The position numbers and the translations under genes were made by a program. From positions 29,413-93,412 of IMG/VR virus record IMGVR_UViG_3300032214_001346: 64,000 bases of DNA, one strand, 5' to 3'. Below, in pieces: positions 1 to 64,000 of the stretch (the first letter of the stretch is position 1; the number at the start of each line of letters is the position of its first letter). Source of the DNA: a virus. The notes under the pieces were generated by a model. It worked only from the letters and a program-made list of their open reading frames with translations, ran no database searches and was not told the origin of the DNA.

Positions 1-27
1 GTGATTATGTTATTGTGTTACACAAAT

Positions 28-378
28 ATGAAAGCTACTAGAAAGATTTGGACTAAAAAAGGACTGGCTAAATTAGGTGGTATAGTCCGCAGATCCCGTG
101 AGGCCAGACAATTGACTTTAAGAGAACTTGCTGACTTGAGTTCTACTGAAGGTAATTCGGTCCACTTCAAAACCATTAGCTGTATTGAAAATTCTTCTGT
201 AATGCCCAACTTTAATACTCTTGAAGCGATCGCCTCATCAGGTTTAATTTTTGACGATAAAGGTAAGACTTTAGATATTTACGACTTCATTGATATTGCA
301 TCTGAAACCGACAACAGCACAGATGAAACTACAGATATTTACGCAGACTTACCTCTTTTAAACAATATTGAGAATTAA
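28..378 (+). CDS. XRE-type helix-turn-helix regulator
   Basis: A small DNA-binding regulator. The core (about residues 15-70) reads like an XRE/Cro helix-turn-helix: RRSREARQLTLRELADLS is helix 1 into helix 2, and FKTISCIENSSVMPNFNTLEAIA is the recognition helix and following helix, with the usual ENSSVMPN turn. The C-terminal 40 residues are acidic and unassigned. The frame is open to base 1 (a GTG at 1 and an ATG at 7), so the gene might start outside the window. ATG 28 is preferred because the fold begins just after it. It lies 3 nt from the next gene, so the first three genes form one operon. Confidence 0.7.
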   Translation: MKATRKIWTKKGLAKLGGIVRRSREARQLTLRELADLSSTEGNSVHFKTISCIENSSVMPNFNTLEAIASSGLIFDDKGKTLDIYDFIDIASETDNSTDETTDIYADLPLLNNIEN

Positions 379-381
379 AGT

Positions 382-747
382 ATGAAAGCAGGAAGATTAA
401 TCAAATCTATATGTAGCCGGGCTTCTAGTATGAATCAGGCTGCTAAAAAGTCTAAAGTTTCTCAAGGAACTTTGAGCGAATGGCAAGCGGATAAAGTGTC
501 GCCTGGATTAGAGAAATACGTAGATTTGTGTTTGGCTATGGGTTGCCGTCCTGGTTTTGAATTGGATCAATATTTGGGTCTAGGTGCAGCAAAACCAAAA
601 ACAGCAGAAGATGTTTTAGGCGTAGCGTTGGGACTACCACCCATAGAACAGCAACGCTTAATCTCTTTAATTACTGCTAAGTATGTTGAATATTTAAGCG
701 GTGAATTGAAAGATGAGATGATAGAATTAGCAGACATCAATAATTAA
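382..747 (+). CDS. HTH DNA-binding protein
   Basis: A 121-residue protein. Its first 70 residues contain a helix-turn-helix-like pattern (NQAAKKSKVSQGTLSEWQ, then SPGLEKYVDLCLAMGCRPG), the form seen in small cyanobacterial XRE-like regulators. The C-terminal half (PPIEQQRLISLITAKYVEYLS) is probably helical. It starts 3 nt after the upstream regulator stops and lies 8 nt before the next gene, so co-transcription is likely. The exact family and operator are unknown. Confidence 0.65.
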   Translation: MKAGRLIKSICSRASSMNQAAKKSKVSQGTLSEWQADKVSPGLEKYVDLCLAMGCRPGFELDQYLGLGAAKPKTAEDVLGVALGLPPIEQQRLISLITAKYVEYLSGELKDEMIELADINN

Positions 748-755
748 AGGAAATT

Positions 756-962
756 ATGGCACGACCATCAGATTACGGTAAAAACAAAGTAAAAGTTACG
801 CTTAGGCTTACTCCAACAGCTAGATGTGTATATCAGTGTTACGCAGACCATTTATGTATAGCCTTTGGTGAGCTAATTGAGAGAATTGTCCGAAACCCAG
901 ACGTAGCAAGGGGTATGGCTGCTTTTCTGGAGACTGAAAAAAAAGTTTTGGAAAAGGCTTGA
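756..962 (+). CDS. Small ribbon-helix-helix-like protein
   Basis: A 68-residue basic protein. KVKVTLRLTPTARCVYQCYADHLCIAFGELIERIVRNP has the layout of a ribbon-helix-helix fold: a short beta strand, then two helices. MARPSDYGK is a start common to small cyanobacterial DNA-binding proteins. A GGAAATT stretch precedes the ATG. The stop codon overlaps the -35 box of the next promoter. A role as an operon autoregulator is inferred. Confidence 0.55.
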   Translation: MARPSDYGKNKVKVTLRLTPTARCVYQCYADHLCIAFGELIERIVRNPDVARGMAAFLETEKKVLEKA

Positions 963-987
963 CAAAATAATTCTATCCATACATAAT
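959..987 (+). promoter_or_regulatory. Sigma70-type promoter for gene 1024-2118
   Basis: TTGACA at 959-964, a 17-nt spacer, and CATAAT at 982-987. This is a near-consensus housekeeping promoter about 35 nt upstream of the ATG at 1024. Its -35 box overlaps the end of the preceding gene. Confidence 0.7.
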
Positions 988-1007
988 GGAAATATAGAAA
1001 AACAAAC

Positions 1008-1074
1008 GACGCGGGAGGGTGTGATGGACTTAGTAAAAAGAAGACAGGTATTGATCAATTTGATCTCCCGCGTC
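1008..1074 (+). promoter_or_regulatory. Long-range stem closing over the ribosome binding site and start codon
   Basis: GACGCGGGAG at 1008-1017 is a perfect 10-bp inverted match to CTCCCGCGTC at 1065-1074. The stem encloses the start codon (ATG 1024) and ties up part of the GGAGGG ribosome binding site (1014-1019). Folding would repress initiation, so translational control is inferred. Confidence 0.55.
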
Positions 1075-2118
1075 GGGAGAGGACAACAAAACATCTACCG
1101 CTGGGTAGATGAGTTAATCAGTATTGACGCTCAGATTGAGCAACAGGAACAGGTACAAGAGGAGACAAAAAAAGTGACAACAGAATTAAAATTAGCGGTA
1201 GGGATGCAAATAGTTCACCCTCGCTGGGGCGAAGGAATTATATTTGCCGTAATGGGCAAAATGGTTTCAGTGGATTTCCCAGGAATGGGAAGAAAGCTGG
1301 TATCTGATACTTCAGATTTAAAAGCTGTTGACAAACAATCTAAACAGAACAAGCCACAACAACAGTCGCAAGTACAATCACAAGCACCAATTAAGTCACA
1401 ACCCAAGATTGATACAAGTATAGAAGTCGCTAAACAGCAACTTCTAGCACTTGGTGTACTGGAAGAGTCTATTTCAATCCAGGACGGACTTGTAGTGGTC
1501 CTAGGTGCTGATTGTAAACAGCATGAAGGAAAGTTTTTCTATTGGGACAAAACAGTGTTCCCTACTGAACACGATAAGGGTTATAAAAAAGATGCAGGCA
1601 ATGTCCGCATCAATCCAGCACAGATTAAAAACTCCCAGAGAAAAGCCTGGGAAAACTATAAAATTGAGCAGGGCAAAAAACCTGCTCAACCATTTGAAAA
1701 GTGGTTAAGTGGGAGGTTAACTAACCTCCCCAAACTAGTTATTAATAAAATTGATGCTGAACCTGCATCAATTTGGATCAAAGAAGATATAAACAAATAC
1801 GTTCTGTTTATTAACAGAACGTCACGCCACGTTCAAGAACTATGTGCTGCTATTCGGCATGAAATGAATGGCACGGATAGTCAAGATGGGAAGTTTATGG
1901 TCTTCCTGGACAACCAGGAAGAAATTACCCTCGCCTCAAAAGGGAGCGAAGGATGGAAATTGAGTACTCATGTCACCCTAATGAAAAAAGAGGGTGACAC
2001 CAAGAAGGAGTTTTACGTAAAAGATGAGGTTTTTGCACCCATCATGGAAAAGTTAAATGTAGCTGCTGAAAAATGCGGTGATTCTTTTAAGATGCCATTT
2101 GGGCTTCGCGTAATGTAA
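1024..2118 (+). CDS. Tudor/SH3-like domain protein of unknown function
   Basis: A 364-residue protein. Around residues 60-100, VGMQIVHPRWGEGIIFAVMGKMVSVDF resembles the small beta-barrel found at the C-terminus of UvrD/PcrA helicases and in CarD-like proteins, which bind RNA polymerase or nucleic acid. A glutamine- and lysine-rich linker (about 100-130) follows. The rest, roughly 135-364, is an unrecognised globular region. ATG 1024 is preferred over GTG 1021 because GGAGG ends 5 nt before it. The gene has its own TTGACA/CATAAT promoter, and its start lies inside an RNA stem. It may be an early phage protein acting on host transcription or DNA, but no catalytic motif is visible. Confidence 0.5.
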   Translation: MDLVKRRQVLINLISRVGRGQQNIYRWVDELISIDAQIEQQEQVQEETKKVTTELKLAVGMQIVHPRWGEGIIFAVMGKMVSVDFPGMGRKLVSDTSDLKAVDKQSKQNKPQQQSQVQSQAPIKSQPKIDTSIEVAKQQLLALGVLEESISIQDGLVVVLGADCKQHEGKFFYWDKTVFPTEHDKGYKKDAGNVRINPAQIKNSQRKAWENYKIEQGKKPAQPFEKWLSGRLTNLPKLVINKIDAEPASIWIKEDINKYVLFINRTSRHVQELCAAIRHEMNGTDSQDGKFMVFLDNQEEITLASKGSEGWKLSTHVTLMKKEGDTKKEFYVKDEVFAPIMEKLNVAAEKCGDSFKMPFGLRVM

Positions 2119-2140
2119 TATCTCACTAAAGTAAGTTGTA

Positions 2141-2178
2141 TTGCGACCTAAGCACGTCGGTAAACTGCTGTTGTAAAT
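2141..2178 (+). repeat. Duplicated 5' leader, copy 1
   Basis: A 38-nt leader (TTGCGACCTAAGCACGTC..., ending ACTGCTGTTGTAAATA) recurs at 3241-3278 with four differences. Both copies precede genes that begin METTM. The shared stretch includes GAC-N8-GTC, a possible operator, and suggests common control of the resolvase and the next gene. Confidence 0.7.
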
Positions 2179-2190
2179 AAGGAGCAAAAA

Positions 2191-3234
2191 ATGGAAACAA
2201 CAATGATAGTAGCGGAAGTAGATGATGAGTATCAGGGTTGTCAAGGAAAAATCATTTTCATGGCAAATACTTACTATGCAAAATTAAAAAACTACACTTT
2301 GGAGCTACAAGTACAAAAAGTTTTGTTTCTACCTAGCTGGGTTGAGATTGTCACACCGTTCAAAGCTGAAATTGAAAATGAGTTTGGCACTAATGCTAAT
2401 TCGGTATGCAATGCCGTTAGCTCGGTTTTAAAAGGTATAGAAAGACGTGTGAACGCAGAAGCGAATCAATTCCCAGATGGTATGCTAATTCAGCAATATC
2501 AACTTTTTTGCAAGTCTGTTAAATCCTTGATGAGCGAGTATAGTAAATCTAAGCGTGTAGAAGGACAAAAGAAATTAAATTTGAGACAGCAAAATACAAT
2601 TGATGTTGAGGTCGCTTCGTTGCTTTTGTGGTCAAAAGCTAAGTTGCAAAACTTACCACGACTAGGTAAAGACTGGACTGAAGTAGCGATCGCGCTGATG
2701 ACCCTTACAGGTCGAAGGCAGTCTGAAATTATGTGTAGTGGTAGCTTTGAATACCTTGATAATAACTGGGTTATGTTTAGTGGACAACTCAAAAAACATA
2801 GTTTAGAAAGTGCCGAAAGCTACAAAATTCCCATTTTAATGGGCGCTGCTAGAGAAGTAGTTGAAGGACTTAGGTGGCTGTCAGACTCGCGTAAGCGAGT
2901 ACAGATTATAGATGGTGATGTTAGTGCTGCTGCTAAAAAGGCTCATGATATGTACAGCAGTTATCTAAGCGCGAGCGTCAAGGATGTGTTAGGTGCTTAT
3001 GTAAAGACTGATGATAACTGGGTTCACGAAGGAAAAGATCGGAAAAAATGTCTTCTCTTGAGACAAATATACGGTCAAGTCGTCTATCCTTTGTTTTTTA
3101 GGGATAGTAGGCAAAAAATAAACCAAGCGTTAAATCAAATTATGGGACATAACAATAGCTTAGAAGCGGGTAGGAGCAGTGTCACCTGTTATGACGCAGA
3201 TGTCGTAGTGATTGACATTGATAAATGTAAATAG
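2191..3234 (+). CDS. Probable telomere resolvase (protelomerase)
   Basis: Telomere resolvases cut palindromic replicated telomeres through a tyrosine intermediate and reseal them as covalently closed hairpins. The core here carries their signature: LTGRRQSEIMCSGSF (residues 172-186) followed by WVMFSGQLKK (193-202). Apparent catalytic residues are R175/R176, K201/K202, R291 (LLLRQIYGQ), H320 (MGHNNS) and Y334 (VTCYDA), in tyrosine-recombinase order. At 347 residues it is shorter than TelN (about 630) and closest in size to the catalytic core of TelA and ResT (about 440). ATG 2191 has a GGAG site 6 nt upstream. No long telomere palindrome lies next to it. The alternative is a divergent tyrosine integrase, but the FSGQLK segment argues for a resolvase. 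Confidence 0.72.
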   Translation: METTMIVAEVDDEYQGCQGKIIFMANTYYAKLKNYTLELQVQKVLFLPSWVEIVTPFKAEIENEFGTNANSVCNAVSSVLKGIERRVNAEANQFPDGMLIQQYQLFCKSVKSLMSEYSKSKRVEGQKKLNLRQQNTIDVEVASLLLWSKAKLQNLPRLGKDWTEVAIALMTLTGRRQSEIMCSGSFEYLDNNWVMFSGQLKKHSLESAESYKIPILMGAAREVVEGLRWLSDSRKRVQIIDGDVSAAAKKAHDMYSSYLSASVKDVLGAYVKTDDNWVHEGKDRKKCLLLRQIYGQVVYPLFFRDSRQKINQALNQIMGHNNSLEAGRSSVTCYDADVVVIDIDKCK

Positions 3235-3240
3235 TTAGCT

Positions 3241-3278
3241 TTGCGACTTAAGTACGTCATTAAACTGCTGTTGTAAAT
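3241..3278 (+). repeat. Duplicated 5' leader, copy 2
   Basis: The counterpart of 2141-2178 (TTGCGACTTAAGTACGTC..., ending ACTGCTGTTGTAAATA). It lies in the short gap after the resolvase and before gene 3297. In this copy the centre contains the palindrome ACTTAAGT. Confidence 0.7.
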
Positions 3279-3296
3279 ACTGAAGAGCAAAATAAA

Positions 3297-3611
3297 ATGG
3301 AAACAACAATGACAGTAGATGGTTACAACTATACTTTAGTTGAATACGCTTACACAACAAACCAAGGAGACTTGGTTGGTTATTCCAAGTCCCATGACAT
3401 TAAATTTGCTGGGGAAATTAAAGAAATACCTGATGATTGTGAGTGGCTGACACCACTCACTCCAGTTAAACGCGCCCCTCTGGGCGACACCTTCGTAATG
3501 GAAGATGGGGTGGATACTTATTCCAGACATTTCTTAGAGGAACAATTAAAAGAAGAAGAAAGTCTCAAAAGGCGTAGGATAAAGCCGGGCTGGCAGCCTT
3601 TTACCTTTTAG
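3297..3611 (+). CDS. Hypothetical protein sharing its leader and N-terminus with the resolvase
   Basis: A 104-residue protein with no recognised domain. The start METTMTV and the preceding 38-nt leader duplicate those of the telomere resolvase gene, while the rest is unrelated. The C-terminus (EEQLKEEESLKRRRIKPGW) is charged and probably helical. Shared upstream control with the resolvase is inferred from the duplicated leader. Confidence 0.6.
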   Translation: METTMTVDGYNYTLVEYAYTTNQGDLVGYSKSHDIKFAGEIKEIPDDCEWLTPLTPVKRAPLGDTFVMEDGVDTYSRHFLEEQLKEEESLKRRRIKPGWQPFTF

Positions 3612-3630
3612 CGTCATCCCACCTGATGAT

Positions 3631-3669
3631 GGGCGGCTGGCTACCGCCCGAAACTACCACCCCGGTAGT
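3631..3669 (+). promoter_or_regulatory. Two tandem hairpins before gene 3710
   Basis: GGGCGG (3631-3636) pairs with CCGCCC (3644-3649), and ACTACC (3653-3658) pairs with GGTAGT (3664-3669). They sit between genes 3297-3611 and 3710-3937. No U tract follows, so they look more like mRNA processing or stability elements than terminators. Confidence 0.4.
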
Positions 3670-3709
3670 AGTGGGAAGCCTATTTACATTACACCCACAG
3701 GAGACAGAC

Positions 3710-3937
3710 ATGGACGTTAAAGAATTTATTATTGCTAACTGGAAAAGCACTCAATCTCTTAACACCCTATTGGGTGTTGATTTTCCCAAAAATGACGAGT
3801 TTCACTTTGGTGAAACTCCCACAGAACAAGGAAGAATTGAAGTAAAAAACGGGAAGATTACCCGTGTCACTACATGGTCAGGTTTAAGCTGGTCAGCTAA
3901 ATATGGCTACAGCAGTCCTGTTGTAGATGTCTTTTAG
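3710..3937 (+). CDS. Hypothetical protein
   Basis: A 75-residue protein (MDVKEFIIANWKSTQSLN...). The frame is open from 3626, but ATG 3710 has an AGGAGA site 5 nt upstream and skips the hairpin region. KNGKITRVTTWSGLSWSAKYG suggests a small beta-rich fold. No family recognised. Confidence 0.55.
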   Translation: MDVKEFIIANWKSTQSLNTLLGVDFPKNDEFHFGETPTEQGRIEVKNGKITRVTTWSGLSWSAKYGYSSPVVDVF

Positions 3938-3945
3938 TGTTATTT

Positions 3946-4006
3946 GCGGATCATGAAAGATCCGCACTTAAAGCTTTTGCAATTCCCTTCTTGAGGGATA
4001 TTTTTT
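3946..4006 (+). terminator. Hairpin pair, probable terminator
   Basis: A perfect GCGGATC/GATCCGC hairpin (3946-3965) is followed by TCCCT/AGGGA with a T-rich tail (3984-4006), in the gap after gene 3710-3937. Confidence 0.5.
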
Positions 4007-4022
4007 ATACTTGGAGTAACAG

Positions 4023-4340
4023 ATGAAAGTTGGAGATAGTTTAATTGTTTTAGACAAATCCTGGAACAAGACAAGAGGGCAGGTATCTCAAGGAATTATT
4101 GAAAAGATAGGACGGACATACTTCTATGTTCGTGTTGATTATGATCTAATAAAAGTTCAGATAGGGGATTTCCCTATTGTCGTCCAAGAGTACAATGCTG
4201 TATTATTTGATTCACAAGAATCATACAGCAACTACATTCAACACAAAGATAATCTTAAAAAACTTCAAGTTGCAACCAGAAAACTTGATTTGCTGACACC
4301 GGATCAAATACGTCGCATTTTAGAAATAATAGAAGAGTAG
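4023..4340 (+). CDS. Small beta-barrel phage protein
   Basis: A 105-residue protein. The first 50 residues (KVGDSLIVLDKSWNKTRGQVSQGIIEKIGRTYFYVRVD) match the small beta-barrel proteins common in phages and plasmids, and the C-terminal 50 are helical. GGAGTAACAG precedes the ATG. It lies 2 nt before the methyltransferase gene, so the two are co-transcribed. Function unknown. Confidence 0.55.
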   Translation: MKVGDSLIVLDKSWNKTRGQVSQGIIEKIGRTYFYVRVDYDLIKVQIGDFPIVVQEYNAVLFDSQESYSNYIQHKDNLKKLQVATRKLDLLTPDQIRRILEIIEE

Positions 4341-4342
4341 CT

Positions 4343-5011
4343 ATGAATCAATTAACACTCTTTGAAGAGCAGCTTACTGTCAGTGATGACTTTACGAACG
4401 ATGACTATGAAACACCTGACTGGTTAGCCAAAGCAATGGCTAATCTAGTCTTGCTTACAGACAGAGAGATTCTTGAACCATTTGCTGGTTCAGGTCAAAT
4501 AGCTAAATACCTACCAAGCGATCGCTCAGTAGAGTGTGTAGAAATCAAGTATTCCCGATTTTTGCAAGGGAAAGAAAAAGCTAAGTTGGCTACATGGGTA
4601 AATGGTAACTTTTTTAGCGATATTTCTAAGTGTGGATGTGACCTTATCATCTCAAATCCACCTTTTTCTTTATGTGTTGAGGCGGTTGCCAAATCTTTGG
4701 AACTGCTTAATGATAGCCCCAATTCCCGTCTCTTGTTTTTGATGCCATTGGATTGGAATTGCTCTCAAGGAAGGGCTAAAGCGTGGGAATCATTGGATGC
4801 ACATATCCATCATGTCTACCCTATCGCCGACAGGATAGATTACCTGAAAGATGGTATTCCTATGAGCAAGCAACAAAAAATAGTTAATGGTGTTCCGCAG
4901 TTCAAGAGTGGAAAGCCAGTCATGAACAGCGGTCGTCAATGTTACGATGCTGTTTTTGATATCCGTTTAAGCAAATCACGGTCAGCATTAACACTAATTT
5001 TCAAGCCATAA
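4343..5011 (+). CDS. N6-adenine DNA methyltransferase-like protein
   Basis: Transfers a methyl group from S-adenosylmethionine to adenine in DNA. Motif I is ILEPFAGSGQIAKYL (residues 43-57) and the catalytic motif IV is SNPPF (104-108). At 222 residues it is a compact enzyme of the NPPF type with no visible target recognition domain. No partner restriction gene is nearby, so it is probably an orphan used to evade host restriction. It is flanked by the barrel protein (2-nt gap) and an ASCH protein (15-nt gap with GAGGAG). Target sequence unknown. Confidence 0.75.
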   Translation: MNQLTLFEEQLTVSDDFTNDDYETPDWLAKAMANLVLLTDREILEPFAGSGQIAKYLPSDRSVECVEIKYSRFLQGKEKAKLATWVNGNFFSDISKCGCDLIISNPPFSLCVEAVAKSLELLNDSPNSRLLFLMPLDWNCSQGRAKAWESLDAHIHHVYPIADRIDYLKDGIPMSKQQKIVNGVPQFKSGKPVMNSGRQCYDAVFDIRLSKSRSALTLIFKP

Positions 5012-5026
5012 GAGGAGCATAACACA

Positions 5027-5482
5027 ATGGACACGCTGTTAATCAGCTTACACCCTCGCCACTGTCAGAACATTCTCGCAGGGAACAAGACGATAGAGCT
5101 TAGGAAAAGAAGTCCAAGGAAAAGAAGTCCAAAAGCCATTAAGCCAGTTTTTTTCCCTGGCAACAAACAAGGACTGATTCCTAAATTCAAAAAAATATTG
5201 ATTTATGAGACCAAGCCGACAGCAGCAATTGTAGGATTAACCACACCCACTGAGATAATTGAACACACTTGCAGCGAGTGGCATAAATTTACAAGCGAAT
5301 TATGCTTGTCTGTAAGTGAAATAGAGGAATATCTAGGCGGATATTGTGGATGGGGAATCAAAGTAGAAAACCCCCAGCTAATTACACCAATTCCACTTTC
5401 AAAAATGCGTGATTTAAACATCACGCCACCACAAGGGTACAGATATCTAAGTGACGAATTAGTTGAGCAACTACTCGCATAA
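5027..5482 (+). CDS. ASCH/PUA-like domain protein
   Basis: The N-terminus LLISLHPRHCQNILAGNKTIELRKR matches the first strand, helix and basic loop of ASCH domains, which bind RNA or modified nucleotides. KKILIYETKPTAAIVGLTTP is the following core. At 151 residues this is a single-domain protein. An AGAGGAG site precedes ATG 5027. It is the last gene before the HIP1-containing terminator at 5525, downstream of the adenine methyltransferase, and may read modified bases or tRNAs. Confidence 0.7.
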   Translation: MDTLLISLHPRHCQNILAGNKTIELRKRSPRKRSPKAIKPVFFPGNKQGLIPKFKKILIYETKPTAAIVGLTTPTEIIEHTCSEWHKFTSELCLSVSEIEEYLGGYCGWGIKVENPQLITPIPLSKMRDLNITPPQGYRYLSDELVEQLLA

Positions 5483-5524
5483 TGCTATACTATGGTATAG
5501 TAGTACCTACGAAACACTCATATA

Positions 5525-5563
5525 AGCGATCGCCTTTTCCGTTAGGCGATCGCTATTTTTTTT
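5525..5563 (+). terminator. Rho-independent terminator built from two HIP1 sites
   Basis: AGCGATCGCC (5525-5534) pairs perfectly with GGCGATCGCT (5545-5554), followed by eight T. Both arms are HIP1 octamers. It ends the operon 4023-5482. Just upstream, CTATAC-TATG-GTATAG (5485-5500) forms a small palindrome resembling an operator or -10 region. Confidence 0.85.
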
Positions 5564-5612
5564 GATTGTGGAAACACCAAAACCCTTGAAAATCAGGGCT
5601 TTAATTTTCTGG

Positions 5613-5817
5613 TTTTAATCGTGCCAATTGCCTGTCATTGGTTTAAATCTTTGTACAGCACTAAGTTCACGTTATGGCTTTAAAAATGCCCAACAACTAG
5701 CGGCATAATCCACTTACGATAGAATGAGCATCCGGCGCAATTGTCACCGGTTTAATTGAGTTATTTTGAAGGTAAAAACTTGGTTTTTTGTCACTGGCAC
5801 GATTGCTTAAGGACAAA
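5613..5817. repeat. Noncoding region A with AATCGTGCCA iterons
   Basis: No gene is seen between 5483 and 5874. AATCGTGCCA occurs at 5617-5626 and inverted at 5795-5804. The 24-bp block 5613-5636 is found exactly, inverted, at 36920-36943. The 23-bp block 5795-5817 matches 36739-36761, inverted, with one mismatch. Such spaced repeats are typical of origins or partition sites, but no initiator gene is adjacent. Confidence 0.55.
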
Positions 5818-5832
5818 ATTCTTGAAAAAGAA

Positions 5833-5861
5833 AAAACCCTGTACATCAACTACAGGGTTTT
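5833..5861. terminator. Bidirectional terminator
   Basis: AAAACCCTGTA (5833-5843) pairs with TACAGGGTTTT (5851-5861), with A and T tracts on both sides. It lies 14 nt past the stop of the minus-strand gene 5875-6375. Confidence 0.8.
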
Positions 5862-5874
5862 GTTTTAGTATCAT

Positions 5875-6375
5875 TTAATTGAGAAGGTTTCTGATTCCTT
5901 GGGAATATCCTTTCCCTTCCCCAAGGTTTTTCAAAATTTTCCATTCCTCTTCTGACAATTTAATTTGACGAGAAGTGCCGTCAATTTTTGGCTTATTGTT
6001 GTGGGAGTTGGGGTTTTTTCCTCTCCCATCAGGTACAGGGATTTTGACCGTTAGGGTTGTTTCACTAGTCCCATTACCATTTGGTTTGTCGTAGTCGTGA
6101 GACTTCTTGACTTCCTTTTTTATCTTTATTCCCGTTGGTACATGAGTATACCAATCAGACTTTTTACAATGATTCCAAAGCTTACCGGGATTTTCGTAAG
6201 CTTCTATCATATAGATATCGTCAGCGATATCTATATCTCCTAAAGCTGTCTCAATGACATCTGGGATATCATTGTAATTTCCAGAAGCTATGCTTTTAGC
6301 ATAAGAATCTGAAAGTTTATTGTAGCTTGTGTAAGCGTAATATGCTGTGTACACAAAAGTGTCATATTTTGTCAT
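5875..6375 (-). CDS. Hypothetical protein with C-terminal ribbon-helix-helix-like segment
   Basis: A 166-residue protein. The C-terminus (SRQIKLSEEEWKILKNLGEGKGYSQGIRNLL) matches the short strand-helix-helix pattern of small cyanobacterial DNA-binding proteins. The middle is a polar linker rich in K, N, G and P. The N-terminal 75 residues (YTAYYAYTSYNKLSDSYAK) are unassigned. ATG 6375 is chosen because it overlaps the upstream stop as ATGA, indicating translational coupling. Confidence 0.55.
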   Translation of the reverse strand: MTKYDTFVYTAYYAYTSYNKLSDSYAKSIASGNYNDIPDVIETALGDIDIADDIYMIEAYENPGKLWNHCKKSDWYTHVPTGIKIKKEVKKSHDYDKPNGNGTSETTLTVKIPVPDGRGKNPNSHNNKPKIDGTSRQIKLSEEEWKILKNLGEGKGYSQGIRNLLN

Positions 6376-6854
6376 ATGCTTACAATCCATCCGCAAATAG
6401 CATTGCTGTATTTATGTCCTTCAACATCAACTGAAGGAATTTGACCAACTTTGAACTTAAATTCAATTGGCTCTTGGGAGTTTGCTCTTGCAGTAAACTC
6501 AATTATTGCCCCTACAGGCAATTCATACTCAGAAATACACCACTTTCCGTGGTTGCCTCTATTGCCAACTAATTCCCATTCTGGTTTAGAAAGTGGTTTT
6601 AAAACTTCGTAAATTGGCTTGCCATTAACTGTAACCATGGCACTGCGCCAGTTAGTCGTGTGAGATTCACGCCCGGTTTTTACTTGAACTTTCATTGGTT
6701 GTGGTTGTGGTGTTACTTGTGTCATTGCCTCTAATTTTGCTTCTAATACACACAGTCGGTCAACGAATGAGCGCAAGCCATTCTTTATAGCTCGCAAACA
6801 GGCTTGAATTTGTCCTTTGATGGTACGAATTTTAAAAGAGATGGTAGCAGTCAT
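6372..6854 (-). CDS. Hypothetical protein
   Basis: A 160-residue protein. The N-terminus (IKGQIQACLRAIKNGLRSFVDRLCVLEAKLEAM) is a likely helical hairpin, followed by a Q/P linker and a beta-rich C-terminal domain (about 70-160). Its helical start resembles that of gene 26488-26928 in layout. It is translationally coupled to gene 5875-6375. No family recognised. Confidence 0.55.
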   Translation of the reverse strand: MTATISFKIRTIKGQIQACLRAIKNGLRSFVDRLCVLEAKLEAMTQVTPQPQPMKVQVKTGRESHTTNWRSAMVTVNGKPIYEVLKPLSKPEWELVGNRGNHGKWCISEYELPVGAIIEFTARANSQEPIEFKFKVGQIPSVDVEGHKYSNAICGWIVSI

Positions 6855-6973
6855 TTCTTTAACCCCTGTATTTGTTCATGTTTCTATAATAGGGGATAAA
6901 GAAAATAATGTCAATACAGAAATTAAAATAATTTTAAGATACAGGATAATTAAAAGCACGCAAGTAAATACAA

Positions 6974-7008
6974 AAATCCCCAATCCTTGATAGAAGAACT
7001 GGGGATTT
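6974..7008 (-). terminator. Terminator after gene 7011-7472
   Basis: AAATCCCCA (6974-6982) pairs with TGGGGATTT (7000-7008). On the minus strand the stem follows the stop codon directly and is followed by a T-rich tail. Confidence 0.75.
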
Positions 7009-7010
7009 AA

Positions 7011-7472
7011 TCAACCTACTTCATCTGGTATGTATTTATCGTTGTATGTTTGAATTATTTGACAATATCTAAGCGCACTTTGAGGGCTATATTCATAGAT
7101 ACTTTTTGCTTGTTTAATTTGACCGGGTAGCATATCAGGGAACTGAATTAAAATGTCAAGTATTGGTAGCTTAACTTTCTCTTTTTTCAGCATCAAGCTA
7201 AGTCTTTTTTCAACATCTTCTCTGGTTCTTTTAAGCGCAATTCCGACTTGTGCAATGTGGCTGTTTTCAATTTCTTTCATTAAAGTTCTGTCTTCTTCAG
7301 TAGTCCATTTTCTTGGTGTAGTTAATTCTCTTTTTGGAACTACAATATTAATATGTCCCTCCACAATTCTTCTTCTGTAATACCGGACTTTCTTTAATTC
7401 AATTCCCAGTATCTTGGCAGCTTTGGGGCATTTTTCACGTGCTATAATTTCTAATTGTTCTTTGCCGATCAT
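7011..7472 (-). CDS. Helix-turn-helix/Myb-like DNA-binding protein
   Basis: A 153-residue protein. The centre (RKWTTEEDRTLMKEIENSHIAQVGIALKRTREDVEKRLSLM) has the spacing of a Myb/SANT-like helical domain (WTxEED, then a recognition helix). The N-terminus (PKAAKILGIELKKVRYYRRRI) looks like a second helix-turn-helix. It lies 5 nt downstream of gene 7478-8041 on the same strand, so the two form an operon. Probable transcriptional regulator. Confidence 0.6.
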   Translation of the reverse strand: MIGKEQLEIIAREKCPKAAKILGIELKKVRYYRRRIVEGHINIVVPKRELTTPRKWTTEEDRTLMKEIENSHIAQVGIALKRTREDVEKRLSLMLKKEKVKLPILDILIQFPDMLPGQIKQAKSIYEYSPQSALRYCQIIQTYNDKYIPDEVG

Positions 7473-7477
7473 GATAG

Positions 7478-8041
7478 TTACTGATGTTCAATATTTGTCT
7501 CGCTGTAGTAGCTATTGAGAATTTTAAATAGTTCTAATAGCGCGTCTCCTGATAATTGTTCTTGCCGACTTAAGTGTAAGATTGTCTTAAATGAATTGGT
7601 TTCTAGCTCACTTAAACTGAGGATAACTGGATATTGAGTCTTGAGGATTAAGACATTATTCTTAACATCAAATTTCCAGAATGTAGATACATTAATTAGT
7701 ATTTCATTCTGATTGAATTTGAGGATGTCACGATTAAAAACGACTGCTTCTTTAATGTTGTGACAAACATTAAAGGTGTTGTCTATTTCACCACCCATTA
7801 CTGAATCCAAAACAGAAATTAAGTTTGAGCGGGTAACTTTAACTTTGTGTTTTTGTCCTATCAATCCATAGAGTTCTCTGGATACAGAGCCAACATAACC
7901 ATCGTCGTAACTTAACTTTTCCGCTATTTCTATGTAAGTCTTTCCGTCGCAAAGAAGGCTCACGATGTCTCTCTCTATAGTGCTAAGAGATTTGTGTCGT
8001 ATATTCTCAGAAAGGGCATTAATGTAATTGATATATTTCAT
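7478..8041 (-). CDS. VMAP-type N-terminal HTH domain protein
   Basis: Residues 18-80 (LSTIERDIVSLLCDGKTYIEIAEKLSYDDGYVGSVSRELYGLIGQKHKVKVTRSNLISVL) match the helical domain found at the N-terminus of cyanobacterial NB-ARC and vWA-MoxR-associated proteins, but no ATPase follows. The C-terminal 100 residues are unassigned. ATG 8041 is preferred over TTG 8047. A stand-alone copy may act as a regulator or interfere with host proteins carrying the same domain; that is inference. Confidence 0.6.
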   Translation of the reverse strand: MKYINYINALSENIRHKSLSTIERDIVSLLCDGKTYIEIAEKLSYDDGYVGSVSRELYGLIGQKHKVKVTRSNLISVLDSVMGGEIDNTFNVCHNIKEAVVFNRDILKFNQNEILINVSTFWKFDVKNNVLILKTQYPVILSLSELETNSFKTILHLSRQEQLSGDALLELFKILNSYYSETNIEHQ

Positions 8042-8217
8042 GATCAAAGTTGTTAAAAAAGCAACAAAAAAGAGGTTTTTGTTGCTAATGGTGACAAACC
8101 TGTTAACTTTATTCGAGATTTTATTAGCTTAACTTTTATTTATTAAAATGTCAATTATTCAATTGGCAACAATAAAAATATCTGCAATAATAATTAGTAG
8201 TTTCAAGGATTAATATT

Positions 8218-8397
8218 ATGGCTGAATTATCAATTGATCAGCAGTTTCAGTTAGCTGCTTTTGAACTTCAAGTAAAGCAAATGTCGCGGGAACAAGCACA
8301 AGAATTTCTGATTAATTTGTTCAAGCAATATCAAACTCAAAGGGCAGCTTACATTGAACTTCTGGGACATCAGTGGGGCATAAGCTATATCCCATAA
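8218..8397 (+). CDS. nblA: NblA, phycobilisome degradation adaptor
   Basis: A 59-residue protein. It is recognisable by ELSIDQQFQLAAFELQVKQM, then MSREQAQEFLINLFKQY and the C-terminal ELLGHQWGI, which are the helical hairpin and conserved C-terminal motif of NblA. NblA links phycobiliproteins to a Clp-type protease so that the light-harvesting antenna is dismantled. Host copies respond to starvation, and copies are known in Microcystis and Planktothrix phages. Here a phage copy probably frees amino acids or limits photodamage during infection. An AAGGA site lies 10 nt upstream of ATG 8218. A hairpin (8405-8444) follows the stop. Confidence 0.9.
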   Translation: MAELSIDQQFQLAAFELQVKQMSREQAQEFLINLFKQYQTQRAAYIELLGHQWGISYIP

Positions 8398-8404
8398 TTG
8401 GTTT

Positions 8405-8444
8405 TTAGTCCCACTGTTTGCTGTTATATTTTTTGTGGGACTAA
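8405..8444 (+). terminator. Hairpin after nblA
   Basis: TTAGTCCCAC (8405-8414) pairs perfectly with GTGGGACTAA (8435-8444) across a 20-nt T-rich loop. It lies between nblA and the next gene and could terminate nblA or control the next start. Confidence 0.5.
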
Positions 8445-8457
8445 TTTATGTGTTTAT

Positions 8458-8724
8458 ATGCTTTACGTAATTGAATCTAGTAACAACTTATATAAGATTG
8501 GCATCTCTAATAATCCGATTAAACGACTTAACCAATTGCAAGTAGGTAATGGTGAAAAGTTAAAGATGGTTGCCATGCTGAATGTACAGAATGAAAAAAT
8601 TACTGAGAAAAGAATACACTCAATGCTATGGCAGAATAAAAGTATTTTTGGTAGAAATAATGAATGGTTTAATTTAAATAATGAGCTATTAAATTGGTTA
8701 TTGGAATACTTACAGACTTGTTAA
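8458..8724 (+). CDS. T5orf172/Mug113 (GIY-YIG-like) domain protein
   Basis: An 88-residue protein. LYVIESSNNLYKIGISNNPIKRLNQLQVGN is the core of the T5orf172 family, a relative of GIY-YIG nucleases. The start at ATG 8458 places the domain at residue 1; the longer frame from 8398 would cross the hairpin. FGRNNEWFNLNNELLNWLLEYL completes the domain. Nuclease activity in this family is presumed, not shown. Confidence 0.75.
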   Translation: MLYVIESSNNLYKIGISNNPIKRLNQLQVGNGEKLKMVAMLNVQNEKITEKRIHSMLWQNKSIFGRNNEWFNLNNELLNWLLEYLQTC

Positions 8725-8729
8725 GAAAT

Positions 8730-8756
8730 AAGGAACTACCTTCCTGTTAGTTCCTT
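8730..8756 (+). terminator. Terminator after gene 8458-8724
   Basis: AAGGAACTA (8730-8738) pairs perfectly with TAGTTCCTT (8748-8756), 5 nt after the stop codon. Confidence 0.65.
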
Positions 8757-8811
8757 ACCAAGGATTTATCTTGAATGTACAACCAAATTATAATATATTT
8801 TATTTAAAAAA

Positions 8812-8831
8812 ATACCCCAATGACGGGGTAT
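8812..8831 (-). terminator. Terminator of the minus-strand operon 8838-10407
   Basis: ATACCCC (8812-8818) pairs with GGGGTAT (8825-8831). Read on the minus strand it is followed by a T-rich run, just past the stop at 8838. Confidence 0.8.
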
Positions 8832-8837
8832 AATATT

Positions 8838-9332
8838 TTAAGCAATCTTTAAAAACGCATCCAGTGTTTTGCTAGGCACGGGCAGATGAGTGTGGAACTC
8901 TAGCCCGTGTTTTTCCGCCCATCTTCTCAGTGTCCTGATGTGAGGCGATCGCCCCACCTGATGATTTAACCACAAAGGTACATCACAGCCTTTGATACCT
9001 TCAATAACAATTTCATCACCTAAAGCCTGTCCTAATGCTGCTTTAACTCTTGGCTCATTTAAGCGAGTAATTATTTGCTTGAGGGTGACACCAGACTTAC
9101 ATCCAACTGGGGGCTTATCACCTCGCTTTTGTTCCCTGCGAATATACGCCAACATCATTAACCACTGGCAATGAGTTTTGCTAATCAATACTTCATTATC
9201 ATTGGGAGTTTTGCGACCGTCGGGAACTTTGCAAATATGCTTGTATTTCCGCCAGGTGCGATCGCAGATGGGGCTACCGTATAATTTAACGCAAACAGCC
9301 CGCACCCATAACTCAGGATACACATTACTCAT
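8838..9332 (-). CDS. Hypothetical protein with HTH-like ends
   Basis: A 164-residue protein, last gene of a four-gene overlapping operon. LKQIITRLNEPRVKAALGQALGDEIVIEGI and SPHIRTLRRWAEKHGLEFH look like helical DNA-binding segments. No family recognised. ATG 9332 is chosen because it overlaps the upstream stop (ATGAGTAA), the same junction as at 10037. Confidence 0.5.
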   Translation of the reverse strand: MSNVYPELWVRAVCVKLYGSPICDRTWRKYKHICKVPDGRKTPNDNEVLISKTHCQWLMMLAYIRREQKRGDKPPVGCKSGVTLKQIITRLNEPRVKAALGQALGDEIVIEGIKGCDVPLWLNHQVGRSPHIRTLRRWAEKHGLEFHTHLPVPSKTLDAFLKIA

Positions 9333-9546
9333 AACTAGCAATCCTCGTTATCAATTCTTGCAATGCTCTATAGGAATAGCTCCCGCTGCGGTAATCTTTC
9401 GCTGCTTGCTCAAGTTCATCGGCTAATATTTCACTAGCAGAAATAAGTGCTAAGGCTTCTAAGACTTTTGCTAAATCATATAAGTCAAAGTCGTTGCAGT
9501 CGGACTCTAAATACTGTAAAACACTTAACAAAGGAATTTTCCACAT
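9325..9546 (-). CDS. Small helical protein
   Basis: A 73-residue, mostly helical acidic protein (LYDLAKVLEALALISASEILADELEQAAKDY). Start ATG 9546 has GGAGG five nt upstream; the earlier TTG (9558) does not. It overlaps the next gene by 8 nt. Function unknown. Confidence 0.55.
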   Translation of the reverse strand: MWKIPLLSVLQYLESDCNDFDLYDLAKVLEALALISASEILADELEQAAKDYRSGSYSYRALQELITRIASYE

Positions 9547-9548
9547 AC

Positions 9549-10037
9549 TTACCTCCAATCGTTAGCCCAAATAAAATTAATCCCAGCGTTTTTGGCGCAT
9601 TGCTCATCTTCTACCCTGTCTCCCACCATTAAAGCATCTTCCAATGGCAATGAACAGCAATCTTCAATGAACTGCATAAGCATACCTGGGGAAGGTTTAC
9701 GATAATTGCGCCCTGGCTTTAAATTAACTACATTTCCGTGTGGATAGCATCTATACCCATTGCTACCGTCAAAAGTAGTACAGAAATTAATACATTGTAG
9801 TTGTGGTAATAATTGCATTGTGTACATTTGTTCTTTGATGCAGCTATTTAATGTCTTTTTACGCGCTTCTACACCTGCTTGGTTAGTCACCCCTACAATA
9901 GTCCAGTCTGAATATCGGGTTATTGTTTCTCCTACCCCAGGTATTAATTCTTGATCGTAAGGGTCGTTAATAAATGTTGCCCCTGATTTAGTTTGCCGTA
10001 CAGTGCCGTCTAAATCTAAGAATAAAATTTTACTCAT
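9549..10037 (-). CDS. HAD-superfamily phosphatase, polynucleotide 3'-phosphatase/GmhB type
   Basis: A 162-residue hydrolase. Motif I is FLDLDGTV (D8, D10), motif II is VGVTNQAG (T51), motif III is the lysine of NYRKPSPGM (K114), and motif IV is MVGDRVEDEQCAKNAG (D140, D144). This set is typical of the histidinol-phosphatase-like branch, which includes the 3'-phosphatase of polynucleotide kinase and heptose-bisphosphate phosphatase. In a phage, DNA or RNA end healing is the more likely role, but no kinase domain is attached. ATG 10037 overlaps the upstream stop by 8 nt. Confidence 0.8.
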   Translation of the reverse strand: MSKILFLDLDGTVRQTKSGATFINDPYDQELIPGVGETITRYSDWTIVGVTNQAGVEARKKTLNSCIKEQMYTMQLLPQLQCINFCTTFDGSNGYRCYPHGNVVNLKPGRNYRKPSPGMLMQFIEDCCSLPLEDALMVGDRVEDEQCAKNAGINFIWANDWR

Positions 10038-10407
10038 TGGCTTCTCCATTAACTAAATTTAGTCTCTTTTGCCGTCCTACTGCTTTGTAATGCCCAAATT
10101 CTTTAATCTGGATGTCTTTCTCAGAGACTCCAAATTCTTGGGCTTTTTCTTGTTCATGCAGCTTGACTACTTGCTGTTCCTGTCTCCAAAGGGATGCGAT
10201 CGCCATTTCCAGTCCTTCTCCCATGCCCACGCCGTAGCAAGCAATCACTCTTAAAAGTTTACGCTTAAGTTCAGCAGGGACTTTGGCGCGTACTTCCCGT
10301 CTAGCATCGTCCACAACTTTGCGTCCGTTAATCATGCCTCGATCAGGATGTGCTGCAATATCAGCTTGCAATTGTTCTCTTGTTTCTGGTTTTTCGCGTT
10401 TAGTCAT
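10030..10407 (-). CDS. Hypothetical protein, first gene of the minus-strand operon
   Basis: A 125-residue charged protein. KVVDDARREVRAKVPAELKRKLLRVIACYG resembles a short DNA-binding helix pair. The C-terminus is basic (YKAVGRQKRLNLVNG). It shares the intergenic region 10408-10538 with the divergent gene 10539-10781. Function unknown. Confidence 0.5.
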   Translation of the reverse strand: MTKREKPETREQLQADIAAHPDRGMINGRKVVDDARREVRAKVPAELKRKLLRVIACYGVGMGEGLEMAIASLWRQEQQVVKLHEQEKAQEFGVSEKDIQIKEFGHYKAVGRQKRLNLVNGEANE

Positions 10408-10475
10408 TTATTCACCTAATTATTCTTCTTTCACTAATAGCACACTAATAGCGGAATATGCTATTTTTATTTTAA

Positions 10476-10508
10476 ATCCTCCTAGAAGCTGAAACCAACT
10501 AGGAGGAT
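10476..10508. promoter_or_regulatory. Perfect hairpin in a divergent intergenic region
   Basis: ATCCTCCTAG (10476-10485) pairs with CTAGGAGGAT (10499-10508), between divergent genes 10030-10407 and 10539-10781. There is no T tract. It may be an operator or a leader hairpin that sequesters AGGAGG. Confidence 0.5.
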
Positions 10509-10538
10509 ATTGACCCCGTACACAGGAGCTAATAAATT

Positions 10539-10781
10539 ATGGCACGAGTTAAGGTGATTGAGGATATTTTACCGAAACAAGAAGCGAGAAAAGCCGGTTT
10601 TTCCCCAGAATGCCACGGATACCAGAATTTCTGCATTAATTACATTGACAGGAAAATCAACGAATACTATCAAGGGACTGGGATTCAGCCGCCAACATTA
10701 TCCACAATCCAAGCTTGGTTTTATAAAGACAACATCCCAGACTGGGCTGTGGTCATGTTCAAAAAAAACTTGCTAGTCTAA
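10539..10781 (+). CDS. Small hypothetical protein
   Basis: An 80-residue protein starting MARVKVIEDILPKQEARKAG. The end (TLSTIQAWFYKDNIPDWAVVMF) resembles a recognition helix with the NIPDW turn seen in small HTH proteins. CAGGAG lies 11 nt upstream of the ATG. A long interrupted hairpin terminator follows at 10783. Confidence 0.5.
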   Translation: MARVKVIEDILPKQEARKAGFSPECHGYQNFCINYIDRKINEYYQGTGIQPPTLSTIQAWFYKDNIPDWAVVMFKKNLLV

Positions 10782-10782
10782 C

Positions 10783-10856
10783 ACCCCTTTAAATAGAAGT
10801 CAATGATTTATGGGATTTACCAGATATCTATTGACGCTCTATTAGAGGGGTTTTAT
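10783..10856 (+). terminator. Long interrupted-stem terminator
   Basis: Three nested perfect stems: ACCCCT/AGGGGT (10783-10788 and 10846-10851), AATAGA/TCTATT (10792-10797 and 10838-10843) and GTCAAT/ATTGAC (10799-10804 and 10830-10835), with TTTTAT after. The stop codon of gene 10539-10781 abuts it. Confidence 0.65.
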
Positions 10857-10908
10857 ATTGAGGACATACCAGACATGACCCGGACATGAGACGGGAAAAC
10901 AATATGAG

Positions 10909-11178
10909 ATGAATCTACCAAAGTTAAGTCGTAAAGAAGCGGGTGATCGTTTAGGAGTAGGAGAAAGACAGGTACAGCGATATTTAAAAGTTGCGGTTCA
11001 GTATTTAAGTTCATTTAGTTCTTTTATTGACCCAGTAACAAACCAGTTAAACGGTAGCCCACTTACTGAAAAAGAAGTTAGCAATTTAGAGGAAATACAA
11101 GCTTTACTACGTAAGTACAAAAACTCTAAAAAAAGTAAAGAACAAATAGCAAGTGAGTTAAGCAATGGCAAACATTGA
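10909..11178 (+). CDS. HTH protein, first gene of the membrane/ATPase module
   Basis: An 89-residue protein. KLSRKEAGDRLGVGERQVQRYLKVAV is a clear helix-turn-helix, and the rest (TEKEVSNLEEIQALLRKYKNSKKSKEQIASELSNG) is helical and basic. It overlaps the next small ORF, so it heads a continuous chain of overlapping genes reaching 15804 and is a likely regulator of that module. Confidence 0.6.
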   Translation: MNLPKLSRKEAGDRLGVGERQVQRYLKVAVQYLSSFSSFIDPVTNQLNGSPLTEKEVSNLEEIQALLRKYKNSKKSKEQIASELSNGKH

Positions 11179-11329
11179 AGTAGTAGTCCTAATCCGTAAA
11201 TTAGAAAATGACGGTAGCTACACTGAGTGGCAAGCAAGACCCGGTTTTAACGCATTTAACGCTAAAGCAAAGAAAGAAATTCAACAAATGATAGGAGTCA
11301 CAGGAGCTAATTATGAACGTATTTGATTT
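11165..11329 (+). CDS. 54-residue hypothetical protein
   Basis: MANIEVVVLIRKLENDGSY... with a beta-strand start and a helical end. It overlaps the upstream gene by 14 nt and the downstream gene by 17 nt, filling what would otherwise be a 134-nt gap. Supported mainly by this packing. Confidence 0.45.
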
Positions 11330-11882
11330 GATTAAGCAGTATCTAAAGAATCCCATTTCTGATGAACAATTAGCAGTAAAAGCTGAGTCTATCGCTAATG
11401 AAGTGGGAATTAATTTGGCTAGTATTTACAACGCAGAAGCTAACACATTTGATGAAGCTACTGCTAGATTTATTGCCGAAGAAGTGGATAAAGCTAATAA
11501 TTTACCTGCTGTCGTTAATAATGACACTCAGTTAGCGACAACAGAACCCAAAAAGAAGGGTAAAAAAAGCGAGATTAGTAACACCAATATGCCCAATGCA
11601 AATGGTGTTGAAGCACTAAGACCTGCTGTTCAGAATTTGAAAACAGCAGTTGAGTCTGAAACTAAAGAAATCATCCAAGTATTTGATAGTAACTGTGGAA
11701 GAGTTGAGAGTGCGGTAACAGCTAAAATTATGCAACGCTGCCAACAAATCAACCCAAATATCATTGCTAAAGTGTCCAGTGAGTTGGAGGGATACACAAA
11801 TCAGTCTGCATCCTTTCGCCAACAGATTGGATCAATCTTCGATGAGGCTTTTGAAGATATCATCAATTTTGAAGCCGTCTAA
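11313..11882 (+). CDS. Helical protein of the membrane/ATPase module
   Basis: A 189-residue protein. Residues 1-60 are helical (FDLIKQYLKNPISDEQLAVKAESIANEVG), a lysine-rich stretch follows (KKKGKKSE, about residue 75), and residues 95-185 form a probable coiled coil (LRPAVQNLKTAVESETKEIIQVF). There is a GGAG site 7 nt before ATG 11313. No family recognised. Confidence 0.6.
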   Translation: MNVFDLIKQYLKNPISDEQLAVKAESIANEVGINLASIYNAEANTFDEATARFIAEEVDKANNLPAVVNNDTQLATTEPKKKGKKSEISNTNMPNANGVEALRPAVQNLKTAVESETKEIIQVFDSNCGRVESAVTAKIMQRCQQINPNIIAKVSSELEGYTNQSASFRQQIGSIFDEAFEDIINFEAV

Positions 11883-11886
11883 TTGG

Positions 11887-12021
11887 ATGATTGCAGCAGT
11901 ATTTATTCAGTTCTTTATTCTATCAGGAATAGTGGTTTATGCAATTTCCCAGCCACCTAGAAATACAGGAGGAAGTAATCAGTCCACAACCAGTGGAACT
12001 TACGTACAAGCCCAGCGGTGA
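11887..12021 (+). CDS. 44-residue single-pass membrane protein
   Basis: MIAAVFIQFFILSGIVVYAI is one hydrophobic segment at the very N-terminus, followed by a small polar tail (PPRNTGGSNQS). It lies 4 nt after the preceding stop and overlaps the next ORF by 83 nt in another frame. It could be a membrane anchor peptide of the module. Confidence 0.45.
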   Translation: MIAAVFIQFFILSGIVVYAISQPPRNTGGSNQSTTSGTYVQAQR

Positions 12022-12304
12022 ATTTACTTTAAAGGGTTCTCCTGCGCTCAATGCAATTGATAGATTGATAATTTCATCGGACTATCACAAAGACCAAGAC
12101 CGTCGCCTCAAGTCAGAGTTAGAGCAACGCATAAGCGATGAAGCCAAAATGACAAATGCCATGACTATTACCTTTTTAGGCTTGGCAACATTAACTTTAA
12201 TCCTCTGTGCATTTTTAAGCATTAACAAATCAACTAACCAGGAGCATAAACAATGTTTGACAACATTTTCGCCGGACTCGCAACTCAAGAAAAGACACAA
12301 TTAA
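11939..12304 (+). CDS. Single-pass membrane protein with cytoplasmic helix
   Basis: A 121-residue protein. Residues 45-68 are charged and helical (HKDQDRRLKSELEQRISDEAK) and residues 72-92 are a transmembrane segment (AMTITFLGLATLTLILCAFL). It overlaps both neighbours substantially (83 and 52 nt), so the exact start is uncertain. A later ATG before the membrane segment is possible. Confidence 0.45.
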   Translation: MQFPSHLEIQEEVISPQPVELTYKPSGEFTLKGSPALNAIDRLIISSDYHKDQDRRLKSELEQRISDEAKMTNAMTITFLGLATLTLILCAFLSINKSTNQEHKQCLTTFSPDSQLKKRHN

Positions 12305-12690
12305 CTGGGATGGGCGCTGATGTCACAAAAATTGGTGATATGGGTGCATCGCTAACTAGAATCAAGGAAACCATGAAGTTGCCAGCAGGAGTTTCCGCTC
12401 AACAAGTCCTTCAAGAAGCTAGAAACACTGGGGAAATAGAAGCCCAGTTGGCACTGGCTAAAGATATTGCAACTAGCAGAAGTCAGCAGATGGATCAGTT
12501 GGTGAGACTTCATGAAATAAATGTTCAGCACACGCAGAAAGTGATGCAAGTTGATGAACGTCTAAGAAGTATCCAGGCTAATCACGGCAAAGCTGTGTCT
12601 AGGTATCAATTAGGCGCGGCGGAAACTCAAGTTAATTTAGACGGGTTTCAAACAGTCTACGAAGTTCAAGCAAAGGAAATATTTTCATGA
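12253..12690 (+). CDS. Coiled-coil protein of the module
   Basis: A 145-residue soluble helical protein (QLALAKDIATSRSQQMDQLVRLHEINVQHTQKVMQVDERLRSIQ). An AGGAG site lies 9 nt before ATG 12253. Its stop overlaps the next start as ATGA, so it is coupled to the four-helix membrane protein. Perhaps a linker between the membrane proteins and the ATPase. Confidence 0.55.
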   Translation: MFDNIFAGLATQEKTQLTGMGADVTKIGDMGASLTRIKETMKLPAGVSAQQVLQEARNTGEIEAQLALAKDIATSRSQQMDQLVRLHEINVQHTQKVMQVDERLRSIQANHGKAVSRYQLGAAETQVNLDGFQTVYEVQAKEIFS

Positions 12691-13169
12691 TTTTTAAGAG
12701 GAATAGTGAAGCGGACGCTACCCTATTCCAATTCTTTAATAAAGTTGGTTGGGGCGTGCTTTTATACAATGCTTACACCCTTTACCCCTACTTTTATGAC
12801 TTATTAAAGAGTGCGGAATATTGGCAAAGAATATTTGCAAGTGCTGTAGCAGTGGCTTTGATTTTGGGGATTGAATTGTCAGTAACGACAGTTATATTTG
12901 ATCCTAAAATGCTAATCAAAGTGTTAACAAAGCCTAAAGCAGATCAGGAAGTAAAGAAGATATTTGATACAGTTTTTTTTGTAGGATTAATAATTTTTCT
13001 GCTCGTAGCATCTTACACATTTTGGACTGATTATCAAATCAATTTGAAGCAATTAGGCAATCCTTCTGCTATGTTTTTAAGGGTTCTTTGTGGAGTATTT
13101 GTTGTTGGTAGCGAATTGGCTTTTGGCTGTGCAAATGTATTTGATTTAGCAAGTAAGGAGAATGATTAA
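12687..13169 (+). CDS. Multi-pass membrane protein
   Basis: A 160-residue protein with about four transmembrane segments: near 18-35, 48-72 (IFASAVAVALILGIELSVTT), 95-115 (VFFVGLIIFLLVASYTFW) and 130-155. Translationally coupled to the coiled-coil gene upstream. No family recognised. Confidence 0.6.
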   Translation: MIFKRNSEADATLFQFFNKVGWGVLLYNAYTLYPYFYDLLKSAEYWQRIFASAVAVALILGIELSVTTVIFDPKMLIKVLTKPKADQEVKKIFDTVFFVGLIIFLLVASYTFWTDYQINLKQLGNPSAMFLRVLCGVFVVGSELAFGCANVFDLASKEND

Positions 13170-13170
13170 A

Positions 13171-13266
13171 ATGCCAGTAACAGATATCAAAAGTGTAATC
13201 ACAATATTACTAATTGCATTGTTCTTAAGCATGATTTTGTATTTGCAATATGACATGAGGAGGTAA
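13171..13266 (+). CDS. 31-residue membrane peptide
   Basis: Start ATG 13171 has AAGGAG 11 nt upstream. Nearly the whole chain is one membrane helix (VITILLIALFLSMILYL). It lies 1 nt after the preceding stop and its own coding sequence carries the AGGAGG site for the next gene. Small size lowers certainty. Confidence 0.45.
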   Translation: MPVTDIKSVITILLIALFLSMILYLQYDMRR

Positions 13267-13269
13267 GTG

Positions 13270-13557
13270 ATGAATAAGTTATTGTATGGCGGTTTACTAT
13301 TTTGTGGGTATGCAACTTTCCAGCTTTTAGGCTTTTTAATAAAAGCTTATCCTTCTACTGCCGGCGGTGCGATCGCACTGATTCTTTTAGGATTGTTATT
13401 GATACTAATTGCTGGTTTTAATAATTGGTTAGGGTTGTATCACAGATATCACGGAGCAATGAGTAAAAACTTAACTTTAGTGGGGTTTGCCCCTATTTAC
13501 ATCTTTGGTGGTTTAGTTCTATTTGCAGTCATGGTAGGTTTATATGCAGCATCTTAA
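13270..13557 (+). CDS. Three-helix membrane protein
   Basis: A 95-residue protein with hydrophobic segments near 5-22, 30-55 (GGAIALILLGLLLILIAGF) and 70-93. An AGGAGG site lies 7 nt upstream of ATG 13270. It overlaps the following gene by 14 nt at ATGCAGCATC, a sequence repeated at the next junction (14037). Confidence 0.55.
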   Translation: MNKLLYGGLLFCGYATFQLLGFLIKAYPSTAGGAIALILLGLLLILIAGFNNWLGLYHRYHGAMSKNLTLVGFAPIYIFGGLVLFAVMVGLYAAS

Positions 13558-14050
13558 CTCAATTTTAAAACGCTTAGAAGCCTTGTCTTCTGAATACCCT
13601 GAACATATCATACTTGATGATTATTGGCTAGATGATCTATGCGATAGTTTGGTGACACAAAAACAAAACTCAAGTCAAAACCAGCGTTTTCAACTAATAG
13701 TAACTGGGGAATTTTGTATTGGTAAATCAGCATTGATTGAGATAATTCAAGAGAGAACTGGTTTACATGGAGACGACATTTTGGAAAGACAAAGACCGTT
13801 TGATGACGGACTCACTAAAAAACAGCGAGAAAACATCTCTTTTATTGCCATGGGTACTCGCGTGATGAGGTACTTCTTGTGCAGCCTTAATTACTGGGAT
13901 ATCAAACCAGAATTAGGCTTGCTGTTTGAAAAAGCATGGGATTTGCTTGACAACAAATATATTCCTTGTGCATTGGTAATTCCTACAAACAAGGACCCTT
14001 ACATAACATTAGCTCTTAACTTACCAAAACCTTCTTATGCAGCATCATAG
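13544..14050 (+). CDS. Shortened paralogue of the downstream P-loop ATPase
   Basis: A 168-residue protein. Its N-terminal part (ALSSEYPEHIILDDYWLDDLCDS) aligns with ELASQYPEYVRIDDEWVDEL of the next gene. It keeps a P-loop (VTGEFCIGKSAL) and its end (LLDNKYIPCALVIPTNKDPYITLAL) matches LLDKEQVRYALVVPTRGSPFIALIP. The membrane region and the Walker B part present in the larger protein are missing. This looks like a tandem duplicate with an internal deletion, perhaps a regulatory subunit. It overlaps both neighbours by 14 nt. Confidence 0.65.
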   Translation: MQHLNSILKRLEALSSEYPEHIILDDYWLDDLCDSLVTQKQNSSQNQRFQLIVTGEFCIGKSALIEIIQERTGLHGDDILERQRPFDDGLTKKQRENISFIAMGTRVMRYFLCSLNYWDIKPELGLLFEKAWDLLDNKYIPCALVIPTNKDPYITLALNLPKPSYAAS

Positions 14051-15608
14051 TAACCCATTTTCAAAAGATAAAGACATTTATTCCAAGTTGATAAATGTTG
14101 AGCGGGTTTTAATGGGAACTCTTGCAGCTACAGCAATAGCAGGTACGTTTACCCCAGTGATATTTGCCCCAAACTTAAATAGTGAAGTTAAGCTAATTCA
14201 ACAGTTACTTGGGCTTTTTTCAGGTGCGTGTTTTACCGCTGAAGTCTACCGACGCAAGCATAAAGAGAAGTTCTACAAGTCTATTGAAGATGCTAGTCAC
14301 GCTATTATCAAAGAGGAACTCAAAGGCACGTTTACCTTTGAACAATGCAAGAATGCTATTCAATCTAAGCGTGAGTTGGCAGGGTACATAAATGGACTTC
14401 CAGAAATGGAACGACCCCGCTGGATGCAATCTTATGGGTTACAAGGCTTAGTTGAGTTGCCACAAGTACAGCAAGCGGTTATTGATGAGCCTAGACAGTT
14501 ACCAGGTTCTCGTGCCGTGGCTAATCCTGAAATAGCGACAGTGGATGAAAAGATGGTTCAATCAATTATCAATCCCAGCACCCGACAATTACTGGAAGAA
14601 TTAGCGTCTCAGTATCCTGAATATGTACGGATAGATGATGAATGGGTTGATGAATTGTGTGAAAGTTCCGCTAGACAGAAGATGAGCGAACGTGCTAACC
14701 ACCACTTTAGCTTTTGGGGTGAAACTCAGTCAGGAAAGTCTACTTTAGCAGGTGTTTTTATCAATAAGATTGCTGCTAAGTCACAAGGACCAGCTTATGT
14801 GTTTGGTTCAGACCCTAAGAACTATTTAACAGCTTGGTTGTGTAAATTTAGCCGCAAGTTTGATGGTTTCAAAACCAATCTAGATCAATGGGTTACGTTT
14901 GCCACAAAAGTTATAGATGCACGTCAGGATGAGTTTAAAAACAACCGCAAGGGTGAAGGATTAGGTGAAATATTCCTGATTCAAGATGAAGTTAATGTGG
15001 TATTTGGTGAAGGGAAAGGACTTGTTGGACAAGTGCCGAAAGACACAGCAATGAACCTTTGTGCTATGTGGAATTATATTATTAACTTCACCGCTGCTAT
15101 GAAGATTCACGGTATTTTTATGGGACAAAACCCATTGAGTACCTACACTGGTTTTAGTCGTCCTGCGCTTAAAAATATCTGCTTTTTGGCACTAGGTAAA
15201 GTGTCTAATTACGTTTTAACTAAGATGCCGGAACTCTTAAACGTGAAGTCAGAAATATCTGATTTGTTTAGTCAAGTGTGTGAACTTTTAGACAAAGAAC
15301 AGGTGAGATACGCCTTAGTAGTCCCTACCCGTGGTAGTCCTTTTATTGCTTTGATTCCTGTATTTGATATTGATGCAATGGAACAAACTAGTGGTGATCA
15401 AAGTGAAGATGAGGGTGAAGCCCAACCGCAGGAAAACACAGCGGACTATTATCAAATATTGACTAAATGGTGCAAGGAAGTCTTGAAAAGGCAACCTACA
15501 GCAGATGAGTTAAAAGCAGCATGGAAACATTTAACCCAACAGGAATTAAACGATAAAGGTGTTGAGTTATTAATGGCGAAATTAAAGGAGGGACTGGAAG
15601 ATGAGTAA
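14037..15608 (+). CDS. Membrane-anchored P-loop ATPase (FtsK/VirD4-like)
   Basis: A 523-residue protein. Two hydrophobic segments (about 22-45 and 55-70) are followed by a soluble ATPase: Walker A is GETQSGKST (228-236) and Walker B is IFLIQDE (312-318). Position and layout (membrane hairpin, then motor domain) match coupling proteins and DNA pumps of the FtsK/HerA/VirD4 type. The last 80 residues are acidic then helical. It is the largest gene of a module of tiny membrane and coiled-coil proteins. Possible roles are DNA transfer, segregation or a membrane defence. No relaxase or other conjugation gene is nearby, so the family assignment is tentative. Confidence 0.65.
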   Translation: MQHHSNPFSKDKDIYSKLINVERVLMGTLAATAIAGTFTPVIFAPNLNSEVKLIQQLLGLFSGACFTAEVYRRKHKEKFYKSIEDASHAIIKEELKGTFTFEQCKNAIQSKRELAGYINGLPEMERPRWMQSYGLQGLVELPQVQQAVIDEPRQLPGSRAVANPEIATVDEKMVQSIINPSTRQLLEELASQYPEYVRIDDEWVDELCESSARQKMSERANHHFSFWGETQSGKSTLAGVFINKIAAKSQGPAYVFGSDPKNYLTAWLCKFSRKFDGFKTNLDQWVTFATKVIDARQDEFKNNRKGEGLGEIFLIQDEVNVVFGEGKGLVGQVPKDTAMNLCAMWNYIINFTAAMKIHGIFMGQNPLSTYTGFSRPALKNICFLALGKVSNYVLTKMPELLNVKSEISDLFSQVCELLDKEQVRYALVVPTRGSPFIALIPVFDIDAMEQTSGDQSEDEGEAQPQENTADYYQILTKWCKEVLKRQPTADELKAAWKHLTQQELNDKGVELLMAKLKEGLEDE

Positions 15609-15804
15609 TCAGTTGAAAGGATTTGTGTTACAGGCTGATCAAGGATTGATTCACAGAGATACCAGCATTTTTAATGTTGTATTTACATCCAGGATTAGTG
15701 AAGCTTATCTATTTGATTCAGTACGAGAAATTGATGTGTTCAAAGCAGTAAGGGGACTACAATCAACGCCATTAATTTGTTATCAAATCCATCAGCAAAC
15801 ATGA
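15601..15804 (+). CDS. 67-residue hypothetical protein
   Basis: A small beta-rich protein (FNVVFTSRISEAYLFDSVREIDVFKAVRGLQ). ATG 15601 overlaps the ATPase stop, so it is translationally coupled and closes the module before the terminator at 15820. Confidence 0.55.
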   Translation: MSNQLKGFVLQADQGLIHRDTSIFNVVFTSRISEAYLFDSVREIDVFKAVRGLQSTPLICYQIHQQT

Positions 15805-15819
15805 TAAATAATTGCAGTC

Positions 15820-15852
15820 AAAAAGAGTATAAAATATCTATGTACTCTTTTT
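15820..15852 (+). terminator. Terminator of the 10909-15804 module
   Basis: AAAAAGAGTA (15820-15829) pairs perfectly with TACTCTTTTT (15843-15852), just after the last gene of the module. Confidence 0.8.
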
Positions 15853-15876
15853 GAAAAATGCAGTTTAAGGGTTGCT

Positions 15877-16722
15877 ATGTCAAGTTATCAACAAGTATTA
15901 GACTTTTTAAAAGCACGAGGTGGAGTTGTTAATTTAAGAGAATTAAGACAATTTCCCAATAGTATTGTAGATACATTACATTTGCACCAATATATAGAAA
16001 TAACGGGAAAGATCGGCTGTCATGAAGTATGTTTAATTTGTGATAAATTTGAAGCTAAAGACGATAAAAAACCGCAACCAACCCAAACTATCATTAAGCA
16101 TAAAGAACCCCCTCAAATCCCAAAAAAAACTAAAGTAAAGCCTCAACCAAAAATTAGTAACAATGACAGACTTGAGCGTTGCCAACAAGTAAGAAATTCT
16201 ATCTTTAGTGAGATTAAAAATGCACATAAACCCATGTCTGCTATGGAGTTGAAAGATAAGTTTCCACAGATTAGACCTAGAGCGATCGCCTATCATTTAA
16301 AGAGATTAGAAAAGGAAAGTTTGGTATGTTCTATTGATTGGAATACACGGTTATGGACTAATACGGAAAGGGAGTGCCTACTTCATGAAATTATAGGTAC
16401 TTATATTGGTAGGTATGAAAACAAGAACGCTGTTTTAGATGTTTTGAAAAATGCAGATGAAGCAATGTCAGTGACAGGTATTTTACGTAAGTTACCACCA
16501 AATCAATGTAGCGGGACCACTTTAAGAAAGATATTAGAATTGTTCATCACAAGGGGTATAGTCAGGGCAGGAAGCTATGTCAAAAGTAATATTGTGTACT
16601 TTGCTCTTATTGATAATTCAATAGCTTTATCCCACTTAAATCAACTAATCAAATATAAGAAGAGAAGGTTAAATTCTCAGTTATCATTACCCCTCAAAAA
16701 CAGCTATGAAGACCATAACTAA
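15877..16722 (+). CDS. Multi-winged-helix regulator (paralogue of 17758-18999)
   Basis: A 281-residue protein. The start QQVLDFLKARGGVVNLREL is nearly the same as IDFIKVRGGVINLREL of gene 17758-18999. Residues 105-165 (RNSIFSEIKNAHKPMSAMELKDKFPQIRPRAIAYHLKRLEKESLVC) and 185-245 each read as a winged helix. A lysine/proline-rich linker separates them from the N-terminal domain. Probable DNA-binding regulator; the operator is unknown. Confidence 0.65.
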   Translation: MSSYQQVLDFLKARGGVVNLRELRQFPNSIVDTLHLHQYIEITGKIGCHEVCLICDKFEAKDDKKPQPTQTIIKHKEPPQIPKKTKVKPQPKISNNDRLERCQQVRNSIFSEIKNAHKPMSAMELKDKFPQIRPRAIAYHLKRLEKESLVCSIDWNTRLWTNTERECLLHEIIGTYIGRYENKNAVLDVLKNADEAMSVTGILRKLPPNQCSGTTLRKILELFITRGIVRAGSYVKSNIVYFALIDNSIALSHLNQLIKYKKRRLNSQLSLPLKNSYEDHN

Positions 16723-16864
16723 AGTCACTGTTAGTGAATTAATCAAAAGTGCTGTCAAGTCTTTAGACGCGCTTTCTCAGCATCCAGAATTAGCAGACAA
16801 TTCCACTGTTGAAACTGCTATTAATTTAGTTCTCAAATTAAAGGGTCAAGTCAAATATGAGTGA
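16706..16864 (+). CDS. 52-residue helical protein
   Basis: MKTITKVTVSELIKSAVKSLDALSQHPELADNS..., a helical polypeptide overlapping the upstream gene by 17 nt and the downstream gene by 8 nt. Its support is the close packing and the protein-like composition. Confidence 0.45.
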   Translation: MKTITKVTVSELIKSAVKSLDALSQHPELADNSTVETAINLVLKLKGQVKYE

Positions 16865-17078
16865 AATATCTTACGCATTGTGTCACGAATTTAAGCAAGC
16901 TAGGGATAACTTAGTCATTGATAAATTTCATGCTGTTCAGTCTTCCATTACTGTCAAGAAATGGTGGCAAATTGTTTTTAAAAACAGTGATGGATTAACA
17001 ACTATTAAGCACGGATTATCCCAAAAGAAGGCAGAAAAATTAGCTAATGAACTGAACAAATTAATTGATACTAAATAG
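16857..17078 (+). CDS. 73-residue hypothetical protein
   Basis: MSEISYALCHEFKQARDNLVI..., a small protein with WWQIVFKNSDGLTTIKHGLSQKKAEKLANELNKL: strands then a C-terminal helix. It starts inside the previous gene's stop (ATGAGTGA), so it is translationally coupled. No family recognised. Confidence 0.5.
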   Translation: MSEISYALCHEFKQARDNLVIDKFHAVQSSITVKKWWQIVFKNSDGLTTIKHGLSQKKAEKLANELNKLIDTK

Positions 17079-17115
17079 TAAAATACGATTATTATTTACT
17101 ATCAAAAAACCAGCA

Positions 17116-17514
17116 ATGTCTACCAAATACGAAAAGAAAAGTAAGTATCAGCAACGGAAAATGGCAGAGAAGAAAAAGATACAGAAGCAAAAAGTGGACT
17201 ACGATAAACGCTATGGTAGTTCTAGGAAATACCGGAAACAGTGTGCGATCGCCCATAAGTCAACCCATGGTTTATGTTGCGTATGTATGGTTAGAAAATC
17301 AGATGAGATACATCATGCTTACTATGGGAAAGATGCAATTGGGGAGTCTACATTTCCGGTTTGCTTATCTTGTCATCAATCTATCTGCCATAGCCCCAAG
17401 AATTGGATTAGAGACGGTAGCAATCCATTGTGGAAAAACAGGAATACTTCAGAATTTTTGCAGCGATTAAGATTAGGATATCAATTGCTCTATGAAGGCA
17501 TAAATCTGATATAA
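17116..17514 (+). CDS. HNH-like zinc-binding protein (paralogue of 36333-36659)
   Basis: A 132-residue protein. CCVCMVRKSDEIHHAYYG and FPVCLSCHQSICHSPKNWI give a C-x2-C, HH, C-x2-CH pattern of an HNH-like finger, preceded by a very basic N-terminus. The paralogue at 36333 shares GxCCVCxxxKSxxxHH and FPVCxxCHxxxCHSPKNWIxD. ATG 17116 is chosen because the earlier frame (from 17065) overlaps the upstream gene and is poorly protein-like. Function may be DNA nicking; the catalytic histidine pair is intact. Confidence 0.65.
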   Translation: MSTKYEKKSKYQQRKMAEKKKIQKQKVDYDKRYGSSRKYRKQCAIAHKSTHGLCCVCMVRKSDEIHHAYYGKDAIGESTFPVCLSCHQSICHSPKNWIRDGSNPLWKNRNTSEFLQRLRLGYQLLYEGINLI

Positions 17515-17574
17515 TTATTTCAACAGGAATTGATACATAAGGTCAAGATAGGTTTCCACAGCCTATCTTTTTTT
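17510..17574 (+). ncRNA. Short promoter-terminator cassette 1 (locus I)
   Basis: TATAAT at 17510-17515, then an intrinsic terminator AAGATAGG/CCTATCTT (17545-17569) with seven T. Predicted transcript about 50 nt. No ORF. Confidence 0.45.
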
Positions 17575-17578
17575 GTGC

Positions 17579-17655
17579 TACAATAAAGGAGGTAGATGCT
17601 CATAAATAATAATGATGCAAGATCAAGATAGGTTTCCCATAGCCTATCTTTTTTA
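17579..17655 (+). ncRNA. Short promoter-terminator cassette 2 (locus I)
   Basis: TGCTACAAT (extended -10, TACAAT at 17579-17584) starts right after the previous T tract. The terminator AAGATAGG/CCTATCTT (17625-17650) repeats that of cassette 1. Predicted transcript about 65 nt containing AAGGAGG. Confidence 0.5.
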
Positions 17656-17685
17656 TTAATTATTGTTATTTAAAAAATACTTTGA

Positions 17686-17753
17686 TATAATAATATGATG
17701 ATAGGTTTTTTGAGGTTTACCTGTGACTTGATGGGGTCGTCCCCATCTTTTTT
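17686..17753 (+). ncRNA. Short promoter-terminator cassette 3 (locus I)
   Basis: TATAAT at 17686-17691 and terminator GATGGGG/CCCCATC (17730-17747) with six T. Predicted transcript about 55 nt. The T run ends just before the convergent gene 17758-18999. Confidence 0.45.
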
Positions 17754-17757
17754 GTTA

Positions 17758-18999
17758 TTAATTATTTAAAAAATAAAGAGTATGCCGTCCTTTAATGCAG
17801 GAATACAAAACTCCTGTGGACTTCATTTGTCGTAACACTCTGTGGATATGTGGAAGGGAGTAATCATTAATTAAGTCGCTTAAAATGCTTTGAGCGTGAT
17901 GGTTATTGTTTTTGATGGACTCAATAACTTGGTCCCTTAATGTGTATCCAGAAACTTTGTTTAGGCTTTCCATGGCGGAAGAATTAGACTTGAGGGCAAT
18001 ATGTAAAGAGTATCCGGTGCGCTTTAACTCAATTAGTCCTTTATTTTTTAGCTTGTGTATAACAACCCAAGCGGATTTACGTGGTATTTGGGATTGTGCG
18101 GATATACCACGAATCCCCAAAGCAATGCTAGTATTTTCTAACACGCTTAAAATTCTTTCAGCAACTTTCTGTGAACCGGGTCGGGGTGTCCAGTCCCCAA
18201 ATAGATGAGAGCGATCTGGGGTGGTGTAGTATTTGATATTATTCTTGGTAACACGACTACAGCACAAGACCCCTTTGCGGGCGAACAGTGATAAGTATGC
18301 AGATATGGTTTTGATGTTAGTGGATTCTGGTAATAGCGATCGCACTTGCTGTAATGTCATTGGCGAGTCGGAATCAACGACAATCTCTAGTACCCTGTGT
18401 TTTAGATTTATGTCTTTAGCTGTGGCTAATTTCTCTTTTAAAGCGGCTGCAGTGGCAGGAACGGGAATTGGTTCAGGTTTAGGTTTCTTGGGCTTTCTAT
18501 TCAATCCTGCCAGTAATTCTTTTCGGTCGGGCGTGGTGTAGTGCCTAAACATCTTTCTATTTTCACTGCAAACTATAATTCCGGCTTTAACAAGTGCTGA
18601 TAAGTAAGCGCAGATACTATCAGGATTACACTGGATTAGTTGTTCTTTAATCTCACTGGCTGTCACTGGATAATCAGCGTTTTTAATAACACTAAATATC
18701 TTGTTTTTCAGAGAGAAATCATTAGCCTCTCTCTTGGTTTTTTTCTTTTCTACCAACTTATTTTCAATGACTTGATGGTGCTTTCGTACTTCTTCTTTTG
18801 CTGTTATTCCATCATATTTCTTGGTGAATTTATCCAATAAAGTGACTTCAATGCCACTACTTCCCCGACTGACTTTGATGCATCCTTCTAACTGTAAAGC
18901 TTCAATATCTTTGCGGTTAAAGTGAGAAAGTTCGCGCAGGTTAATTACTCCTCCACGAACTTTAATAAAGTCTATAATTCCATTTTGGTTTATCAACAT
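17758..18999 (-). CDS. Multi-winged-helix regulator (paralogue of 15877-16722)
   Basis: A 413-residue protein. After the N-terminal domain shared with gene 15877-16722 come several winged-helix units of about 70-80 residues: about 100-165 (IKNADYPVTASEIKEQLIQCNPDSICAYLSALVKAGIIVC), 205-270 (VDSDSPMTLQQVRSLLPESTNIKTISAYLSLFARKGVLCC), 280-335, and 355-410. Each second unit ends in a YYTTPDR-type strand. Repeated winged helices suggest binding to an extended operator. It faces the short-RNA cassettes at 17510-17753. Confidence 0.65.
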   Translation of the reverse strand: MLINQNGIIDFIKVRGGVINLRELSHFNRKDIEALQLEGCIKVSRGSSGIEVTLLDKFTKKYDGITAKEEVRKHHQVIENKLVEKKKTKREANDFSLKNKIFSVIKNADYPVTASEIKEQLIQCNPDSICAYLSALVKAGIIVCSENRKMFRHYTTPDRKELLAGLNRKPKKPKPEPIPVPATAAALKEKLATAKDINLKHRVLEIVVDSDSPMTLQQVRSLLPESTNIKTISAYLSLFARKGVLCCSRVTKNNIKYYTTPDRSHLFGDWTPRPGSQKVAERILSVLENTSIALGIRGISAQSQIPRKSAWVVIHKLKNKGLIELKRTGYSLHIALKSNSSAMESLNKVSGYTLRDQVIESIKNNNHHAQSILSDLINDYSLPHIHRVLRQMKSTGVLYSCIKGRHTLYFLNN

Positions 19000-19014
19000 C
19001 CGCTTACACCTGAT

Positions 19015-19845
19015 TTACTTTTTGTCCTTAATAGCTTCATTGATTATAGCAGCTAAGTCCTCTAATTTGGACTCATAGTAATCGGTGTTTTGTTGATATT
19101 TGAATATTGAATTAAACAACATTAATTTATTCCACTCAGCGAATAAGAACCCAGCAAAAGTATTCTTATAAAAGAATAAATGAATGGCGAAACGACCAGT
19201 TCCCCTTTCTGCTAACCAAGTCTCACAAGTCTCATTGTTGGTACAATAAAAATATTTTTGGTTATCATTAATCATTGGTAAAACAGCGTAGTCAAAAAAA
19301 TGTTTATTGATTGGTGATTCATGAGCTAAGGAATATTTACCATCCGAAGATACTTCCAAGAACACTGTATGATCTCCTTCATACTCCTTAAACATAGATA
19401 GCCTAGTTGCATTTAGTTCCTTTCTCGTGCGCTTCATTTCTTGAGTAATTCGTAGTACCTCTTCAGAGGAAATATTATCAAAATATTTTTGATTACTCAT
19501 TATTTCCAATAAAACATCTTTAAACTGATAAATAATTGTCTTAACCAAAGTCTCACCTGTTAAGGACAGCACAGCTGTAAATAAGCATCCAGATACAACA
19601 ATTAAAGCTTTGATAATATTCAGTGATACAACAGCTTCATGAAAATCTTCATAATCAGATTTTTGATAATTCTCCTGTACTTTTATCGGTTTTTGTGAAT
19701 TAGCTTGATAGACTTGTACCTGCTTAGATAATCCTTCTGTGTTATCAAAGGCTTTCACTTGACGTGATGTAATGGTGACATGAATGAAGCCTTCAATCCC
19801 AATTAATAAAAACATTAACCCGTACAATATTTTTTTCTTTTTCAT
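19015..19845 (-). CDS. Two-helix membrane protein with cytoplasmic domain
   Basis: A 276-residue protein. Hydrophobic segments lie at about 7-24 (ILYGLMFLLIGIEGFIHV) and 77-98 (IIKALIVVSGCLFTAVLSL), with a periplasmic loop between. The C-terminal 150 residues (VFLEVSSDGKYSLAHESP, then FAIHLFFYKNTFAGFLFAEW) resemble a GAF-like fold, similar in layout to gene 24180-24767. It has its own promoter region, 19846-20012. Function unknown. Confidence 0.55.
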   Translation of the reverse strand: MKKKKILYGLMFLLIGIEGFIHVTITSRQVKAFDNTEGLSKQVQVYQANSQKPIKVQENYQKSDYEDFHEAVVSLNIIKALIVVSGCLFTAVLSLTGETLVKTIIYQFKDVLLEIMSNQKYFDNISSEEVLRITQEMKRTRKELNATRLSMFKEYEGDHTVFLEVSSDGKYSLAHESPINKHFFDYAVLPMINDNQKYFYCTNNETCETWLAERGTGRFAIHLFFYKNTFAGFLFAEWNKLMLFNSIFKYQQNTDYYESKLEDLAAIINEAIKDKK

Positions 19846-20012
19846 GGTAATTTACCTATAATTTTTACTTAATTATAAGTAAGTAAAAGTCCTTACAAAA
19901 TTCCTGAAAACGTTGTAAGTGTGGACATTCCACAAAAAATGTTATTATTATGTTTCATAATTATTTAAGATTTTAAAGAAATATTTATCTTTTGGTGGTG
20001 CTTTTATTATCA

Positions 20013-20043
20013 TTAAAAACAACAAAACCGCTACGTGAGCGGT
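20013..20043 (-). terminator. Terminator of gene 20093-21256
   Basis: On the minus strand, ACCGCT (from 20043) pairs with AGCGGT (to 20027), followed by TTTTGTTGTTTTT. It lies about 50 nt past the stop. Confidence 0.75.
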
Positions 20044-20092
20044 AATGTTGCGGCAGTCCTACGACGACCCCTAGGCTGTGCCTATTTGGATT

Positions 20093-21256
20093 TTAGTACA
20101 TACTTGATTGGGTTTCATTGTTTACAAGTGAAGCGCAAATATCGTACATCTCAGCCCATACGTAATCATCTTTTGCAATTGACGACAAAGGCTGTCCTGC
20201 GTATTTTACTTGCATAGATACGTGAAAATATCTAGTTAACATTTTTTTGATCAAGCTTATCTTGGTTTTCTCGCTTACTTGCAATCTATAATCTCCTGTT
20301 TCAGTTTTTTCTACAAAAACTCTAAAACCAGACATTATCGGAAAAACCAAGGATTGCTGAGTTATCACACAGGTAAGTATTTCATGGTTAGGCAACTTGG
20401 TATATTTCCTAGCGTCGTTTCCACTTTTTGTAAACCTTGTTCCTGTAGCACTAGAATGATGCTGTTCCTCTAGTCTTTTGAATATTTTAGACTGAAGATC
20501 TATAGCGTCGTGAACTAACGAAAAAAGTTTTTTTGGTATTAAGTCTCGATGTACAGAATTAGAAGCCTGTATTGAAAGTTTTGGATGCTTTTTTTTGTTG
20601 GTATTGGATGGAGAATAACTTGGATCTAGTGCCCAAATAAGGCTGTAAATTCTGGCAATTGTACAGCACCCATCAACATTTGTTGTTTGCACTCCAAATT
20701 GCCCTTCATGATAAATAATTCTGTACCTTTCAAGTTCTGGTTTTATCCAGTCATAGTCACCGCTATAATTTGCTAAACTCATTTTTGAGACGGCTTTACT
20801 GGTATTTAGTGCGATCGCCTTTTCTTTTAATTCAATTTCATCAAAACCTGAATAGATTATGATGTTTACAAAAACTTGAGAAATATCTATCTCTTTAAAA
20901 TTAGCAGCCATGCAAAAAGCTAATAGCCGATGACCGCCATCTAACAATCCATCGGAATCTTTAAACGTCAATCTAATCAAACTTGCAGTAATTTTTGAGC
21001 AATCAGCAGCAAGATGAAGCGGCGAACTGATAACCGAAACGCCCTTTTTCAAGGATTCAATTATTGATTCGGTAACAGAGTTTTTTATCGGTCTTCTTAC
21101 GTTGGCAGTTAGTGGAATTTTCCACAAAAGATGAGATTCGTTTTTACTGTTAGCTTCAACTAAATCCTTAAGAGTAGTTGATACGTGATACTCTTTTCCC
21201 TGTTGAACTGGAAATTCATTTAACGACCGGAACTTTAAGTTAATAACGTGTGGCAT
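20093..21256 (-). CDS. DGQHR/AIPR-like protein
   Basis: A 387-residue protein. GLLDGGHRLLAFCMAANF (about 103-120) resembles the DGQHR motif of DndB-like proteins and the core of AIPR (abortive infection phage resistance) proteins. A beta strand (VFVNIIIYSG) and KAIALNTSKAVSKMSLANY follow, matching the conserved asparagine-containing second block of these families. It is monocistronic, with a terminator at 20013. It might be a superinfection-exclusion or anti-phage gene, or a regulator of DNA modification. The exact family is unresolved. Confidence 0.55.
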   Translation of the reverse strand: MPHVINLKFRSLNEFPVQQGKEYHVSTTLKDLVEANSKNESHLLWKIPLTANVRRPIKNSVTESIIESLKKGVSVISSPLHLAADCSKITASLIRLTFKDSDGLLDGGHRLLAFCMAANFKEIDISQVFVNIIIYSGFDEIELKEKAIALNTSKAVSKMSLANYSGDYDWIKPELERYRIIYHEGQFGVQTTNVDGCCTIARIYSLIWALDPSYSPSNTNKKKHPKLSIQASNSVHRDLIPKKLFSLVHDAIDLQSKIFKRLEEQHHSSATGTRFTKSGNDARKYTKLPNHEILTCVITQQSLVFPIMSGFRVFVEKTETGDYRLQVSEKTKISLIKKMLTRYFHVSMQVKYAGQPLSSIAKDDYVWAEMYDICASLVNNETQSSMY

Positions 21257-21371
21257 AATTGAATTATAGGTTAGTTGGTTTCACATCAATAAAATATTTT
21301 ATTGATGTGAATTTACTTATAATAATATCATAAATTAATTTATTTGTTAAAAAAATAAACGGTTTTAAAAG

Positions 21372-21397
21372 TACCCACTAATACGCTTTAGTGGGTA
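21372..21397 (-). terminator. TACCCACTAA-family terminator, copy 1
   Basis: TACCCACTAA (21372-21381) pairs with TTAGTGGGTA (21388-21397). It follows the antirepressor gene 21405-22193. The same stem recurs at 23207, 25430 and 28346. Confidence 0.85.
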
Positions 21398-21404
21398 GCC
21401 TTAA

Positions 21405-22193
21405 TTAAATTACGTCAACCACAGATGGATACCACTGTAGGGACTGGACGGTTTTATTATGTCCTTTAGCTGTATCCAAAACTATTTGAGAATACTCTTT
21501 ACCCTCTTCCGTTGGCAACCACAACGGGCTAGAACTGCTGGTATTTTTAGTTTGCATCCCTTTTTCCATCAAGAGTAAATTCATCCTTCTAGCGGAAATT
21601 TCTAGCCCTGTTTTTTGAGCATAAAGTTCTGCCAATTTACCAGGGCGCACCAGTTCCTTCTCTACAGGAATGCCTAAGAGGGTTTTTGATTCTTCCATGG
21701 CAGATGCTAACGCAGGATAGCTTTTGGCAATCTGATTAGCTTTGACCCCTGCTATTAAACGTGAGTCTATGGCTGTACAAGCAAATACTAAATCTATCGC
21801 TGTACTTATTTGTTGCATTTCCGGTTGCATGGGAGTCACACCCGGATAACTACCTGATTTCCTGATCGCTGGCAATACTTGTGATGTTACCCACCGCTTA
21901 AACTCTTTAGCTTGTGGTTTATGACTTCCAAAAATACAAGCGTACAATCCAGACTCATTAATGATTGAAACCTTGAAAGTATTGCTGCTAAAGGATTCCG
22001 CCAAAATGGCGGAATCTAATTTTTTGGGATTAATCACATCCTTGTCTTCAGTATCTACGAGGTTCAGCATTTTTGATAAATCGGCATAATCAAAAATTTC
22101 TGCAACATCTTTAGCTACAAACCAAGGTTCGCCGTCAATCATCAAAACGCGGACTTGGTTGTTATTAAAATTAAAAGCTGTTAAAGTAGTCAT
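21405..22193 (-). CDS. BRO-N antirepressor with phage C-terminal domain
   Basis: A 262-residue regulator. Residues 1-115 form a BRO-N domain (VRVLMIDGEPWFVAKDVAEIFDY, then INESGLYACIFGSHKPQAKEFKRWVTSQVLPAIRKSG). Residues 150-262 form a helical domain nearly identical to the C-terminus of gene 34562-35383 (RPGKLAELY, PLWLPTEEGK, LQWYPSVVDVI). Such proteins counteract the phage repressor or switch development. A structured leader (22219-22267) and a TATAAT promoter (22275-22280) lie upstream, and a terminator lies at 21372. Confidence 0.85.
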   Translation of the reverse strand: MTTLTAFNFNNNQVRVLMIDGEPWFVAKDVAEIFDYADLSKMLNLVDTEDKDVINPKKLDSAILAESFSSNTFKVSIINESGLYACIFGSHKPQAKEFKRWVTSQVLPAIRKSGSYPGVTPMQPEMQQISTAIDLVFACTAIDSRLIAGVKANQIAKSYPALASAMEESKTLLGIPVEKELVRPGKLAELYAQKTGLEISARRMNLLLMEKGMQTKNTSSSSPLWLPTEEGKEYSQIVLDTAKGHNKTVQSLQWYPSVVDVI

Positions 22194-22218
22194 AGTTGAC
22201 CTGTTAGTTAGGTTGACC

Positions 22219-22280
22219 CCAGCGATAAGACTTCATGGGTGGCTGTATCCACCTTTTGAAGTGCTGGTATTTTAATTATA
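22219..22280 (-). promoter_or_regulatory. Structured 5' leader C with promoter
   Basis: Minus-strand -10 TATAAT (22275-22280) then three stacked stems: CCAGC/GCTGG, ACTTCA/TGAAGT and GGTGG/CCACC. The same layout with different bases occurs at 24032-24085 and 34477-34528. Confidence 0.65.
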
Positions 22281-22327
22281 ACACTTAATCGCAAATATAA
22301 CTACACTTATTGATATAATAATTATGT
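22261..22327. repeat. Duplicated divergent promoter, copy 1
   Basis: A 67-bp sequence repeated at 24077-24143 with one difference. It holds TATAAT on the minus strand (22275-22280) for the antirepressor and TATAAT on the plus strand (22314-22319) only 4 nt before ATG 22324. Confidence 0.8.
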
Positions 22328-23204
22328 ATTTTATTGATAGCCAGGGCATGATTAATCAGATAATTCATGGTGATTGTTTTGAAGTTTTGAAAGATATTCC
22401 TGATGGTTCTATTGACGCTGTAATCACAGATCCGCCTTACATGACAACTGATTTAAACTTTGATAAAACAGGCTTTGATGTTGACTTATTCTTAAAATTA
22501 TTATTACCAAAACTTAAAAGTGATGGACAATTAGCTGTATTTGGGAGTATTGAATTACTTGCTAAGTTTAGCGGTATTTATCCTATTAGATGGTCAGGAA
22601 TGTGGCTGAAACAAAGCGGAGTAATGAGAACTCATACAGCCAAGAAACCTATGAGCAAAAGCGAACCTTACTGTATATTTGCTCACCCAAAACATAAAGT
22701 ATCAAACCTTGTTTATAACAAAATATTATTGCCAGGAGAGCCTTATGAAAAAAACAAAAAAATACTGGCTATATTAGAGACGGCAAAAATCAAATAGATA
22801 GAGCAAATACTTCTGCATGGACTAAGGACGGGTATATCTCAAAAAACCTGGGTACAAGACAACAAACAGATGTTATTGAAGCACCAAATAAAAGTTGCTT
22901 AAAACACCATGAAAGAACCATTCACCCCACACAAAAGCCTGTAGCACTGATATCTACATTGGTTCAGTGGATAACCAACCCCGGCGATTTAGTCCTTGAC
23001 CCATTTGCTGGTAGTGGTACAACGGCACTAGCCTGTAAAGAACTTGGTAGAAACTATATCTGCATTGAGAAGGAACGGGAATATGTTGATATTATTCATA
23101 AACGCTTAAACACTCCCATTACTGAGAGAGGCTTAACTGTAGAGGAACAGGTAGAGATTGAAGAGAAGACTAAGCCACCTTATCAGCAGTTGTCATTGTT
23201 TTAA
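22324..23204 (+). CDS. N4/N6 DNA methyltransferase, split by a -1 frameshift
   Basis: A beta-class enzyme: the catalytic DPPY ([11 protein letters not shown], about residues 37-47) precedes the cofactor motif [21 protein letters not shown]. The first frame (22324-22797) stops early. The second frame continues without a start codon from about 22749 ([20 protein letters not shown], then [16 protein letters not shown]) to 23204. The shift lies at A-AAA-AAC (22749-22755), a canonical -1 slippery heptamer in the correct phase, next to a second seven-A run. It may be programmed frameshifting, a recent inactivating indel or a sequencing error. The joined product would be about 293 residues, normal for the family. 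A promoter with almost no leader precedes it. Confidence 0.75.
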
Positions 23205-23206
23205 AA

Positions 23207-23234
23207 ATACCCACTAAAGCGTATTAGTGGGTAT
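23207..23234. terminator. TACCCACTAA-family terminator, copy 2
   Basis: ATACCCACTAA (23207-23217) pairs with TTAGTGGGTAT (23224-23234). It lies between the convergent methyltransferase and Rha genes and has A/T flanks usable in both directions. Confidence 0.85.
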
Positions 23235-23239
23235 GGGAA

Positions 23240-24007
23240 TTATTCACCAATTAATCTTTGTCTAGTATCTCCAAATATTAAATCAATGACTTCATCCAAT
23301 GAATCAGGTGCAACATACTCACTAGTAGAGTGCCTCGTAACGGGTATTAATAAATCATCACGGTTCATGTTCCGTAATTTATCAGCTACCCATTTAAGCG
23401 AAGGTATCTTTTGTCCAGTACGCTTTTTAATTTCTGCTTTGAGTTGATCAGCAGTCAGGATTTTGGATACTTTACCCGTTTTTAGTTGCACAATCTCAGT
23501 AGCCAAAACTTCAGACTTGACAATCTGATCTGACATCCCTCTTAATGCTAAAACTGTTTCTTTGCCGTGCATAGTGAGCATAGACGAGTCTATTTCTTTG
23601 CCTTTGTTAATTTCCTTGGCAACTGCTAACTGAAGTTCTAGCTCACGGATACGCTCTGACTGTTGGGGAATAACGGTTTTTATGACGGCTTTAGCATCTT
23701 TAAATGCTTTGACCAGCGATCGCTTACATTGTCTAACCTTATCAGTGTTTTTGGATAAAGTCATTACGTAAGTAGCTTGGTCTTCATTCAAATAACAGAA
23801 AACGGTTGTATTCTTTGCACCGACTGAGTTTATTGCAGTTCCGTTTTCAAATCGGAGGTATCCAAACTCTTGAATTTCTGTCCAGTATTTCTTGATTGTT
23901 CTAACAAATGATTCATGCTCAATACTTAGCTCCCTGGCAATGAGTCGGGAATCAACAACCAGTTTACCATTTCTGTCAATTACGTCAATTTGTGTTAAAC
24001 TATTCAT
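23240..24007 (-). CDS. Rha-family phage regulatory protein
   Basis: A 255-residue protein. Residues 1-100 match the Rha domain (VDSRLIARELSIEHESFVRTIKKY, then CYLNEDQATYVMTLSKNTDKVRQCKRSLVKAF). The C-terminus (KILTADQLKAEIKKRTGQKIPSLKWVADKLRNM) looks like a second DNA-binding helix set. ATG 24007 has AGAGG 5 nt upstream; GTG 24013 is less likely. It is expressed from the duplicated promoter with structured leader B. Probably controls the lysis-lysogeny switch. Confidence 0.85.
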   Translation of the reverse strand: MNSLTQIDVIDRNGKLVVDSRLIARELSIEHESFVRTIKKYWTEIQEFGYLRFENGTAINSVGAKNTTVFCYLNEDQATYVMTLSKNTDKVRQCKRSLVKAFKDAKAVIKTVIPQQSERIRELELQLAVAKEINKGKEIDSSMLTMHGKETVLALRGMSDQIVKSEVLATEIVQLKTGKVSKILTADQLKAEIKKRTGQKIPSLKWVADKLRNMNRDDLLIPVTRHSTSEYVAPDSLDEVIDLIFGDTRQRLIGE

Positions 24008-24031
24008 ATCCACCTCTTATTTTTAAGTTGA

Positions 24032-24098
24032 TTACCAGTGACATAACCGTTAGGAATGTTGATACCGTTCTTAACGGTGCTGGTATTTTAATTATAAC
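24032..24098 (-). promoter_or_regulatory. Structured 5' leader B with promoter
   Basis: Minus-strand TATAAT (24091-24096), then stems TACCAG/CTGGTA (24032-24037 and 24080-24085), ACCGTTA/TAACGGT (24045-24051 and 24072-24078) and GAATG/CGTTC (24053-24057 and 24066-24070, one G-U pair). Same architecture as leaders A and C. Confidence 0.65.
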
Positions 24099-24143
24099 AC
24101 TTAATCGCAAATATGACTACACTTATTGATATAATAATTATGT
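24077..24143. repeat. Duplicated divergent promoter, copy 2
   Basis: A 67-bp match to 22261-22327 with one change. It drives the Rha gene on the minus strand and, from TATAAT at about 24130-24135, transcription toward gene 24180-24767. Confidence 0.8.
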
Positions 24144-24179
24144 GGTACTTAATGATTTTTGCAAAAGGGAATAAGCTTT

Positions 24180-24767
24180 ATGGAAGTAACATTAATCGCT
24201 TTAATCTTAATATCATATTTAGTCTACTTACTGCATTTTAAAATAATTCCATCATTGCAAAGATTAGATAAGAAAGTTTTTAAAAACAAGAACAGACCCA
24301 AGTTATCCCCAAATCAAGAATCAGAAATTAAAGGATATATGCGGCAGATATTAGCAACTACAAGCTTTAATCGTGTGTCCCTTTATTTCTTAGACTCACC
24401 ATACATAAACAACAATCTTATTCAAGCAGACTCTTACACATTATGGATAGAAGCGTCTAAATCTATTCCTATGCGAAAAGACACTAAATTATCTTTTGCT
24501 TATATCAGTGAAGAATTTAACCGCATGATACAGGCAAAAATAACTCATAAATATTATAAAAACGCTAAAGAGGGTCTAATATGTCAGGTGTGGTTGCGCG
24601 ATCGCCATACTGTCAGCTATGGGATATATATAATCAATGACTGTTCATTTTTGTTACTGGAAATTGCTATTACTCAACTTCCTAAATTATTTTATATTTT
24701 ATTGAGACACAATAAACACGGGGATTATGTTAGTCCGTGTTCTGCGGTAGCCCGTGTTTTACGGTAG
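24180..24767 (+). CDS. Membrane-anchored protein with GAF-like domain
   Basis: A 195-residue protein. One N-terminal membrane helix (TLIALILISYLVYLLHF, residues 3-20) is followed by a soluble domain (RQILATTSFNRVSLYFLD, then EGLICQVWLRDRHTVSYGIYIIN) with the strand order of a GAF-like sensor. Its layout resembles the C-terminal domain of gene 19015-19845. ATG 24180 is chosen over TTG 24159. Function unknown. Confidence 0.5.
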   Translation: MEVTLIALILISYLVYLLHFKIIPSLQRLDKKVFKNKNRPKLSPNQESEIKGYMRQILATTSFNRVSLYFLDSPYINNNLIQADSYTLWIEASKSIPMRKDTKLSFAYISEEFNRMIQAKITHKYYKNAKEGLICQVWLRDRHTVSYGIYIINDCSFLLLEIAITQLPKLFYILLRHNKHGDYVSPCSAVARVLR

Positions 24768-24771
24768 CTGA

Positions 24772-24915
24772 TCAGCCATAAGCAGCTTCACTCATGTCTT
24801 CCCCAATGCAGTAGCCATAAAAGTATTGCTCGTTGTCTCTTGTTCCTTCTGGGTAGGGATTATTGTAAGGTTGATTGTTGAACCCAGCATCATATCCTTC
24901 TTCGTATGCAGACAT
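24772..24915 (-). CDS. RMF/CrpP-like small protein
   Basis: A 47-residue protein. EGYDAGFNNQPYNNPYPEG followed by NEQYFYGYCIGEDMSEA fits the ribosome modulation factor/CrpP pattern (GYxAG, NPY, then an aromatic residue before GxxxG). RMF dimerises ribosomes in resting cells, and CrpP-like proteins are often plasmid- or phage-borne. The match is by pattern only. Start ATG is at 24915. Confidence 0.6.
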   Translation of the reverse strand: MSAYEEGYDAGFNNQPYNNPYPEGTRDNEQYFYGYCIGEDMSEAAYG

Positions 24916-25087
24916 AGTTTTTCTCTACTTTCTATAGAATTAATGTAGTTTCCTGCTTTTCATAGGGAAACATAACAATTATTGTATCACGAATAATTAT
25001 AATTATTTAAAGTTTTATGGTAGCTATGTTATGAGTGTTAGCTGCTAGTTTTAATCCGGCTTTCAAAAGTAAGTTAATATTAAATTA

Positions 25088-25417
25088 ATGATTTTGGGTA
25101 TAATTATGACACAATCTTTGTATTTTTTTAATAATAGCAAAGTTACTCCTGAAAAGGTTGAATTAAGGTCGCCTTTGTCTTGCATTAGTGCTTATGAAGA
25201 AACTTTAGAATCTCTTTTGTGTACGGCTGATTATCTTTCTCCTGTTTCCACTAGCTTTATGATGAATGACGCTGTGTGGGGGGCTATTGAAGGGATTATC
25301 AGAGATCAAATATCAGCGTTAAAACTTTCTCTTGAGGAACAATTTGATCTGTTGCAAGACCATCAAGTTCTTGGTAATTTGTTTAGGCACAATTTATTAC
25401 TGGTAACTGTTTATTAA
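25088..25417 (+). CDS. Hypothetical protein
   Basis: A 109-residue protein (or 103 residues from ATG 25106). No domain recognised. The C-terminal half is helical (GIIRDQISALKLSLEEQFDLLQDHQVLGNLF). GGTATAATTATGAC spans the second ATG, so a promoter may overlap the start. An 18-bp palindrome CTGTTTATT/AATAAACAG (25407-25424) covers the stop codon. Confidence 0.5.
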   Translation: MILGIIMTQSLYFFNNSKVTPEKVELRSPLSCISAYEETLESLLCTADYLSPVSTSFMMNDAVWGAIEGIIRDQISALKLSLEEQFDLLQDHQVLGNLFRHNLLLVTVY

Positions 25418-25429
25418 TAAACAGTGTAT

Positions 25430-25456
25430 TTACCCACTAAAGCGTATTAGTGGGTA
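25430..25456. terminator. TACCCACTAA-family terminator, copy 3
   Basis: TTACCCACTAA (25430-25440) pairs with TTAGTGGGTA (25447-25456), between convergent genes 25088-25417 and 25468-25887. Confidence 0.85.
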
Positions 25457-25467
25457 GTGGAAATAAG

Positions 25468-25887
25468 CTACTTCACTGGATACCATGTATCAGATCGCCG
25501 CTGCTCTTGCCATGCCAGCTTTGACAAAGTGGCTTGTAAATAAGAAATTGCCTTCTTTTTAGCATCCTCTTCATATACGGCATAGACGTAAAATCTATAT
25601 ACGTCTTCGAGAAAAGAATAGCCCTCTTCAGATGAATTTATTCCAATCCATCCTTTGGAGACATATACAGGGTATTCCTCTTTAGCAGGAATTTTTACCG
25701 TATACGGAGTTTCATTATGCTTCGGCAATTCTGGAATTGTCAAGACTTCCAATTCTTCAATCTGTGCTGACTCATCATCTTTAAATCCCCACAGGACTTT
25801 TGCTCTTTCTGCATCTTCCATGGATGCGAAAGCACCGTGAACTTGGTAATCGTCGTATTCACCAGATGTGAGTAGGTATACTTGCAT
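25468..25887 (-). CDS. Hypothetical protein (small alpha/beta phage family)
   Basis: A 139-residue protein. The N-terminus VYLLTSGEYDDYQVHGAFASMEDAERAK matches a widespread small phage protein family with a strand, a YxDY motif and a helix of xAER type, function unknown. FYVYAVYEEDAKKKAISYL is a second strand-helix unit. The start overlaps the upstream stop (TAATG). Confidence 0.6.
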   Translation of the reverse strand: MQVYLLTSGEYDDYQVHGAFASMEDAERAKVLWGFKDDESAQIEELEVLTIPELPKHNETPYTVKIPAKEEYPVYVSKGWIGINSSEEGYSFLEDVYRFYVYAVYEEDAKKKAISYLQATLSKLAWQEQRRSDTWYPVK

Positions 25888-26138
25888 TAAATTAACTCCA
25901 ATAAAATTGTTAGTGCTGATTGGATGCTGTTGATTGCATCCTTGATTAATGCCCGCTTTTGGGTTGCGGGTTTATTTGGTTTAGAAACTAACAACTCATC
26001 ATTAGCTATTAGTTTCATGAACTTAGAAATGTTGGGGTCTTCACCCCACGTACAGCCAAACTCTAAAGCTTTATTCTCTAGCTTGGCTTTGTCTTCCATT
26101 GAGACGGAGAGCGTAATGCTCTCCTGTTTCCTGGTCAT
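25887..26138 (-). CDS. Cyanobacterial ribbon-helix-helix-like protein
   Basis: An 83-residue protein. ESITLSVSMEDKAKLENKALEFGCTWGEDPNISKFMKLIA is the characteristic strand-helix-WGxxPNISK-helix pattern of a large cyanobacterial DNA-binding family. ATGA overlap with the upstream gene. Likely autoregulator of operon 25468-26928. Confidence 0.7.
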   Translation of the reverse strand: MTRKQESITLSVSMEDKAKLENKALEFGCTWGEDPNISKFMKLIANDELLVSKPNKPATQKRALIKDAINSIQSALTILLELI

Positions 26139-26473
26139 TGCAAATAAATTTCAACTTCTGTCCCTTTGTCGCGTAGATAAGGCGCAAAGCTTTCTTCATC
26201 TTCACCCAATACAATACAGGCGTTATTTACAGCATCATGAATGCTACAATCCATGAAAACTTGATGCTTGTAATACGTGGCTTTCATTATGCTATTCTGT
26301 ACCATTGTCAGAACCAGGGCTGATAATGGTGTACCACTTTTGCTGTACTGAGATGAGAAGTACAAATCTTCATCCCTTTTGACTTCATAATTTAATCTAT
26401 TTTCTAATGCTTGAGCCATAAACTTGTCATGCGCCAATTGCGCTAATTGCGATTCGTTTTCCCACCTAAACAT
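26135..26473 (-). CDS. Hypothetical protein
   Basis: A 112-residue mostly helical protein (LAHDKFMAQALENRLNYEVKRDEDLYF). Position in the operon: AGGA precedes the start, and the end overlaps the next gene as ATGA. No family recognised. Confidence 0.5.
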   Translation of the reverse strand: MFRWENESQLAQLAHDKFMAQALENRLNYEVKRDEDLYFSSQYSKSGTPLSALVLTMVQNSIMKATYYKHQVFMDCSIHDAVNNACIVLGEDEESFAPYLRDKGTEVEIYLQ

Positions 26474-26487
26474 AAGTGTCCTTTTTA

Positions 26488-26928
26488 TTACAGGATTTTA
26501 CTTGCGCCTATACAGTAACCGATTATCCGGTCACTCCATCCCAGTTTTTCCATCTCCTGAATGGGTGCAAACTGACTCATCCAATCCCAAGGATCAGACG
26601 GTCTGATTTTTAACCCAATCAATTCAGGAATTAATCTGAGCATTTCAGGTTTCCAATACCTTTGCAGACAGCCACCGACCTTAATAAAGGCCTTTTTAAC
26701 TTGTTCCTCTGAATATGTGGGAACAAGAAAGTCCATTAAGTTCAGTTGCACTGGGGTGGTGACAGACTTAAGAGGGGGTTGAACAGCAGCCTCTATACTT
26801 GCAAGCTTATTCTCGCAGTCAATCAGGGCAATAATGTACTTACGAGCATTCCTAACGCCTATAGCTATTTGGTTTCTCAGCCTGGCGATCGCTGACTTTA
26901 ACTTTTTAACGATAAGTGCAACACCCAT
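26488..26928 (-). CDS. Hypothetical protein, first gene of its operon
   Basis: A 146-residue protein. The basic helical start (VKKLKSAIARLRNQIAIGVRNARKYIIALIDCENKLASIEA) resembles that of gene 6372-6854, followed by WKPEMLRLIPELIGLKIRPSDPWDW. AGGAG precedes ATG 26928. Function unknown. Confidence 0.5.
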   Translation of the reverse strand: MGVALIVKKLKSAIARLRNQIAIGVRNARKYIIALIDCENKLASIEAAVQPPLKSVTTPVQLNLMDFLVPTYSEEQVKKAFIKVGGCLQRYWKPEMLRLIPELIGLKIRPSDPWDWMSQFAPIQEMEKLGWSDRIIGYCIGASKIL

Positions 26929-27085
26929 GGTACAATACTCCTAATCACTTGGTTAATAGAGGCTTGGGCTGTCTCCCTTGTCTCTATATTTATATCATTA
27001 CACAATATTTTATCCTTGTCAATAAGAAATTGTCCGTATTTTAATATATTTTGTACTGAATTTTTAAAGTTGTAAATTGTACAAT

Positions 27086-27373
27086 ATGAAAAGAAGTAAG
27101 CGACGTAACCGACATCAACTAAAACAGCAACTAAGGAAATTAGATGCGATCGCGCTTAAACAAATCCATAGGAGCTATAACCTTTCTTCGGCTTCCTGGG
27201 GTGGTAGTCGTTGCCCTGGATGCGGAATAAGTATTCGACCGTGCCAACTGCTTAACGCTGATTTTAGCCGGACTTTAGTAGATGAACACAGTAGATGGGT
27301 TGGGCATATTTCAGGGCATTTTCTACCTTGCAAAAAAGTTAAACGCTGTCCCGGCGAAAGGGATTGGTTTTAA
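27086..27373 (+). CDS. Small basic zinc-ribbon-like protein
   Basis: A 95-residue protein. A very basic N-terminus (MKRSKRRNRHQLKQQLRKLD) is followed by SRCPGCG and HFLPCKKVKRCPG, four or more cysteines that could bind zinc. ATG 27086 follows a TTGTACAAT -10-like box by only 1 nt, so the transcript may be nearly leaderless. Function unknown. Confidence 0.5.
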   Translation: MKRSKRRNRHQLKQQLRKLDAIALKQIHRSYNLSSASWGGSRCPGCGISIRPCQLLNADFSRTLVDEHSRWVGHISGHFLPCKKVKRCPGERDWF

Positions 27374-27496
27374 AGTTTCGGGAATTGATATTATTTTTGC
27401 CATTAAAGGGATTGATTATAGTTGCATGATGTGAATCATCGTTTTCAATAATCCAATGTCTTTAATGGCTATTTTTATCCACAATCAGGTTTTCCA

Positions 27497-27587
27497 GCTA
27501 CGGAAAAACCACAAGCGGAAAAACCAGCTACGGAAAAACCACAAGCGGAAAATCCGGCTACGGAAAATCCGGCTACGGAAAATCTGC
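27497..27587. repeat. 15-bp tandem repeat, six units
   Basis: Units such as GCTACGGAAAAACCA and CAAGCGGAAAAACCA alternate, then change to GCTACGGAAAATCCG. This minisatellite creates a basic repetitive open frame (27456-27680) that is unlikely to be a gene. Confidence 0.8.
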
Positions 27588-27675
27588 TATATAATAAATA
27601 TCTATTCCAATAAGTATTTAATTAAAGAATTATCTAAAGAGGAAGTATCTAAGCGGAATGCCCCTCATAAGAGGA

Positions 27676-27806
27676 TTTAAGAAAAGAACTAACACAACAG
27701 ATATCTGTTATTCCTGGCTTAAAGACAAATATTTTTAGAGAACAGATAAATCACTCATTGGATCAGGTTATGCCCGCCCGCCGCGCTTAAAAATGACAAG
27801 AAGCTA
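27676..27806 (+). pseudogene. Duplicated gene fragment, copy 1
   Basis: About 130 bp nearly identical to 28154-28283. In one frame it reads LRKELTQQISVIPGLKTN and then IFREQINHSLDQVMPA before a stop caused by an extra C/G run. There is no start codon upstream. A decayed coding fragment containing the palindrome AACAGATATCTGTT. Confidence 0.6.
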
Positions 27807-27906
27807 TAGATAGTAAAGCGTAAATTACATCACTCAACTACAATCAAGTACCTTCATGGCGGAAATAACACCAATTCCTGTAATTCCTGTTTCTCCTATG
27901 AGTCCA

Positions 27907-27924
27907 CTTGCAATTAACCCAGTT
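27907..27924. repeat. Partial CRISPR repeat outside the array
   Basis: CTTGCAATTAACCCAGTT equals the first 18 nt (plus strand) of the 37-nt repeats at 29237-29637, in the same orientation, 780 nt beyond the outermost repeat. Perhaps a decayed terminal repeat. A 28-codon frame (27856-27942, MAEITPIPVIPV...) runs over it. Confidence 0.5.
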
Positions 27925-27976
27925 CAGGTGTCTTTATTTTAGTAAAGAAAGCCTTGAAAGCCTTATATTCTCGATC

Positions 27977-28060
27977 CGTTAAAAGTAACGTTGGAGTCGT
28001 TAAAAGTAACGTTGGAGTCGTTAAAAGTAAGGTTGGAGTCGTTAAAAGTAACGTTGGAGT
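27977..28060. repeat. 21-bp tandem repeat, four units
   Basis: CGTTAAAAGTAACGTTGGAGT repeated four times (one unit with a change). The region 27374-28395 otherwise holds only minisatellites and decayed fragments. A minus-strand frame (27914-28096) reads TTPTLLL four times and is likely a by-product. Confidence 0.8.
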
Positions 28061-28153
28061 CGTTGAATTTAAGGTTTCATCTATATTATTAAACAATCTT
28101 AATTAACAGTCTTAATTAACAATCTTTAGCTTAAGCGTAAATAAAAAAGCTTC

Positions 28154-28319
28154 TTTAAGAAAAGAACTAATACAACAGATATCTGTTATTCCTGGCTTAA
28201 AAGTAAATATTTTTAGAGAACAGATAAATCACTCATTGGATCAGGTTATGCCCGCCGCCGCGCTTAAAAATGACAAAAAGCTAATAGACTTTGGTTCAGA
28301 ATTTATAAAGCAATTTTAA
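28154..28319 (+). pseudogene. Duplicated gene fragment, copy 2
   Basis: The longer copy of 27676-27806. The frame LRKELIQQISVIPGLKVN, IFREQINHSLDQVMPA, ALKNDKKLIDFGSEFIKQF reaches a natural stop at 28317-28319 but lacks a start. It is the 3' end of a lost gene whose parent is not in the window. Confidence 0.6.
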
Positions 28320-28345
28320 AGCGTACTTATTGAATAAATAAAAAA

Positions 28346-28373
28346 ATACCCACTAAAGCGTGTTAGTGGGTAT
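28346..28373 (-). terminator. TACCCACTAA-family terminator, copy 4
   Basis: ATACCCACTAA (28346-28356) pairs with TTAGTGGGTAT (28363-28373), with a T run on the minus strand, after gene 28396-28599. Confidence 0.85.
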
Positions 28374-28395
28374 CAGGTTGAAACCTACAATGCAA

Positions 28396-28599
28396 CTATA
28401 ACACTGTTGAAACAGCCAAGACATCATTCATGTCTTGTCCATAATATTGAACTTCAGCGGTTCTCCGTCCAAAGCGAATATCCGCGTTTCCGCCGAAGGC
28501 TCTAATTTTCCCTGCGGACATCTTGACGTACACCTGGTTATCGTCCGTTAGGGAAAAATACCCGCAGACTGGTACATCTTTAAATTGTCTAAGCTTCAT
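28396..28599 (-). CDS. 67-residue beta-rich hypothetical protein
   Basis: MKLRQFKDVPVCGYFSLTDDNQVYVKMSAGKIRAFGG..., predicted mostly strands. It is the first of a set of small genes behind the TTGACA/ATAGACTATAG promoter with an AGGAGACAA leader. It follows the mini-array on the same strand. Function unknown. Confidence 0.6.
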   Translation of the reverse strand: MKLRQFKDVPVCGYFSLTDDNQVYVKMSAGKIRAFGGNADIRFGRRTAEVQYYGQDMNDVLAVSTVL

Positions 28600-28630
28600 T
28601 GTTTTGTCTCCTTGTCTCCTGATTTATAAA

Positions 28631-28662
28631 TATAGTCTATCTTATTTTTTGTTTACTGTCAA
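28631..28662 (-). promoter_or_regulatory. ATAGACTATA-type promoter of gene 28396-28599
   Basis: Minus strand: TTGACA (complement of 28657-28662), about 16 nt, then ATAGACTATA (28631-28640), followed by AGGAGACAAGGAGAC and the ATG. The same arrangement occurs at 35719, 35899, 37248, 37341 and 39840. Confidence 0.75.
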
Positions 28663-28703
28663 GTGGTTTTAGAAAATATTTGTTTCGCTTGCTTGCTTGA
28701 ATT

Positions 28704-28811
28704 CTTGCAATTAACCCAGTCCCTCAAGTCCGGTTTCACCACGCTGAAACACAATTTAATACTTTAACTTACACCTTGCAATTAACTCAGTCCCTCAAGG
28801 TCGATTTCACC
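28704..28811 (-). CRISPR. Outer CRISPR mini-array, two degenerate repeats
   Basis: Repeats at 28704-28740 and 28775-28811 (37 nt each) flank one 34-nt spacer (28741-28774). They differ from the main repeat mostly in the middle and match its ends (CTTGCAATTAA... and ...TTTCACC). A TATAAT promoter in the adjoining 36-bp sequence would start transcription about 3 nt before the first repeat. Confidence 0.75.
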
Positions 28812-28847
28812 TTTACCCCTATTATAGCATTATTTCTTATTAGGAAA
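28812..28847 (-). promoter_or_regulatory. 36-bp duplicated promoter, copy at the mini-array
   Basis: Identical to 29200-29235. Minus strand contains TGCTATAAT (extended -10) followed by AGGGGTAAA, and then the repeat begins. Its length equals a spacer. Confidence 0.65.
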
Positions 28848-28941
28848 CAATTGCTCAAGTACCCGTCCTACAGTAGTTCCTAACCACTGACCACCGCGTT
28901 TTGAGGGTATGTTTTTATTGTTTAAATAATCTGCGATCTAG

Positions 28942-29181
28942 CTAAAAATCAACTCTACCATCACTGTTTAATTGGAATGTTTCGGCGTAGTCCTTGGCGA
29001 TGAAACTGCTTATTAAGTCTACAGTGGTTACTTCGTTCATGGTTTTGTCGTAATACTGAGCATAATCTGATATGGTTTTATAGGCCACTATTAGGTTTAT
29101 GGCACTAGCTTTTAGTTCCGGGTTGTTCCAATCTGTCTTGTTGATGAACGCCAATTCTTTGCTGATATCCATTAATTCCAT
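28942..29181 (-). CDS. 79-residue ORF inserted in the CRISPR array
   Basis: A small acidic helical protein (MELMDISKELAFINKTDWNN..., with ASAINLIVAYKTISDYAQYYD). It lies between two identical 36-bp sequences and two blocks of CRISPR repeats, on the array strand. The upstream copy of the 36-bp sequence is its promoter. Size, charge and place are compatible with an anti-CRISPR or regulator of the nuclease, but no homology supports that. Confidence 0.5.
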   Translation of the reverse strand: MELMDISKELAFINKTDWNNPELKASAINLIVAYKTISDYAQYYDKTMNEVTTVDLISSFIAKDYAETFQLNSDGRVDF

Positions 29182-29199
29182 AGCTTTTAAGGGGTAGGT

Positions 29200-29235
29200 T
29201 TTACCCCTATTATAGCATTATTTCTTATTAGGAAA
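29200..29235 (-). promoter_or_regulatory. 36-bp duplicated promoter, copy at ORF 28942-29181
   Basis: Same sequence as 28812-28847 and directly next to the last main-array repeat. TGCTATAAT on the minus strand lies about 25 nt upstream of the ATG at 29181. Confidence 0.65.
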
Positions 29236-29236
29236 T

Positions 29237-29637
29237 CTTGCAATTAACCCAGTTTCCCAAGGTCGGCTTCACCAATTAAATAGCACCGGCACTAATGATG
29301 AGATAAGAGTCTTGCAATTAACCCAGTTCCCTAAGGTCGGTTTCACCTTCTGAATATTGAATCTTTGATAGAAGCTAACTTGCAATTAACCCAGTTCCCT
29401 AAGGTCGGTTTCACCAACTCGATGTTTTTTATTCCTGATTTTGAATCAAATCTTGCAATTAACCCAGTTCCCTAAGGTCGGTTTCACCCAAACCGGGAGG
29501 GTTGATGGAATTTAGGTCGACACTTGCAATTAACCCAGTTCCCTAAGGTCGGTTTCACCTTTGAAGCTCAAAAAAAGAGATTAGAGTTGAATTTTCTTGC
29601 CTTGCAATTAACCCAGTTCCCTAAGGTCGGTTTCACC
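29237..29637 (-). CRISPR. Main CRISPR array, six 37-nt repeats
   Basis: Repeats start at 29237, 29311, 29379, 29452, 29523 and 29601. The five nearest the nuclease gene are identical, and the 29237 copy has three changes. On the minus strand the repeat begins GGTGAAACCGACC and ends GGGTTAATTGCAAG. Spacers are 37, 31, 36, 34 and 41 nt (coordinates 29274, 29348, 29416, 29489, 29560), all unique. Decay increases away from the nuclease gene, as expected for the trailer end, so transcription on the minus strand with the gene is inferred. No cas1 or cas2 is present. Confidence 0.88.
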
Positions 29638-31371
29638 TGCCGTATCCCAGATCGTAAGCTGTGTAAAGGTTTCATCCCCTGATTGCGCGGATCTCTTATT
29701 TTTCTTTGTTCCAGGTTTTTGAGTTTTCGCTGAATTAGCTGAAATGCTTATTGGGTAAGGTGCGCGGGTGCTTGGTAAATTGTCAAGGTTCGGATTGCTT
29801 ACGGTGTCTACCTTTGAGGTTGTTTTCACGGCTTTAGAGGTTTTTACATCCCCCCTTCCGCGCTGAGTTCCCCTTTCGGGGTTTAATTGGGAGGAATATC
29901 CATCCTCCGGTGGTGCTTGCACACCTTCCTGGTGACATCCCGTATTGGAATCAGAGCCAGGCTTTCGGGTTTCCCCATGTTCCCACGCCCAAGCGCGGTA
30001 CACTGCTGATAATTGTTTTTTGCCTTTGAGCAAGATGTTCTTAGCTGCATTAGAATCACGTCCTTCTGTGTGACCACATTCTGTACAGCGGTGAGTTCTT
30101 TGGCTCAATGCTTTCTTTATTTTAGCACCACATTTTGAACAGTCAACCGTAGTGAAATGAGCAGCAACTTTTACAAACTCTCTATCAGTATCTTTACACT
30201 TTGTTTCAATTTTACTGATTAAATCACCCAGTGCTGAATCAGCAAAACTTTTGTTTAACCCAGCTTTACGTTTTGCACCGTTTTGTTCATAGCCATTGCC
30301 GTCCTCACGTTTCTTGGCTTTGGGCTTACGGTTCAGGTTTTGTATCTTTAAGTCTTCCATCACAATCCCAGAATACTCACGCACAACTTTAGTAGATAAC
30401 TTATGGTTAAAAGCGTTACGGCTGCGGCGGATCTTTTCATGGTGTAAAGCTATTTTTTGATAGGTTTTCTTCTGATTACATCCTCCCTTTTGTTGCCTAG
30501 ACGCTTTACGCTGTAACCGTCTTAGCTTTGCTTGTTGTTTCCTAAATAGCTTAGGCGGTTCTATTTCTCTCCCCTGATCTGTGGTGATAATTGATAGTAA
30601 ACCCGGATCAATTCCTACTGCTTTATCAGATTTTGGTAATGGGTCATTGGGGATATCAACGCATACATGAAGATAGTAACCTGATGGTTCTTTAACTATT
30701 CTGGCAGGACCCCATTCTTGCCAGTCATATCTATCAAATAATCCTTTAACTTTAATTTTACCAAGTTTAGGGAACTGGACATAGCCATTATTTGAGCCGG
30801 GTATTTTTTCCGGTTTTAGTTCTTTGGATAAACCCCCAGCATTGAGATTAACAAGTGACTTGATTTTATCATTTCTCCCTTTGAATTTTGGCTTTCTACC
30901 GGGGTGTTTTGGGGTAACGTAAGCTTTCCATGATTTCTTTAAAGAATCAATTACCCCTGCCTTAAATTTAGTGGGAACATCTGCCATAAAGTCGGGAATA
31001 TTGTCACTCCTATAAAATTCACATTGTCCATATTTATCAGGGTTTTCAATATTCAAATGTTGTCTAATTTCACAGTAAGGATGACCGCTTTTAGGTCTGA
31101 TGACACCTGTACCGACTAAGCGGACTTTTTCCCACTTCTCAGTAGACTTACCTTTCTTGTCTTCAGTAACAACCTTTCGCCATTTCCACTGCAAAACTAC
31201 ACCATCAGGAATAATGCGATCGCTTATTTCTTTCTCTCTATAATATTTCTGTCTTCCTGCTAGTTTGAGTGACAGCCCTGTATTCCAAACCCACTTGAGT
31301 TTGTCTAGCCATTGATTAATCGTTTGTACCTGTGCAACCGTGGGGTCAAGTTTAAATTCAAAAGTTTTCAT
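29608..31371 (-). CDS. TnpB-like type V-U-like CRISPR effector nuclease
   Basis: A 587-residue RuvC nuclease of the TnpB/Cas12 superfamily. RuvC I is AVGIDPGLLS (D255), RuvC II is SGIVMEDL (E339), and RuvC III is GRDSNAAKN (D439). A zinc finger of two CxxC pairs (C411, C414, C429, C432) lies between II and III. All key residues are present. Residues 451-587 are a polar, Pro/Ser/Lys-rich tail. The last nine residues, GETDLRELG, are encoded by the first CRISPR repeat, which also supplies the stop. The adjacent array makes a CRISPR effector more likely than an IS605 TnpB. No TnpA is present. Cyanobacterial V-U2 (C2c8) is the closest named class by host and size, but this is not proven. Confidence 0.85.
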   Translation of the reverse strand: MKTFEFKLDPTVAQVQTINQWLDKLKWVWNTGLSLKLAGRQKYYREKEISDRIIPDGVVLQWKWRKVVTEDKKGKSTEKWEKVRLVGTGVIRPKSGHPYCEIRQHLNIENPDKYGQCEFYRSDNIPDFMADVPTKFKAGVIDSLKKSWKAYVTPKHPGRKPKFKGRNDKIKSLVNLNAGGLSKELKPEKIPGSNNGYVQFPKLGKIKVKGLFDRYDWQEWGPARIVKEPSGYYLHVCVDIPNDPLPKSDKAVGIDPGLLSIITTDQGREIEPPKLFRKQQAKLRRLQRKASRQQKGGCNQKKTYQKIALHHEKIRRSRNAFNHKLSTKVVREYSGIVMEDLKIQNLNRKPKAKKREDGNGYEQNGAKRKAGLNKSFADSALGDLISKIETKCKDTDREFVKVAAHFTTVDCSKCGAKIKKALSQRTHRCTECGHTEGRDSNAAKNILLKGKKQLSAVYRAWAWEHGETRKPGSDSNTGCHQEGVQAPPEDGYSSQLNPERGTQRGRGDVKTSKAVKTTSKVDTVSNPNLDNLPSTRAPYPISISANSAKTQKPGTKKNKRSAQSGDETFTQLTIWDTAGETDLRELG

Positions 31372-31383
31372 GGTAAAATAGAT

Positions 31384-31471
31384 GCGTGGGTATGTTGGAC
31401 CTACTCCTAGTGGTGGATTGATGCTGAGAACATCACCACGCGACTAGGTTTAAATATTATAGCATTTAAAC
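31384..31471 (-). promoter_or_regulatory. Operator-promoter and structured leader of the effector gene
   Basis: Minus strand: GGTTTAAAT and ATTTAAACC are perfect 9-bp arms (31448-31472) around TATAAT (31456-31461), so a repressor could cover the -10 box. The leader then forms GCGTGG/CCACGC (31384-31389 and 31436-31441) with ATGTT/AACAT inside (31392-31396 and 31429-31433). Confidence 0.6.
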
Positions 31472-31513
31472 CAAATATATGACATTGAGGCAATTGAAAC
31501 AGAAACTTTACGC

Positions 31514-31570
31514 TACAATAATAATGTCAAGCTCAGATATATTAAGGGTGCTGTCAGTAATGCTGACAGC
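31514..31570 (+). promoter_or_regulatory. Promoter and hairpin before the tail gene
   Basis: TACAAT (31514-31519) preceded by CGC, then the perfect hairpin GCTGTCAG/CTGACAGC (31550-31570) ending 9 nt before ATG 31580. It may act as an attenuator or block the start region. Confidence 0.5.
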
Positions 31571-31579
31571 TTTATCATT

Positions 31580-31909
31580 ATGTTCCCAAATGCGCCTAGT
31601 TCTCTTAAAATCAGTTGGGATAATGCCATAAGTTTTGAAGCAAGTTTCTTATCTCAAAACTACCAGGGTGGTGTGGATGAGAAAGGGAATAGAAACCAGC
31701 TTAACCAGGTGGTCGGTACGCAGACTTTGACCTTGACCATTGATAGTTTATTTACTTATTCAGAGATTGATACTTTTTTAACTAATAATTTAAGTAAGCC
31801 TTTCTACTTTAATTCCACTTTGTACCGTTGCGAGACGTTTAAGTGGACACCATCTAGCGATAAGGTGTTTAAGTTGGAACTGAGTTTAATTCAAATATTT
31901 AGACCTTAA
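31580..31909 (+). CDS. Lambda M-like minor tail protein
   Basis: A 109-residue protein, the same length as lambda gpM. The C-terminal half (LYRCETFKWTPSSDKVFKLELSLIQIF) matches the lambda M pattern, and the beta-rich N-terminus (SLKISWDNAISFEASFLSQNYQGG) fits. gpM acts at the tail tip with gpL and gpK. It lies 18 kb from the tail cluster, next to the CRISPR locus, an unusual location. Confidence 0.65.
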   Translation: MFPNAPSSLKISWDNAISFEASFLSQNYQGGVDEKGNRNQLNQVVGTQTLTLTIDSLFTYSEIDTFLTNNLSKPFYFNSTLYRCETFKWTPSSDKVFKLELSLIQIFRP

Positions 31910-32025
31910 TCAAGTCTAATCGGGCTATATATTCAATAAAAATTATAAGATATTTCTACTGATATTGTGCATAACAATTAATTATATGTAATTATTAAAA
32001 ATAAAAATGTTGAGGTTTTAATACT

Positions 32026-32580
32026 ATGAAATGGGAAAAACTACCAAAACCTTGGACTAAAGAACAGTGTCGCCGTCGCTACGTTGAAAGTGAAGAGGAT
32101 ATAGGTATTAGAAAACTGGCTGTCGAGGCTGGCTTGGGTAAGGGAACTGTTGAGGTATGGGTAAGACGAGAATTATGGGTAGACCAAAGGCGACAGTACC
32201 AAGACACCCTAAAGACAACTATTCAAGTTAAAACTATACAGAAAGCATCTGAGAAAATATCAGATGAACTCTCTCAAATTGTCATTGAAAATTACAAAGT
32301 ACACAAACTTGCTAGGGATTATGTGGCTAAAATAATTGAGGTTAAAGCTAGACAATTGGCAGAAGATTTAGAACTGACGGGAGAAGAAAGAAAGAAAGCA
32401 ATTTCTCTACATAGCGCACCTGAAACAAATCAATGGTCACAGGCATTGCAGCGGTCAACAAGTGCCATTAATGAGACTAGAGGGATTAAATACTTTGTTG
32501 ATGTCAACGCAGCTGCTGATAAGCTATCTAGGGAAGGCTACCAAATTATTGATCCAAGTGAAGATAATGAAGATATTTAA
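32026..32580 (+). CDS. Terminase small subunit-like protein
   Basis: A 184-residue protein. The N-terminal helix-turn-helix (WTKEQCRRRYVESEEDIGIRKLAVEAGLGKGTVEVWVRRELW) followed by a long helical region (about 55-130) is the usual layout of a phage small terminase, which recognises DNA for packaging. The large terminase is 5 kb away on the opposite strand, so the pairing is tentative. A generic HTH protein is the alternative. Confidence 0.55.
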   Translation: MKWEKLPKPWTKEQCRRRYVESEEDIGIRKLAVEAGLGKGTVEVWVRRELWVDQRRQYQDTLKTTIQVKTIQKASEKISDELSQIVIENYKVHKLARDYVAKIIEVKARQLAEDLELTGEERKKAISLHSAPETNQWSQALQRSTSAINETRGIKYFVDVNAAADKLSREGYQIIDPSEDNEDI

Positions 32581-32878
32581 GATTTTTGATTTTACTGGAC
32601 ATGGTGCGATCGCTATTGAGCATGGAGAAACTGTATATAAGGCAATTCATTACCACTTACTACGTAATGAGTTGGTGCAATTGGATTTTACAGGAATTGA
32701 GATTTTAGGTACTGCATTTGTGGGAGTTGCCCTAAAGCAACTCCTGAGGGATATTTCCCAGGAAAAAGTGAATGGCTTAATTGAGTTTACTGGACTCAGT
32801 GATGATAAACGTGATATGATACAGCGTGTAATGAAAAAAGCGTATAAGTGGTACTTTGATGAACAAAATCAAGCGTAG
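32567..32878 (+). CDS. STAS-like (DUF4325-type) protein
   Basis: A 103-residue protein. LVQLDFTGIEILGTAFVGVALKQLLRDI and NGLIEFTGLSDDKRDMIQRVMKKA match the strand-helix pattern of STAS-like DUF4325 domains, which often sit beside signalling or defence proteins. ATG 32567 overlaps the upstream stop by 14 nt; the longer frame from 32462 is a shadow. Confidence 0.7.
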   Translation: MKIFKIFDFTGHGAIAIEHGETVYKAIHYHLLRNELVQLDFTGIEILGTAFVGVALKQLLRDISQEKVNGLIEFTGLSDDKRDMIQRVMKKAYKWYFDEQNQA

Positions 32879-33395
32879 CCAGATAGAAGAATGGGATATT
32901 GATCGGCTGTCTCCTTATGAGAACAATGCTAAGTTGCACCCTGATTCTCACATTGAACAGATAGCTAACTCCATTGAGGAATTTACTTTTCTCGACCCGG
33001 TGGCAGTAGATGAGAATGGTGAAATACTAGAAGGTCACGGTCGGCTTTTAGCAGCCAAGAAACGGGGTGATAGTACAATTCCCGTAATTCAAGTTACTGG
33101 GCTGTCAGATGCTCAAAAAGTGGCATATCGGTTAGCACATAACAAACTGACCATGAACACTGGATTTGATCCTGATATGTTGAAACTGGATTTTGAGTTT
33201 CTACAGGATAGTGAATTTGATCTGGGTTTAACGGGCTTTGGGGAATTGGAATTAAGTTTTCTGGATGATGAACAGGAAGAGGAAATTAATGAACCTTACA
33301 GCCCAAAATCGTCAACCAAGGAAGTCAATGTAGATGAGTTTGAATTTGACCACAAGTGTCCTAAATGTGGTTTTCAGTACAATGATAAAAAATGA
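32859..33395 (+). CDS. ParB/Srx-like nuclease-domain protein with zinc ribbon
   Basis: A 178-residue protein. IDRLSPYENNAKLHPDSHIEQIANSI and ILEGHGRLLAAKKRG are the conserved ParB N-terminal blocks (GHGR being the catalytic/NTP-binding signature), followed by VAYRLAHNKL. The C-terminus HKCPKCGFQY is half a zinc ribbon. In phages such proteins commonly pair with DNA methyltransferases, as here: ATGA overlap with the C5 enzyme downstream. Confidence 0.8.
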   Translation: MNKIKRSQIEEWDIDRLSPYENNAKLHPDSHIEQIANSIEEFTFLDPVAVDENGEILEGHGRLLAAKKRGDSTIPVIQVTGLSDAQKVAYRLAHNKLTMNTGFDPDMLKLDFEFLQDSEFDLGLTGFGELELSFLDDEQEEEINEPYSPKSSTKEVNVDEFEFDHKCPKCGFQYNDKK

Positions 33396-34435
33396 ATAAT
33401 CCCCACGCCTGGTACTTAAAAGATTTGAAGCTTATACCCCAAAATGGACTAAAGGTAATGTCAACTTTTAGTTGCGGTGGTGGTAGTTCTTTAGGCTATA
33501 AACTAGCAGGCTGCAATGTCATTGCTGCTAATGATATTGATCCGGAAATGGCTTATCATTATCAGCTAAATCTTAATCCTCAACATTATTTCTTGTGTCC
33601 AGTCAAAGACTTAATCAAGAAACAGTTGCCCAGTGAACTCTATCACTTAGATATATTAGATGGCAGCCCTCCTTGTTCTAATTTTTCAGTATCAGGGAAC
33701 AGAGAAAAGGACTGGGGGAAGAAAAAACACTTTCGGGAAGGTCAAGCTGTACAGGTTCTTGATGACCTGTTCTTTGATTATTTAAACTTAGTTCAAAAGC
33801 TAAAACCCAAGGTGGCGATCGCTGAAAATGTCAAGGGGTTAATATTAGGTAATGCTAAAGGTTACTGCAAACTCATTATTGACAGATTCAAAGCTATTGG
33901 TTACAGCCCCCAACTATTCTTAGTTAATGCTGCGGACTGTGGTGTACCGCAGAGACGAGAACGGGTATTTTTTATTGCACTACGCAACGATATTCATAAG
34001 CCTAAGCTGATATTAGCACCTAAGCACCGATGGGTTAGCACGGGAGAAGCCACTAGTGATTTGCAAGTGCTTACACAGGATGAAATTAAAGAAACCCGTC
34101 CTAGTCCCAACGATATTAAGTGTTGGGAGCATACACGCAAAGGTGATATGTACAAAACTTTTTTATTAAAGACAGAGAAACGTAATGCTTGCTTTAACAA
34201 TATTAGGTTAGATGATAGTTGCCCTGCTAGTACGCTTAGTTCTACACCGGAACTATATACGCACTGGGATGTATGCAGAAAACTAACTTATAGAGAATAT
34301 AAACGCTTAGGCTCATTTCCAGATGATTATAAAGCCAGAAGTACAAGGATAGGTAAATATATGATAGGTATGAGTGTACCACCGCGCATGATGGAAAAGG
34401 TAGCACAAGCGGTAATTAGTCAGTGGTTATTGTGA
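33392..34435 (+). CDS. C5-cytosine DNA methyltransferase
   Basis: A 347-residue enzyme. Motif I is STFSCGGGSSLGYKLAG (24-40), motif IV is GSPPCSNFS with nucleophile C95, motif VI is AENVKGL (144-150), motif VIII is QRRERVFF (187-194), and motif X is GMSVPPRM near the end. The variable target recognition region lies about 210-300. No restriction partner is present, so an orphan protective methylase is likely. Coupled to the ParB-like gene by an ATGA overlap. Confidence 0.92.
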   Translation: MNNPHAWYLKDLKLIPQNGLKVMSTFSCGGGSSLGYKLAGCNVIAANDIDPEMAYHYQLNLNPQHYFLCPVKDLIKKQLPSELYHLDILDGSPPCSNFSVSGNREKDWGKKKHFREGQAVQVLDDLFFDYLNLVQKLKPKVAIAENVKGLILGNAKGYCKLIIDRFKAIGYSPQLFLVNAADCGVPQRRERVFFIALRNDIHKPKLILAPKHRWVSTGEATSDLQVLTQDEIKETRPSPNDIKCWEHTRKGDMYKTFLLKTEKRNACFNNIRLDDSCPASTLSSTPELYTHWDVCRKLTYREYKRLGSFPDDYKARSTRIGKYMIGMSVPPRMMEKVAQAVISQWLL

Positions 34436-34464
34436 GTTTTTTGGCAATGTATTAAAAGCTGTGC

Positions 34465-34552
34465 TATAATAATTGAAACCAGCACCGTAAAGAGTGTAGT
34501 AGCACTCAGAACGGTTGTATCGCTGGTTAACATTTCACCCGTAAGAGCGGGT
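34465..34552 (+). promoter_or_regulatory. Structured 5' leader A with promoter
   Basis: TGCTATAAT (-10 at 34465-34470), then stems AACCAGC/GCTGGTT (34477-34483 and 34522-34528), ACCGT/ACGGT (34484-34488 and 34511-34515) and GAGTG/CACTC (34492-34496 and 34503-34507). A second hairpin ACCCG/CGGGT sits close before ATG 34562. Same architecture as leaders B and C. Confidence 0.7.
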
Positions 34553-34561
34553 TAATCTGTC

Positions 34562-35383
34562 ATGACTAATTTAGCATTAATCGTTGAACAAATCAAGAAT
34601 GAAATTACCGTTGACTCCGAAGGTAAGGGTAAAGCCTCTATTCGTGCGGTCGCTAGACTGATGGATGTTGATCATGTTTCACTTTTGAGTAGCTTCAAGA
34701 GTGGTGAACAAAACCCCTCTAAATTGGCTGAAATGCTTACAGAGTATGGGTTTGATAGTGGGGAACAAATCTCGTGGTCAGAAGCAGGAATACCAGATGT
34801 AGCGATCGCAGTCATAGCGAAATACTACGCATATAAAGCTGGTAGGTATTGTAAGAAACAAGCTGAACTTGTGGATACTGTTTTTACGTCCATTGGTGTC
34901 CGGGTATGGATGCAAAAACAGGTGGGTTGGGAAAAACAAGAATCTAAGGATAGGGGGCTTGTGGGATTGTGTCAAGATGCAAGTATACTTATAGATTTAA
35001 TACTTGATGGTACTGACGTTCACCCCAACTTAAAAGCCGCAGTCAAGGCTAACCAAATAGCCAAGATTTACCCGGCGCTCGCTTCGGCGATGGAGGAATC
35101 AAAGTCACTGCTAAGTATTCCTGTTGAGGATAAGCTGATCAGACCAGGCAAACTAGCGGAACTATATGAAGCTAGAACCGGGGTGAAATTGTCAGCACAA
35201 AAGATGAACTCGTTACTAGCTGAAAAGGGATTACAGGTCAAAAACACCCCCAACAGCAACCCTTTATGGCTACCCACAGAGGAAGGAAAACAATATTCCC
35301 AAGTGGTTTTAGATACTGCAAAGGGACATAACAAAACCGTCCAGTCGCTACAGTGGTACCCATCTGTGGTTGATGTCATTTAA
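34562..35383 (+). CDS. Antirepressor-like regulator with shared C-terminal domain
   Basis: A 273-residue protein. Residues 1-130 match a cyanobacterial regulatory domain (ASIRAVARLMDVDHVSLLSSF, GIPDVAIAVIAKYYAYKAGRYCKKQAEL, GVRVWMQKQVGW). Residues 155-273 are nearly identical to the C-terminus of the BRO-N protein 21405-22193. So two different N-terminal modules share one C-terminal module. Structured leader A precedes it and a strong terminator follows at 35396. Confidence 0.75.
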   Translation: MTNLALIVEQIKNEITVDSEGKGKASIRAVARLMDVDHVSLLSSFKSGEQNPSKLAEMLTEYGFDSGEQISWSEAGIPDVAIAVIAKYYAYKAGRYCKKQAELVDTVFTSIGVRVWMQKQVGWEKQESKDRGLVGLCQDASILIDLILDGTDVHPNLKAAVKANQIAKIYPALASAMEESKSLLSIPVEDKLIRPGKLAELYEARTGVKLSAQKMNSLLAEKGLQVKNTPNSNPLWLPTEEGKQYSQVVLDTAKGHNKTVQSLQWYPSVVDVI

Positions 35384-35395
35384 TTATTCAAAAAC

Positions 35396-35429
35396 AAACC
35401 CCCCGGATTAGTGCTAATCCGGGGGGTTT
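35396..35429 (+). terminator. Strong terminator after the antirepressor-like gene
   Basis: AAACCCCCCGGATTA (35396-35410) pairs perfectly with TAATCCGGGGGGTTT (35415-35429), with a 4-nt loop. Usable on both strands, since gene 35434-35685 converges on it. Confidence 0.9.
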
Positions 35430-35433
35430 AAAA

Positions 35434-35685
35434 TTAAATAGACATGAGAAACTTGCGCGGTGGTCGTTTAAGCGTGAGCCATTCTTGCCTATAGGCGACT
35501 TTTAAGGGTCGCCAGTCTATAGTAACTACTCTATCTTTCAGTTTCCTGATGACCTTCCAGTCAACGTAATCAGTTCCTAATTGCTCAGAAGCATACCTTA
35601 CCAGGGACTCTTTATCCCAGGTTTTGACTTCAGTGGCATCAATGGTAATAAGCTTAGATTTGTCAGTTTCAAATTCAATGAACAT
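35434..35685 (-). CDS. 83-residue hypothetical protein
   Basis: MFIEFETDKSKLITIDATEVKTWDKESLVRYASEQLG..., strand-helix then a basic C-terminus (WLTLKRPPRKF). One of the small genes behind the ATAGACTATAG promoter. Function unknown. Confidence 0.55.
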   Translation of the reverse strand: MFIEFETDKSKLITIDATEVKTWDKESLVRYASEQLGTDYVDWKVIRKLKDRVVTIDWRPLKVAYRQEWLTLKRPPRKFLMSI

Positions 35686-35718
35686 TTGTGTCTCCCTTGT
35701 TTCCTGTGTATGTAACTG

Positions 35719-35747
35719 CTATAGTCTATTCTACTATTTATTGTCAA
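35719..35747 (-). promoter_or_regulatory. ATAGACTATAG promoter of gene 35434-35685
   Basis: Minus strand TTGACA (complement of 35742-35747), spacer, and ATAGACTATAG (35719-35729). Leader includes GGGAGACAC. Confidence 0.75.
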
Positions 35748-35898
35748 GTAGTTTGTGTACTGAACTTTTACAAATATCTTTGTGTAGCTATTTTACGGTT
35801 GGGTACTTGAGCGATCGCTGTCCAGTTGCACCCCAATAATCCCCAATCTCTTGTAAATCAAGGGCTTTAAGAATTTATAAAATATTTTCTAAAATCTA

Positions 35899-35927
35899 TT
35901 GACAATAAATAACTTGATAGACTATAG
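35899..35927 (+). promoter_or_regulatory. ATAGACTATAG promoter of gene 35959-36132
   Basis: TTGACA at 35899-35904 and ATAGACTATAG at 35917-35927 on the plus strand, divergent from the copy at 35719. Confidence 0.75.
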
Positions 35928-35958
35928 TAGTTACATAAGCAAAACACGGGAAACAAGT

Positions 35959-36132
35959 ATGAAGTATAGATGGAAAGACGGCAAGGCACAGGCGATCGCT
36001 TACGTTCCTGCGTTAGGCAAATGTGTAGTTGTTAAAGAAGCTAACAGCATTCATGACTTATATGGCGGCGATGAAGACGGTGATGAAGATGAAGATGATG
36101 ACGACACAGATGAAGATGAAGAAAAAAATTAA
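35959..36132 (+). CDS. 57-residue protein with a very acidic tail
   Basis: MKYRWKDGKAQAIAYVPALGKCVVVKEANS is a small beta-like start. The last 22 residues are almost all D or E (GDEDEDDDDTDEDEE). Such tails can mimic DNA, as in anti-restriction proteins, but may also only bind cations or proteins. ATG 35959 is chosen because the earlier frame includes the promoter. A terminator follows at 36144. Confidence 0.6.
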   Translation: MKYRWKDGKAQAIAYVPALGKCVVVKEANSIHDLYGGDEDGDEDEDDDDTDEDEEKN

Positions 36133-36143
36133 ACCATAATTGC

Positions 36144-36174
36144 AACCCTCTTGACTATCAAGAGGGTTTTTTAA
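36144..36174 (+). terminator. Terminator of gene 35959-36132
   Basis: AACCCTCTTG (36144-36153) pairs with CAAGAGGGTT (36159-36168), followed by six T. Confidence 0.85.
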
Positions 36175-36280
36175 TGAGTTCCTGATAAATTATATTGGCT
36201 GTAACTCTAAAGTTATCAACGGCACTTTTTAGCTTACTTAATTCGGTTTTAAGTTTATCTGAATCTTTTATAAAATTCAT
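36158..36280 (-). CDS. 40-residue helical ORF
   Basis: MNFIKDSDKLKTELSKLKSAVDNF..., a short amphipathic helical protein whose 3' end overlaps the terminator stem. Two tandem TATAAT-containing units lie upstream (36304-36343). Small size makes it uncertain. Confidence 0.35.
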   Translation of the reverse strand: MNFIKDSDKLKTELSKLKSAVDNFRVTANIIYQELIKKPS

Positions 36281-36303
36281 ATTTTTTATGAGTTCATGTA
36301 GAT

Positions 36304-36343
36304 ATTGTAGCATTATATTTTTAATTGTAGCATTATATTTTTA
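36304..36343 (-). repeat. Tandem 20-bp promoter-like units
   Basis: ATTGTAGCATTATATTTTTA occurs twice in a row. On the minus strand each unit reads TATAATGCTACAAT, giving two or more -10 boxes upstream of ORF 36158-36280. Confidence 0.6.
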
Positions 36344-36659
36344 ATTTCCGCAACCGTTGATAATTTCGCTTTAGGCGGGCTGTAAACTCAGCGGTATTAT
36401 GATTCTTCCATTCTGGATTTACAGAGTCTATAATCCAATTTTTGGGACTATGACAGACAGTTTTATGACAGTGTCTACAGACTGGGAAAATATTAATCCC
36501 ATATCTGTCTCCTGACTTCCTATAACTAGAGTGGTGGACTTGTTCAGACTTATTAATCAAGCACACACAACAAATCCCATGGGTTCTTATATGTGCGTTG
36601 CGGCACTTTTTTTTATGCTTTTTGGCGTTGCTTCCATATCGAATTTGGTAGTTAGTCAT
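36333..36659 (-). CDS. HNH-like zinc-binding protein (paralogue of 17116-17514)
   Basis: A 108-residue protein. ICCVCLINKSEQVHHSSYR and FPVCRHCHKTVCHSPKNWIID repeat the C-x2-C, HH, C-x2-CH arrangement of the copy at 17116. Basic ends suggest nucleic acid binding. A different strand and neighbourhood show that the pair arose by a dispersed duplication. Confidence 0.65.
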   Translation of the reverse strand: MTNYQIRYGSNAKKHKKKCRNAHIRTHGICCVCLINKSEQVHHSSYRKSGDRYGINIFPVCRHCHKTVCHSPKNWIIDSVNPEWKNHNTAEFTARLKRNYQRLRKLKI

Positions 36660-36697
36660 TGTGACAAATAGATAACTACTACCAATGATAATAAAAA

Positions 36698-36725
36698 ACC
36701 CGCTTAAATTAAAGTTTAAGCAGGT
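36698..36725 (-). terminator. Imperfect hairpin upstream of the HNH-like gene
   Basis: ACCCGCTTAAA and TTTAAGCAGGT pair with one mismatch. It lies in the gap 36660-36937 between two minus-strand genes, and the second hairpin at 36785 is a stronger terminator. Confidence 0.45.
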
Positions 36726-36738
36726 GTAGTTTATTTAA

Positions 36739-36943
36739 TTTGTCCCTAAGCAATCGTGCCAAAGGACAAAAAGCCATAAAAATTGCCTGTTTAAATTAAA
36801 TTTAAACAGGCTCAATCATGCCAAATGCTGATTATCTCGTTATTCAATCGTGCCAACCGTTCCTGGGGATTTTGAACGGTATTCATTGAACTTATTGCCC
36901 TGTAAAGGTTTTAGCCAGGGACAGGCAATTGGCACGATTAAAA
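36739..36943. repeat. Noncoding region B with AATCGTGCCA iterons
   Basis: AATCGTGCCA at 36752-36761 and 36846-36855, a variant at 36814-36823, and an inverted copy at 36930-36939. Two long blocks (36739-36761 and 36920-36943) match region A (5613-5817) in inverted order. No gene is seen here. Confidence 0.55.
36785..36811 (-). terminator. 27-bp palindrome, probable terminator of gene 36938-37213
   Basis: GCCTGTTTAAATT and AATTTAAACAGGC are perfect arms around a single A. On the minus strand a T-rich run follows. It also sits inside iteron region B. Confidence 0.55.
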
Positions 36944-37213
36944 AGGGATGTCGTCAGGGTCGCCTGAGTTCTCGTAAGCAGCCCAATAGTAATCGTAAAC
37001 TTCTTGAGTAGTTTTGATGTACTCAGAATAAAGAACTGGCATTGAGATATCTACATGGGAAATATCCCATGTAAACTCTAATCTTCCATATTCAAGGGTA
37101 GACCCTTGAATAACCTCAATCTTAAATACAGGTAACTTGATAAACTTAATAGTACCCAAACGTTTCCAGTGAAGCTGGAAGTTGAGTTCACATAAATTAA
37201 ATAGGTCTGTCAT
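36938..37213 (-). CDS. 91-residue hypothetical protein
   Basis: MTDLFNLCELNFQLHWKRLGTIKFIKLPVFKIEVIQ..., beta-rich then helical and acidic at the end (YDYYWAAYENSGDPDDIPF). ATG 37213 follows an AGGAGACAA leader and the ATAGACTATAG promoter. The frame before it covers the promoter. Function unknown. Confidence 0.55.
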   Translation of the reverse strand: MTDLFNLCELNFQLHWKRLGTIKFIKLPVFKIEVIQGSTLEYGRLEFTWDISHVDISMPVLYSEYIKTTQEVYDYYWAAYENSGDPDDIPF

Positions 37214-37247
37214 TGCTTTTGTCTCCTGTTTTTTGTTTATATAACTA

Positions 37248-37276
37248 CTATAGTCTATTCCACTATTTATTGTCAA
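37248..37276 (-). promoter_or_regulatory. ATAGACTATAG promoter of gene 36938-37213
   Basis: Minus strand TTGACA (37271-37276) and ATAGACTATAG (37248-37258). Confidence 0.75.
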
Positions 37277-37340
37277 CAAGTTTATGTACTGAACTTTAGT
37301 AAATATTATTTATACTTAAAGTACATAATTCTTAGGCACA

Positions 37341-37367
37341 TTGACAAAGGTTAATAGATAGACTATG
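37341..37367 (+). promoter_or_regulatory. ATAGACTAT promoter of gene 37398-37760
   Basis: TTGACA at 37341-37346 and ATAGACTATG at 37358-37367, divergent from the copy at 37248. Confidence 0.7.
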
Positions 37368-37397
37368 TTAATGATTACAAATCAAAAGGAAGACAAT

Positions 37398-37760
37398 ATG
37401 ACTTACCATCCAGAAACTCAAGCCCGCTACAACGCTACCGAAAAAGGTAAAGCGCGTAAACGTAAGTGGGCTGCCGGCATGACAGAAGAACAGATGGAAA
37501 AGCAGCGTCAAGCTAAACGTGAATGGGCAGAAAACATGACAGAAGAACAGAAGGAAAAGCAGCGTCAAGCTAATCGTGAGTGGGCTGCTAACATGACAGA
37601 AGACCAATTAATAAAGCAGCGTGAGTCTAGGCAAAGATGGTTAGACAACATGACTGAAGAACAGCGCGAGAAGCAACGGGAATATATGCGTGAGTACAGC
37701 AGAAAAAGACGATTAAAAAAGCTACAGAACAAGGAAGATACTAAGCAAACGGATTGTTGA
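37398..37760 (+). CDS. Charged helical repeat protein
   Basis: A 120-residue protein. About 20-residue units of the form KREWAENMTEEQKEKQRQAN recur four or five times and end in a basic tail (YSRKRRLKKLQNKED). Predicted one long charged helix. ATG 37398 has AGGAAGA upstream. Its 3' end overlaps the convergent terminase gene by 20 nt. A nucleic acid or scaffold role is possible. Confidence 0.55.
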   Translation: MTYHPETQARYNATEKGKARKRKWAAGMTEEQMEKQRQAKREWAENMTEEQKEKQRQANREWAANMTEDQLIKQRESRQRWLDNMTEEQREKQREYMREYSRKRRLKKLQNKEDTKQTDC

Positions 37761-39213
37761 TTTTTCCGCCCACAAAGGTGCTTCGAGGTGCTGAGTTGCC
37801 CAATTCACTAAAAGCACCATCGGCACTGTCTACAATGTCATTGGTGAGGGGTTTCTTACTTCCATCAAATTCATGTATTGCAGCAAGAAACTGGTCGTTC
37901 CAAGCACCCCTAAGTAGTTTGACTTTTCCCTGTTTGGCTGCGATCGCCATGGGTAAGGCACGGGTCACTTTATCCCCCAATGGTTTAATTCCTTTAGCGT
38001 CAAATTGCGCTAATTGACGCTTTAGCGAAACTTCATAACGTTTACCAGCACTACCACCTTCTAATTCCCACCTGATTTTACAATCGTGGCCATCCTGGTA
38101 AGCTATTTTGACTACTGATAAGTCGCCTTCTTCTGCTGATACCTGTTCCCAGTGACAGTCAAGGATATAGTACGTGCCTTGATGTAATTTAATCTTGGTA
38201 CGTACACTATAGAAACTAGATTTGGTGGCAACATCAGCAGCGGTGGCTGCAAAATCCCAAAATGCCACTGTTGTACCACCAATGGGAACTGCATTAACAA
38301 TCTCAAACCACTGACGATTAAAGATAGTCCCTGATTCATATTTAATTTTCCAGTTGCCTTTAAGTAGTCGCTCCATCTCTACAGGGTGCAACGATAATAG
38401 GTTTTGTAAGTATTGAGGGTTGGTTTCTATTAGTGCCGGGTTGTCATAAACTGTACCTTTAATAAAACTAAAGCTTTTAGGCGGTGCTATTTCTGCTAAG
38501 TCAGGAAACTTGTGCATGAGTTCATCTTCAGTATCACCCCAGTGCAATTCTCCATTAATCCGATAGAAATAACGGATAATTCCTGACCGTTCCTCTATGG
38601 GGTATCCGGTATTTTGATCAATGTACCAACTAATCATTTTGGCTACCCATGAATCAGCATCAGGGTTACAAGTTGCATCTATGCGAGGCTTGACCCCACA
38701 GGCGGAACGATTACGGGAAAAGAGAAACCAGAATTGACGCTCGGTAAACTTAGTCAGTTCATCAAAACCGATATGGCATATCTGCGAACCAGGGTACTTG
38801 TCTTCTACATCTTTCTCATACTGAGCATGACCAAAACTAATCGCGCTACCATTGGGAAATGTCCAGTCAAGCTGGTACTCACGGGCTATCGAGTTTTTAA
38901 TCTGTTTATATAAACTCCTAGACTCATCCCATAAACCACCTTCATTAGTTATTTCCGGTCGAGTTCTTCTGAAGATTACTGAACCATAACCAGGCACGTT
39001 TAAATATTTAGCCGCTTTTAGTAACATAGCATAACTTTTTCCACTGCCGGCTGCACCCCCATATATGCAGACATCAGCGTAGTTGTCATAAAATAGTTCT
39101 TGCGCTCCGGGTTGAGGGTCTGGCAGATCAATCTGAACTATTTGGTTTTTGGATGACCTGGTTTTAGTGTATTCTCTGACTTTAATGATGTTTTTAGGAT
39201 TAAGTTTGTTCAT
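37741..39213 (-). CDS. Large terminase subunit
   Basis: A 490-residue packaging motor. Walker A is YGGAAGSGKSY (about 51-61), Walker B with catalytic glutamate is ICHIGFDELTKF (about 144-155), and a coupling motif DATCNPD follows. The C-terminal RNase H-like nuclease begins at VAFWDFAAT and includes TNDIVDSADGAFSEL near the end. ATG 39213 is preferred to GTG 39240 for the normal start MNKLNPKN. Unusually it is on the strand opposite to the capsid and tail genes. Confidence 0.92.
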   Translation of the reverse strand: MNKLNPKNIIKVREYTKTRSSKNQIVQIDLPDPQPGAQELFYDNYADVCIYGGAAGSGKSYAMLLKAAKYLNVPGYGSVIFRRTRPEITNEGGLWDESRSLYKQIKNSIAREYQLDWTFPNGSAISFGHAQYEKDVEDKYPGSQICHIGFDELTKFTERQFWFLFSRNRSACGVKPRIDATCNPDADSWVAKMISWYIDQNTGYPIEERSGIIRYFYRINGELHWGDTEDELMHKFPDLAEIAPPKSFSFIKGTVYDNPALIETNPQYLQNLLSLHPVEMERLLKGNWKIKYESGTIFNRQWFEIVNAVPIGGTTVAFWDFAATAADVATKSSFYSVRTKIKLHQGTYYILDCHWEQVSAEEGDLSVVKIAYQDGHDCKIRWELEGGSAGKRYEVSLKRQLAQFDAKGIKPLGDKVTRALPMAIAAKQGKVKLLRGAWNDQFLAAIHEFDGSKKPLTNDIVDSADGAFSELGNSAPRSTFVGGKINNPFA

Positions 39214-39285
39214 GATTTTTATATGCACAAAAAAAACCACTGTTAATAGTGGGTTAAAGGATGAGAAAGCTAAATCTATTATGTA

Positions 39286-39816
39286 TTATGGCATCATTAT
39301 TTGCCATAAAAGTTCATTTCTTGCTTCTATATATTCAACAGCAGAGAGGTATTTCTCTTCTGTTGAAAACATCTTTTGATTAATCTCAAATGCAGATAAC
39401 AAAGTGTTCATCTGCTTGTCTGACAAATTCCATTTGACTTTAAAGTCAGCGTCTAACTGACTTAATTGTATTTTCTTTTTATACTTAGCTAATTTTTCAT
39501 TAGCTAAATCATTGACTTCTTTTTGTGTAATAGTCCGACCATCATACTGACAATTAACTGCATTTGCATTTATCTCTTGCTGCCATAATTCAGCTTCTAC
39601 TTCTGAAATAAGCATTTCCCATACTTCTGGGGAATCAATGTTCTCCAGAATGTATTTTTCTTTAGTGGTATTTTCATCTTGGCGACGTTTAATTTCGTCT
39701 TTAAACTGTTTCTTCAGTTTCGGCGATTCTAGCTTGTTAGAACCCCATTCCAAATATTCTAAAGGAACATTTTTAATGTCTTGTCCCTTGTGTTTGCCAA
39801 ATGTTAAAGTAGTCAT
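39286..39816 (-). CDS. DUF3820-like N-terminal domain protein
   Basis: A 176-residue protein. LTFGKHKGQDIKNVPLEYLEWG is the hallmark of the DUF3820 domain often attached to exonucleases and recombination proteins. The rest is helical and charged. The promoter with ATAGACTATA and an AGGAGACAA leader precedes ATG 39816. Function unknown. Confidence 0.65.
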   Translation of the reverse strand: MTTLTFGKHKGQDIKNVPLEYLEWGSNKLESPKLKKQFKDEIKRRQDENTTKEKYILENIDSPEVWEMLISEVEAELWQQEINANAVNCQYDGRTITQKEVNDLANEKLAKYKKKIQLSQLDADFKVKWNLSDKQMNTLLSAFEINQKMFSTEEKYLSAVEYIEARNELLWQIMMP

Positions 39817-39839
39817 TGCTTTGTCTCCTGAACTATAAA

Positions 39840-39871
39840 TATAGTCTATCTTATTATTTATATATCGTCAA
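39840..39871 (-). promoter_or_regulatory. ATAGACTATA promoter of gene 39286-39816
   Basis: Minus strand TTGACG (39866-39871) and ATAGACTATA (39840-39849), then AGGAGACAA before the ATG. Confidence 0.7.
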
Positions 39872-39902
39872 TAAATTTTTATACTGAATTTTCATACAAT
39901 AA

Positions 39903-39934
39903 AAAACTACCAAATAAAGAAGATTTACTTAGTA
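39903..39934. terminator. AAACTAC/GTAGTTT hairpin in a 494-nt gap
   Basis: AAACTAC and GTAGTTT pair across an 18-nt loop. The gap 39817-40310 otherwise holds promoters and the leader at 40156; no gene is seen. Confidence 0.4.
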
Positions 39935-40155
39935 GTTTGTAAAGGTGCATCTTAATATATTATAACATAAATATTCTTGTCAAGCTTGAAAGCGTTGAAA
40001 AATAAGGGCTTAAATATTTGGTTACATTATCTTATTAATAGATACTAACTATCTTTTTGGAATTAAATTCTCTTGATATAAATGTTTGCCAGTAAGATAC
40101 TGTAGTTAAATATTGAGAATTTATTAAAAGTACAGCAAATAACCAGCCAATTAGC

Positions 40156-40251
40156 TTGACAGGGATAAAAAACTATGTTACACTAAAGGTGTGATGGTTA
40201 CAAAAACAAAAACGCTGTAACGGTTTGATGTCTGTCAACCGCTACAGCGTT
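40156..40251 (+). promoter_or_regulatory. Strong promoter and interrupted-stem leader of gene 40311-41159
   Basis: TTGACA (40156-40161), a 17-nt spacer and TACACT (40179-40184). The leader folds as AACGCTGTA/TACAGCGTT (40211-40219 and 40243-40251) stacked on CGGTT/AACCG (40221-40225 and 40237-40241) with a single A/C mismatch between. Confidence 0.65.
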
Positions 40252-40310
40252 GGGAAATAAGGTTTAAAGGTACACATAATTAAACATAATTAAATGGTAA
40301 CTCATGGTTT

Positions 40311-41159
40311 ATGGAAAATCAAGTAGTAGAAACAATTTTAACGGAACAGGAAGTAGCGGAAATTCGGGAGTTGGCTTATGCGATCGCCAATGACCTGACT
40401 GACCGGGTTTTATTCACTCACATGGGTATTCTCAACGCCTTAATGTGGCGGGCTGCTGTTGATTATGGAGTCAATGCCAAGAATATGGACTTAGACAACT
40501 GGAAGAACTTGCTACTTTGTAGTAAAGACCAGAATGTGAATATCATGGTCGCTCACAAATACTTAGAAGATTATTTGACAAGCAACTGGAAAGGTGCTTT
40601 TTATAATAAAACCACTTTAAGAACTTACCGTAAACTCCATATCCAGTGGGGTTTGTTCTGGTTTGATATTGATTCCCGTCCCAAGGGCGCGGCTTGGGGT
40701 GCGGCTAATGGTGTCGAAGGACAAGGTACAGCCACCCCCCCGGTTTTGGAACGGGTTGATATTCCCAAAATCCTGATTTTTTATCAGGTATTTGATCAGG
40801 TCCGCAGGGACAGGATTAACTGGAAGTTAAGACATTCAGAGAATGTTTCCAGTTTTGAGTGTATGCCAGATCACGGTGGCATGATGATGGTTCAGTTCTA
40901 TAATGCCTTATTTCATGTCACCAGCGACTTTCGTGGCAATTGTCACGGACATGGTGATGTGATTATTGAAACGCTAAATGTTGAACCAACCCCAGTCTTT
41001 AAAGTCATTATCTGGAAGTGGACCAGACGTAAAGGCTTGTTTAGGACGGCTTGGGAACGTATGCTAGTCAAAGCAGGACAAATAGCCCAACAAGCTATAT
41101 CACTCACGTCTAAGCTAGTTGATAAACCACTAGGAAGTATAGTAGAAGTACCCTACTAA
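40311..41159 (+). CDS. Hypothetical protein between terminase and head genes
   Basis: A 282-residue protein with no recognised family. Central region WGLFWFDIDSRPKGAAWGAANG, then histidine/cysteine-rich MPDHGGMMMVQFYNALFHVTSDFRGNCHGHGD. C-terminal 60 residues are helical. It lies where a portal would be expected but is far too short and lacks portal features. It has a strong promoter with a structured leader, so expression is probably high and regulated. Confidence 0.6.
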   Translation: MENQVVETILTEQEVAEIRELAYAIANDLTDRVLFTHMGILNALMWRAAVDYGVNAKNMDLDNWKNLLLCSKDQNVNIMVAHKYLEDYLTSNWKGAFYNKTTLRTYRKLHIQWGLFWFDIDSRPKGAAWGAANGVEGQGTATPPVLERVDIPKILIFYQVFDQVRRDRINWKLRHSENVSSFECMPDHGGMMMVQFYNALFHVTSDFRGNCHGHGDVIIETLNVEPTPVFKVIIWKWTRRKGLFRTAWERMLVKAGQIAQQAISLTSKLVDKPLGSIVEVPY

Positions 41160-41233
41160 TACTTCTACTATTTTCAGTGAAATAAAATATTTTTAATTGT
41201 GTCTAGGTAAGTTAATGTGATTTACCTAAGTTT

Positions 41234-41521
41234 TCAGTTGTGTTCATCAAATAGTTTAGACGCTTCATAAAAACGCTGGACTCTTTTTTGCTGTTTAAAG
41301 CCTTCTAATATTTTATTTAAGCGTCTTGTGATTTCGTTAGCAATGTGCTGATTTTCTTTGAAGCTATAATCTTCATAGTTGCAATCAGAGTTAATGGCAA
41401 TGTTTCGTGTTGCTGATGCTTCTTTGCTGTTATTAAGTATTTTGTATAGCATTGCTGTACGTTTAAGGGTTACATCTGTATTTAAGAAACTTTCTACTGG
41501 TATCTCAGTATTTTTGTTCAT
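41234..41521 (-). CDS. 95-residue helical hypothetical protein
   Basis: MNKNTEIPVESFLNTDVTLKRTAMLYKILNN..., helical, with a basic stretch (ITRRLNKILEGFKQQKRVQRFYE). AGAGGAAA precedes the ATG. It lies opposite to the cassettes at 41537. Function unknown. Confidence 0.55.
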   Translation of the reverse strand: MNKNTEIPVESFLNTDVTLKRTAMLYKILNNSKEASATRNIAINSDCNYEDYSFKENQHIANEITRRLNKILEGFKQQKRVQRFYEASKLFDEHN

Positions 41522-41536
41522 ATTTCCTCTTTAGAT

Positions 41537-41598
41537 TATAATATAGTCAAGTGCGTGAATTTAGCGGAATCAGTGGCTATAATTCCACTGATTTTTTT
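41537..41598 (+). ncRNA. Short promoter-terminator cassette 1 (locus II)
   Basis: TATAAT (41537-41542), then AATCAGTGG/CCACTGATT (41568-41593) with seven T. Predicted transcript about 50 nt; no ORF. Confidence 0.45.
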
Positions 41599-41604
41599 GT
41601 GTGC

Positions 41605-41679
41605 TATAATCATGAAAATAGAACCCCTTGTTACTATCAAGTCAGTCCAGTGATCACTTCAACATCACTGGATTTTTTT
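41605..41679 (+). ncRNA. Short promoter-terminator cassette 2 (locus II)
   Basis: TGTGCTATAAT (extended -10, TATAAT 41605-41610), then TCCAGTGAT/ATCACTGGA (41646-41672) with seven T. Predicted transcript about 63 nt. Confidence 0.5.
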
Positions 41680-41685
41680 ATGTGC

Positions 41686-41752
41686 TACAATCGTAATGAG
41701 CATACCTGGTTACGTGAATCTAGCGATCGCCTCAATGTCGCTAGATTTTTTT
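41686..41752 (+). ncRNA. Short promoter-terminator cassette 3 (locus II)
   Basis: TGTGCTACAAT (TACAAT 41686-41691), then ATCTAGCGA/TCGCTAGAT (41718-41746, containing a HIP1 site) with seven T. Predicted transcript about 55 nt, ending at the convergent XRE gene. Confidence 0.5.
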
Positions 41753-41756
41753 CTTT

Positions 41757-42023
41757 TCAATATACGTTTTTTGGAAGTAAGGATTGAATAGGGAGATTTA
41801 AGGCATTGGCAATTGATTCAATCTCACTAAATGCTATGGTCTGTCTTCTGCCGTCCCGTTCTTTGAACAAGTCTTCTATGGCAATAATGACGTTCACTGA
41901 TTTATCAATTTTTGCTGCTAGTTGTTTCCTGGACATTCCCGCTTTTTCACGAGCTATATAAATTAAGATTCCTATTTTTCCTTCTGTGGACAAGGTTTCA
42001 AAGCTATTTGGTTCTACAATCAT
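41757..42023 (-). CDS. XRE-family regulator
   Basis: An 88-residue protein. GILIYIAREKAGMSRKQLAAKIDKSVNVIIAIEDLFKERDG and IESIANALNLPIQSLL are the full five-helix Cro/CI-type fold. It converges on the short-RNA cassettes and diverges from the prohead protease gene, so it may repress the head operon. Confidence 0.8.
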   Translation of the reverse strand: MIVEPNSFETLSTEGKIGILIYIAREKAGMSRKQLAAKIDKSVNVIIAIEDLFKERDGRRQTIAFSEIESIANALNLPIQSLLPKNVY

Positions 42024-42158
42024 GACTGTTATATTAATTATTTACACCACTAATAATATATCAAAGAAAACCGCTGATTCTCGCTTTTTTCGCAGATTTA
42101 ATTAAGTCAAATAATTAGTTTAACGGTTAAACTAAAAGCAGTTTTAAATGTTTTAGTT

Positions 42159-43298
42159 ATGCCAAATACAACTAAAAATAAAACTATCTTAACTAAGGTT
42201 TTAAGTTCTGATTTGCTATTAAATCGGGATGCAAGAACTTTAGGGTTCTCGTTTTCTTCTAAGAGTAATATCTGTGAAAGATATTCTCTCTATGGTGATT
42301 TACCTGAAGGTGCTAGTGTCGTTTTTGATGAGCAATTATCCCACGATGCTCGTAGCTGGGACTTGACAAGGGTTACTAATAAAACTTGTCCTTTTCTCAA
42401 AAATCATGCACGTGGTCAAAAAATCGGCATTGTTACTGAAGTCGGCTTGGACGGTGATCGCGGCATGGCAACTGTGAAGCTGTCTAGGAACGGTTTAGCA
42501 GAACAATTCATGTCTGACATTGAAGATGGTACTTCTGGAGGTATCAGTTTTGGATATACCGTAGAGGAATACCGTGTCATCACCCCAGCAGAGTACGCTA
42601 CTGATAAGGATGGTTGCGTTATGCTGACAAAGAAAGCCCTCTTAGAAGCAACAAAGATAGTTCTATTGGAAATATCTTCTGAAGACATACCAGCAGACCC
42701 AACAGTTGGATACGGAAAGTCTCTTGTATGTTTTGATGATATTTCAGTTAAGGGAGACCCCAATTTTAACCCCAATCGAAAAATGAATGAGAAAACTGAA
42801 TTGGAATTAGTCACGGTTAAAGCCGCTTTAGCAGAAGCTAATAATACTAATGTTTTATTGTCTGAAAAGCAGGTTTTGTTAACCAATGAAAACAATAGAC
42901 TGAGTGAACAAATTAAGGTTTTAAGTAAGTCTATTGAGGAAAAAAACACTGCTATTTCTACTTTTGAAAAGCGTGAATCAGTGGTATCTCGCTATTATGA
43001 TTTACGTCAAAAAGCTGAAGATTTGGTATCTGAAGGCAAACTAGCTGCTGTTGAGTTTGGTGAATTATTTTCTGAAAAACCCAGTAATGATATTGCTCAC
43101 CATACCAAGAGCGATCGCTTGGGTTATATTGAGTTTCATCTTGAATTAATCAATAAGAGAACCGCACCTTTACTTAATCTGAAACAGTCAATTTCTGAGC
43201 CTATTGTCAATGCTGGTCAGTCTAATCCTGCTGATTTAGAAACACGGGCTTTACAGATTATTCAATCTTTAGGTCAATCTAAACCAATTATAGATTAA
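42159..43298 (+). CDS. Prohead protease fused to scaffold-like coiled coil
   Basis: A 379-residue protein. FLKNHARGQKIGIVTEV (H83) and GTSGGISFGYTV (S130) are the catalytic histidine and serine blocks of the HK97-type prohead protease. Residues 210-275 are a coiled coil (LVTVKAALAEANNTNVLLSEKQVLLTNENNRLSEQI), consistent with a scaffold part. It opens the head operon, just upstream of the capsid genes. Confidence 0.8.
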   Translation: MPNTTKNKTILTKVLSSDLLLNRDARTLGFSFSSKSNICERYSLYGDLPEGASVVFDEQLSHDARSWDLTRVTNKTCPFLKNHARGQKIGIVTEVGLDGDRGMATVKLSRNGLAEQFMSDIEDGTSGGISFGYTVEEYRVITPAEYATDKDGCVMLTKKALLEATKIVLLEISSEDIPADPTVGYGKSLVCFDDISVKGDPNFNPNRKMNEKTELELVTVKAALAEANNTNVLLSEKQVLLTNENNRLSEQIKVLSKSIEEKNTAISTFEKRESVVSRYYDLRQKAEDLVSEGKLAAVEFGELFSEKPSNDIAHHTKSDRLGYIEFHLELINKRTAPLLNLKQSISEPIVNAGQSNPADLETRALQIIQSLGQSKPIID

Positions 43299-43302
43299 TA
43301 CT

Positions 43303-44250
43303 ATGACTATGCGTTATGAGTCGTATCTTTACGACGATGAGTTATCAGGGTTTTTTTCTGTATTAGCACGGGCTACAGAAACAACCCCTACCCGATACAC
43401 CCGCTTAAATGAAGCCTATGCAACGGGATCTACTGGGGCTATCCGTAAGCTGGTTAAAACTTTTGCTCCTGGTTTCTTTGCTGGTAGTGGTACTTCAACT
43501 TCGTTGGTGGGCAATCGGATTTTACCCCGTATGACTACCAGAACCGCTACCGCTGCTAGTGCTACCAGTATTTCTTTCCCTGTCGGTACTGCTGGTATTT
43601 TCATACCTACTGATGTTCTCTCTATCATTGCACCTTCAGTAAGATTGACAATCTCATCCTCAAGTCCAGGATGGTCTGCTAGTGATACTATCACTGTAAC
43701 CGTCAATGGTGTTGCTGTTACTTATGCTGTGGTGGCTGGCGATATTGGTAGTTCATTGGCAGCAACCAATACTAACGTGGCTAATAAAGTAATTGGAGCG
43801 ATCGCTGCTAATCCTTATACTTCTAGACTGGTTTCTGGTTTATCGGTGGCTGGTACTTCCCCTGCTATGGTAATTGTCTTTTGGGCAAAAGATTTTACCA
43901 GTCTTTACAGTTTTACTACTAGTGTTTCAAGCACCAATGGTACTTCTACCGCTTCTGCCGCTGTATTTGCTCCTAACGCAGCTATAGGTACAATCTCTGC
44001 GGTTAACACAGTTACAGATGTTGTCACCATTAGTGCAGCTTCTGTATCCGTGCCTTTGGGTATGCCTATAGGTGTGGCTGCTAGTTCACCGGAAAACTTA
44101 GGAATGTTGTCTCCTGAAGTTCCTATTGATTTGCTGTACAGAGAAAGCCAGAATTACGCTCTCTACTTAGAAGGCGATGTTTATGGGTCTAGGTTGCCTT
44201 ATATGGATGGACAACTAGCCGCTTTATATCCTGAAATTCGTTTGGTGTAA
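43303..44250 (+). CDS. Virion structural protein, probable head decoration
   Basis: A 315-residue protein rich in Ser, Thr, Ala and Val, with a strand-rich central domain (SDTITVTVNGVAVTYAVVAGD). The ends FAPGFFAGSGTSTSLVGNRILPRM and MLSPEVPIDLLYRESQNYALYLEGDVYGSRLPY are less repetitive. It sits between protease and major capsid genes, the place of lambda D-like decoration proteins. Role inferred from position. Confidence 0.6.
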   Translation: MTMRYESYLYDDELSGFFSVLARATETTPTRYTRLNEAYATGSTGAIRKLVKTFAPGFFAGSGTSTSLVGNRILPRMTTRTATAASATSISFPVGTAGIFIPTDVLSIIAPSVRLTISSSSPGWSASDTITVTVNGVAVTYAVVAGDIGSSLAATNTNVANKVIGAIAANPYTSRLVSGLSVAGTSPAMVIVFWAKDFTSLYSFTTSVSSTNGTSTASAAVFAPNAAIGTISAVNTVTDVVTISAASVSVPLGMPIGVAASSPENLGMLSPEVPIDLLYRESQNYALYLEGDVYGSRLPYMDGQLAALYPEIRLV

Positions 44251-44253
44251 TTT

Positions 44254-45432
44254 ATGCCCTCAATTATTGAATTAATCAACTCACAACCGGGCGTGGTTCA
44301 GCGGGCTATTGACTTGCAACTGGCAACTGTCTCTAGCACTGGTGAAGTCTATGCTGACGGTTATCCCGACCCTGCTTTGAATCGTTTTTTCCCTTTTGTT
44401 CAGTATAGTGATCCGGTTTTAGCATTGCTCAAAATGCGGGCTTATACTCCTACTCTTGCTTATGTGGTAGCTACTGATGGTGCTATTCCCCAAGATGTAG
44501 AACGCCTTAGCGTGACTCAAGAAACCTTTGGTAATTTTAAACTGGCTAAATCTAGATTGATTACTGAAGAGGATTTTAACCTTGCTCAACAGGCAGAACG
44601 TTTGGCAATGTCTGGTAACGCTCAAGCGTCTGAAGCTATTAGAAATATCTTTTTAGGCGTACCTGCACTGCTTACCCAGTCTGTTATTAACTTACATACT
44701 GTGTTGACTTTGCTGATTGCTTGTACTGGACAATGCAACTATCCTGACCCTACATCAGGAGCGTCAGCAGTTCTTAGTTACAGAAGTCAAATCCCTTCGG
44801 AAAATTTACCATCTGCTTTGACGGGTACTAATGTGTGGTCTGCTTCGACTACCGCTACAGGTATTGATGATTTGGTGAGCCACTTGTCTAGTTACTACAA
44901 CAGTGTTAAGAGGTTTCCTCCTTATATTGTTATGTCTAGGCTAACTGCTAACAACCTTAGAAACCAAACTAGCACTAAAGAAATTGTAGGACGGTCTAGA
45001 GGGATGATTACAAGCTTAGAAGCAGCTAATGCCAGTGCCGTAGCTGCTTTGCCACCTCCATCTTTACAGGAAATTGGTGGTGTGGTTGGACAACGATTAT
45101 TAGCAGGTGGTGGTCAAAATCCCAACATTGAGATTATTGTTTCCGATGCGGTTTACTATCAGCGCGGTTCAGGTCGTGTAGGCACAGAAGTAAAAACTTA
45201 TGTCCCTGCTGACTATTACTTTTTTGCTCTTGATAACTACATTGAACGGGCGATTGTTCCCACTGCTTCTAACAACTTTGCTGGGGGGCTGGTAACTAGT
45301 ACTGAAGTCGTCAGCAAAGAACCACCTCAAGAAAAAATCACTGTAGCGGGACGTGGCTTTCCTCTTGTGATGGACCCTCGGTTTATTGGGGCTAGAAGTA
45401 CCAACAGTGCCACTGCGTTGACAGTTATTTAG
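44254..45432 (+). CDS. Major capsid protein (HK97-fold, lambda E-like)
   Basis: A 392-residue protein. The order of elements fits: N-terminal helix, RLSVTQETFGNFKLAKSRLITEEDF, a spine-helix region (GIDDLVSHLSSYYNSVKRFPPYIVMSRLTANNLRNQT), and the P/A-domain end NIEIIVSDAVYYQ, TYVPADYYFFALDN near the C-terminus, as in the capsid protein E family. It follows the protease and decoration genes, in operon order. No separate scaffold is needed. Confidence 0.75.
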   Translation: MPSIIELINSQPGVVQRAIDLQLATVSSTGEVYADGYPDPALNRFFPFVQYSDPVLALLKMRAYTPTLAYVVATDGAIPQDVERLSVTQETFGNFKLAKSRLITEEDFNLAQQAERLAMSGNAQASEAIRNIFLGVPALLTQSVINLHTVLTLLIACTGQCNYPDPTSGASAVLSYRSQIPSENLPSALTGTNVWSASTTATGIDDLVSHLSSYYNSVKRFPPYIVMSRLTANNLRNQTSTKEIVGRSRGMITSLEAANASAVAALPPPSLQEIGGVVGQRLLAGGGQNPNIEIIVSDAVYYQRGSGRVGTEVKTYVPADYYFFALDNYIERAIVPTASNNFAGGLVTSTEVVSKEPPQEKITVAGRGFPLVMDPRFIGARSTNSATALTVI

Positions 45433-45838
45433 ACTGTGACCACTTGATTGGGCTGTTTCCCCGAAGCCCAAACATGGATGTACCTTTGGTTGGTGATGCT
45501 GATTCTGGACTGGTATTTGTGACTATCTTTAACAGTCGTTGGTACTCAAGTCCATACTTACTTTGTCCGTAGCTATCGGGAACACTTTGTAACTCAATGT
45601 TGTAAGACTCATCATCTACTTCTAAGCGTTTTAAGACTCCCGTACTGTAATCACTACCCGTACTTTGTTTAGTTAAGGTAATTTTGTGAGCGGTCAATAA
45701 CTCAGTTGCCACGTCTTTTAAAGTTCCCCAATGGTACAGTTCAACTTCTAGAAGTGCTTCTGGTAAAAACAAATTAAACTTGGTTTCTTCACCCGTAAAT
45801 TCTGGATATTTGACAATAAAGTTACTGAATAAAATCAT
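45425..45838 (-). CDS. DUF4054-like head-completion protein, inverted
   Basis: A 137-residue protein. FIVKYPEFTGEETKFNLFLPEALLEVELYHWGTLKDVATELLTAHKITL matches the DUF4054 head-tail connector family, and YGQSKYGLEYQRLL is the conserved end. It lies on the minus strand within a plus-strand cluster, tail-to-tail with the capsid gene (8-nt overlap) and head-to-head with gene 45837. GGAGG 5 nt before ATG 45838 supports the start. Confidence 0.8.
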   Translation of the reverse strand: MILFSNFIVKYPEFTGEETKFNLFLPEALLEVELYHWGTLKDVATELLTAHKITLTKQSTGSDYSTGVLKRLEVDDESYNIELQSVPDSYGQSKYGLEYQRLLKIVTNTSPESASPTKGTSMFGLRGNSPIKWSQSK

Positions 45839-46259
45839 GATTTCCTCCTATGTAAACCAAACAATTGGATATTTAGAACCCTTTAATTCTAACTTAACCT
45901 TAACCTTTCAAATGGGTAATGGTCATTTTGTTGAGGATGCTGTGGGGAATAGGATTGAAACAGTTTCTACTGTGATTGTTCAAGCTTCTGTATCTATTAA
46001 GAAGGATTTTAAACCTTTGTTTGAAGATGCTCAAATGGGACAAAATATTCTTTATTTAAAGGGAAGGATGATTGGTAATTGGAGTAATTTGGTTTTTAAT
46101 TATCAATTAATTGCTGATGCTGTACTTACTGATTCAAGTGGTAGTATGGTTACAGGACAATGGCAATTTATTCCTGTGCCTCAAAACCGAATTGCAACTT
46201 ATTTAGAAGTAAGAAAAAGATACATTGAGGGTCGTTTAACTATAGCAAGTAGGGTATAA
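45837..46259 (+). CDS. Structural/connector protein
   Basis: A 140-residue beta-rich protein (NLTLTFQMGNGHFVEDAVGNRIETVSTVIVQASVSIKKDF). ATG 45837 shares bases with the divergent DUF4054 start codon, so no plus-strand ribosome site is visible; translation might begin elsewhere. Position between head-completion genes suggests a connector or stopper. Confidence 0.6.
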   Translation: MISSYVNQTIGYLEPFNSNLTLTFQMGNGHFVEDAVGNRIETVSTVIVQASVSIKKDFKPLFEDAQMGQNILYLKGRMIGNWSNLVFNYQLIADAVLTDSSGSMVTGQWQFIPVPQNRIATYLEVRKRYIEGRLTIASRV

Positions 46260-46261
46260 TT

Positions 46262-46657
46262 ATGGTTGTAGCTAATTGGAAAAGTATTAAAATTCCCCGA
46301 AAACTCACTGCTACCCACGCATGGACTGCCCCTCATGCAGTGATTGTCCATGAAGGCGCGACTTTCTCTAATGGCTCTGAAAACCCAGCCCGTCCTTGGG
46401 TTGGTGCTGCTATTGATGAGTATGATTTTTTGGGTGAATATGCTGACGGGTTTAACCAAAGTGAGGACTTTAAACAGGCTTTTATAGCTATGTCTGAAGG
46501 GTTTGGTGAAGCTTGTCAGGCAAATCTTGAGGATGTCCGTTGGCAATGGCCACGCACCACCGTCCGTAAGAGTGGGGATGTAGTTGGTTCACCCCGTGAC
46601 ATTGTGGACACTGGGGAACTGAAAGACTCTTACGAGGTGCAATATGAAAGCAATTGA
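46262..46657 (+). CDS. HK97 gp10-like tail completion protein
   Basis: A 131-residue protein. ENPARPWVGAAIDEYDFLGEY, a helix, and the final SPRDIVDTGELKDSYEV, which is the conserved DTGxLKDS end of gp10-like head-tail joining proteins. It lies in the order connector, gp10-like, terminator-like, tube. Confidence 0.7.
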   Translation: MVVANWKSIKIPRKLTATHAWTAPHAVIVHEGATFSNGSENPARPWVGAAIDEYDFLGEYADGFNQSEDFKQAFIAMSEGFGEACQANLEDVRWQWPRTTVRKSGDVVGSPRDIVDTGELKDSYEVQYESN

Positions 46658-47012
46658 CCTCAGAAAAATTCTGGCAACGCTACTGGCTACTGAGTTGGGT
46701 ACTTATACTAATGGGTTGCCTTCAATCTGGGTATACGGTAGTTCATCTCAACCACCATCTGCAAGTAACGGGCTTGAATGTTTGATCAAGGAAACCCCTA
46801 ATGTTGCGGCTAAAGCTACCAGTGCCGGGTCAAGATATAAGCCTCAGCAATGGGAAATTCTATTGCGTAATTGGGTAAAAAATTCTAATTTACCAACGGC
46901 GATCGCTAAGATAGAAAGACGGTTTCCAGTCTTACGTTATACACACATTCCCGCTACTTCTGATATACTAGAGCAAAGCAGGATTGTCATTTTTGACCCC
47001 ATAGTTACTTAA
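46644..47012 (+). CDS. Tail terminator-like protein
   Basis: A 122-residue protein. KILATLLATELGTYTNG, QPPSASNGLECLIKETPN and PQQWEILLRNWVKN fit the small alpha/beta tail-terminator fold (lambda gpU class). It overlaps the gp10-like gene by 14 nt. Assignment rests on size and position. Confidence 0.6.
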   Translation: MKAIDLRKILATLLATELGTYTNGLPSIWVYGSSSQPPSASNGLECLIKETPNVAAKATSAGSRYKPQQWEILLRNWVKNSNLPTAIAKIERRFPVLRYTHIPATSDILEQSRIVIFDPIVT

Positions 47013-47028
47013 CAACCACTTAAAAATT

Positions 47029-48132
47029 ATGCCACAATTTGAGTTTAGCAGGTTAAAATCTGTTATTGCCAACCTCACTAACACTGTTATTAGTGCAGGT
47101 ACGCAAGTAGAAAGAGATGATGTTGCTGAAGAATCTAACTTTTTACCTTTCAATCACGCCAGTATCACGCCTGTAATTTTCGTGGTGGCTGGTTGTAACT
47201 TGGCTACTACTGGCACTATTACTACTAACTTGGCTAATGGCTTCGCTAACGTTCGTGTTGGTGATGCAATATCTTTGACCGTTGCTGGTACTGGTCCAGG
47301 AGCAATGCTTGATACTACAGTTGCTAGTGTTGTTAGTCTTACTCAGATTACCGTTGCTGGTACAATTACGGCTGCAAGTACAGGCAATAGTTCCACTGTA
47401 ACCATTACCCCACGGGTAGCCAATTGTATATTGACTGCAAACAGCACTACTATAACCACCAATGCAGTTAATGGTTTTGACCGTATTCAACCTGGTGATA
47501 GTGTTACTTGGTTTAGTGGTACTGGTAGTATTCCTGCTAATACAACAGTATTATCTGTGCCTAACACAACTACTATAGTTGTTAGCGCTGCCCCTGGTGC
47601 AGGTACAGCTACTTTAAGCTTTTCTGCTGTAATTGGTGGATGTACTGTACCCGCAGGAGTAAACCCAGTAGTAACTACAACTGTACCTTTTGGGTTTAGT
47701 CGTGTTCGTCCTGGTGACACTGTTGCCTTTGCTACTGGATTAAATGGTGGGGCTGTATTAGGTACAGCCACAGTTGTAACTGCTGTTAATAGTGCTACTT
47801 CCATCACGTTGGGTAGTGCTATTAGCGCGGCTGGTACAGTAACTAATGGAACTTCAACTACAGCCACAACCACTGGACAAACTTCATCTTTAGTCTTTAC
47901 CCCAGTGGCGATCGCTCCTACTGCATGGGCGATTAGATTACTGTACCAAAGAAACGGCTCTGTGGTGACTATTCGCCCAACTGTGTACTTGTATGATGGT
48001 AGTTTAGGCATTGTTACTGGGACTGCTACTAATGCTACTGCTGCTATTAGTCTTTCTGATTCTCAGAATAATGTACCAACTGTTGATTTAGATACTTTTT
48101 ACAATGCAATCCGTGTTACTCGCAGTGTTTAA
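47029..48132 (+). CDS. Virion protein with three beta repeats
   Basis: A 367-residue protein. After a short start (FEFSRLKSVIANLTNTVISAGTQVERDD) it has three similar 75-85 residue units, each beginning with C and containing VRVGDAISL, IQPGDSVTW or VRPGDTVAF. It ends with VDLDTFYNAIRVTRSV. The composition is strongly Thr/Val/Ala-rich. A tail or head surface protein is likely. Confidence 0.6.
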   Translation: MPQFEFSRLKSVIANLTNTVISAGTQVERDDVAEESNFLPFNHASITPVIFVVAGCNLATTGTITTNLANGFANVRVGDAISLTVAGTGPGAMLDTTVASVVSLTQITVAGTITAASTGNSSTVTITPRVANCILTANSTTITTNAVNGFDRIQPGDSVTWFSGTGSIPANTTVLSVPNTTTIVVSAAPGAGTATLSFSAVIGGCTVPAGVNPVVTTTVPFGFSRVRPGDTVAFATGLNGGAVLGTATVVTAVNSATSITLGSAISAAGTVTNGTSTTATTTGQTSSLVFTPVAIAPTAWAIRLLYQRNGSVVTIRPTVYLYDGSLGIVTGTATNATAAISLSDSQNNVPTVDLDTFYNAIRVTRSV

Positions 48133-48176
48133 TTTTTTTGTTTACACTTATTTTGTAATTGCTTAGGAGTTTATAA

Positions 48177-48938
48177 ATGGCTTTAGCTAATCGTCCGGTT
48201 CAGACCGTAATTCTCCAAAACTTTGCTCTTGACTTAAAAATGTTGGGAGAGAACAACCGCAATCTTAGTGTGACTACTTTGACTTGTGGACTTGGTGCTT
48301 TAGAAGGTGCTACTAGTATTAATGTTACCGCTACTACTGGTGTTAATTATACTATTGCTGCTGGTACTGCCCTTTCTTTTGTTGCTCCCACTAGTCCATT
48401 GGGGCGAGTAGAAGTATTGTTACTAGTTAATGCTACTTTATCAGGTACTTCTACTATATCTTTAACAATTGCACCTCTTTTAGATTCTATTGCAGCTAAC
48501 TCTACTGCTAGATTAGTTCAAGATATGTTCCCTGTACTAGGAATTACCAATCTTGGTCCTCAACTTAGTCCCACTGTGGTGGACACTACTCACGCCCAAT
48601 CTGGTAGTGGTACTAGTTCTGCTATTGTCCGTACTAAAAGAGAACTTACTGTAGAAGGCATTGAGTACGTCGGTGACGTTGCTTTAGAACAATTTGTTAA
48701 ACGGACATTCTTTGACCCTATATATATGAATCGGGAATTGTACGCGATCGCTACTTACCCCAATGGCTCAAAACTGGAAGGTGCATCTAAAGTAACGGCT
48801 TTGACTATGCCAGCAACACAGATGGAAGTCATGAAATATACTTTCACTTTAGAGTTTCAAGATGAGATATTCTGGACCCCTGCTTACTACGCTTCTGGTG
48901 GTGCTGCTAATGGATTCCCCAATTACAACCCTAACTAA
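48177..48938 (+). CDS. Major tail tube protein
   Basis: A 253-residue protein. The end YAIATYPNGSKLEGASKVTALTMPATQMEVMKYTFTLEFQDEIFW is the conserved tube-protein C-terminus, and the middle contains a strand-rich insert. It sits just before the chaperone pair and tape measure, as in lambda V. AGGAG lies 8 nt upstream of ATG 48177. Confidence 0.75.
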   Translation: MALANRPVQTVILQNFALDLKMLGENNRNLSVTTLTCGLGALEGATSINVTATTGVNYTIAAGTALSFVAPTSPLGRVEVLLLVNATLSGTSTISLTIAPLLDSIAANSTARLVQDMFPVLGITNLGPQLSPTVVDTTHAQSGSGTSSAIVRTKRELTVEGIEYVGDVALEQFVKRTFFDPIYMNRELYAIATYPNGSKLEGASKVTALTMPATQMEVMKYTFTLEFQDEIFWTPAYYASGGAANGFPNYNPN

Positions 48939-49177
48939 TGAAGGTTCTCAAAGATAGCACTGGGTTATTAGCTGTCTTAATTAACTGCCGCATGGATGAG
49001 GATAGGTTGCTATGCGGTGCGGCAGTTTTTAGAGGAGGGCTGTCAGGGCAAATTACCGTTTCTGATCGCTACTCCTCTTATCAAGTCAAGATTCCTGATT
49101 CCGTTAAACAGGTGGCAACCTATCAACTTTTAGCAGATTCCCAAGATAATTTAGAGATTGAATTATGCGCCCAATAA
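48938..49177 (+). CDS. 79-residue tail-region protein
   Basis: A small beta-rich protein (GLLAVLINCRMDEDRLLCGAAVFRGGLSGQITVSD) between the tube and chaperone genes, overlapping the next gene by 13 nt. Function unknown. Confidence 0.55.
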   Translation: MKVLKDSTGLLAVLINCRMDEDRLLCGAAVFRGGLSGQITVSDRYSSYQVKIPDSVKQVATYQLLADSQDNLEIELCAQ

Positions 49178-50028
49178 TTAACAAAAAAGCCAAGTATGAA
49201 GTTATTCCCGTGGGTAATGAGTCTACGGGAATTATCTATTTAGAAAAACGCGGTTCTTTGAGCGTCGGTGAAGCTAGGGACATTGATAGCATTGATGCTA
49301 AACGTCAAAAAGCTGCTATTATCGCGTCTAAGCTGGTTAAAAAGATTTCTGTAGACCGTGGTGTCACAATTGCAGAAGCCCAAGAATTACTTTCTCCTAC
49401 TCGGTCTGCTGATGGTGCGACTGAAGTTGATAACTCTGATGTCATTTACGACTACATTGAAGACTTCACTGAACTAAATGCTCTGAGTTCTATTGACAGT
49501 GCCTCTGTGTCCATTTCAGTGGCTACCCTGTTCATTAAGAAACGGGTGGCTTTCCCAGTGGAACTCACATCATCAGTACCTTTCAATTCCACAAGTATTT
49601 CCGTTGCTTCAACCCACTTCCCATTACAGGATGGACAAGTAATTCGCTTCGGCGATTGTTTAGTCACTGTGTTGGGCAACTATCAACCCTCAGACACAGG
49701 ATTGATACTTAGAGTTCAGCCTGTATCTGAAAATCTACCCATGACTGTAGGGTTTCTTTACAATAACTCAACCAAGTCTTACGTAGTTGGTACAGATGAG
49801 TGGTCTGAAGAAGACACTAAGGACTGTAGTGATGAATTTGTATCTGCTATCTACAAATTCTATGAGAACGAGCGTAGTCGTTGGAAGGTAGAACCAGAAT
49901 CAGCACCCGCACCTGTAACTGAGGGGGAGCAGCTACCAGTTCTTCAGTTGACTGGGGAAGTATTTACTGGCGAATCCAATCCTACCGAGTTTCTGACCCC
50001 AGATTTAGAGACTGGGATAGTTTCTTAG
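49165..50028 (+). CDS. Tail assembly chaperone (G-like)
   Basis: A 287-residue protein in the position of lambda G. The N-terminus (KYEVIPVGNESTGIIYLEKRG) and a helical part (DEFVSAIYKFYENERSRW) are visible, with an acidic tail. A second frame (49923-50321) continues from inside its 3' end in the -1 frame, as in G/GT pairs. Confidence 0.65.
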   Translation: MRPIINKKAKYEVIPVGNESTGIIYLEKRGSLSVGEARDIDSIDAKRQKAAIIASKLVKKISVDRGVTIAEAQELLSPTRSADGATEVDNSDVIYDYIEDFTELNALSSIDSASVSISVATLFIKKRVAFPVELTSSVPFNSTSISVASTHFPLQDGQVIRFGDCLVTVLGNYQPSDTGLILRVQPVSENLPMTVGFLYNNSTKSYVVGTDEWSEEDTKDCSDEFVSAIYKFYENERSRWKVEPESAPAPVTEGEQLPVLQLTGEVFTGESNPTEFLTPDLETGIVS

Positions 50029-50321
50029 ACCAGCCTATTCACGTAGTATTTGAGTGCATTGAGGCACTTGAACAACACCGGAGGGAACAGGCTAATATTG
50101 AGGGACGGGTTCATGCAATCGGCTGGACGGGATTGTTTAACGGGTTCAAAAAAGACACTGACCCCAACATGGAGTTTATTGATTTGCTACCCTTTCCTGA
50201 CGATATTAGAGGCGATACCCGCAAGATTAGCCAAGCAACGGAAAACATTGTTAAGGATATTATCAAAAACAATCGGTTGCCCGCTCCGGTTCTATCAGCT
50301 TTGAATCTGCTACTTTCTTGA
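49923..50321 (+). CDS. Tail chaperone T-like extension, read by -1 frameshift
   Basis: This frame is open from 49923 (after a TGA at 49920) to 50321 and lacks a normal start codon upstream of 50133. It reads RVSDPRFRDWDSFLDQPIHVVF, ECIEALEQHRREQANIEGR, and NMEFIDLLPFPDD, protein-like throughout. It overlaps gene 49165-50028 by 106 nt in the -1 frame, the arrangement of GT chaperones. No classic heptamer is seen; the five-G run 49923-49927 is the best site. Confidence 0.6.
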   Translation, partial: GGAATSSSVDWGSIYWRIQSYRVSDPRFRDWDSFLDQPIHVVFECIEALEQHRREQANIEGRVHAIGWTGLFNGFKKDTDPNMEFIDLLPFPDDIRGDTRKISQATENIVKDIIKNNRLPAPVLSALNLLLS

Positions 50322-50355
50322 TTACAGATTAATATTCTTAGTCTGTAATCTTTTT
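50320..50355 (+). terminator. Hairpin before the tape measure gene
   Basis: GATTACAGA (50320-50328) pairs with TCTGTAATC (50342-50350), followed by five T. It could attenuate transcription into the tape measure gene. Confidence 0.7.
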
Positions 50356-50374
50356 CTTTATAGGAGTTAATATT

Positions 50375-53300
50375 ATGAATTTAGGTGAATTAATTGTAGA
50401 GTTATCTGCTGATTCTTCTGAGCTAGAAAAGACTTTGGAACGGGCTAAGAAGAATGCTTATGAAGCGGCAAAAGCAGTAGAAAAAAGCTTTGCAGATATT
50501 GAATTAAAGATTGGGGTTGACGATGATAGCTTAACCGACTTAAACGAACACTTAAATTTAAAAGTAAAGCATCTTAAAGAAGTTAATAAGTATTTTAATA
50601 ATAATCCTATTGTTGTTAATGTTGATGATAAAGAATTAACTGATTTGAATAAGCACTTAAATTTAAAATTAAAGTTCTTTAAAGAAGTTAATAAGTATTT
50701 TGATGATAATCCAATTAAAGTTAATACTGATACTAAAAGTCTTGATGAATTAGAAGATCACTTAAAGAAGCTTTCAGACAAAACTATTACTATTACTGTT
50801 GAATCAGAACTAAGTAAGCAATTAGAAAAAAGCTTGGTTGATGCTGTTAAAAATGCTGTTAAAGAAGGAATGGAACAACAGACTTCAGCATCAGAAGCGT
50901 CGCCCGAAAAAGGTAAAAGCATGGGTCGCATTGTTGCTGAAGGTATGTTTAGTAAATTCGGCGAAGATATTATGCGCGGATTATCTCAAGGGTTAAAAGA
51001 CGTTAGCGGCGCAGACGTTGAAACTATAGCTAGAGTAACTTCTAACGTGATTTTGCGATATGCCGGAGCGGGCAAAGAAGCGCAAAACGATCCTCGTAAC
51101 AGTAACAAAAAGTTCACTGAAATTACTAAAGACGCTTTAGAAGCCATTATTAGACAGTATGAGCAAGAGGCTATGGGGCTAGGTAGTATTGCTCCAAATA
51201 AAACTGCAAATGAGTCTGGTAAAAAGCAGCCAAAAACCGCAGAATCATCTAATAAAAAAACAGAAAAAAAGTTAAATAATATTGCTGAAAATGCAATTTT
51301 TGATCTCTTTTTGGGCGGTAATTTATCACAAAATATAATAAAAAACTTAGCTCTTAAAACGGTACAAAAGACTTTGAAAACACTATTACCACATACTTAT
51401 TCAACAGTTGAAAACTTAACTTCAAGTACAACACAAACTACCTCCACTGAATTAAAGCTTGGTCAAGCTGCAACTAGTTTACAAAATGCTGCTCAATCAT
51501 TGAATAATGCAGCTAATACATTAAATAATTCTGTGTCTGCTACAGATTTGATAACAACTACAGCAGTAATACAATCACCTGTAGAAGAAATTCAACCCTT
51601 AAATGTTCCTTTGCTTCCTCCTTCAAAAGCTAAGAAGCCAAAGCCAGAACTTGAATTAGTACCTATTGAAAATACAGCAGAAGTAGCACAAGAGCAACTA
51701 AAACAACATATTAAATCAATAAGATCAAATACATTTCAAAACCTTCATCAATCTAGGCAATATGCTGACGCAAGTGCTAAAGAAAATAATGATAAATTAA
51801 TACCTTTAGAGCCAATAAAAGCTAAAAAAATAGATAATATAAAAGTACAAAAAGAGATGTCTTTAGAAAATATTAAAGCTTCTTTTAAAGCGATAAATCA
51901 ATATTTTGCTGAAGAATATAATAAATTAACGGCTGAACTTAAACAGGTTAAAAAAACAGGAACTCCAGCAGAAATTAAAGCCACAAGAGAGAGGTTTAAA
52001 AAGTTTATAGCCAATAGTAACTCTGCAATAAAAGATATAGATGATACTATTATAAAAGCGAAAGAAACTGGTTTTGAGTCACATATTAACAGCGATCTTA
52101 CTGATGTTTATAGAAAGGGGAAAGGAGAGATAAGGAATAGACAACAAAGAGCTATTCACTCAGAAGGCGACCTTAATTACACAGAAAAAGATATTTTTGA
52201 AAAGCAACGAAAAGGCTATGTTGATTTAGCTCAAAGACTAGGTATTGATATTGACGCAGGATTAGCAAAAGGTGTTAAGCATGGCACTAATGGTGTGTCA
52301 GATGAAGCCAGGAAGATGCTTGATGACTTAATTGAAACTGTTGAAGCTAAGATGAAAATCCAGTCTCCATCTTTGGTGATGTTTGAGATTGGGATGATGA
52401 TAGCTTCTGGGTTGTTTCTTGGGATGCAAAAAGGGAACAGCAAAGTTGCAATAGGAGCTAGACAGCTTGTAAGCACTGTTAAAGATGCTGTGGGTTCAGC
52501 CAAGGAAATTCTTGAACCAGCATTGGCTATTGGTGGTCTTATACCGGGTGTGTCTACTGCGGCCACTTATGGGGGTGTAGGACTAGCCGCAGCTGATTCT
52601 GGGCTAAAGATGCTTGACAAAGTAGGGGAACGGCACGCTGCTAATCCTACACAAACATTATTTCAGTCTGCGTTTGAGTCTGGAAAAGATTTTATTACTG
52701 AGTTAAGGGCTGACAAGACACTTACCAAGCCTAGAGAAGCATTTGATCATTTTATTAATTTAAGCAAAGCAGGTGCAGCTACTTTCGGTGTAAACTCATT
52801 TACTGCTTTTGATGCGGCTCAGTCTGGTATGACAGCACTTTTAAGAAGTGGTGCAATAGGAAAAGCAGTAGCCCAATCTCATGGGGAAACTAAGACCAGG
52901 TTAGCAAAAGATCCGTCTCTTGATTACATGACTACTTATAAAGCAGTTCTTACAGAGAAATTAAAAGATTTAAAGCTGACTAAACCTGAGATTATCAAAG
53001 CTATTGGTAGTGCATTAAAAGTAGTTCCTACTGGTTTTGGTACAGCAGCTAATTCCGCTGCTGAAACCGCAGGGATGGTACTTGCTGATGGCATAAATGC
53101 TTTGACTATCCCCAGAGATTTATACAGGAATATTGCAACAAAAACTGCTAAAGGTGCAACTTATCAACAGGCGATCGCAGAATCAATTACTGATTTAGGC
53201 GCACCCACTCAAGTAGCTGATGTCATTGGTAGCTTTGGGGACAAACACAGCGTTTCCTTAAATGCTTTTGCTCGCATGAGTGGCAACGTAGTTGAAAACA

Positions 53301-56300
53301 TTAATAGAAGTCTTATTAATACCGTTGCAGCTTCATCTAAGGCTGTGAGTGTTAGCACTAATGCTGTAAGTAATCAAGTTAAAAAGAATATGGGTCATTT
53401 GCCTAGTCAGCAACCAATAAGTAAATCTGACTCAGGAAATGTTACCAGTGCTGCTGTAGCCTCTGGTAATGCTTCTTCCAAGCCATTTACGTCCATAGGC
53501 GGAAATATTATGAAAGGACTGGGTAAAGGAATGGCGGACAGTATTGGAAGTGTTACTAAAGTTATGGACAATGCTGGTAATGCAATTCAATCCCAGATTA
53601 AGCAGAATATGGGCATCAGTTCACCATCGAAGGTGATGATAGCATTGGGTTTAATGATAACATCGGGGTTGGCTATAGGGATTAAAAAAGGAGCAATAAA
53701 TGTTGATGGCTCAATGGAAGCAGTTGTTGGTAGTATCAGTTCTGGAGTAAAAAAATACACAAATATTAGACAATTTTTTGTTCAAAGTTTAAACAAAAAT
53801 CCAAATAATGTAATCTCTCAATTAATCCAGTCACTAAAAAAAGATTTTGGCAGTAATACTATTTTAGGAAATGTATTTAATAGTGCCATGTCTGCATTTG
53901 GTAAAGGTGGTGGACTAAAAGATATAAGTGTTAATTTCATATCTTCTTTTGGTAAAGGTGTATTAGCGTCTACTGGTGGTGTAATAGGAATAGTAAGTAA
54001 CTTTGCAAGTTCTGTTATAGGTGCAATCAAAAAAGTGTTTGGGATTGCGTCACCTTCTAAAATCATGATGGCAATAGGCTTGATTTTTGGTAATAGCTTT
54101 AAAGTTAAGGCTTTAAGTGCTTTATTGAGTGCCAAATTAGCAATTTCTCAAGTAATGAATGACATTGTTGATAATATTAGAAATATAGTGTCATCCCAAC
54201 CACCCGTTACACCACCAAAGCTTAAGAAAAAAACTTTATTTAATATGTTTGCTGACTTAAGCACCGCAGATGTTCTGGGCGCAACTCATAGATTTATCTC
54301 GCCTATACTGCCGAAACACCTGCAATCAAATGATGTTGAGTTCTATAAGCAATTATATCAAGGACAAAACACTCCTGGTACAATTTTAAAGAATACATTT
54401 GATGAGATTAAGTCTAATATTAAACCTGGCGGCTTAATAGATGGATACTTAAAGCTAGGTACTGACTTGGCGACAAATATCTTTACAGCAGTTAGCACAA
54501 GTCTTCATCAAACCACTTTATCTGGTTACGCTTCACTAGGTCAAACAATGCGGAATGCTGTTAATGCAGCTTTGTTTTCTTTAGCGGACACGCTTAAACA
54601 ACCACTGCATCAGGCTTTGCTGTCTCAAACCAGGAGTATATTGCCTTGGTTCTTAAAATTTATACCTCGAAGTTTTCAGCTACTTCCTAAATTGAGTTTT
54701 GCTGTGCCATTGGTAGGGGGATTAGCATTAAAGCTTGGCAATTCAATTGTTAAGAATTTACTGGAAAACAATATTTTGAAAGAAGGCGGTTTTTTAACAA
54801 ATTTACTGAGTTCTATTATTAGAATAAATCTTCCAGCACTACCTGGCGTTAAAAAATCAAATTTAATAAAAGGATTAGGAGATGTATTATCACCACTTCC
54901 TTTTTTGATGACTGCATCACCAATTAGTGGTCTTCCTTTGCCTTTTTCTTCGCTTATTTCTTCGCTTGTAGCAGAACCTGGATCTCACTATAGAGGACTC
55001 AAAAATACTGACCTTAAAAAGAAAGCTCCTACTGTTGAACAAGTTTTACAAAATCAAACTCAAGTTAACAGAGAAAAAGCCCAATTGCGTGATGTTGCAG
55101 GTACTCAAGCCAGCAAAGAATTTATAGAGAATTTAGGAAATACTTTGTTGGACAAAGTATTGATCAACCTTGATATTCCTGTGATTCCTAGATCAGTTGT
55201 ACAGGGATTAGTTGGTAAAAAACTAGGAGAGGAGTCAGGGAGCTTGGCAAATATTCTTAACTCTATAGGTATTCAAAAAAGTAAAGCTGAACAAGTATTA
55301 ACACGGAATCTTGAATCAGGTAACACAAAAAGATTAGATAGACTTACAAAGCAAATACTGAGAGAGCGTGGTGTCACTAAATCTGTTCGTGATGCTATGA
55401 CACCGGAACAATTAGCCGCAGCCCGTGACAACGTACTCAACAATCCTCTTGATATAACCAAAAAAGAACGTGATTTTTTGCGATTTGAAGGAGATTTGGA
55501 AGCTAATATAGGCAAAAAAGGATTTGATATTACACAGAGAACAAGAGAAGCCAAGCTTATCCGCATTCTTAGAGAGCGTGGAGTTAGTAATGCAGAGATA
55601 AAAAATATTAGGCAATCCAATGGACTGAACGATCTTGCGGCTGATTTAGTTGCCAACCCCCGTACTGGTAGCTTTATAGGTAAGCTCACAGAAGCTTACG
55701 CTAGTAATGACCAGGATGCAATGAAGGAACTGGTCAAGCAAGGGTTAAGAAAAACTGGGATGTCTGCTAAACAGATTGATGCTATTGACCCCAAGCTTTT
55801 GGACACAGCCACCGCAGGGTTAATGACTACTTTGTCTGGACTACAGGCTAAGTTCAGGGAAAAAGGCTTTGACATGGGTAAAGCTTTGGCTAAGGGATTG
55901 AAAGACTCAATGGTGAATTTAGCTAATGCTAAAGATGACTTGGAGTACACCGCCAAAAAAGCCATGGGACAAGTTAATCTTAGCGATTCAATCAAATTGA
56001 TAAAGAACCGCATTTTAAGGGGTACAGCAGCGACTCAAGAACAATTTACGGAAATGTACAACCAGATGGGATCTAAGTTCAAAAATAAATTGTTTGGTGA
56101 CTCTAAAGAAGGCGATGACATATTCCCTAGTGTCCTTCAATTTATGGGTTCAATCGCTACAACCTTTGCACCAATTACCACTATGATAGGTGCAATTACG
56201 CCATTATTATTACCTTTAGCCCCAATTATTACAGGTATAGGCATGGCTGTAAACATGGTTGCACCTCACGTAGCTAAATTAATAGATGGTATTCAAAGGG

Positions 56301-59300
56301 TTGAAATATTACAAAGAAGATTCAAGTTTTTAGGCGGATCAACAGAAGGCGGAAAAGCGGAACTTAATTACGCAAAAGATATTGCTGGCAAACTTAATGT
56401 ACCTTCAGAAGTAGCTGCTAACTCCTATTCTCAAATAGCGATCGCAGCTAAAGACAGCAAGATGGAAGGTCAAGGGGTTAAGGAACTATTTGAAGGCATC
56501 ACTTCATCTTTAAGTGCGTTAGGTATCACCGGTCAGGATGCTAGTCTGGTATTTATGGCATATACGCAGATATTAGCTAAAGGTAAGCTGTCTATGGAAG
56601 AGCTTAGGCAGCAGTTAGGCGAAAAGTTCCCACCTGCTATGGCTACGTTCGCTAAAGCCATGGGTGTGACTATTCCTGAAATGAATGAACTGGTAGCGTC
56701 TGGTAGTATCTTATCTCAAGATATTTTACCTAAAGTAGCCAAAGTATTAAAAGAAGATTATGGTAGTGCTGCTTCTGATCAAGCTGGGGGACTGGTAGTT
56801 GCGCTCAACAAATTAGGTAATGTGGGTTTTGAGATTACAACAATATTTGCGGATCAGATTGGGGGTACTTTAGGATTTTTTGTTGATCTTTTTGCCAATA
56901 TCTTGGGACTACTTAAAAACACACTCAATGAATTAATACCATTGGCTCAATCTTTTATGATTGGCTTTGCAACTTCAATTGCAATAGGACTAACAGTTAT
57001 TCTTACTCAACTTAACCCTTTTGTAGTTGCAATGAAGAGTTTGCAAGCATTCTTGTTAGCTACTTTTTCTGCTATTACTACTAATATGATGCCAATGGTT
57101 GTTGGTATACTGTCTGACGTTGGTGATGGTTGGCTAGGCGCAGAAAGAAATCTCATGGACAATATGGTTCAAGGTGTCAGTAACATGATTATCACTGTGT
57201 TTAGCACTATAGACACTGTTATGCGCTCCATGAGCGACCATCAATTTTCTTTTGGTACAGTTTTCGGTGGCTTAATCCAAGGAGCAGAACAAGCTGGTAG
57301 TATCATAGACTGGCTTAAAGGGGTATTTGCAGGTTTCTTTAAAATTCTTCCTTCTGGGATTGTAGAGATACTAGCTATAGTATTCATGCTAGAGCAAGCC
57401 ATAGCTTTAGCTGTGATGGCTCTGTGGCCTGCTGTTACAAAACTATGGGGTGGCTTTACAGGTATGTTTAAAGCATCATGGACGGCATTCCGAGGTGTAA
57501 TGGGAACTATCAAAGGCGTTACTGAACTAATGATGACATCTTCTGCTCTTGGTTCTCAAGTAGTGGATCAGACAGAAGCTAGGACACTAAAGAGGGTTTC
57601 GGCGATAAATGCTTCTTTAGCATTTTTAAAGCAAGCACTGTTACATTTTGGCGTAGCTTACGCTGTTTTGATGTTTTCTAAAGGTGATTTTAGCGACCCA
57701 TTGCGAGAATCAATTAATAAATCTACCGCAGACATTAATAAACATTTAAATCAAGTCAGATTAAACATCAACCAAACCACCGAAGCGTTTAATAAAGCCA
57801 CTAAATCTGTAGAGAAACTTGGTAATACGATCACCCATGCTTTACCGGCTAAAGGGGTGCAATTAGACGTTAGAAGTCTCTGGGGTGGTGGTGACTGGAA
57901 ATGGGACGACGCAGTACGGGATACTAACGCGAAATACAGACAAGGTGGTTCAGGTCCAAGCGCAATGGATGTTATAGGAACTGGTGCTTTATATGCCGGA
58001 GGTGCTGGGTATGCCGCTGCTGCCGGATCTAAAGCAATAAAAGCAATTGTAGACCTTGCAGTAAAAACAGCCCCAATCTTAGCCTCAAATGCAGCATTAG
58101 GGTCGGCGCCTGGATCACGCATGGCTGTTCCTCTTTTCGGCAGACTTGCTACAGCAATAGCTCCTGTGGTTGCCATAATGGGTCCATGGGGTTTAGCGAT
58201 CGCAGGTCTTATAGCTACTATTGTTGCAGTTGGTGTGGCATTAGATGCGTTTGCTCCTAAGATTACTAAAGCGCAATTAAAGGAGTTGCCAGAAGAAATT
58301 AAACAGATTATTAACGCTAAGGAAGTTGGTGAAAGGCTAGATTCTGCGTCTTTACAAGTTATTAAGCTTTACAAAGATCAGCAACTCAGCAACGAAAGAT
58401 TAAAAGAGTTTATGGCTTCAATTGGTTTAGACGGGAAAAACCCTTATGGCTTTGTTGCCCGACCAGTTGTACCCATGACACAGGAACAGAAGGAAAGATT
58501 TGAAAAGGAGATCCCTGTACAAAACATTACTAAAAGTATAGAAGACAAAAAAGCGTCGCTTCAGGAACTAGAAAAAAATGCAGGAACTACAGAAACAGAA
58601 AAGTCAAAAGCAAGATCCAAACAAGGGTATAAAACAGTCCAAGAAGAGCTTACTAAATTGGAGAAAGATAAGCTGTTAATGCAATTATCTTTTATGGCTA
58701 ATTATGACAATAAGTCAAGAATGGATGCAATTGATGAGGAGATTAAAAAGAAAGAAGCGGAAATACGCAAAGCCGTTGAACAAGTCCCAGAATCAACACC
58801 TTGGATTGTTTCTTCTTATGAAGGACTTGGTGGTTTTGCTCCAGTCAATAAGCCAGTTGTTCCAAAAGATTTAAAACCAAAAGAAGACTTAGAGAAACTA
58901 CAAAAAGAAAAAGCCGCTTTACAAATAAATATTAACGCTTCAGCGCAACGCAGAGTTAACTATGATGCAATTAAGAAAATTGATGTTGACATTGAAAAAA
59001 CCGCTGCTGAATTTGTTAAAGCTAGTAATCAATTAGCAGTCAACCCCAATGACAAGCTACGCAATAAAGCAGGGTTAGCAAAAGAACGTATCGCGCAGCT
59101 ACAAAAACAAAGACAGAAATTAGTTGATGAGTTTGGCGATCCTACACCAGCAATTAAGCAAATGCTGGAAGTAACCAAGAGGGAAATAGAGAAAACTTTA
59201 TCTGATTCAAGCATCACTTCTCAGCAAAGGAAGGTGACAGTACAGCAATTAAGGAAAACACAGGAGACACTTGAAAAGTCATTAGCAGAAGCGGAAAAGT

Positions 59301-62300
59301 TCAGTATTGCACCAATAGCTGACACAATGTACACTCAAGCGGTCGCAGCACTTAAAGACAATGAAGTTAAGTCCAATGTAGACATCAGTAAAAATAAGAT
59401 TGTCTCTAACCAGGCACAAGCTAGACTTTACGGAACTACCTTGACATCTCAGCAAATTGCGCCCGGCTTATCTGACAGACAGATTGCAGATTTGACTTTT
59501 CAGCAAAAAGTATTAGAGCGTTCTTTGAAAATCAAGGAAGATAACTTATTGAAACTCCAAAACGCTGCTGCACAATCTCCAACCAACTTATCTCAAATAC
59601 AAGAGGAAATTACCAAGCTTCAGCAGGAAATAGCGAAGGATAGGGAACAGGTAAGCCAAAATACTTTAGAGATTGTTAAAGCGCAACGAGAAGCTAGACA
59701 AGCGTTAATTGACCAGACTAAACAGGTAGCGGAATACTACCGGACATCTTTAAGGGAGTCCCAAGCTGCTGCTATTGAGTTTGATAAAGCTACCAATAAC
59801 ATTAAGTCTCAACAGTTCGCTACTAAGCTGAAACAGGCTTTGGTTGGGGCTGGTAATAATATCTTTACCAACTTTATTGACAGTGTAATTGGGTTGTTCC
59901 AACAACTTACTGAAATTGAGAACTTACGCTTAGACAGGCAAAAACAGAAGTTAGATTATGAGAACAATATACAGGACATCCTGATTAAAGTCACGGAAAT
60001 GCAGCGTAGTCTACCGGGTAAGATTGTACCTTTTAGTCTTGATCAGATTCGTAACTTTGACAAGGAATTGGGAACTGTTAACAGCAGTGTGTCAGGTATC
60101 AATAAAGAGATTAACAGTGTTACAAAAAATTTAGGTGTAAGTGCAGTTAATTCTACTATACAACTTAATAAGCAATTAAAAGAGGTTCTTAGCACTGTAG
60201 AAAAGATAAATAAAGTAACTAGTAATCAGCAGCTACAACCACCAAACAACAGTGGTGTTTCTCCAGTACCGATATCTCAGAAAACAAAAATACCAGTAAC
60301 ACCTGAAGATGAGCAAATTTGGCGTGAGTTTGTTGCACCACAATCTGGTATTAAAAGCGGTACATCTAGTCTACCCACATCCACTCCAGTAGCTAATGCG
60401 CCTAAAGAGGTGTTGGTGGCTGGGCTTATGTCAGATATGGGCTATAGCTACTATTCTCAAGTCACTAAGTCAAAACCAAAGCTACCGGACAATGCTTTTT
60501 TATCACCTATTGTGGGTAAGAACTTATCTAACATCATTAATACTAAATACCGACCTGAAGATTCCTTTGGGAAGACCGGAGGGATTCGGTTTAACCAGAA
60601 TATTGGGGTTGGTAAAAATACCAATATTCAATCTTCTGTAACTGGTATGGCTACGCTTATTGGTAATACTTTAGAGATTATCAAACAAACCAAGGGTGGC
60701 ACTATTAAGCTGATTTATGAAGGGTTGAATATTCCCAGTGTTAAAAAGAATTTGAAACTCAATGATGGTGGTTCTGTCAATATCAATGCTGGGCAATTAA
60801 TTGGTACTTTAGCAGGGAATAATTTTAAGTTCCGCACAGAAGTCAATTCCTCTAATATGGACCCATTAAAAGTCGTTAGAGACATTGAATATAAAAGATT
60901 AAATGCTTTTCAGAAAGCGGCTAGGTTTTTTGATCAGCCAAATAAAGCCGTAACAAATTTAGGTTTATTGCCAGAGCCAAAGCCGGTAGCAACATCTTCT
61001 ACACCACCTGTTAACCGGGCTATTAATTGGTTTAAAGCAGGAGTCAAAAAATTTGTGAGAAAAAATGCTCCTGAAGAGGTTAAGCGAGTCATCCGTAATA
61101 CAAAGAATTTTGTTGATAATATTCCACCAATAATCCCTACGTATAATCAGAATACTAACAGCTACAATCCTGGTATTTTGGATATTTTAATAGGCAATAA
61201 TTCAAAACCAAATCCAAAACCAAAACCAAATCCAAAACCAAACAATAGTACTGGTAGTAGTAGAAATAACCAAAGCACTGGTAACAAGCCGACAACAACC
61301 AACCAAGGTAATGTACCAAATTTGTCTGGTGCATTTCCACAGCCTAGCACTGGCGGGCTAACTACAGTAAGTAACACTGGAAACCCAGGTAACGTACCAA
61401 ATTTATCTGGTGCATTTCCACAGCCAGGAAAAACACCACAGCCAGGAAAAACACCACAGCCACAACTACCACAAATACCACAGACAAGGCAACCCGTGGT
61501 AATTCCACCAGGCACTGATCCTTACACTAGATCACAATTGCAGAATCAGCCATTACCTGATAAGTTACAAGGAGGTGTTGGAGAAGCTGGTAAGCTCGGT
61601 GTGGAAGCTGCTAAAAAAAGAGACGCTGCGGCTAGGTTGCAAAGGCAACAAGAAATAAGCGCAAAGCTGGTAGAGTTCCAAAGAAATTTATCCAATCTAT
61701 TAAGAGATACCAATAAAGGTATCAGAGATGAATCACTACAGGCTGCACAAGATATTAGTAATGCTTCTGAGTATATACAAGGGCTGTTAAATCCCAATGC
61801 TTCTGATAAGGAAAAATTTGCTACTGACTTCCAAAAACTAAAGAATGAATACCAAGCAAGGATTAATGAACAACAGAATATTATTGAGTCTACAAGAGCG
61901 CCTCTTGCTGAATTAGCAAAGGTTGATGAGCTAATTGCTGCTGCTCAGAGAGAAGGTATAGATGCGTCAGGGCTAAAAAGATTAAGAGACGAAGTGTACA
62001 GAGTCGTTAAAGCAAGGGAACGAACAGCGATCGCACTCCGCAATATGTACACCAAGAACAAGCAAGCGGTTTTTGATAAGTATGTAAGCAGATTTAAAGA
62101 GGAGCAATCAGATAAAGATGCTGATAGAAAAGCTGCTCTCTTGGGTGTAAATATCAGTCAATTAAAACTACGATTGGAAGAACTGAGAGGAATTCAAGCA
62201 ATTGATCCTTTGAACCCTGAATTACTCAAGATACCTGACCTTGAAGCAAATATAGCTGAATTAGAATTAACTCAAACAACCCTCCAAAAAATAGCTGCAC

Positions 62301-63892
62301 TTAGACGCGAGTGGCGACAATCAGGGGGTAAAAACATGGGTAAAGATGTTTATGACAAAAGAATGCAAGATATTAAGAATACTGTCACAAAACAGACAGC
62401 AATCATTGAAAGAAAGCGTCGGACTGACAATATATCAGCTTATGTTAATCGTGAACTTGGATTGATAGATAAAGGGGCTGCTGAGAGAGAACCAATTACC
62501 AAGGGTTTACAGCTTGATAATAGTTTATTTGCTGCTAGGAATAAGAACGGTTTAGTTAATATTATTAACTTTGAAAATGAAGCATTAATTAAACAAAAAG
62601 AGTTAATGGACTCTTACAGAAAAACTAGCTTAGAGACTCAGCGCGACTTTAAATTATCTTCTGATGATAGAATCACAAAACGCCTAAGAAATGCTATGAA
62701 TCTCCAAAAAGAATTAAATGTTTTAAAAGTGGAAACTGAGTACCAAAAAGCGACTGGCGAGATTAAAAATAGACAGGTGACTGTAGATGTGGAAGTGAGA
62801 TTATCTGATTCTGCTAAGGCTATTTTTGAAAGCAAGAGTACCATTAAAAAGAATTTGGGATTGGAGTTGGCAGGGGAAAGATTAGACCGTCAGAACGCAA
62901 TTACGACTCAAGAGAATGAGTATAAGCGAAAACAAAATGAAACTAGTCAATTTATTCTGGACAATAACCTGACTGAGTCACAGGCTTATGTACTGAGAAA
63001 GAATAATGAAGTAGAGAATGATTTAAAGCTACGTACCATTAAATCCCAGTTCTCAGAGTTTGCACAACTAATTAAGTCCTTTGTGTCTGGATTTAAGAGT
63101 TCTTTTAAAGAGTTTCTACTCAGCACAGAAGACACAGGTACAGCACTACTGAATTTAGCTAAAGGTATAGGTAAGTCTGTACTGGATACTTTGGCGGAAA
63201 TGGCATCTAAGCGTGTAACAGACTTACTTTTTGGTTGGATGGGCGGGGCTGGGCTTAACCCGGCAACAGAATTATCTTTTGCTGCTCAACAACTTACTCA
63301 AGCTGCGATCGCGCTACAGACAGCGGCGGGTGCTTCAGCCTTAGACTTGGGTAGCTTTGATGGATTTGCTGGTTTTGGTGATATTGCTTCTTTTATCCCT
63401 ACGGGTATGGAGTTCTTAGATCCTTCTACTTTTGGGGCTGCTGACTTTGGTTCAGCTATTTTATCAGGATTTGCTAAAGGTGGGATGATTGATAAAGATA
63501 CTCTTGGGAAGATTCAGAATTTTGCCAACGGGGGAATTGTGGGAACGATGAACAAGGAACGGGCTATGACAGGGAGGACGCCGCACTTGGTGGTCGCTTC
63601 TGAAGGTGAGCGCATCCTTAATCACAAAGAAACTGCTATTTGGAATAAGTTGCAATCAGGTATTTCTGGATTTGCTGATGGTGGTATTGTCGGTGGTGGC
63701 TCTGGGGATATTGCTTCTAAGATTGGTAGCACTACAACGGTAAATGTGCCTGTGAGTGTGTCAGTGAGTGAAGGTTCTGATGTAGATGGAGCTAGATTGT
63801 CACAGACTGTTCAGGCTCTTGTCAGTGATGGAATTAGGCGGGAGATGCGTCCTGGTGGCTCTATTCGCAGGGGTAATCCTTACGGTCGATAA
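50375..63892 (+). CDS. Giant tape measure protein
   Basis: A 4505-residue protein that sets tail length and probably aids DNA ejection. It starts with GELIVELSADSSELEKTLERAK, typical of tape measures. Residues 50-125 hold three 37-residue units with LNLKxKxxKEVNKYF. SPSK-type segments occur at about 663, 1081 and 1222 (ISSPSKVMIALGLM). The conserved tape-measure domain lies at about 1985-2165 (STEGGKAELNYAKDIAGKLN, MEELRQQLGEKFPPAMA). Hydrophobic stretches follow, at about 1940-1980 and 2190-2360. A proline-rich zone (about 3610-3710) has the unit NVPNLSGAFPQP twice. The end (GRTPHLVVASEGERILNHKETAIWNKL) is typical of cyanophage tape measures. GGAG lies 8 nt upstream of ATG 50375. Confidence 0.9.
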   Translation: MNLGELIVELSADSSELEKTLERAKKNAYEAAKAVEKSFADIELKIGVDDDSLTDLNEHLNLKVKHLKEVNKYFNNNPIVVNVDDKELTDLNKHLNLKLKFFKEVNKYFDDNPIKVNTDTKSLDELEDHLKKLSDKTITITVESELSKQLEKSLVDAVKNAVKEGMEQQTSASEASPEKGKSMGRIVAEGMFSKFGEDIMRGLSQGLKDVSGADVETIARVTSNVILRYAGAGKEAQNDPRNSNKKFTEITKDALEAIIRQYEQEAMGLGSIAPNKTANESGKKQPKTAESSNKKTEKKLNNIAENAIFDLFLGGNLSQNIIKNLALKTVQKTLKTLLPHTYSTVENLTSSTTQTTSTELKLGQAATSLQNAAQSLNNAANTLNNSVSATDLITTTAVIQSPVEEIQPLNVPLLPPSKAKKPKPELELVPIENTAEVAQEQLKQHIKSIRSNTFQNLHQSRQYADASAKENNDKLIPLEPIKAKKIDNIKVQKEMSLENIKASFKAINQYFAEEYNKLTAELKQVKKTGTPAEIKATRERFKKFIANSNSAIKDIDDTIIKAKETGFESHINSDLTDVYRKGKGEIRNRQQRAIHSEGDLNYTEKDIFEKQRKGYVDLAQRLGIDIDAGLAKGVKHGTNGVSDEARKMLDDLIETVEAKMKIQSPSLVMFEIGMMIASGLFLGMQKGNSKVAIGARQLVSTVKDAVGSAKEILEPALAIGGLIPGVSTAATYGGVGLAAADSGLKMLDKVGERHAANPTQTLFQSAFESGKDFITELRADKTLTKPREAFDHFINLSKAGAATFGVNSFTAFDAAQSGMTALLRSGAIGKAVAQSHGETKTRLAKDPSLDYMTTYKAVLTEKLKDLKLTKPEIIKAIGSALKVVPTGFGTAANSAAETAGMVLADGINALTIPRDLYRNIATKTAKGATYQQAIAESITDLGAPTQVADVIGSFGDKHSVSLNAFARMSGNVVENINRSLINTVAASSKAVSVSTNAVSNQVKKNMGHLPSQQPISKSDSGNVTSAAVASGNASSKPFTSIGGNIMKGLGKGMADSIGSVTKVMDNAGNAIQSQIKQNMGISSPSKVMIALGLMITSGLAIGIKKGAINVDGSMEAVVGSISSGVKKYTNIRQFFVQSLNKNPNNVISQLIQSLKKDFGSNTILGNVFNSAMSAFGKGGGLKDISVNFISSFGKGVLASTGGVIGIVSNFASSVIGAIKKVFGIASPSKIMMAIGLIFGNSFKVKALSALLSAKLAISQVMNDIVDNIRNIVSSQPPVTPPKLKKKTLFNMFADLSTADVLGATHRFISPILPKHLQSNDVEFYKQLYQGQNTPGTILKNTFDEIKSNIKPGGLIDGYLKLGTDLATNIFTAVSTSLHQTTLSGYASLGQTMRNAVNAALFSLADTLKQPLHQALLSQTRSILPWFLKFIPRSFQLLPKLSFAVPLVGGLALKLGNSIVKNLLENNILKEGGFLTNLLSSIIRINLPALPGVKKSNLIKGLGDVLSPLPFLMTASPISGLPLPFSSLISSLVAEPGSHYRGLKNTDLKKKAPTVEQVLQNQTQVNREKAQLRDVAGTQASKEFIENLGNTLLDKVLINLDIPVIPRSVVQGLVGKKLGEESGSLANILNSIGIQKSKAEQVLTRNLESGNTKRLDRLTKQILRERGVTKSVRDAMTPEQLAAARDNVLNNPLDITKKERDFLRFEGDLEANIGKKGFDITQRTREAKLIRILRERGVSNAEIKNIRQSNGLNDLAADLVANPRTGSFIGKLTEAYASNDQDAMKELVKQGLRKTGMSAKQIDAIDPKLLDTATAGLMTTLSGLQAKFREKGFDMGKALAKGLKDSMVNLANAKDDLEYTAKKAMGQVNLSDSIKLIKNRILRGTAATQEQFTEMYNQMGSKFKNKLFGDSKEGDDIFPSVLQFMGSIATTFAPITTMIGAITPLLLPLAPIITGIGMAVNMVAPHVAKLIDGIQRVEILQRRFKFLGGSTEGGKAELNYAKDIAGKLNVPSEVAANSYSQIAIAAKDSKMEGQGVKELFEGITSSLSALGITGQDASLVFMAYTQILAKGKLSMEELRQQLGEKFPPAMATFAKAMGVTIPEMNELVASGSILSQDILPKVAKVLKEDYGSAASDQAGGLVVALNKLGNVGFEITTIFADQIGGTLGFFVDLFANILGLLKNTLNELIPLAQSFMIGFATSIAIGLTVILTQLNPFVVAMKSLQAFLLATFSAITTNMMPMVVGILSDVGDGWLGAERNLMDNMVQGVSNMIITVFSTIDTVMRSMSDHQFSFGTVFGGLIQGAEQAGSIIDWLKGVFAGFFKILPSGIVEILAIVFMLEQAIALAVMALWPAVTKLWGGFTGMFKASWTAFRGVMGTIKGVTELMMTSSALGSQVVDQTEARTLKRVSAINASLAFLKQALLHFGVAYAVLMFSKGDFSDPLRESINKSTADINKHLNQVRLNINQTTEAFNKATKSVEKLGNTITHALPAKGVQLDVRSLWGGGDWKWDDAVRDTNAKYRQGGSGPSAMDVIGTGALYAGGAGYAAAAGSKAIKAIVDLAVKTAPILASNAALGSAPGSRMAVPLFGRLATAIAPVVAIMGPWGLAIAGLIATIVAVGVALDAFAPKITKAQLKELPEEIKQIINAKEVGERLDSASLQVIKLYKDQQLSNERLKEFMASIGLDGKNPYGFVARPVVPMTQEQKERFEKEIPVQNITKSIEDKKASLQELEKNAGTTETEKSKARSKQGYKTVQEELTKLEKDKLLMQLSFMANYDNKSRMDAIDEEIKKKEAEIRKAVEQVPESTPWIVSSYEGLGGFAPVNKPVVPKDLKPKEDLEKLQKEKAALQININASAQRRVNYDAIKKIDVDIEKTAAEFVKASNQLAVNPNDKLRNKAGLAKERIAQLQKQRQKLVDEFGDPTPAIKQMLEVTKREIEKTLSDSSITSQQRKVTVQQLRKTQETLEKSLAEAEKFSIAPIADTMYTQAVAALKDNEVKSNVDISKNKIVSNQAQARLYGTTLTSQQIAPGLSDRQIADLTFQQKVLERSLKIKEDNLLKLQNAAAQSPTNLSQIQEEITKLQQEIAKDREQVSQNTLEIVKAQREARQALIDQTKQVAEYYRTSLRESQAAAIEFDKATNNIKSQQFATKLKQALVGAGNNIFTNFIDSVIGLFQQLTEIENLRLDRQKQKLDYENNIQDILIKVTEMQRSLPGKIVPFSLDQIRNFDKELGTVNSSVSGINKEINSVTKNLGVSAVNSTIQLNKQLKEVLSTVEKINKVTSNQQLQPPNNSGVSPVPISQKTKIPVTPEDEQIWREFVAPQSGIKSGTSSLPTSTPVANAPKEVLVAGLMSDMGYSYYSQVTKSKPKLPDNAFLSPIVGKNLSNIINTKYRPEDSFGKTGGIRFNQNIGVGKNTNIQSSVTGMATLIGNTLEIIKQTKGGTIKLIYEGLNIPSVKKNLKLNDGGSVNINAGQLIGTLAGNNFKFRTEVNSSNMDPLKVVRDIEYKRLNAFQKAARFFDQPNKAVTNLGLLPEPKPVATSSTPPVNRAINWFKAGVKKFVRKNAPEEVKRVIRNTKNFVDNIPPIIPTYNQNTNSYNPGILDILIGNNSKPNPKPKPNPKPNNSTGSSRNNQSTGNKPTTTNQGNVPNLSGAFPQPSTGGLTTVSNTGNPGNVPNLSGAFPQPGKTPQPGKTPQPQLPQIPQTRQPVVIPPGTDPYTRSQLQNQPLPDKLQGGVGEAGKLGVEAAKKRDAAARLQRQQEISAKLVEFQRNLSNLLRDTNKGIRDESLQAAQDISNASEYIQGLLNPNASDKEKFATDFQKLKNEYQARINEQQNIIESTRAPLAELAKVDELIAAAQREGIDASGLKRLRDEVYRVVKARERTAIALRNMYTKNKQAVFDKYVSRFKEEQSDKDADRKAALLGVNISQLKLRLEELRGIQAIDPLNPELLKIPDLEANIAELELTQTTLQKIAALRREWRQSGGKNMGKDVYDKRMQDIKNTVTKQTAIIERKRRTDNISAYVNRELGLIDKGAAEREPITKGLQLDNSLFAARNKNGLVNIINFENEALIKQKELMDSYRKTSLETQRDFKLSSDDRITKRLRNAMNLQKELNVLKVETEYQKATGEIKNRQVTVDVEVRLSDSAKAIFESKSTIKKNLGLELAGERLDRQNAITTQENEYKRKQNETSQFILDNNLTESQAYVLRKNNEVENDLKLRTIKSQFSEFAQLIKSFVSGFKSSFKEFLLSTEDTGTALLNLAKGIGKSVLDTLAEMASKRVTDLLFGWMGGAGLNPATELSFAAQQLTQAAIALQTAAGASALDLGSFDGFAGFGDIASFIPTGMEFLDPSTFGAADFGSAILSGFAKGGMIDKDTLGKIQNFANGGIVGTMNKERAMTGRTPHLVVASEGERILNHKETAIWNKLQSGISGFADGGIVGGGSGDIASKIGSTTTVNVPVSVSVSEGSDVDGARLSQTVQALVSDGIRREMRPGGSIRRGNPYGR

Positions 63893-63893
63893 T

Positions 63894-64000
63894 GGTAGGG
63901 GTCAACAGATACCAGAACGGTAGGGGTCAACAGATACCAGAACGGTAGGGGTCAACAGATACCAGAACGGTAGGGGTCAACAGATACCAGAACGGTAGGG
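63894..64000. repeat. 25-bp tandem repeat at the window edge
   Basis: GGTAGGGGTCAACAGATACC plus AGAAC is repeated with a period of 25 bp, at least four units, starting right after the tape measure stop and running to base 64000. It may continue outside the window. Confidence 0.85.

Follow-up and report, generated by a model that had tools for sequence, protein, structure and literature searches.

At positions 41537-41752 of the window that we analysed (64,000 nucleotides, or 29413-93412 of a 93,412-bp virus contig), three short units follow each other on the plus strand. We call this row locus II. Each unit is 70-80 bp long and consists of a -10 box, then 20-35 nt, and then a perfect hairpin of 9-10 bp that runs into seven Ts; the next promoter comes directly after each terminator. 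A perfect stem and then a T-run of at least 6, which is how we defined an intrinsic terminator, is present in 3/3 units (stems of 9, 9, and 10 bp on the plus strand, with 7-T tails). The gap between the -10 box and the hairpin is 25-35 nt, which is too small for a gene.

The -10 box of unit 1 is a plain TATAAT without the TG extension (41537-41542, +), and it overlaps a possible minus-strand -10 box for the neighboring ORF. The predicted RNA of unit 1 spans 41549-41598 (+), with the hairpin at 41568-41593 and T7 at 41592-41598. Unit 2 has a predicted extended -10 promoter, TGTGCTATAAT, at 41600-41610 (+), and its RNA would span 41617-41679 (+; hairpin 41646-41672, T7 41673-41679). The extended -10 promoter of unit 3, TGTGCTACAAT at 41681-41691 (+), is predicted from the sequence and from relatives, and the RNA would span 41698-41752 (+; hairpin 41717-41747, T7 41746-41752). 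(We infer the starts of all three RNAs.) The predicted RNAs fold 2.0-3.5 standard deviations below shuffled sequences (in locus II, z = -3.5 for units 1 and 2 and -2.5 for unit 3), which is expected because they contain terminators.

A preliminary description of this DNA had reported three perfect terminators with seven Ts each, which are indeed there, and three extended -10 promoters, which holds for units 2 and 3 but not for unit 1. The GGCTATAAT that was taken for the extended -10 box of unit 1 is a hairpin loop, and this loop is inverted relative to all of the relatives that have the unit.

Locus II is flanked by a 95-aa ORF without a family match (41234-41521, -) and by a gene for an XRE/HTH_3 regulator (41757-42023, -), whose stop codon is 4 bp past the T-run of unit 3. 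The array had been placed upstream of the XRE gene, but by the direction of transcription it is downstream of this gene and convergent with it. We rejected a coding reading of the units, as no ORF matches any of them. An ATG in unit 2 was also rejected as a start codon: it is 2 nt past the -10 box and ahead of the expected start of the RNA. No known RNA family was found in Rfam at the gathering score (other families matched only weakly and below the threshold), and there were no tRNA genes within the window.

The contig has a GC content of 38% and contains 51 HIP1 sites (GCGATCGC), which indicates a cyanobacterial host. A 523-aa protein from the contig is 60% identical to a protein of Aphanizomenon phage vB_AphaS-CL131 (CL131), so judging from this protein, the virus likely infects one of the Nostocales. 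A search with the terminase as the probe did not identify a matching prophage or host genome.

A second array in the same virus

As had been noted before, the same architecture recurs about 24 kb away: a second three-unit locus, locus I, lies at 17507-17755. Its units are at 17507-17571 (+; TGATATAAT at 17507-17515, hairpin at 17545-17569, and a T-run), at 17574-17654 (+; TGTGCTACAAT at 17574-17584, hairpin at 17625-17650, and a T-run), and at 17683-17753 (+; TGATATAAT at 17683-17691, hairpin at 17730-17747, and a T-run). In this contig the -10 boxes are TG-extended in 3/3 units; in relatives, the box of the third unit reads TATGAT. The T-run of that unit stops 4 bp short of the end of a convergent gene (17758-18999) whose 413-aa product has Pfam matches of the winged-helix type. 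Locus I is kept in 7/7 contigs.

To judge what chance would produce, we generated 64 kb of order-1 Markov sequence in each of 60 trials. This control gave 0.07 strong terminators per strand, compared with 8 on the plus strand of the window. Triples of terminators occurred in none of the 60 trials and twice on the plus strand of the window; terminator-promoter joints occurred in none of the trials and three times on that strand. Across the 93-kb contig, 6 of the 21 strong terminators fall inside loci I and II. The motif TGCTAYAAT occurs 12 times (1.9 expected).

Units are related within each locus

Alignments of U2 with U3, of U1 with U3, and of locus I unit 1 with locus I unit 2 each had scores that were matched by 0/500 shuffles, so each array has at least two related units that adjoin. 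By this sequence comparison, the units of locus II are diverged paralogs, as are the first two units of locus I. No clear homology between the units of locus I and those of locus II was found by alignment. The claim that the stems are unrelated is therefore right between the two loci and wrong within them, where the units are diverged duplicates. The stem arms are TCCAGTGAT/ATCACTGGA in U2 and TCTAGCGAT/GTCGCTAGA in U3; two pairs have changed on both sides and one has become G-U, so the pairing has been preserved.

The loop of unit 1 (41577-41584) is CTATAATT in this contig and AATTATAG in all of the relatives that have unit 1, and a related contig (L171) has hairpin 1 of locus I in the inverted form. 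Close relatives thus differ in the orientation of a terminator loop in two different hairpins. Such inversions can result from template switching at inverted repeats. Given these inversions, template switching may keep the stems perfect without selection on the RNA.

Conservation and loss in related viruses

We found 13 related contigs that cover locus II. The row of cassettes is genuine and is retained in these viruses: unit 3 is present in 13/13, unit 2 in 12/13, and unit 1 is intact in 11/13. In L135, units 1 and 2 are deleted and the remaining first -10 box is altered to GTAAT. In L133, the promoter of unit 1 was lost together with the 5' part of the neighboring 95-aa ORF. Conservation of the promoter boxes had been suggested as a check, and the boxes of units 2 and 3 are retained in every relative that has these units (0/11 positions are variable in the unit 2 box; the unit 3 box has a C/T change in some relatives). 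The TATAAT of unit 1 is likewise kept where relatives carry the unit.

We counted variable sites across eight full haplotypes, leaving out the inverted loop. Locus II has fewer variable sites (16/208) than fourfold sites do (49/231, p = 8e-5) and about as many as other intergenic DNA nearby (18/209, p = 0.86). These counts suggest that locus II is likely to be under constraint, but not a constraint that is specific to the cassettes. Within the array, unit 1 has zero variable sites outside the inverted loop and the 38 tail and stem bases of unit 3 are invariant, with 4/7 bases variable between the -10 box of unit 3 and the start of its RNA (all across the eight haplotypes). In L134 and L138, the stem of unit 2 has one C-A mismatch.

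The array is absent from the related isolate CL131. Distant relatives that were found via a neighboring 282-aa protein (L164-L169) have other gene neighborhoods and no array. Searches of plasmids and of the phage genomes in INPHARED gave no match to the array.

Proposed function and alternatives

Locus II is a row of three tiny, related gene cassettes that are probably non-coding. We propose, with a little more confidence than doubt, that locus II is an array of trans-acting sibling small RNAs of a cyanophage. The anatomy of the units suits short RNAs that would be transcribed independently, as the preliminary description had it, and the two triples, the paralogy of the units, and their retention in relatives also speak for this proposal. 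The RNA polymerase of the host would transcribe each unit from its own promoter, which is of the extended -10 type in most cases, and each transcript would stop after 50-65 nt, where it meets a strong intrinsic terminator. This would yield three presumably stable RNAs with a hairpin at the 3' end and with differing 5' tails of about 20-30 nt. The units would have been duplicated and then diverged, and the likeliest action of the 5' tails would be to base-pair with mRNAs of the host or the phage. Several observations argue against small RNAs: locus II is no more conserved than nearby intergenic DNA; U2 has a broken pair in two relatives; template switching may account for the perfect stems; the promoter of unit 1 is weak; and CL131 and the distant relatives lack the array. 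Also, when we searched the starts of the phage's mRNAs for base-pairing targets, none rose above background. We rejected a pairing of the third unit of locus I with the leader at 22195, which seemed strong at first and was gone once we took the folding of each partner into account.

Another role, which we doubt but take seriously, would be in cis: the array might block plus-strand readthrough that is antisense to the convergent regulator gene, and its RNAs might be antisense to an mRNA that runs from XRE to the 95-aa ORF. The basis for this idea is the position of the two arrays: each stops 4 bp short of the stop codon of a gene that converges with it on the minus strand and that encodes an HTH- or winged-helix-like protein. 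On the minus strand, no T-run follows the hairpins, so transcription of the XRE gene could cross the array into the 95-aa ORF, although this ORF may have a promoter of its own. Unit 3, which is nearest to the regulator, is the only unit that is present in all relatives. However, insulation requires terminators and not the promoters that intervene, and the RNA of unit 3 would end ahead of the XRE coding region, so it would not be antisense to it. (An antisense RNA to the repressor of the lambda OOP type was rejected because there is no overlap: the T-run of unit 3 ends at 41752 and the XRE gene ends at 41757.)

It seems unlikely that the units are repeated terminator-promoter joints without any RNA function, that is, remnants of cassettes that used to contain small genes and that recombination and template switching at the inverted repeats have preserved or rearranged. 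The same joint does lie before what look like ORFs in numerous viral contigs, including several that are cyanophage-like; units have been deleted in L133 and L135, hairpin loops invert, and the conservation of locus II does not exceed that of other intergenic DNA. But the array has fewer variable sites than fourfold sites, and no relative was found with a gene inside a unit. The units might instead encode guide or anti-guide RNAs for the TnpB-like or CRISPR-like locus that the phage itself carries (TnpB-like gene at 29608-31371, repeat array at 28689-29637), which we consider very improbable. Against this, 37-163 of 200 shuffled repeats pair with the locus II units as well as the real repeat does, and for the best unit of locus I, 11/200 shuffles were as good. 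Kinship of the units to the CRISPR-like repeat, whether by similarity or by pairing, was rejected.

If they are transcribed, the sibling small RNAs of locus II would form a compact array that is borne by a phage, with relatives that hold 3, 2, or 1 intact units, and the divergence that followed duplication could be traced across these relatives.

Comparison with known small RNAs and with other phages

The closest described parallel is NsiR1 from Nostoc sp. PCC 7120, an RNA of about 60 nt that is present in 12 tandem copies with individual promoters (PMC9045159). The array resembles NsiR1 in the predicted size of its RNAs, in the tandem copies with individual promoters (which for the array are predicted), in the divergence of the siblings, and in the cyanobacterial setting. 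It differs in being borne by a phage, in having 3 copies instead of 12, and in being more divergent. NsiR1 lies upstream of hetF and has DIF1-type promoters, whereas the array has the 95-aa ORF on one side and the XRE gene on the other. TCCGGA, which is the DIF1 hexamer, is absent before every unit. The array would work in the manner of NsiR1, but a scan of Rfam gave no homology between the two.

Other tandem sibling small RNAs, such as PrrF1/PrrF2, OmrA/OmrB, and AbcR1/AbcR2, are thought to have been duplicated (PMC4211561). As in the array, these are related small RNAs that are encoded side by side. In contrast to the array, they are chromosomal, their expression has been demonstrated, and their targets are known.

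A search for two successive units identified 11 viral contigs besides this phage group. Several of these are of the S. thermophilus phage type, with the array downstream of the endolysin gene. The streptococcal arrays (L178 and L184) have an extended -10 box, a short stretch, a terminator-like repeat, a T-run, and then the next extended -10 box, as in the cyanophage. However, they have two units, are in another position, and have no sequence homology to the cyanophage array, and their middle hairpin is imperfect by our strict test. The records for TP-J34 and TP-778L annotate some of the terminators and -10 signals at these arrays. L178, L179, L184, L185, and L186 have extended -10 boxes arrayed with terminator-like repeats past the endolysin gene, and DNA that is similar to the streptococcal arrays is present in 354 phage records. 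Some of these streptococcal phages are cultured, so they could be a testing ground for such cassettes at the bench.

Viral contigs often contain the joint of a hairpin, T7, and GTGCTATAAT. Of the T-runs in these joints, 53/120 come after a perfect hairpin, as compared to 76/1823 of the other T-runs in the same loci. As in locus II, TGTGCTATAAT follows the hairpin and T7 at once; judging by eye, what comes after the joint is in many cases an ORF, whereas in locus II it is another terminator. When we searched genomes for the two-unit pattern, it turned up in other phyla, and a perfect hairpin precedes the middle T-run in just 1 of 13 loci (L190). A different element, TTTTAGTTCCCTGATGTTTTTTGGTGTGATATAAT, is repeated several times in a contig from a Clostridia MAG (JAFTHP010000028.1; L193 and L196). 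We speculate, with considerable doubt, that minimal promoter-terminator RNA cassettes that are tandem-duplicated beside regulator genes could be a general device of phages. Such a device might have evolved independently in streptococcal phages and in cyanophages, and it might encode diverging families of regulatory RNAs.

Structured leader RNAs and a CRISPR-like locus

By way of other TGTGCTATAAT boxes, we found a structured leader RNA in the window at 34469-34556 (+), with the motif CCAGCAC...AAGA...GGnnnTATCnCTGG. A covariance model matches three places in the contig and two in CL131. The other copies in the window are at 24004-24093 (-) and 22195-22277 (-), and there are copies elsewhere at L203 2878-2965 (-), L204 14803-14887 (+), L173 692-781, and in L214-L232. 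In the contig, the leader RNAs come before three genes with different regulator domains: one is weakly KilAC-like, one is of the Bro-N type (21405-22193), and one is of the Rha type (23240-24013); in CL131, they precede gp002 and gp062, the latter of which is annotated as an antirepressor. A scan for the leader pattern found 20 places, with an ORF start 21-36 nt past the motif in 20/20, and KilA-N is one of the gene types behind the motif (by Pfam). The leader RNA often comes directly after an extended -10 box. In an alignment that was fitted to the model, 10 of 17 pairs have changed on both sides, which 0/500 shuffles equalled, and this covariation collapses in slid controls. The leader RNA has no match in Rfam, and it may be of greater interest than the small RNA array.

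A second structured leader, at 31375-31460 (-), lies ahead of the TnpB-like gene, and an 81% identical copy precedes gp061 of CL131. Adjoining the same gene is the CRISPR-like array, which has eight repeats of about 37 nt in two blocks, with a spacing of 68-78 bp. An exact 36-bp repeat with TGCTATAAT occurs twice, 388 bp apart. A type V-U2 locus has been published for CL131 (PMC6293099).
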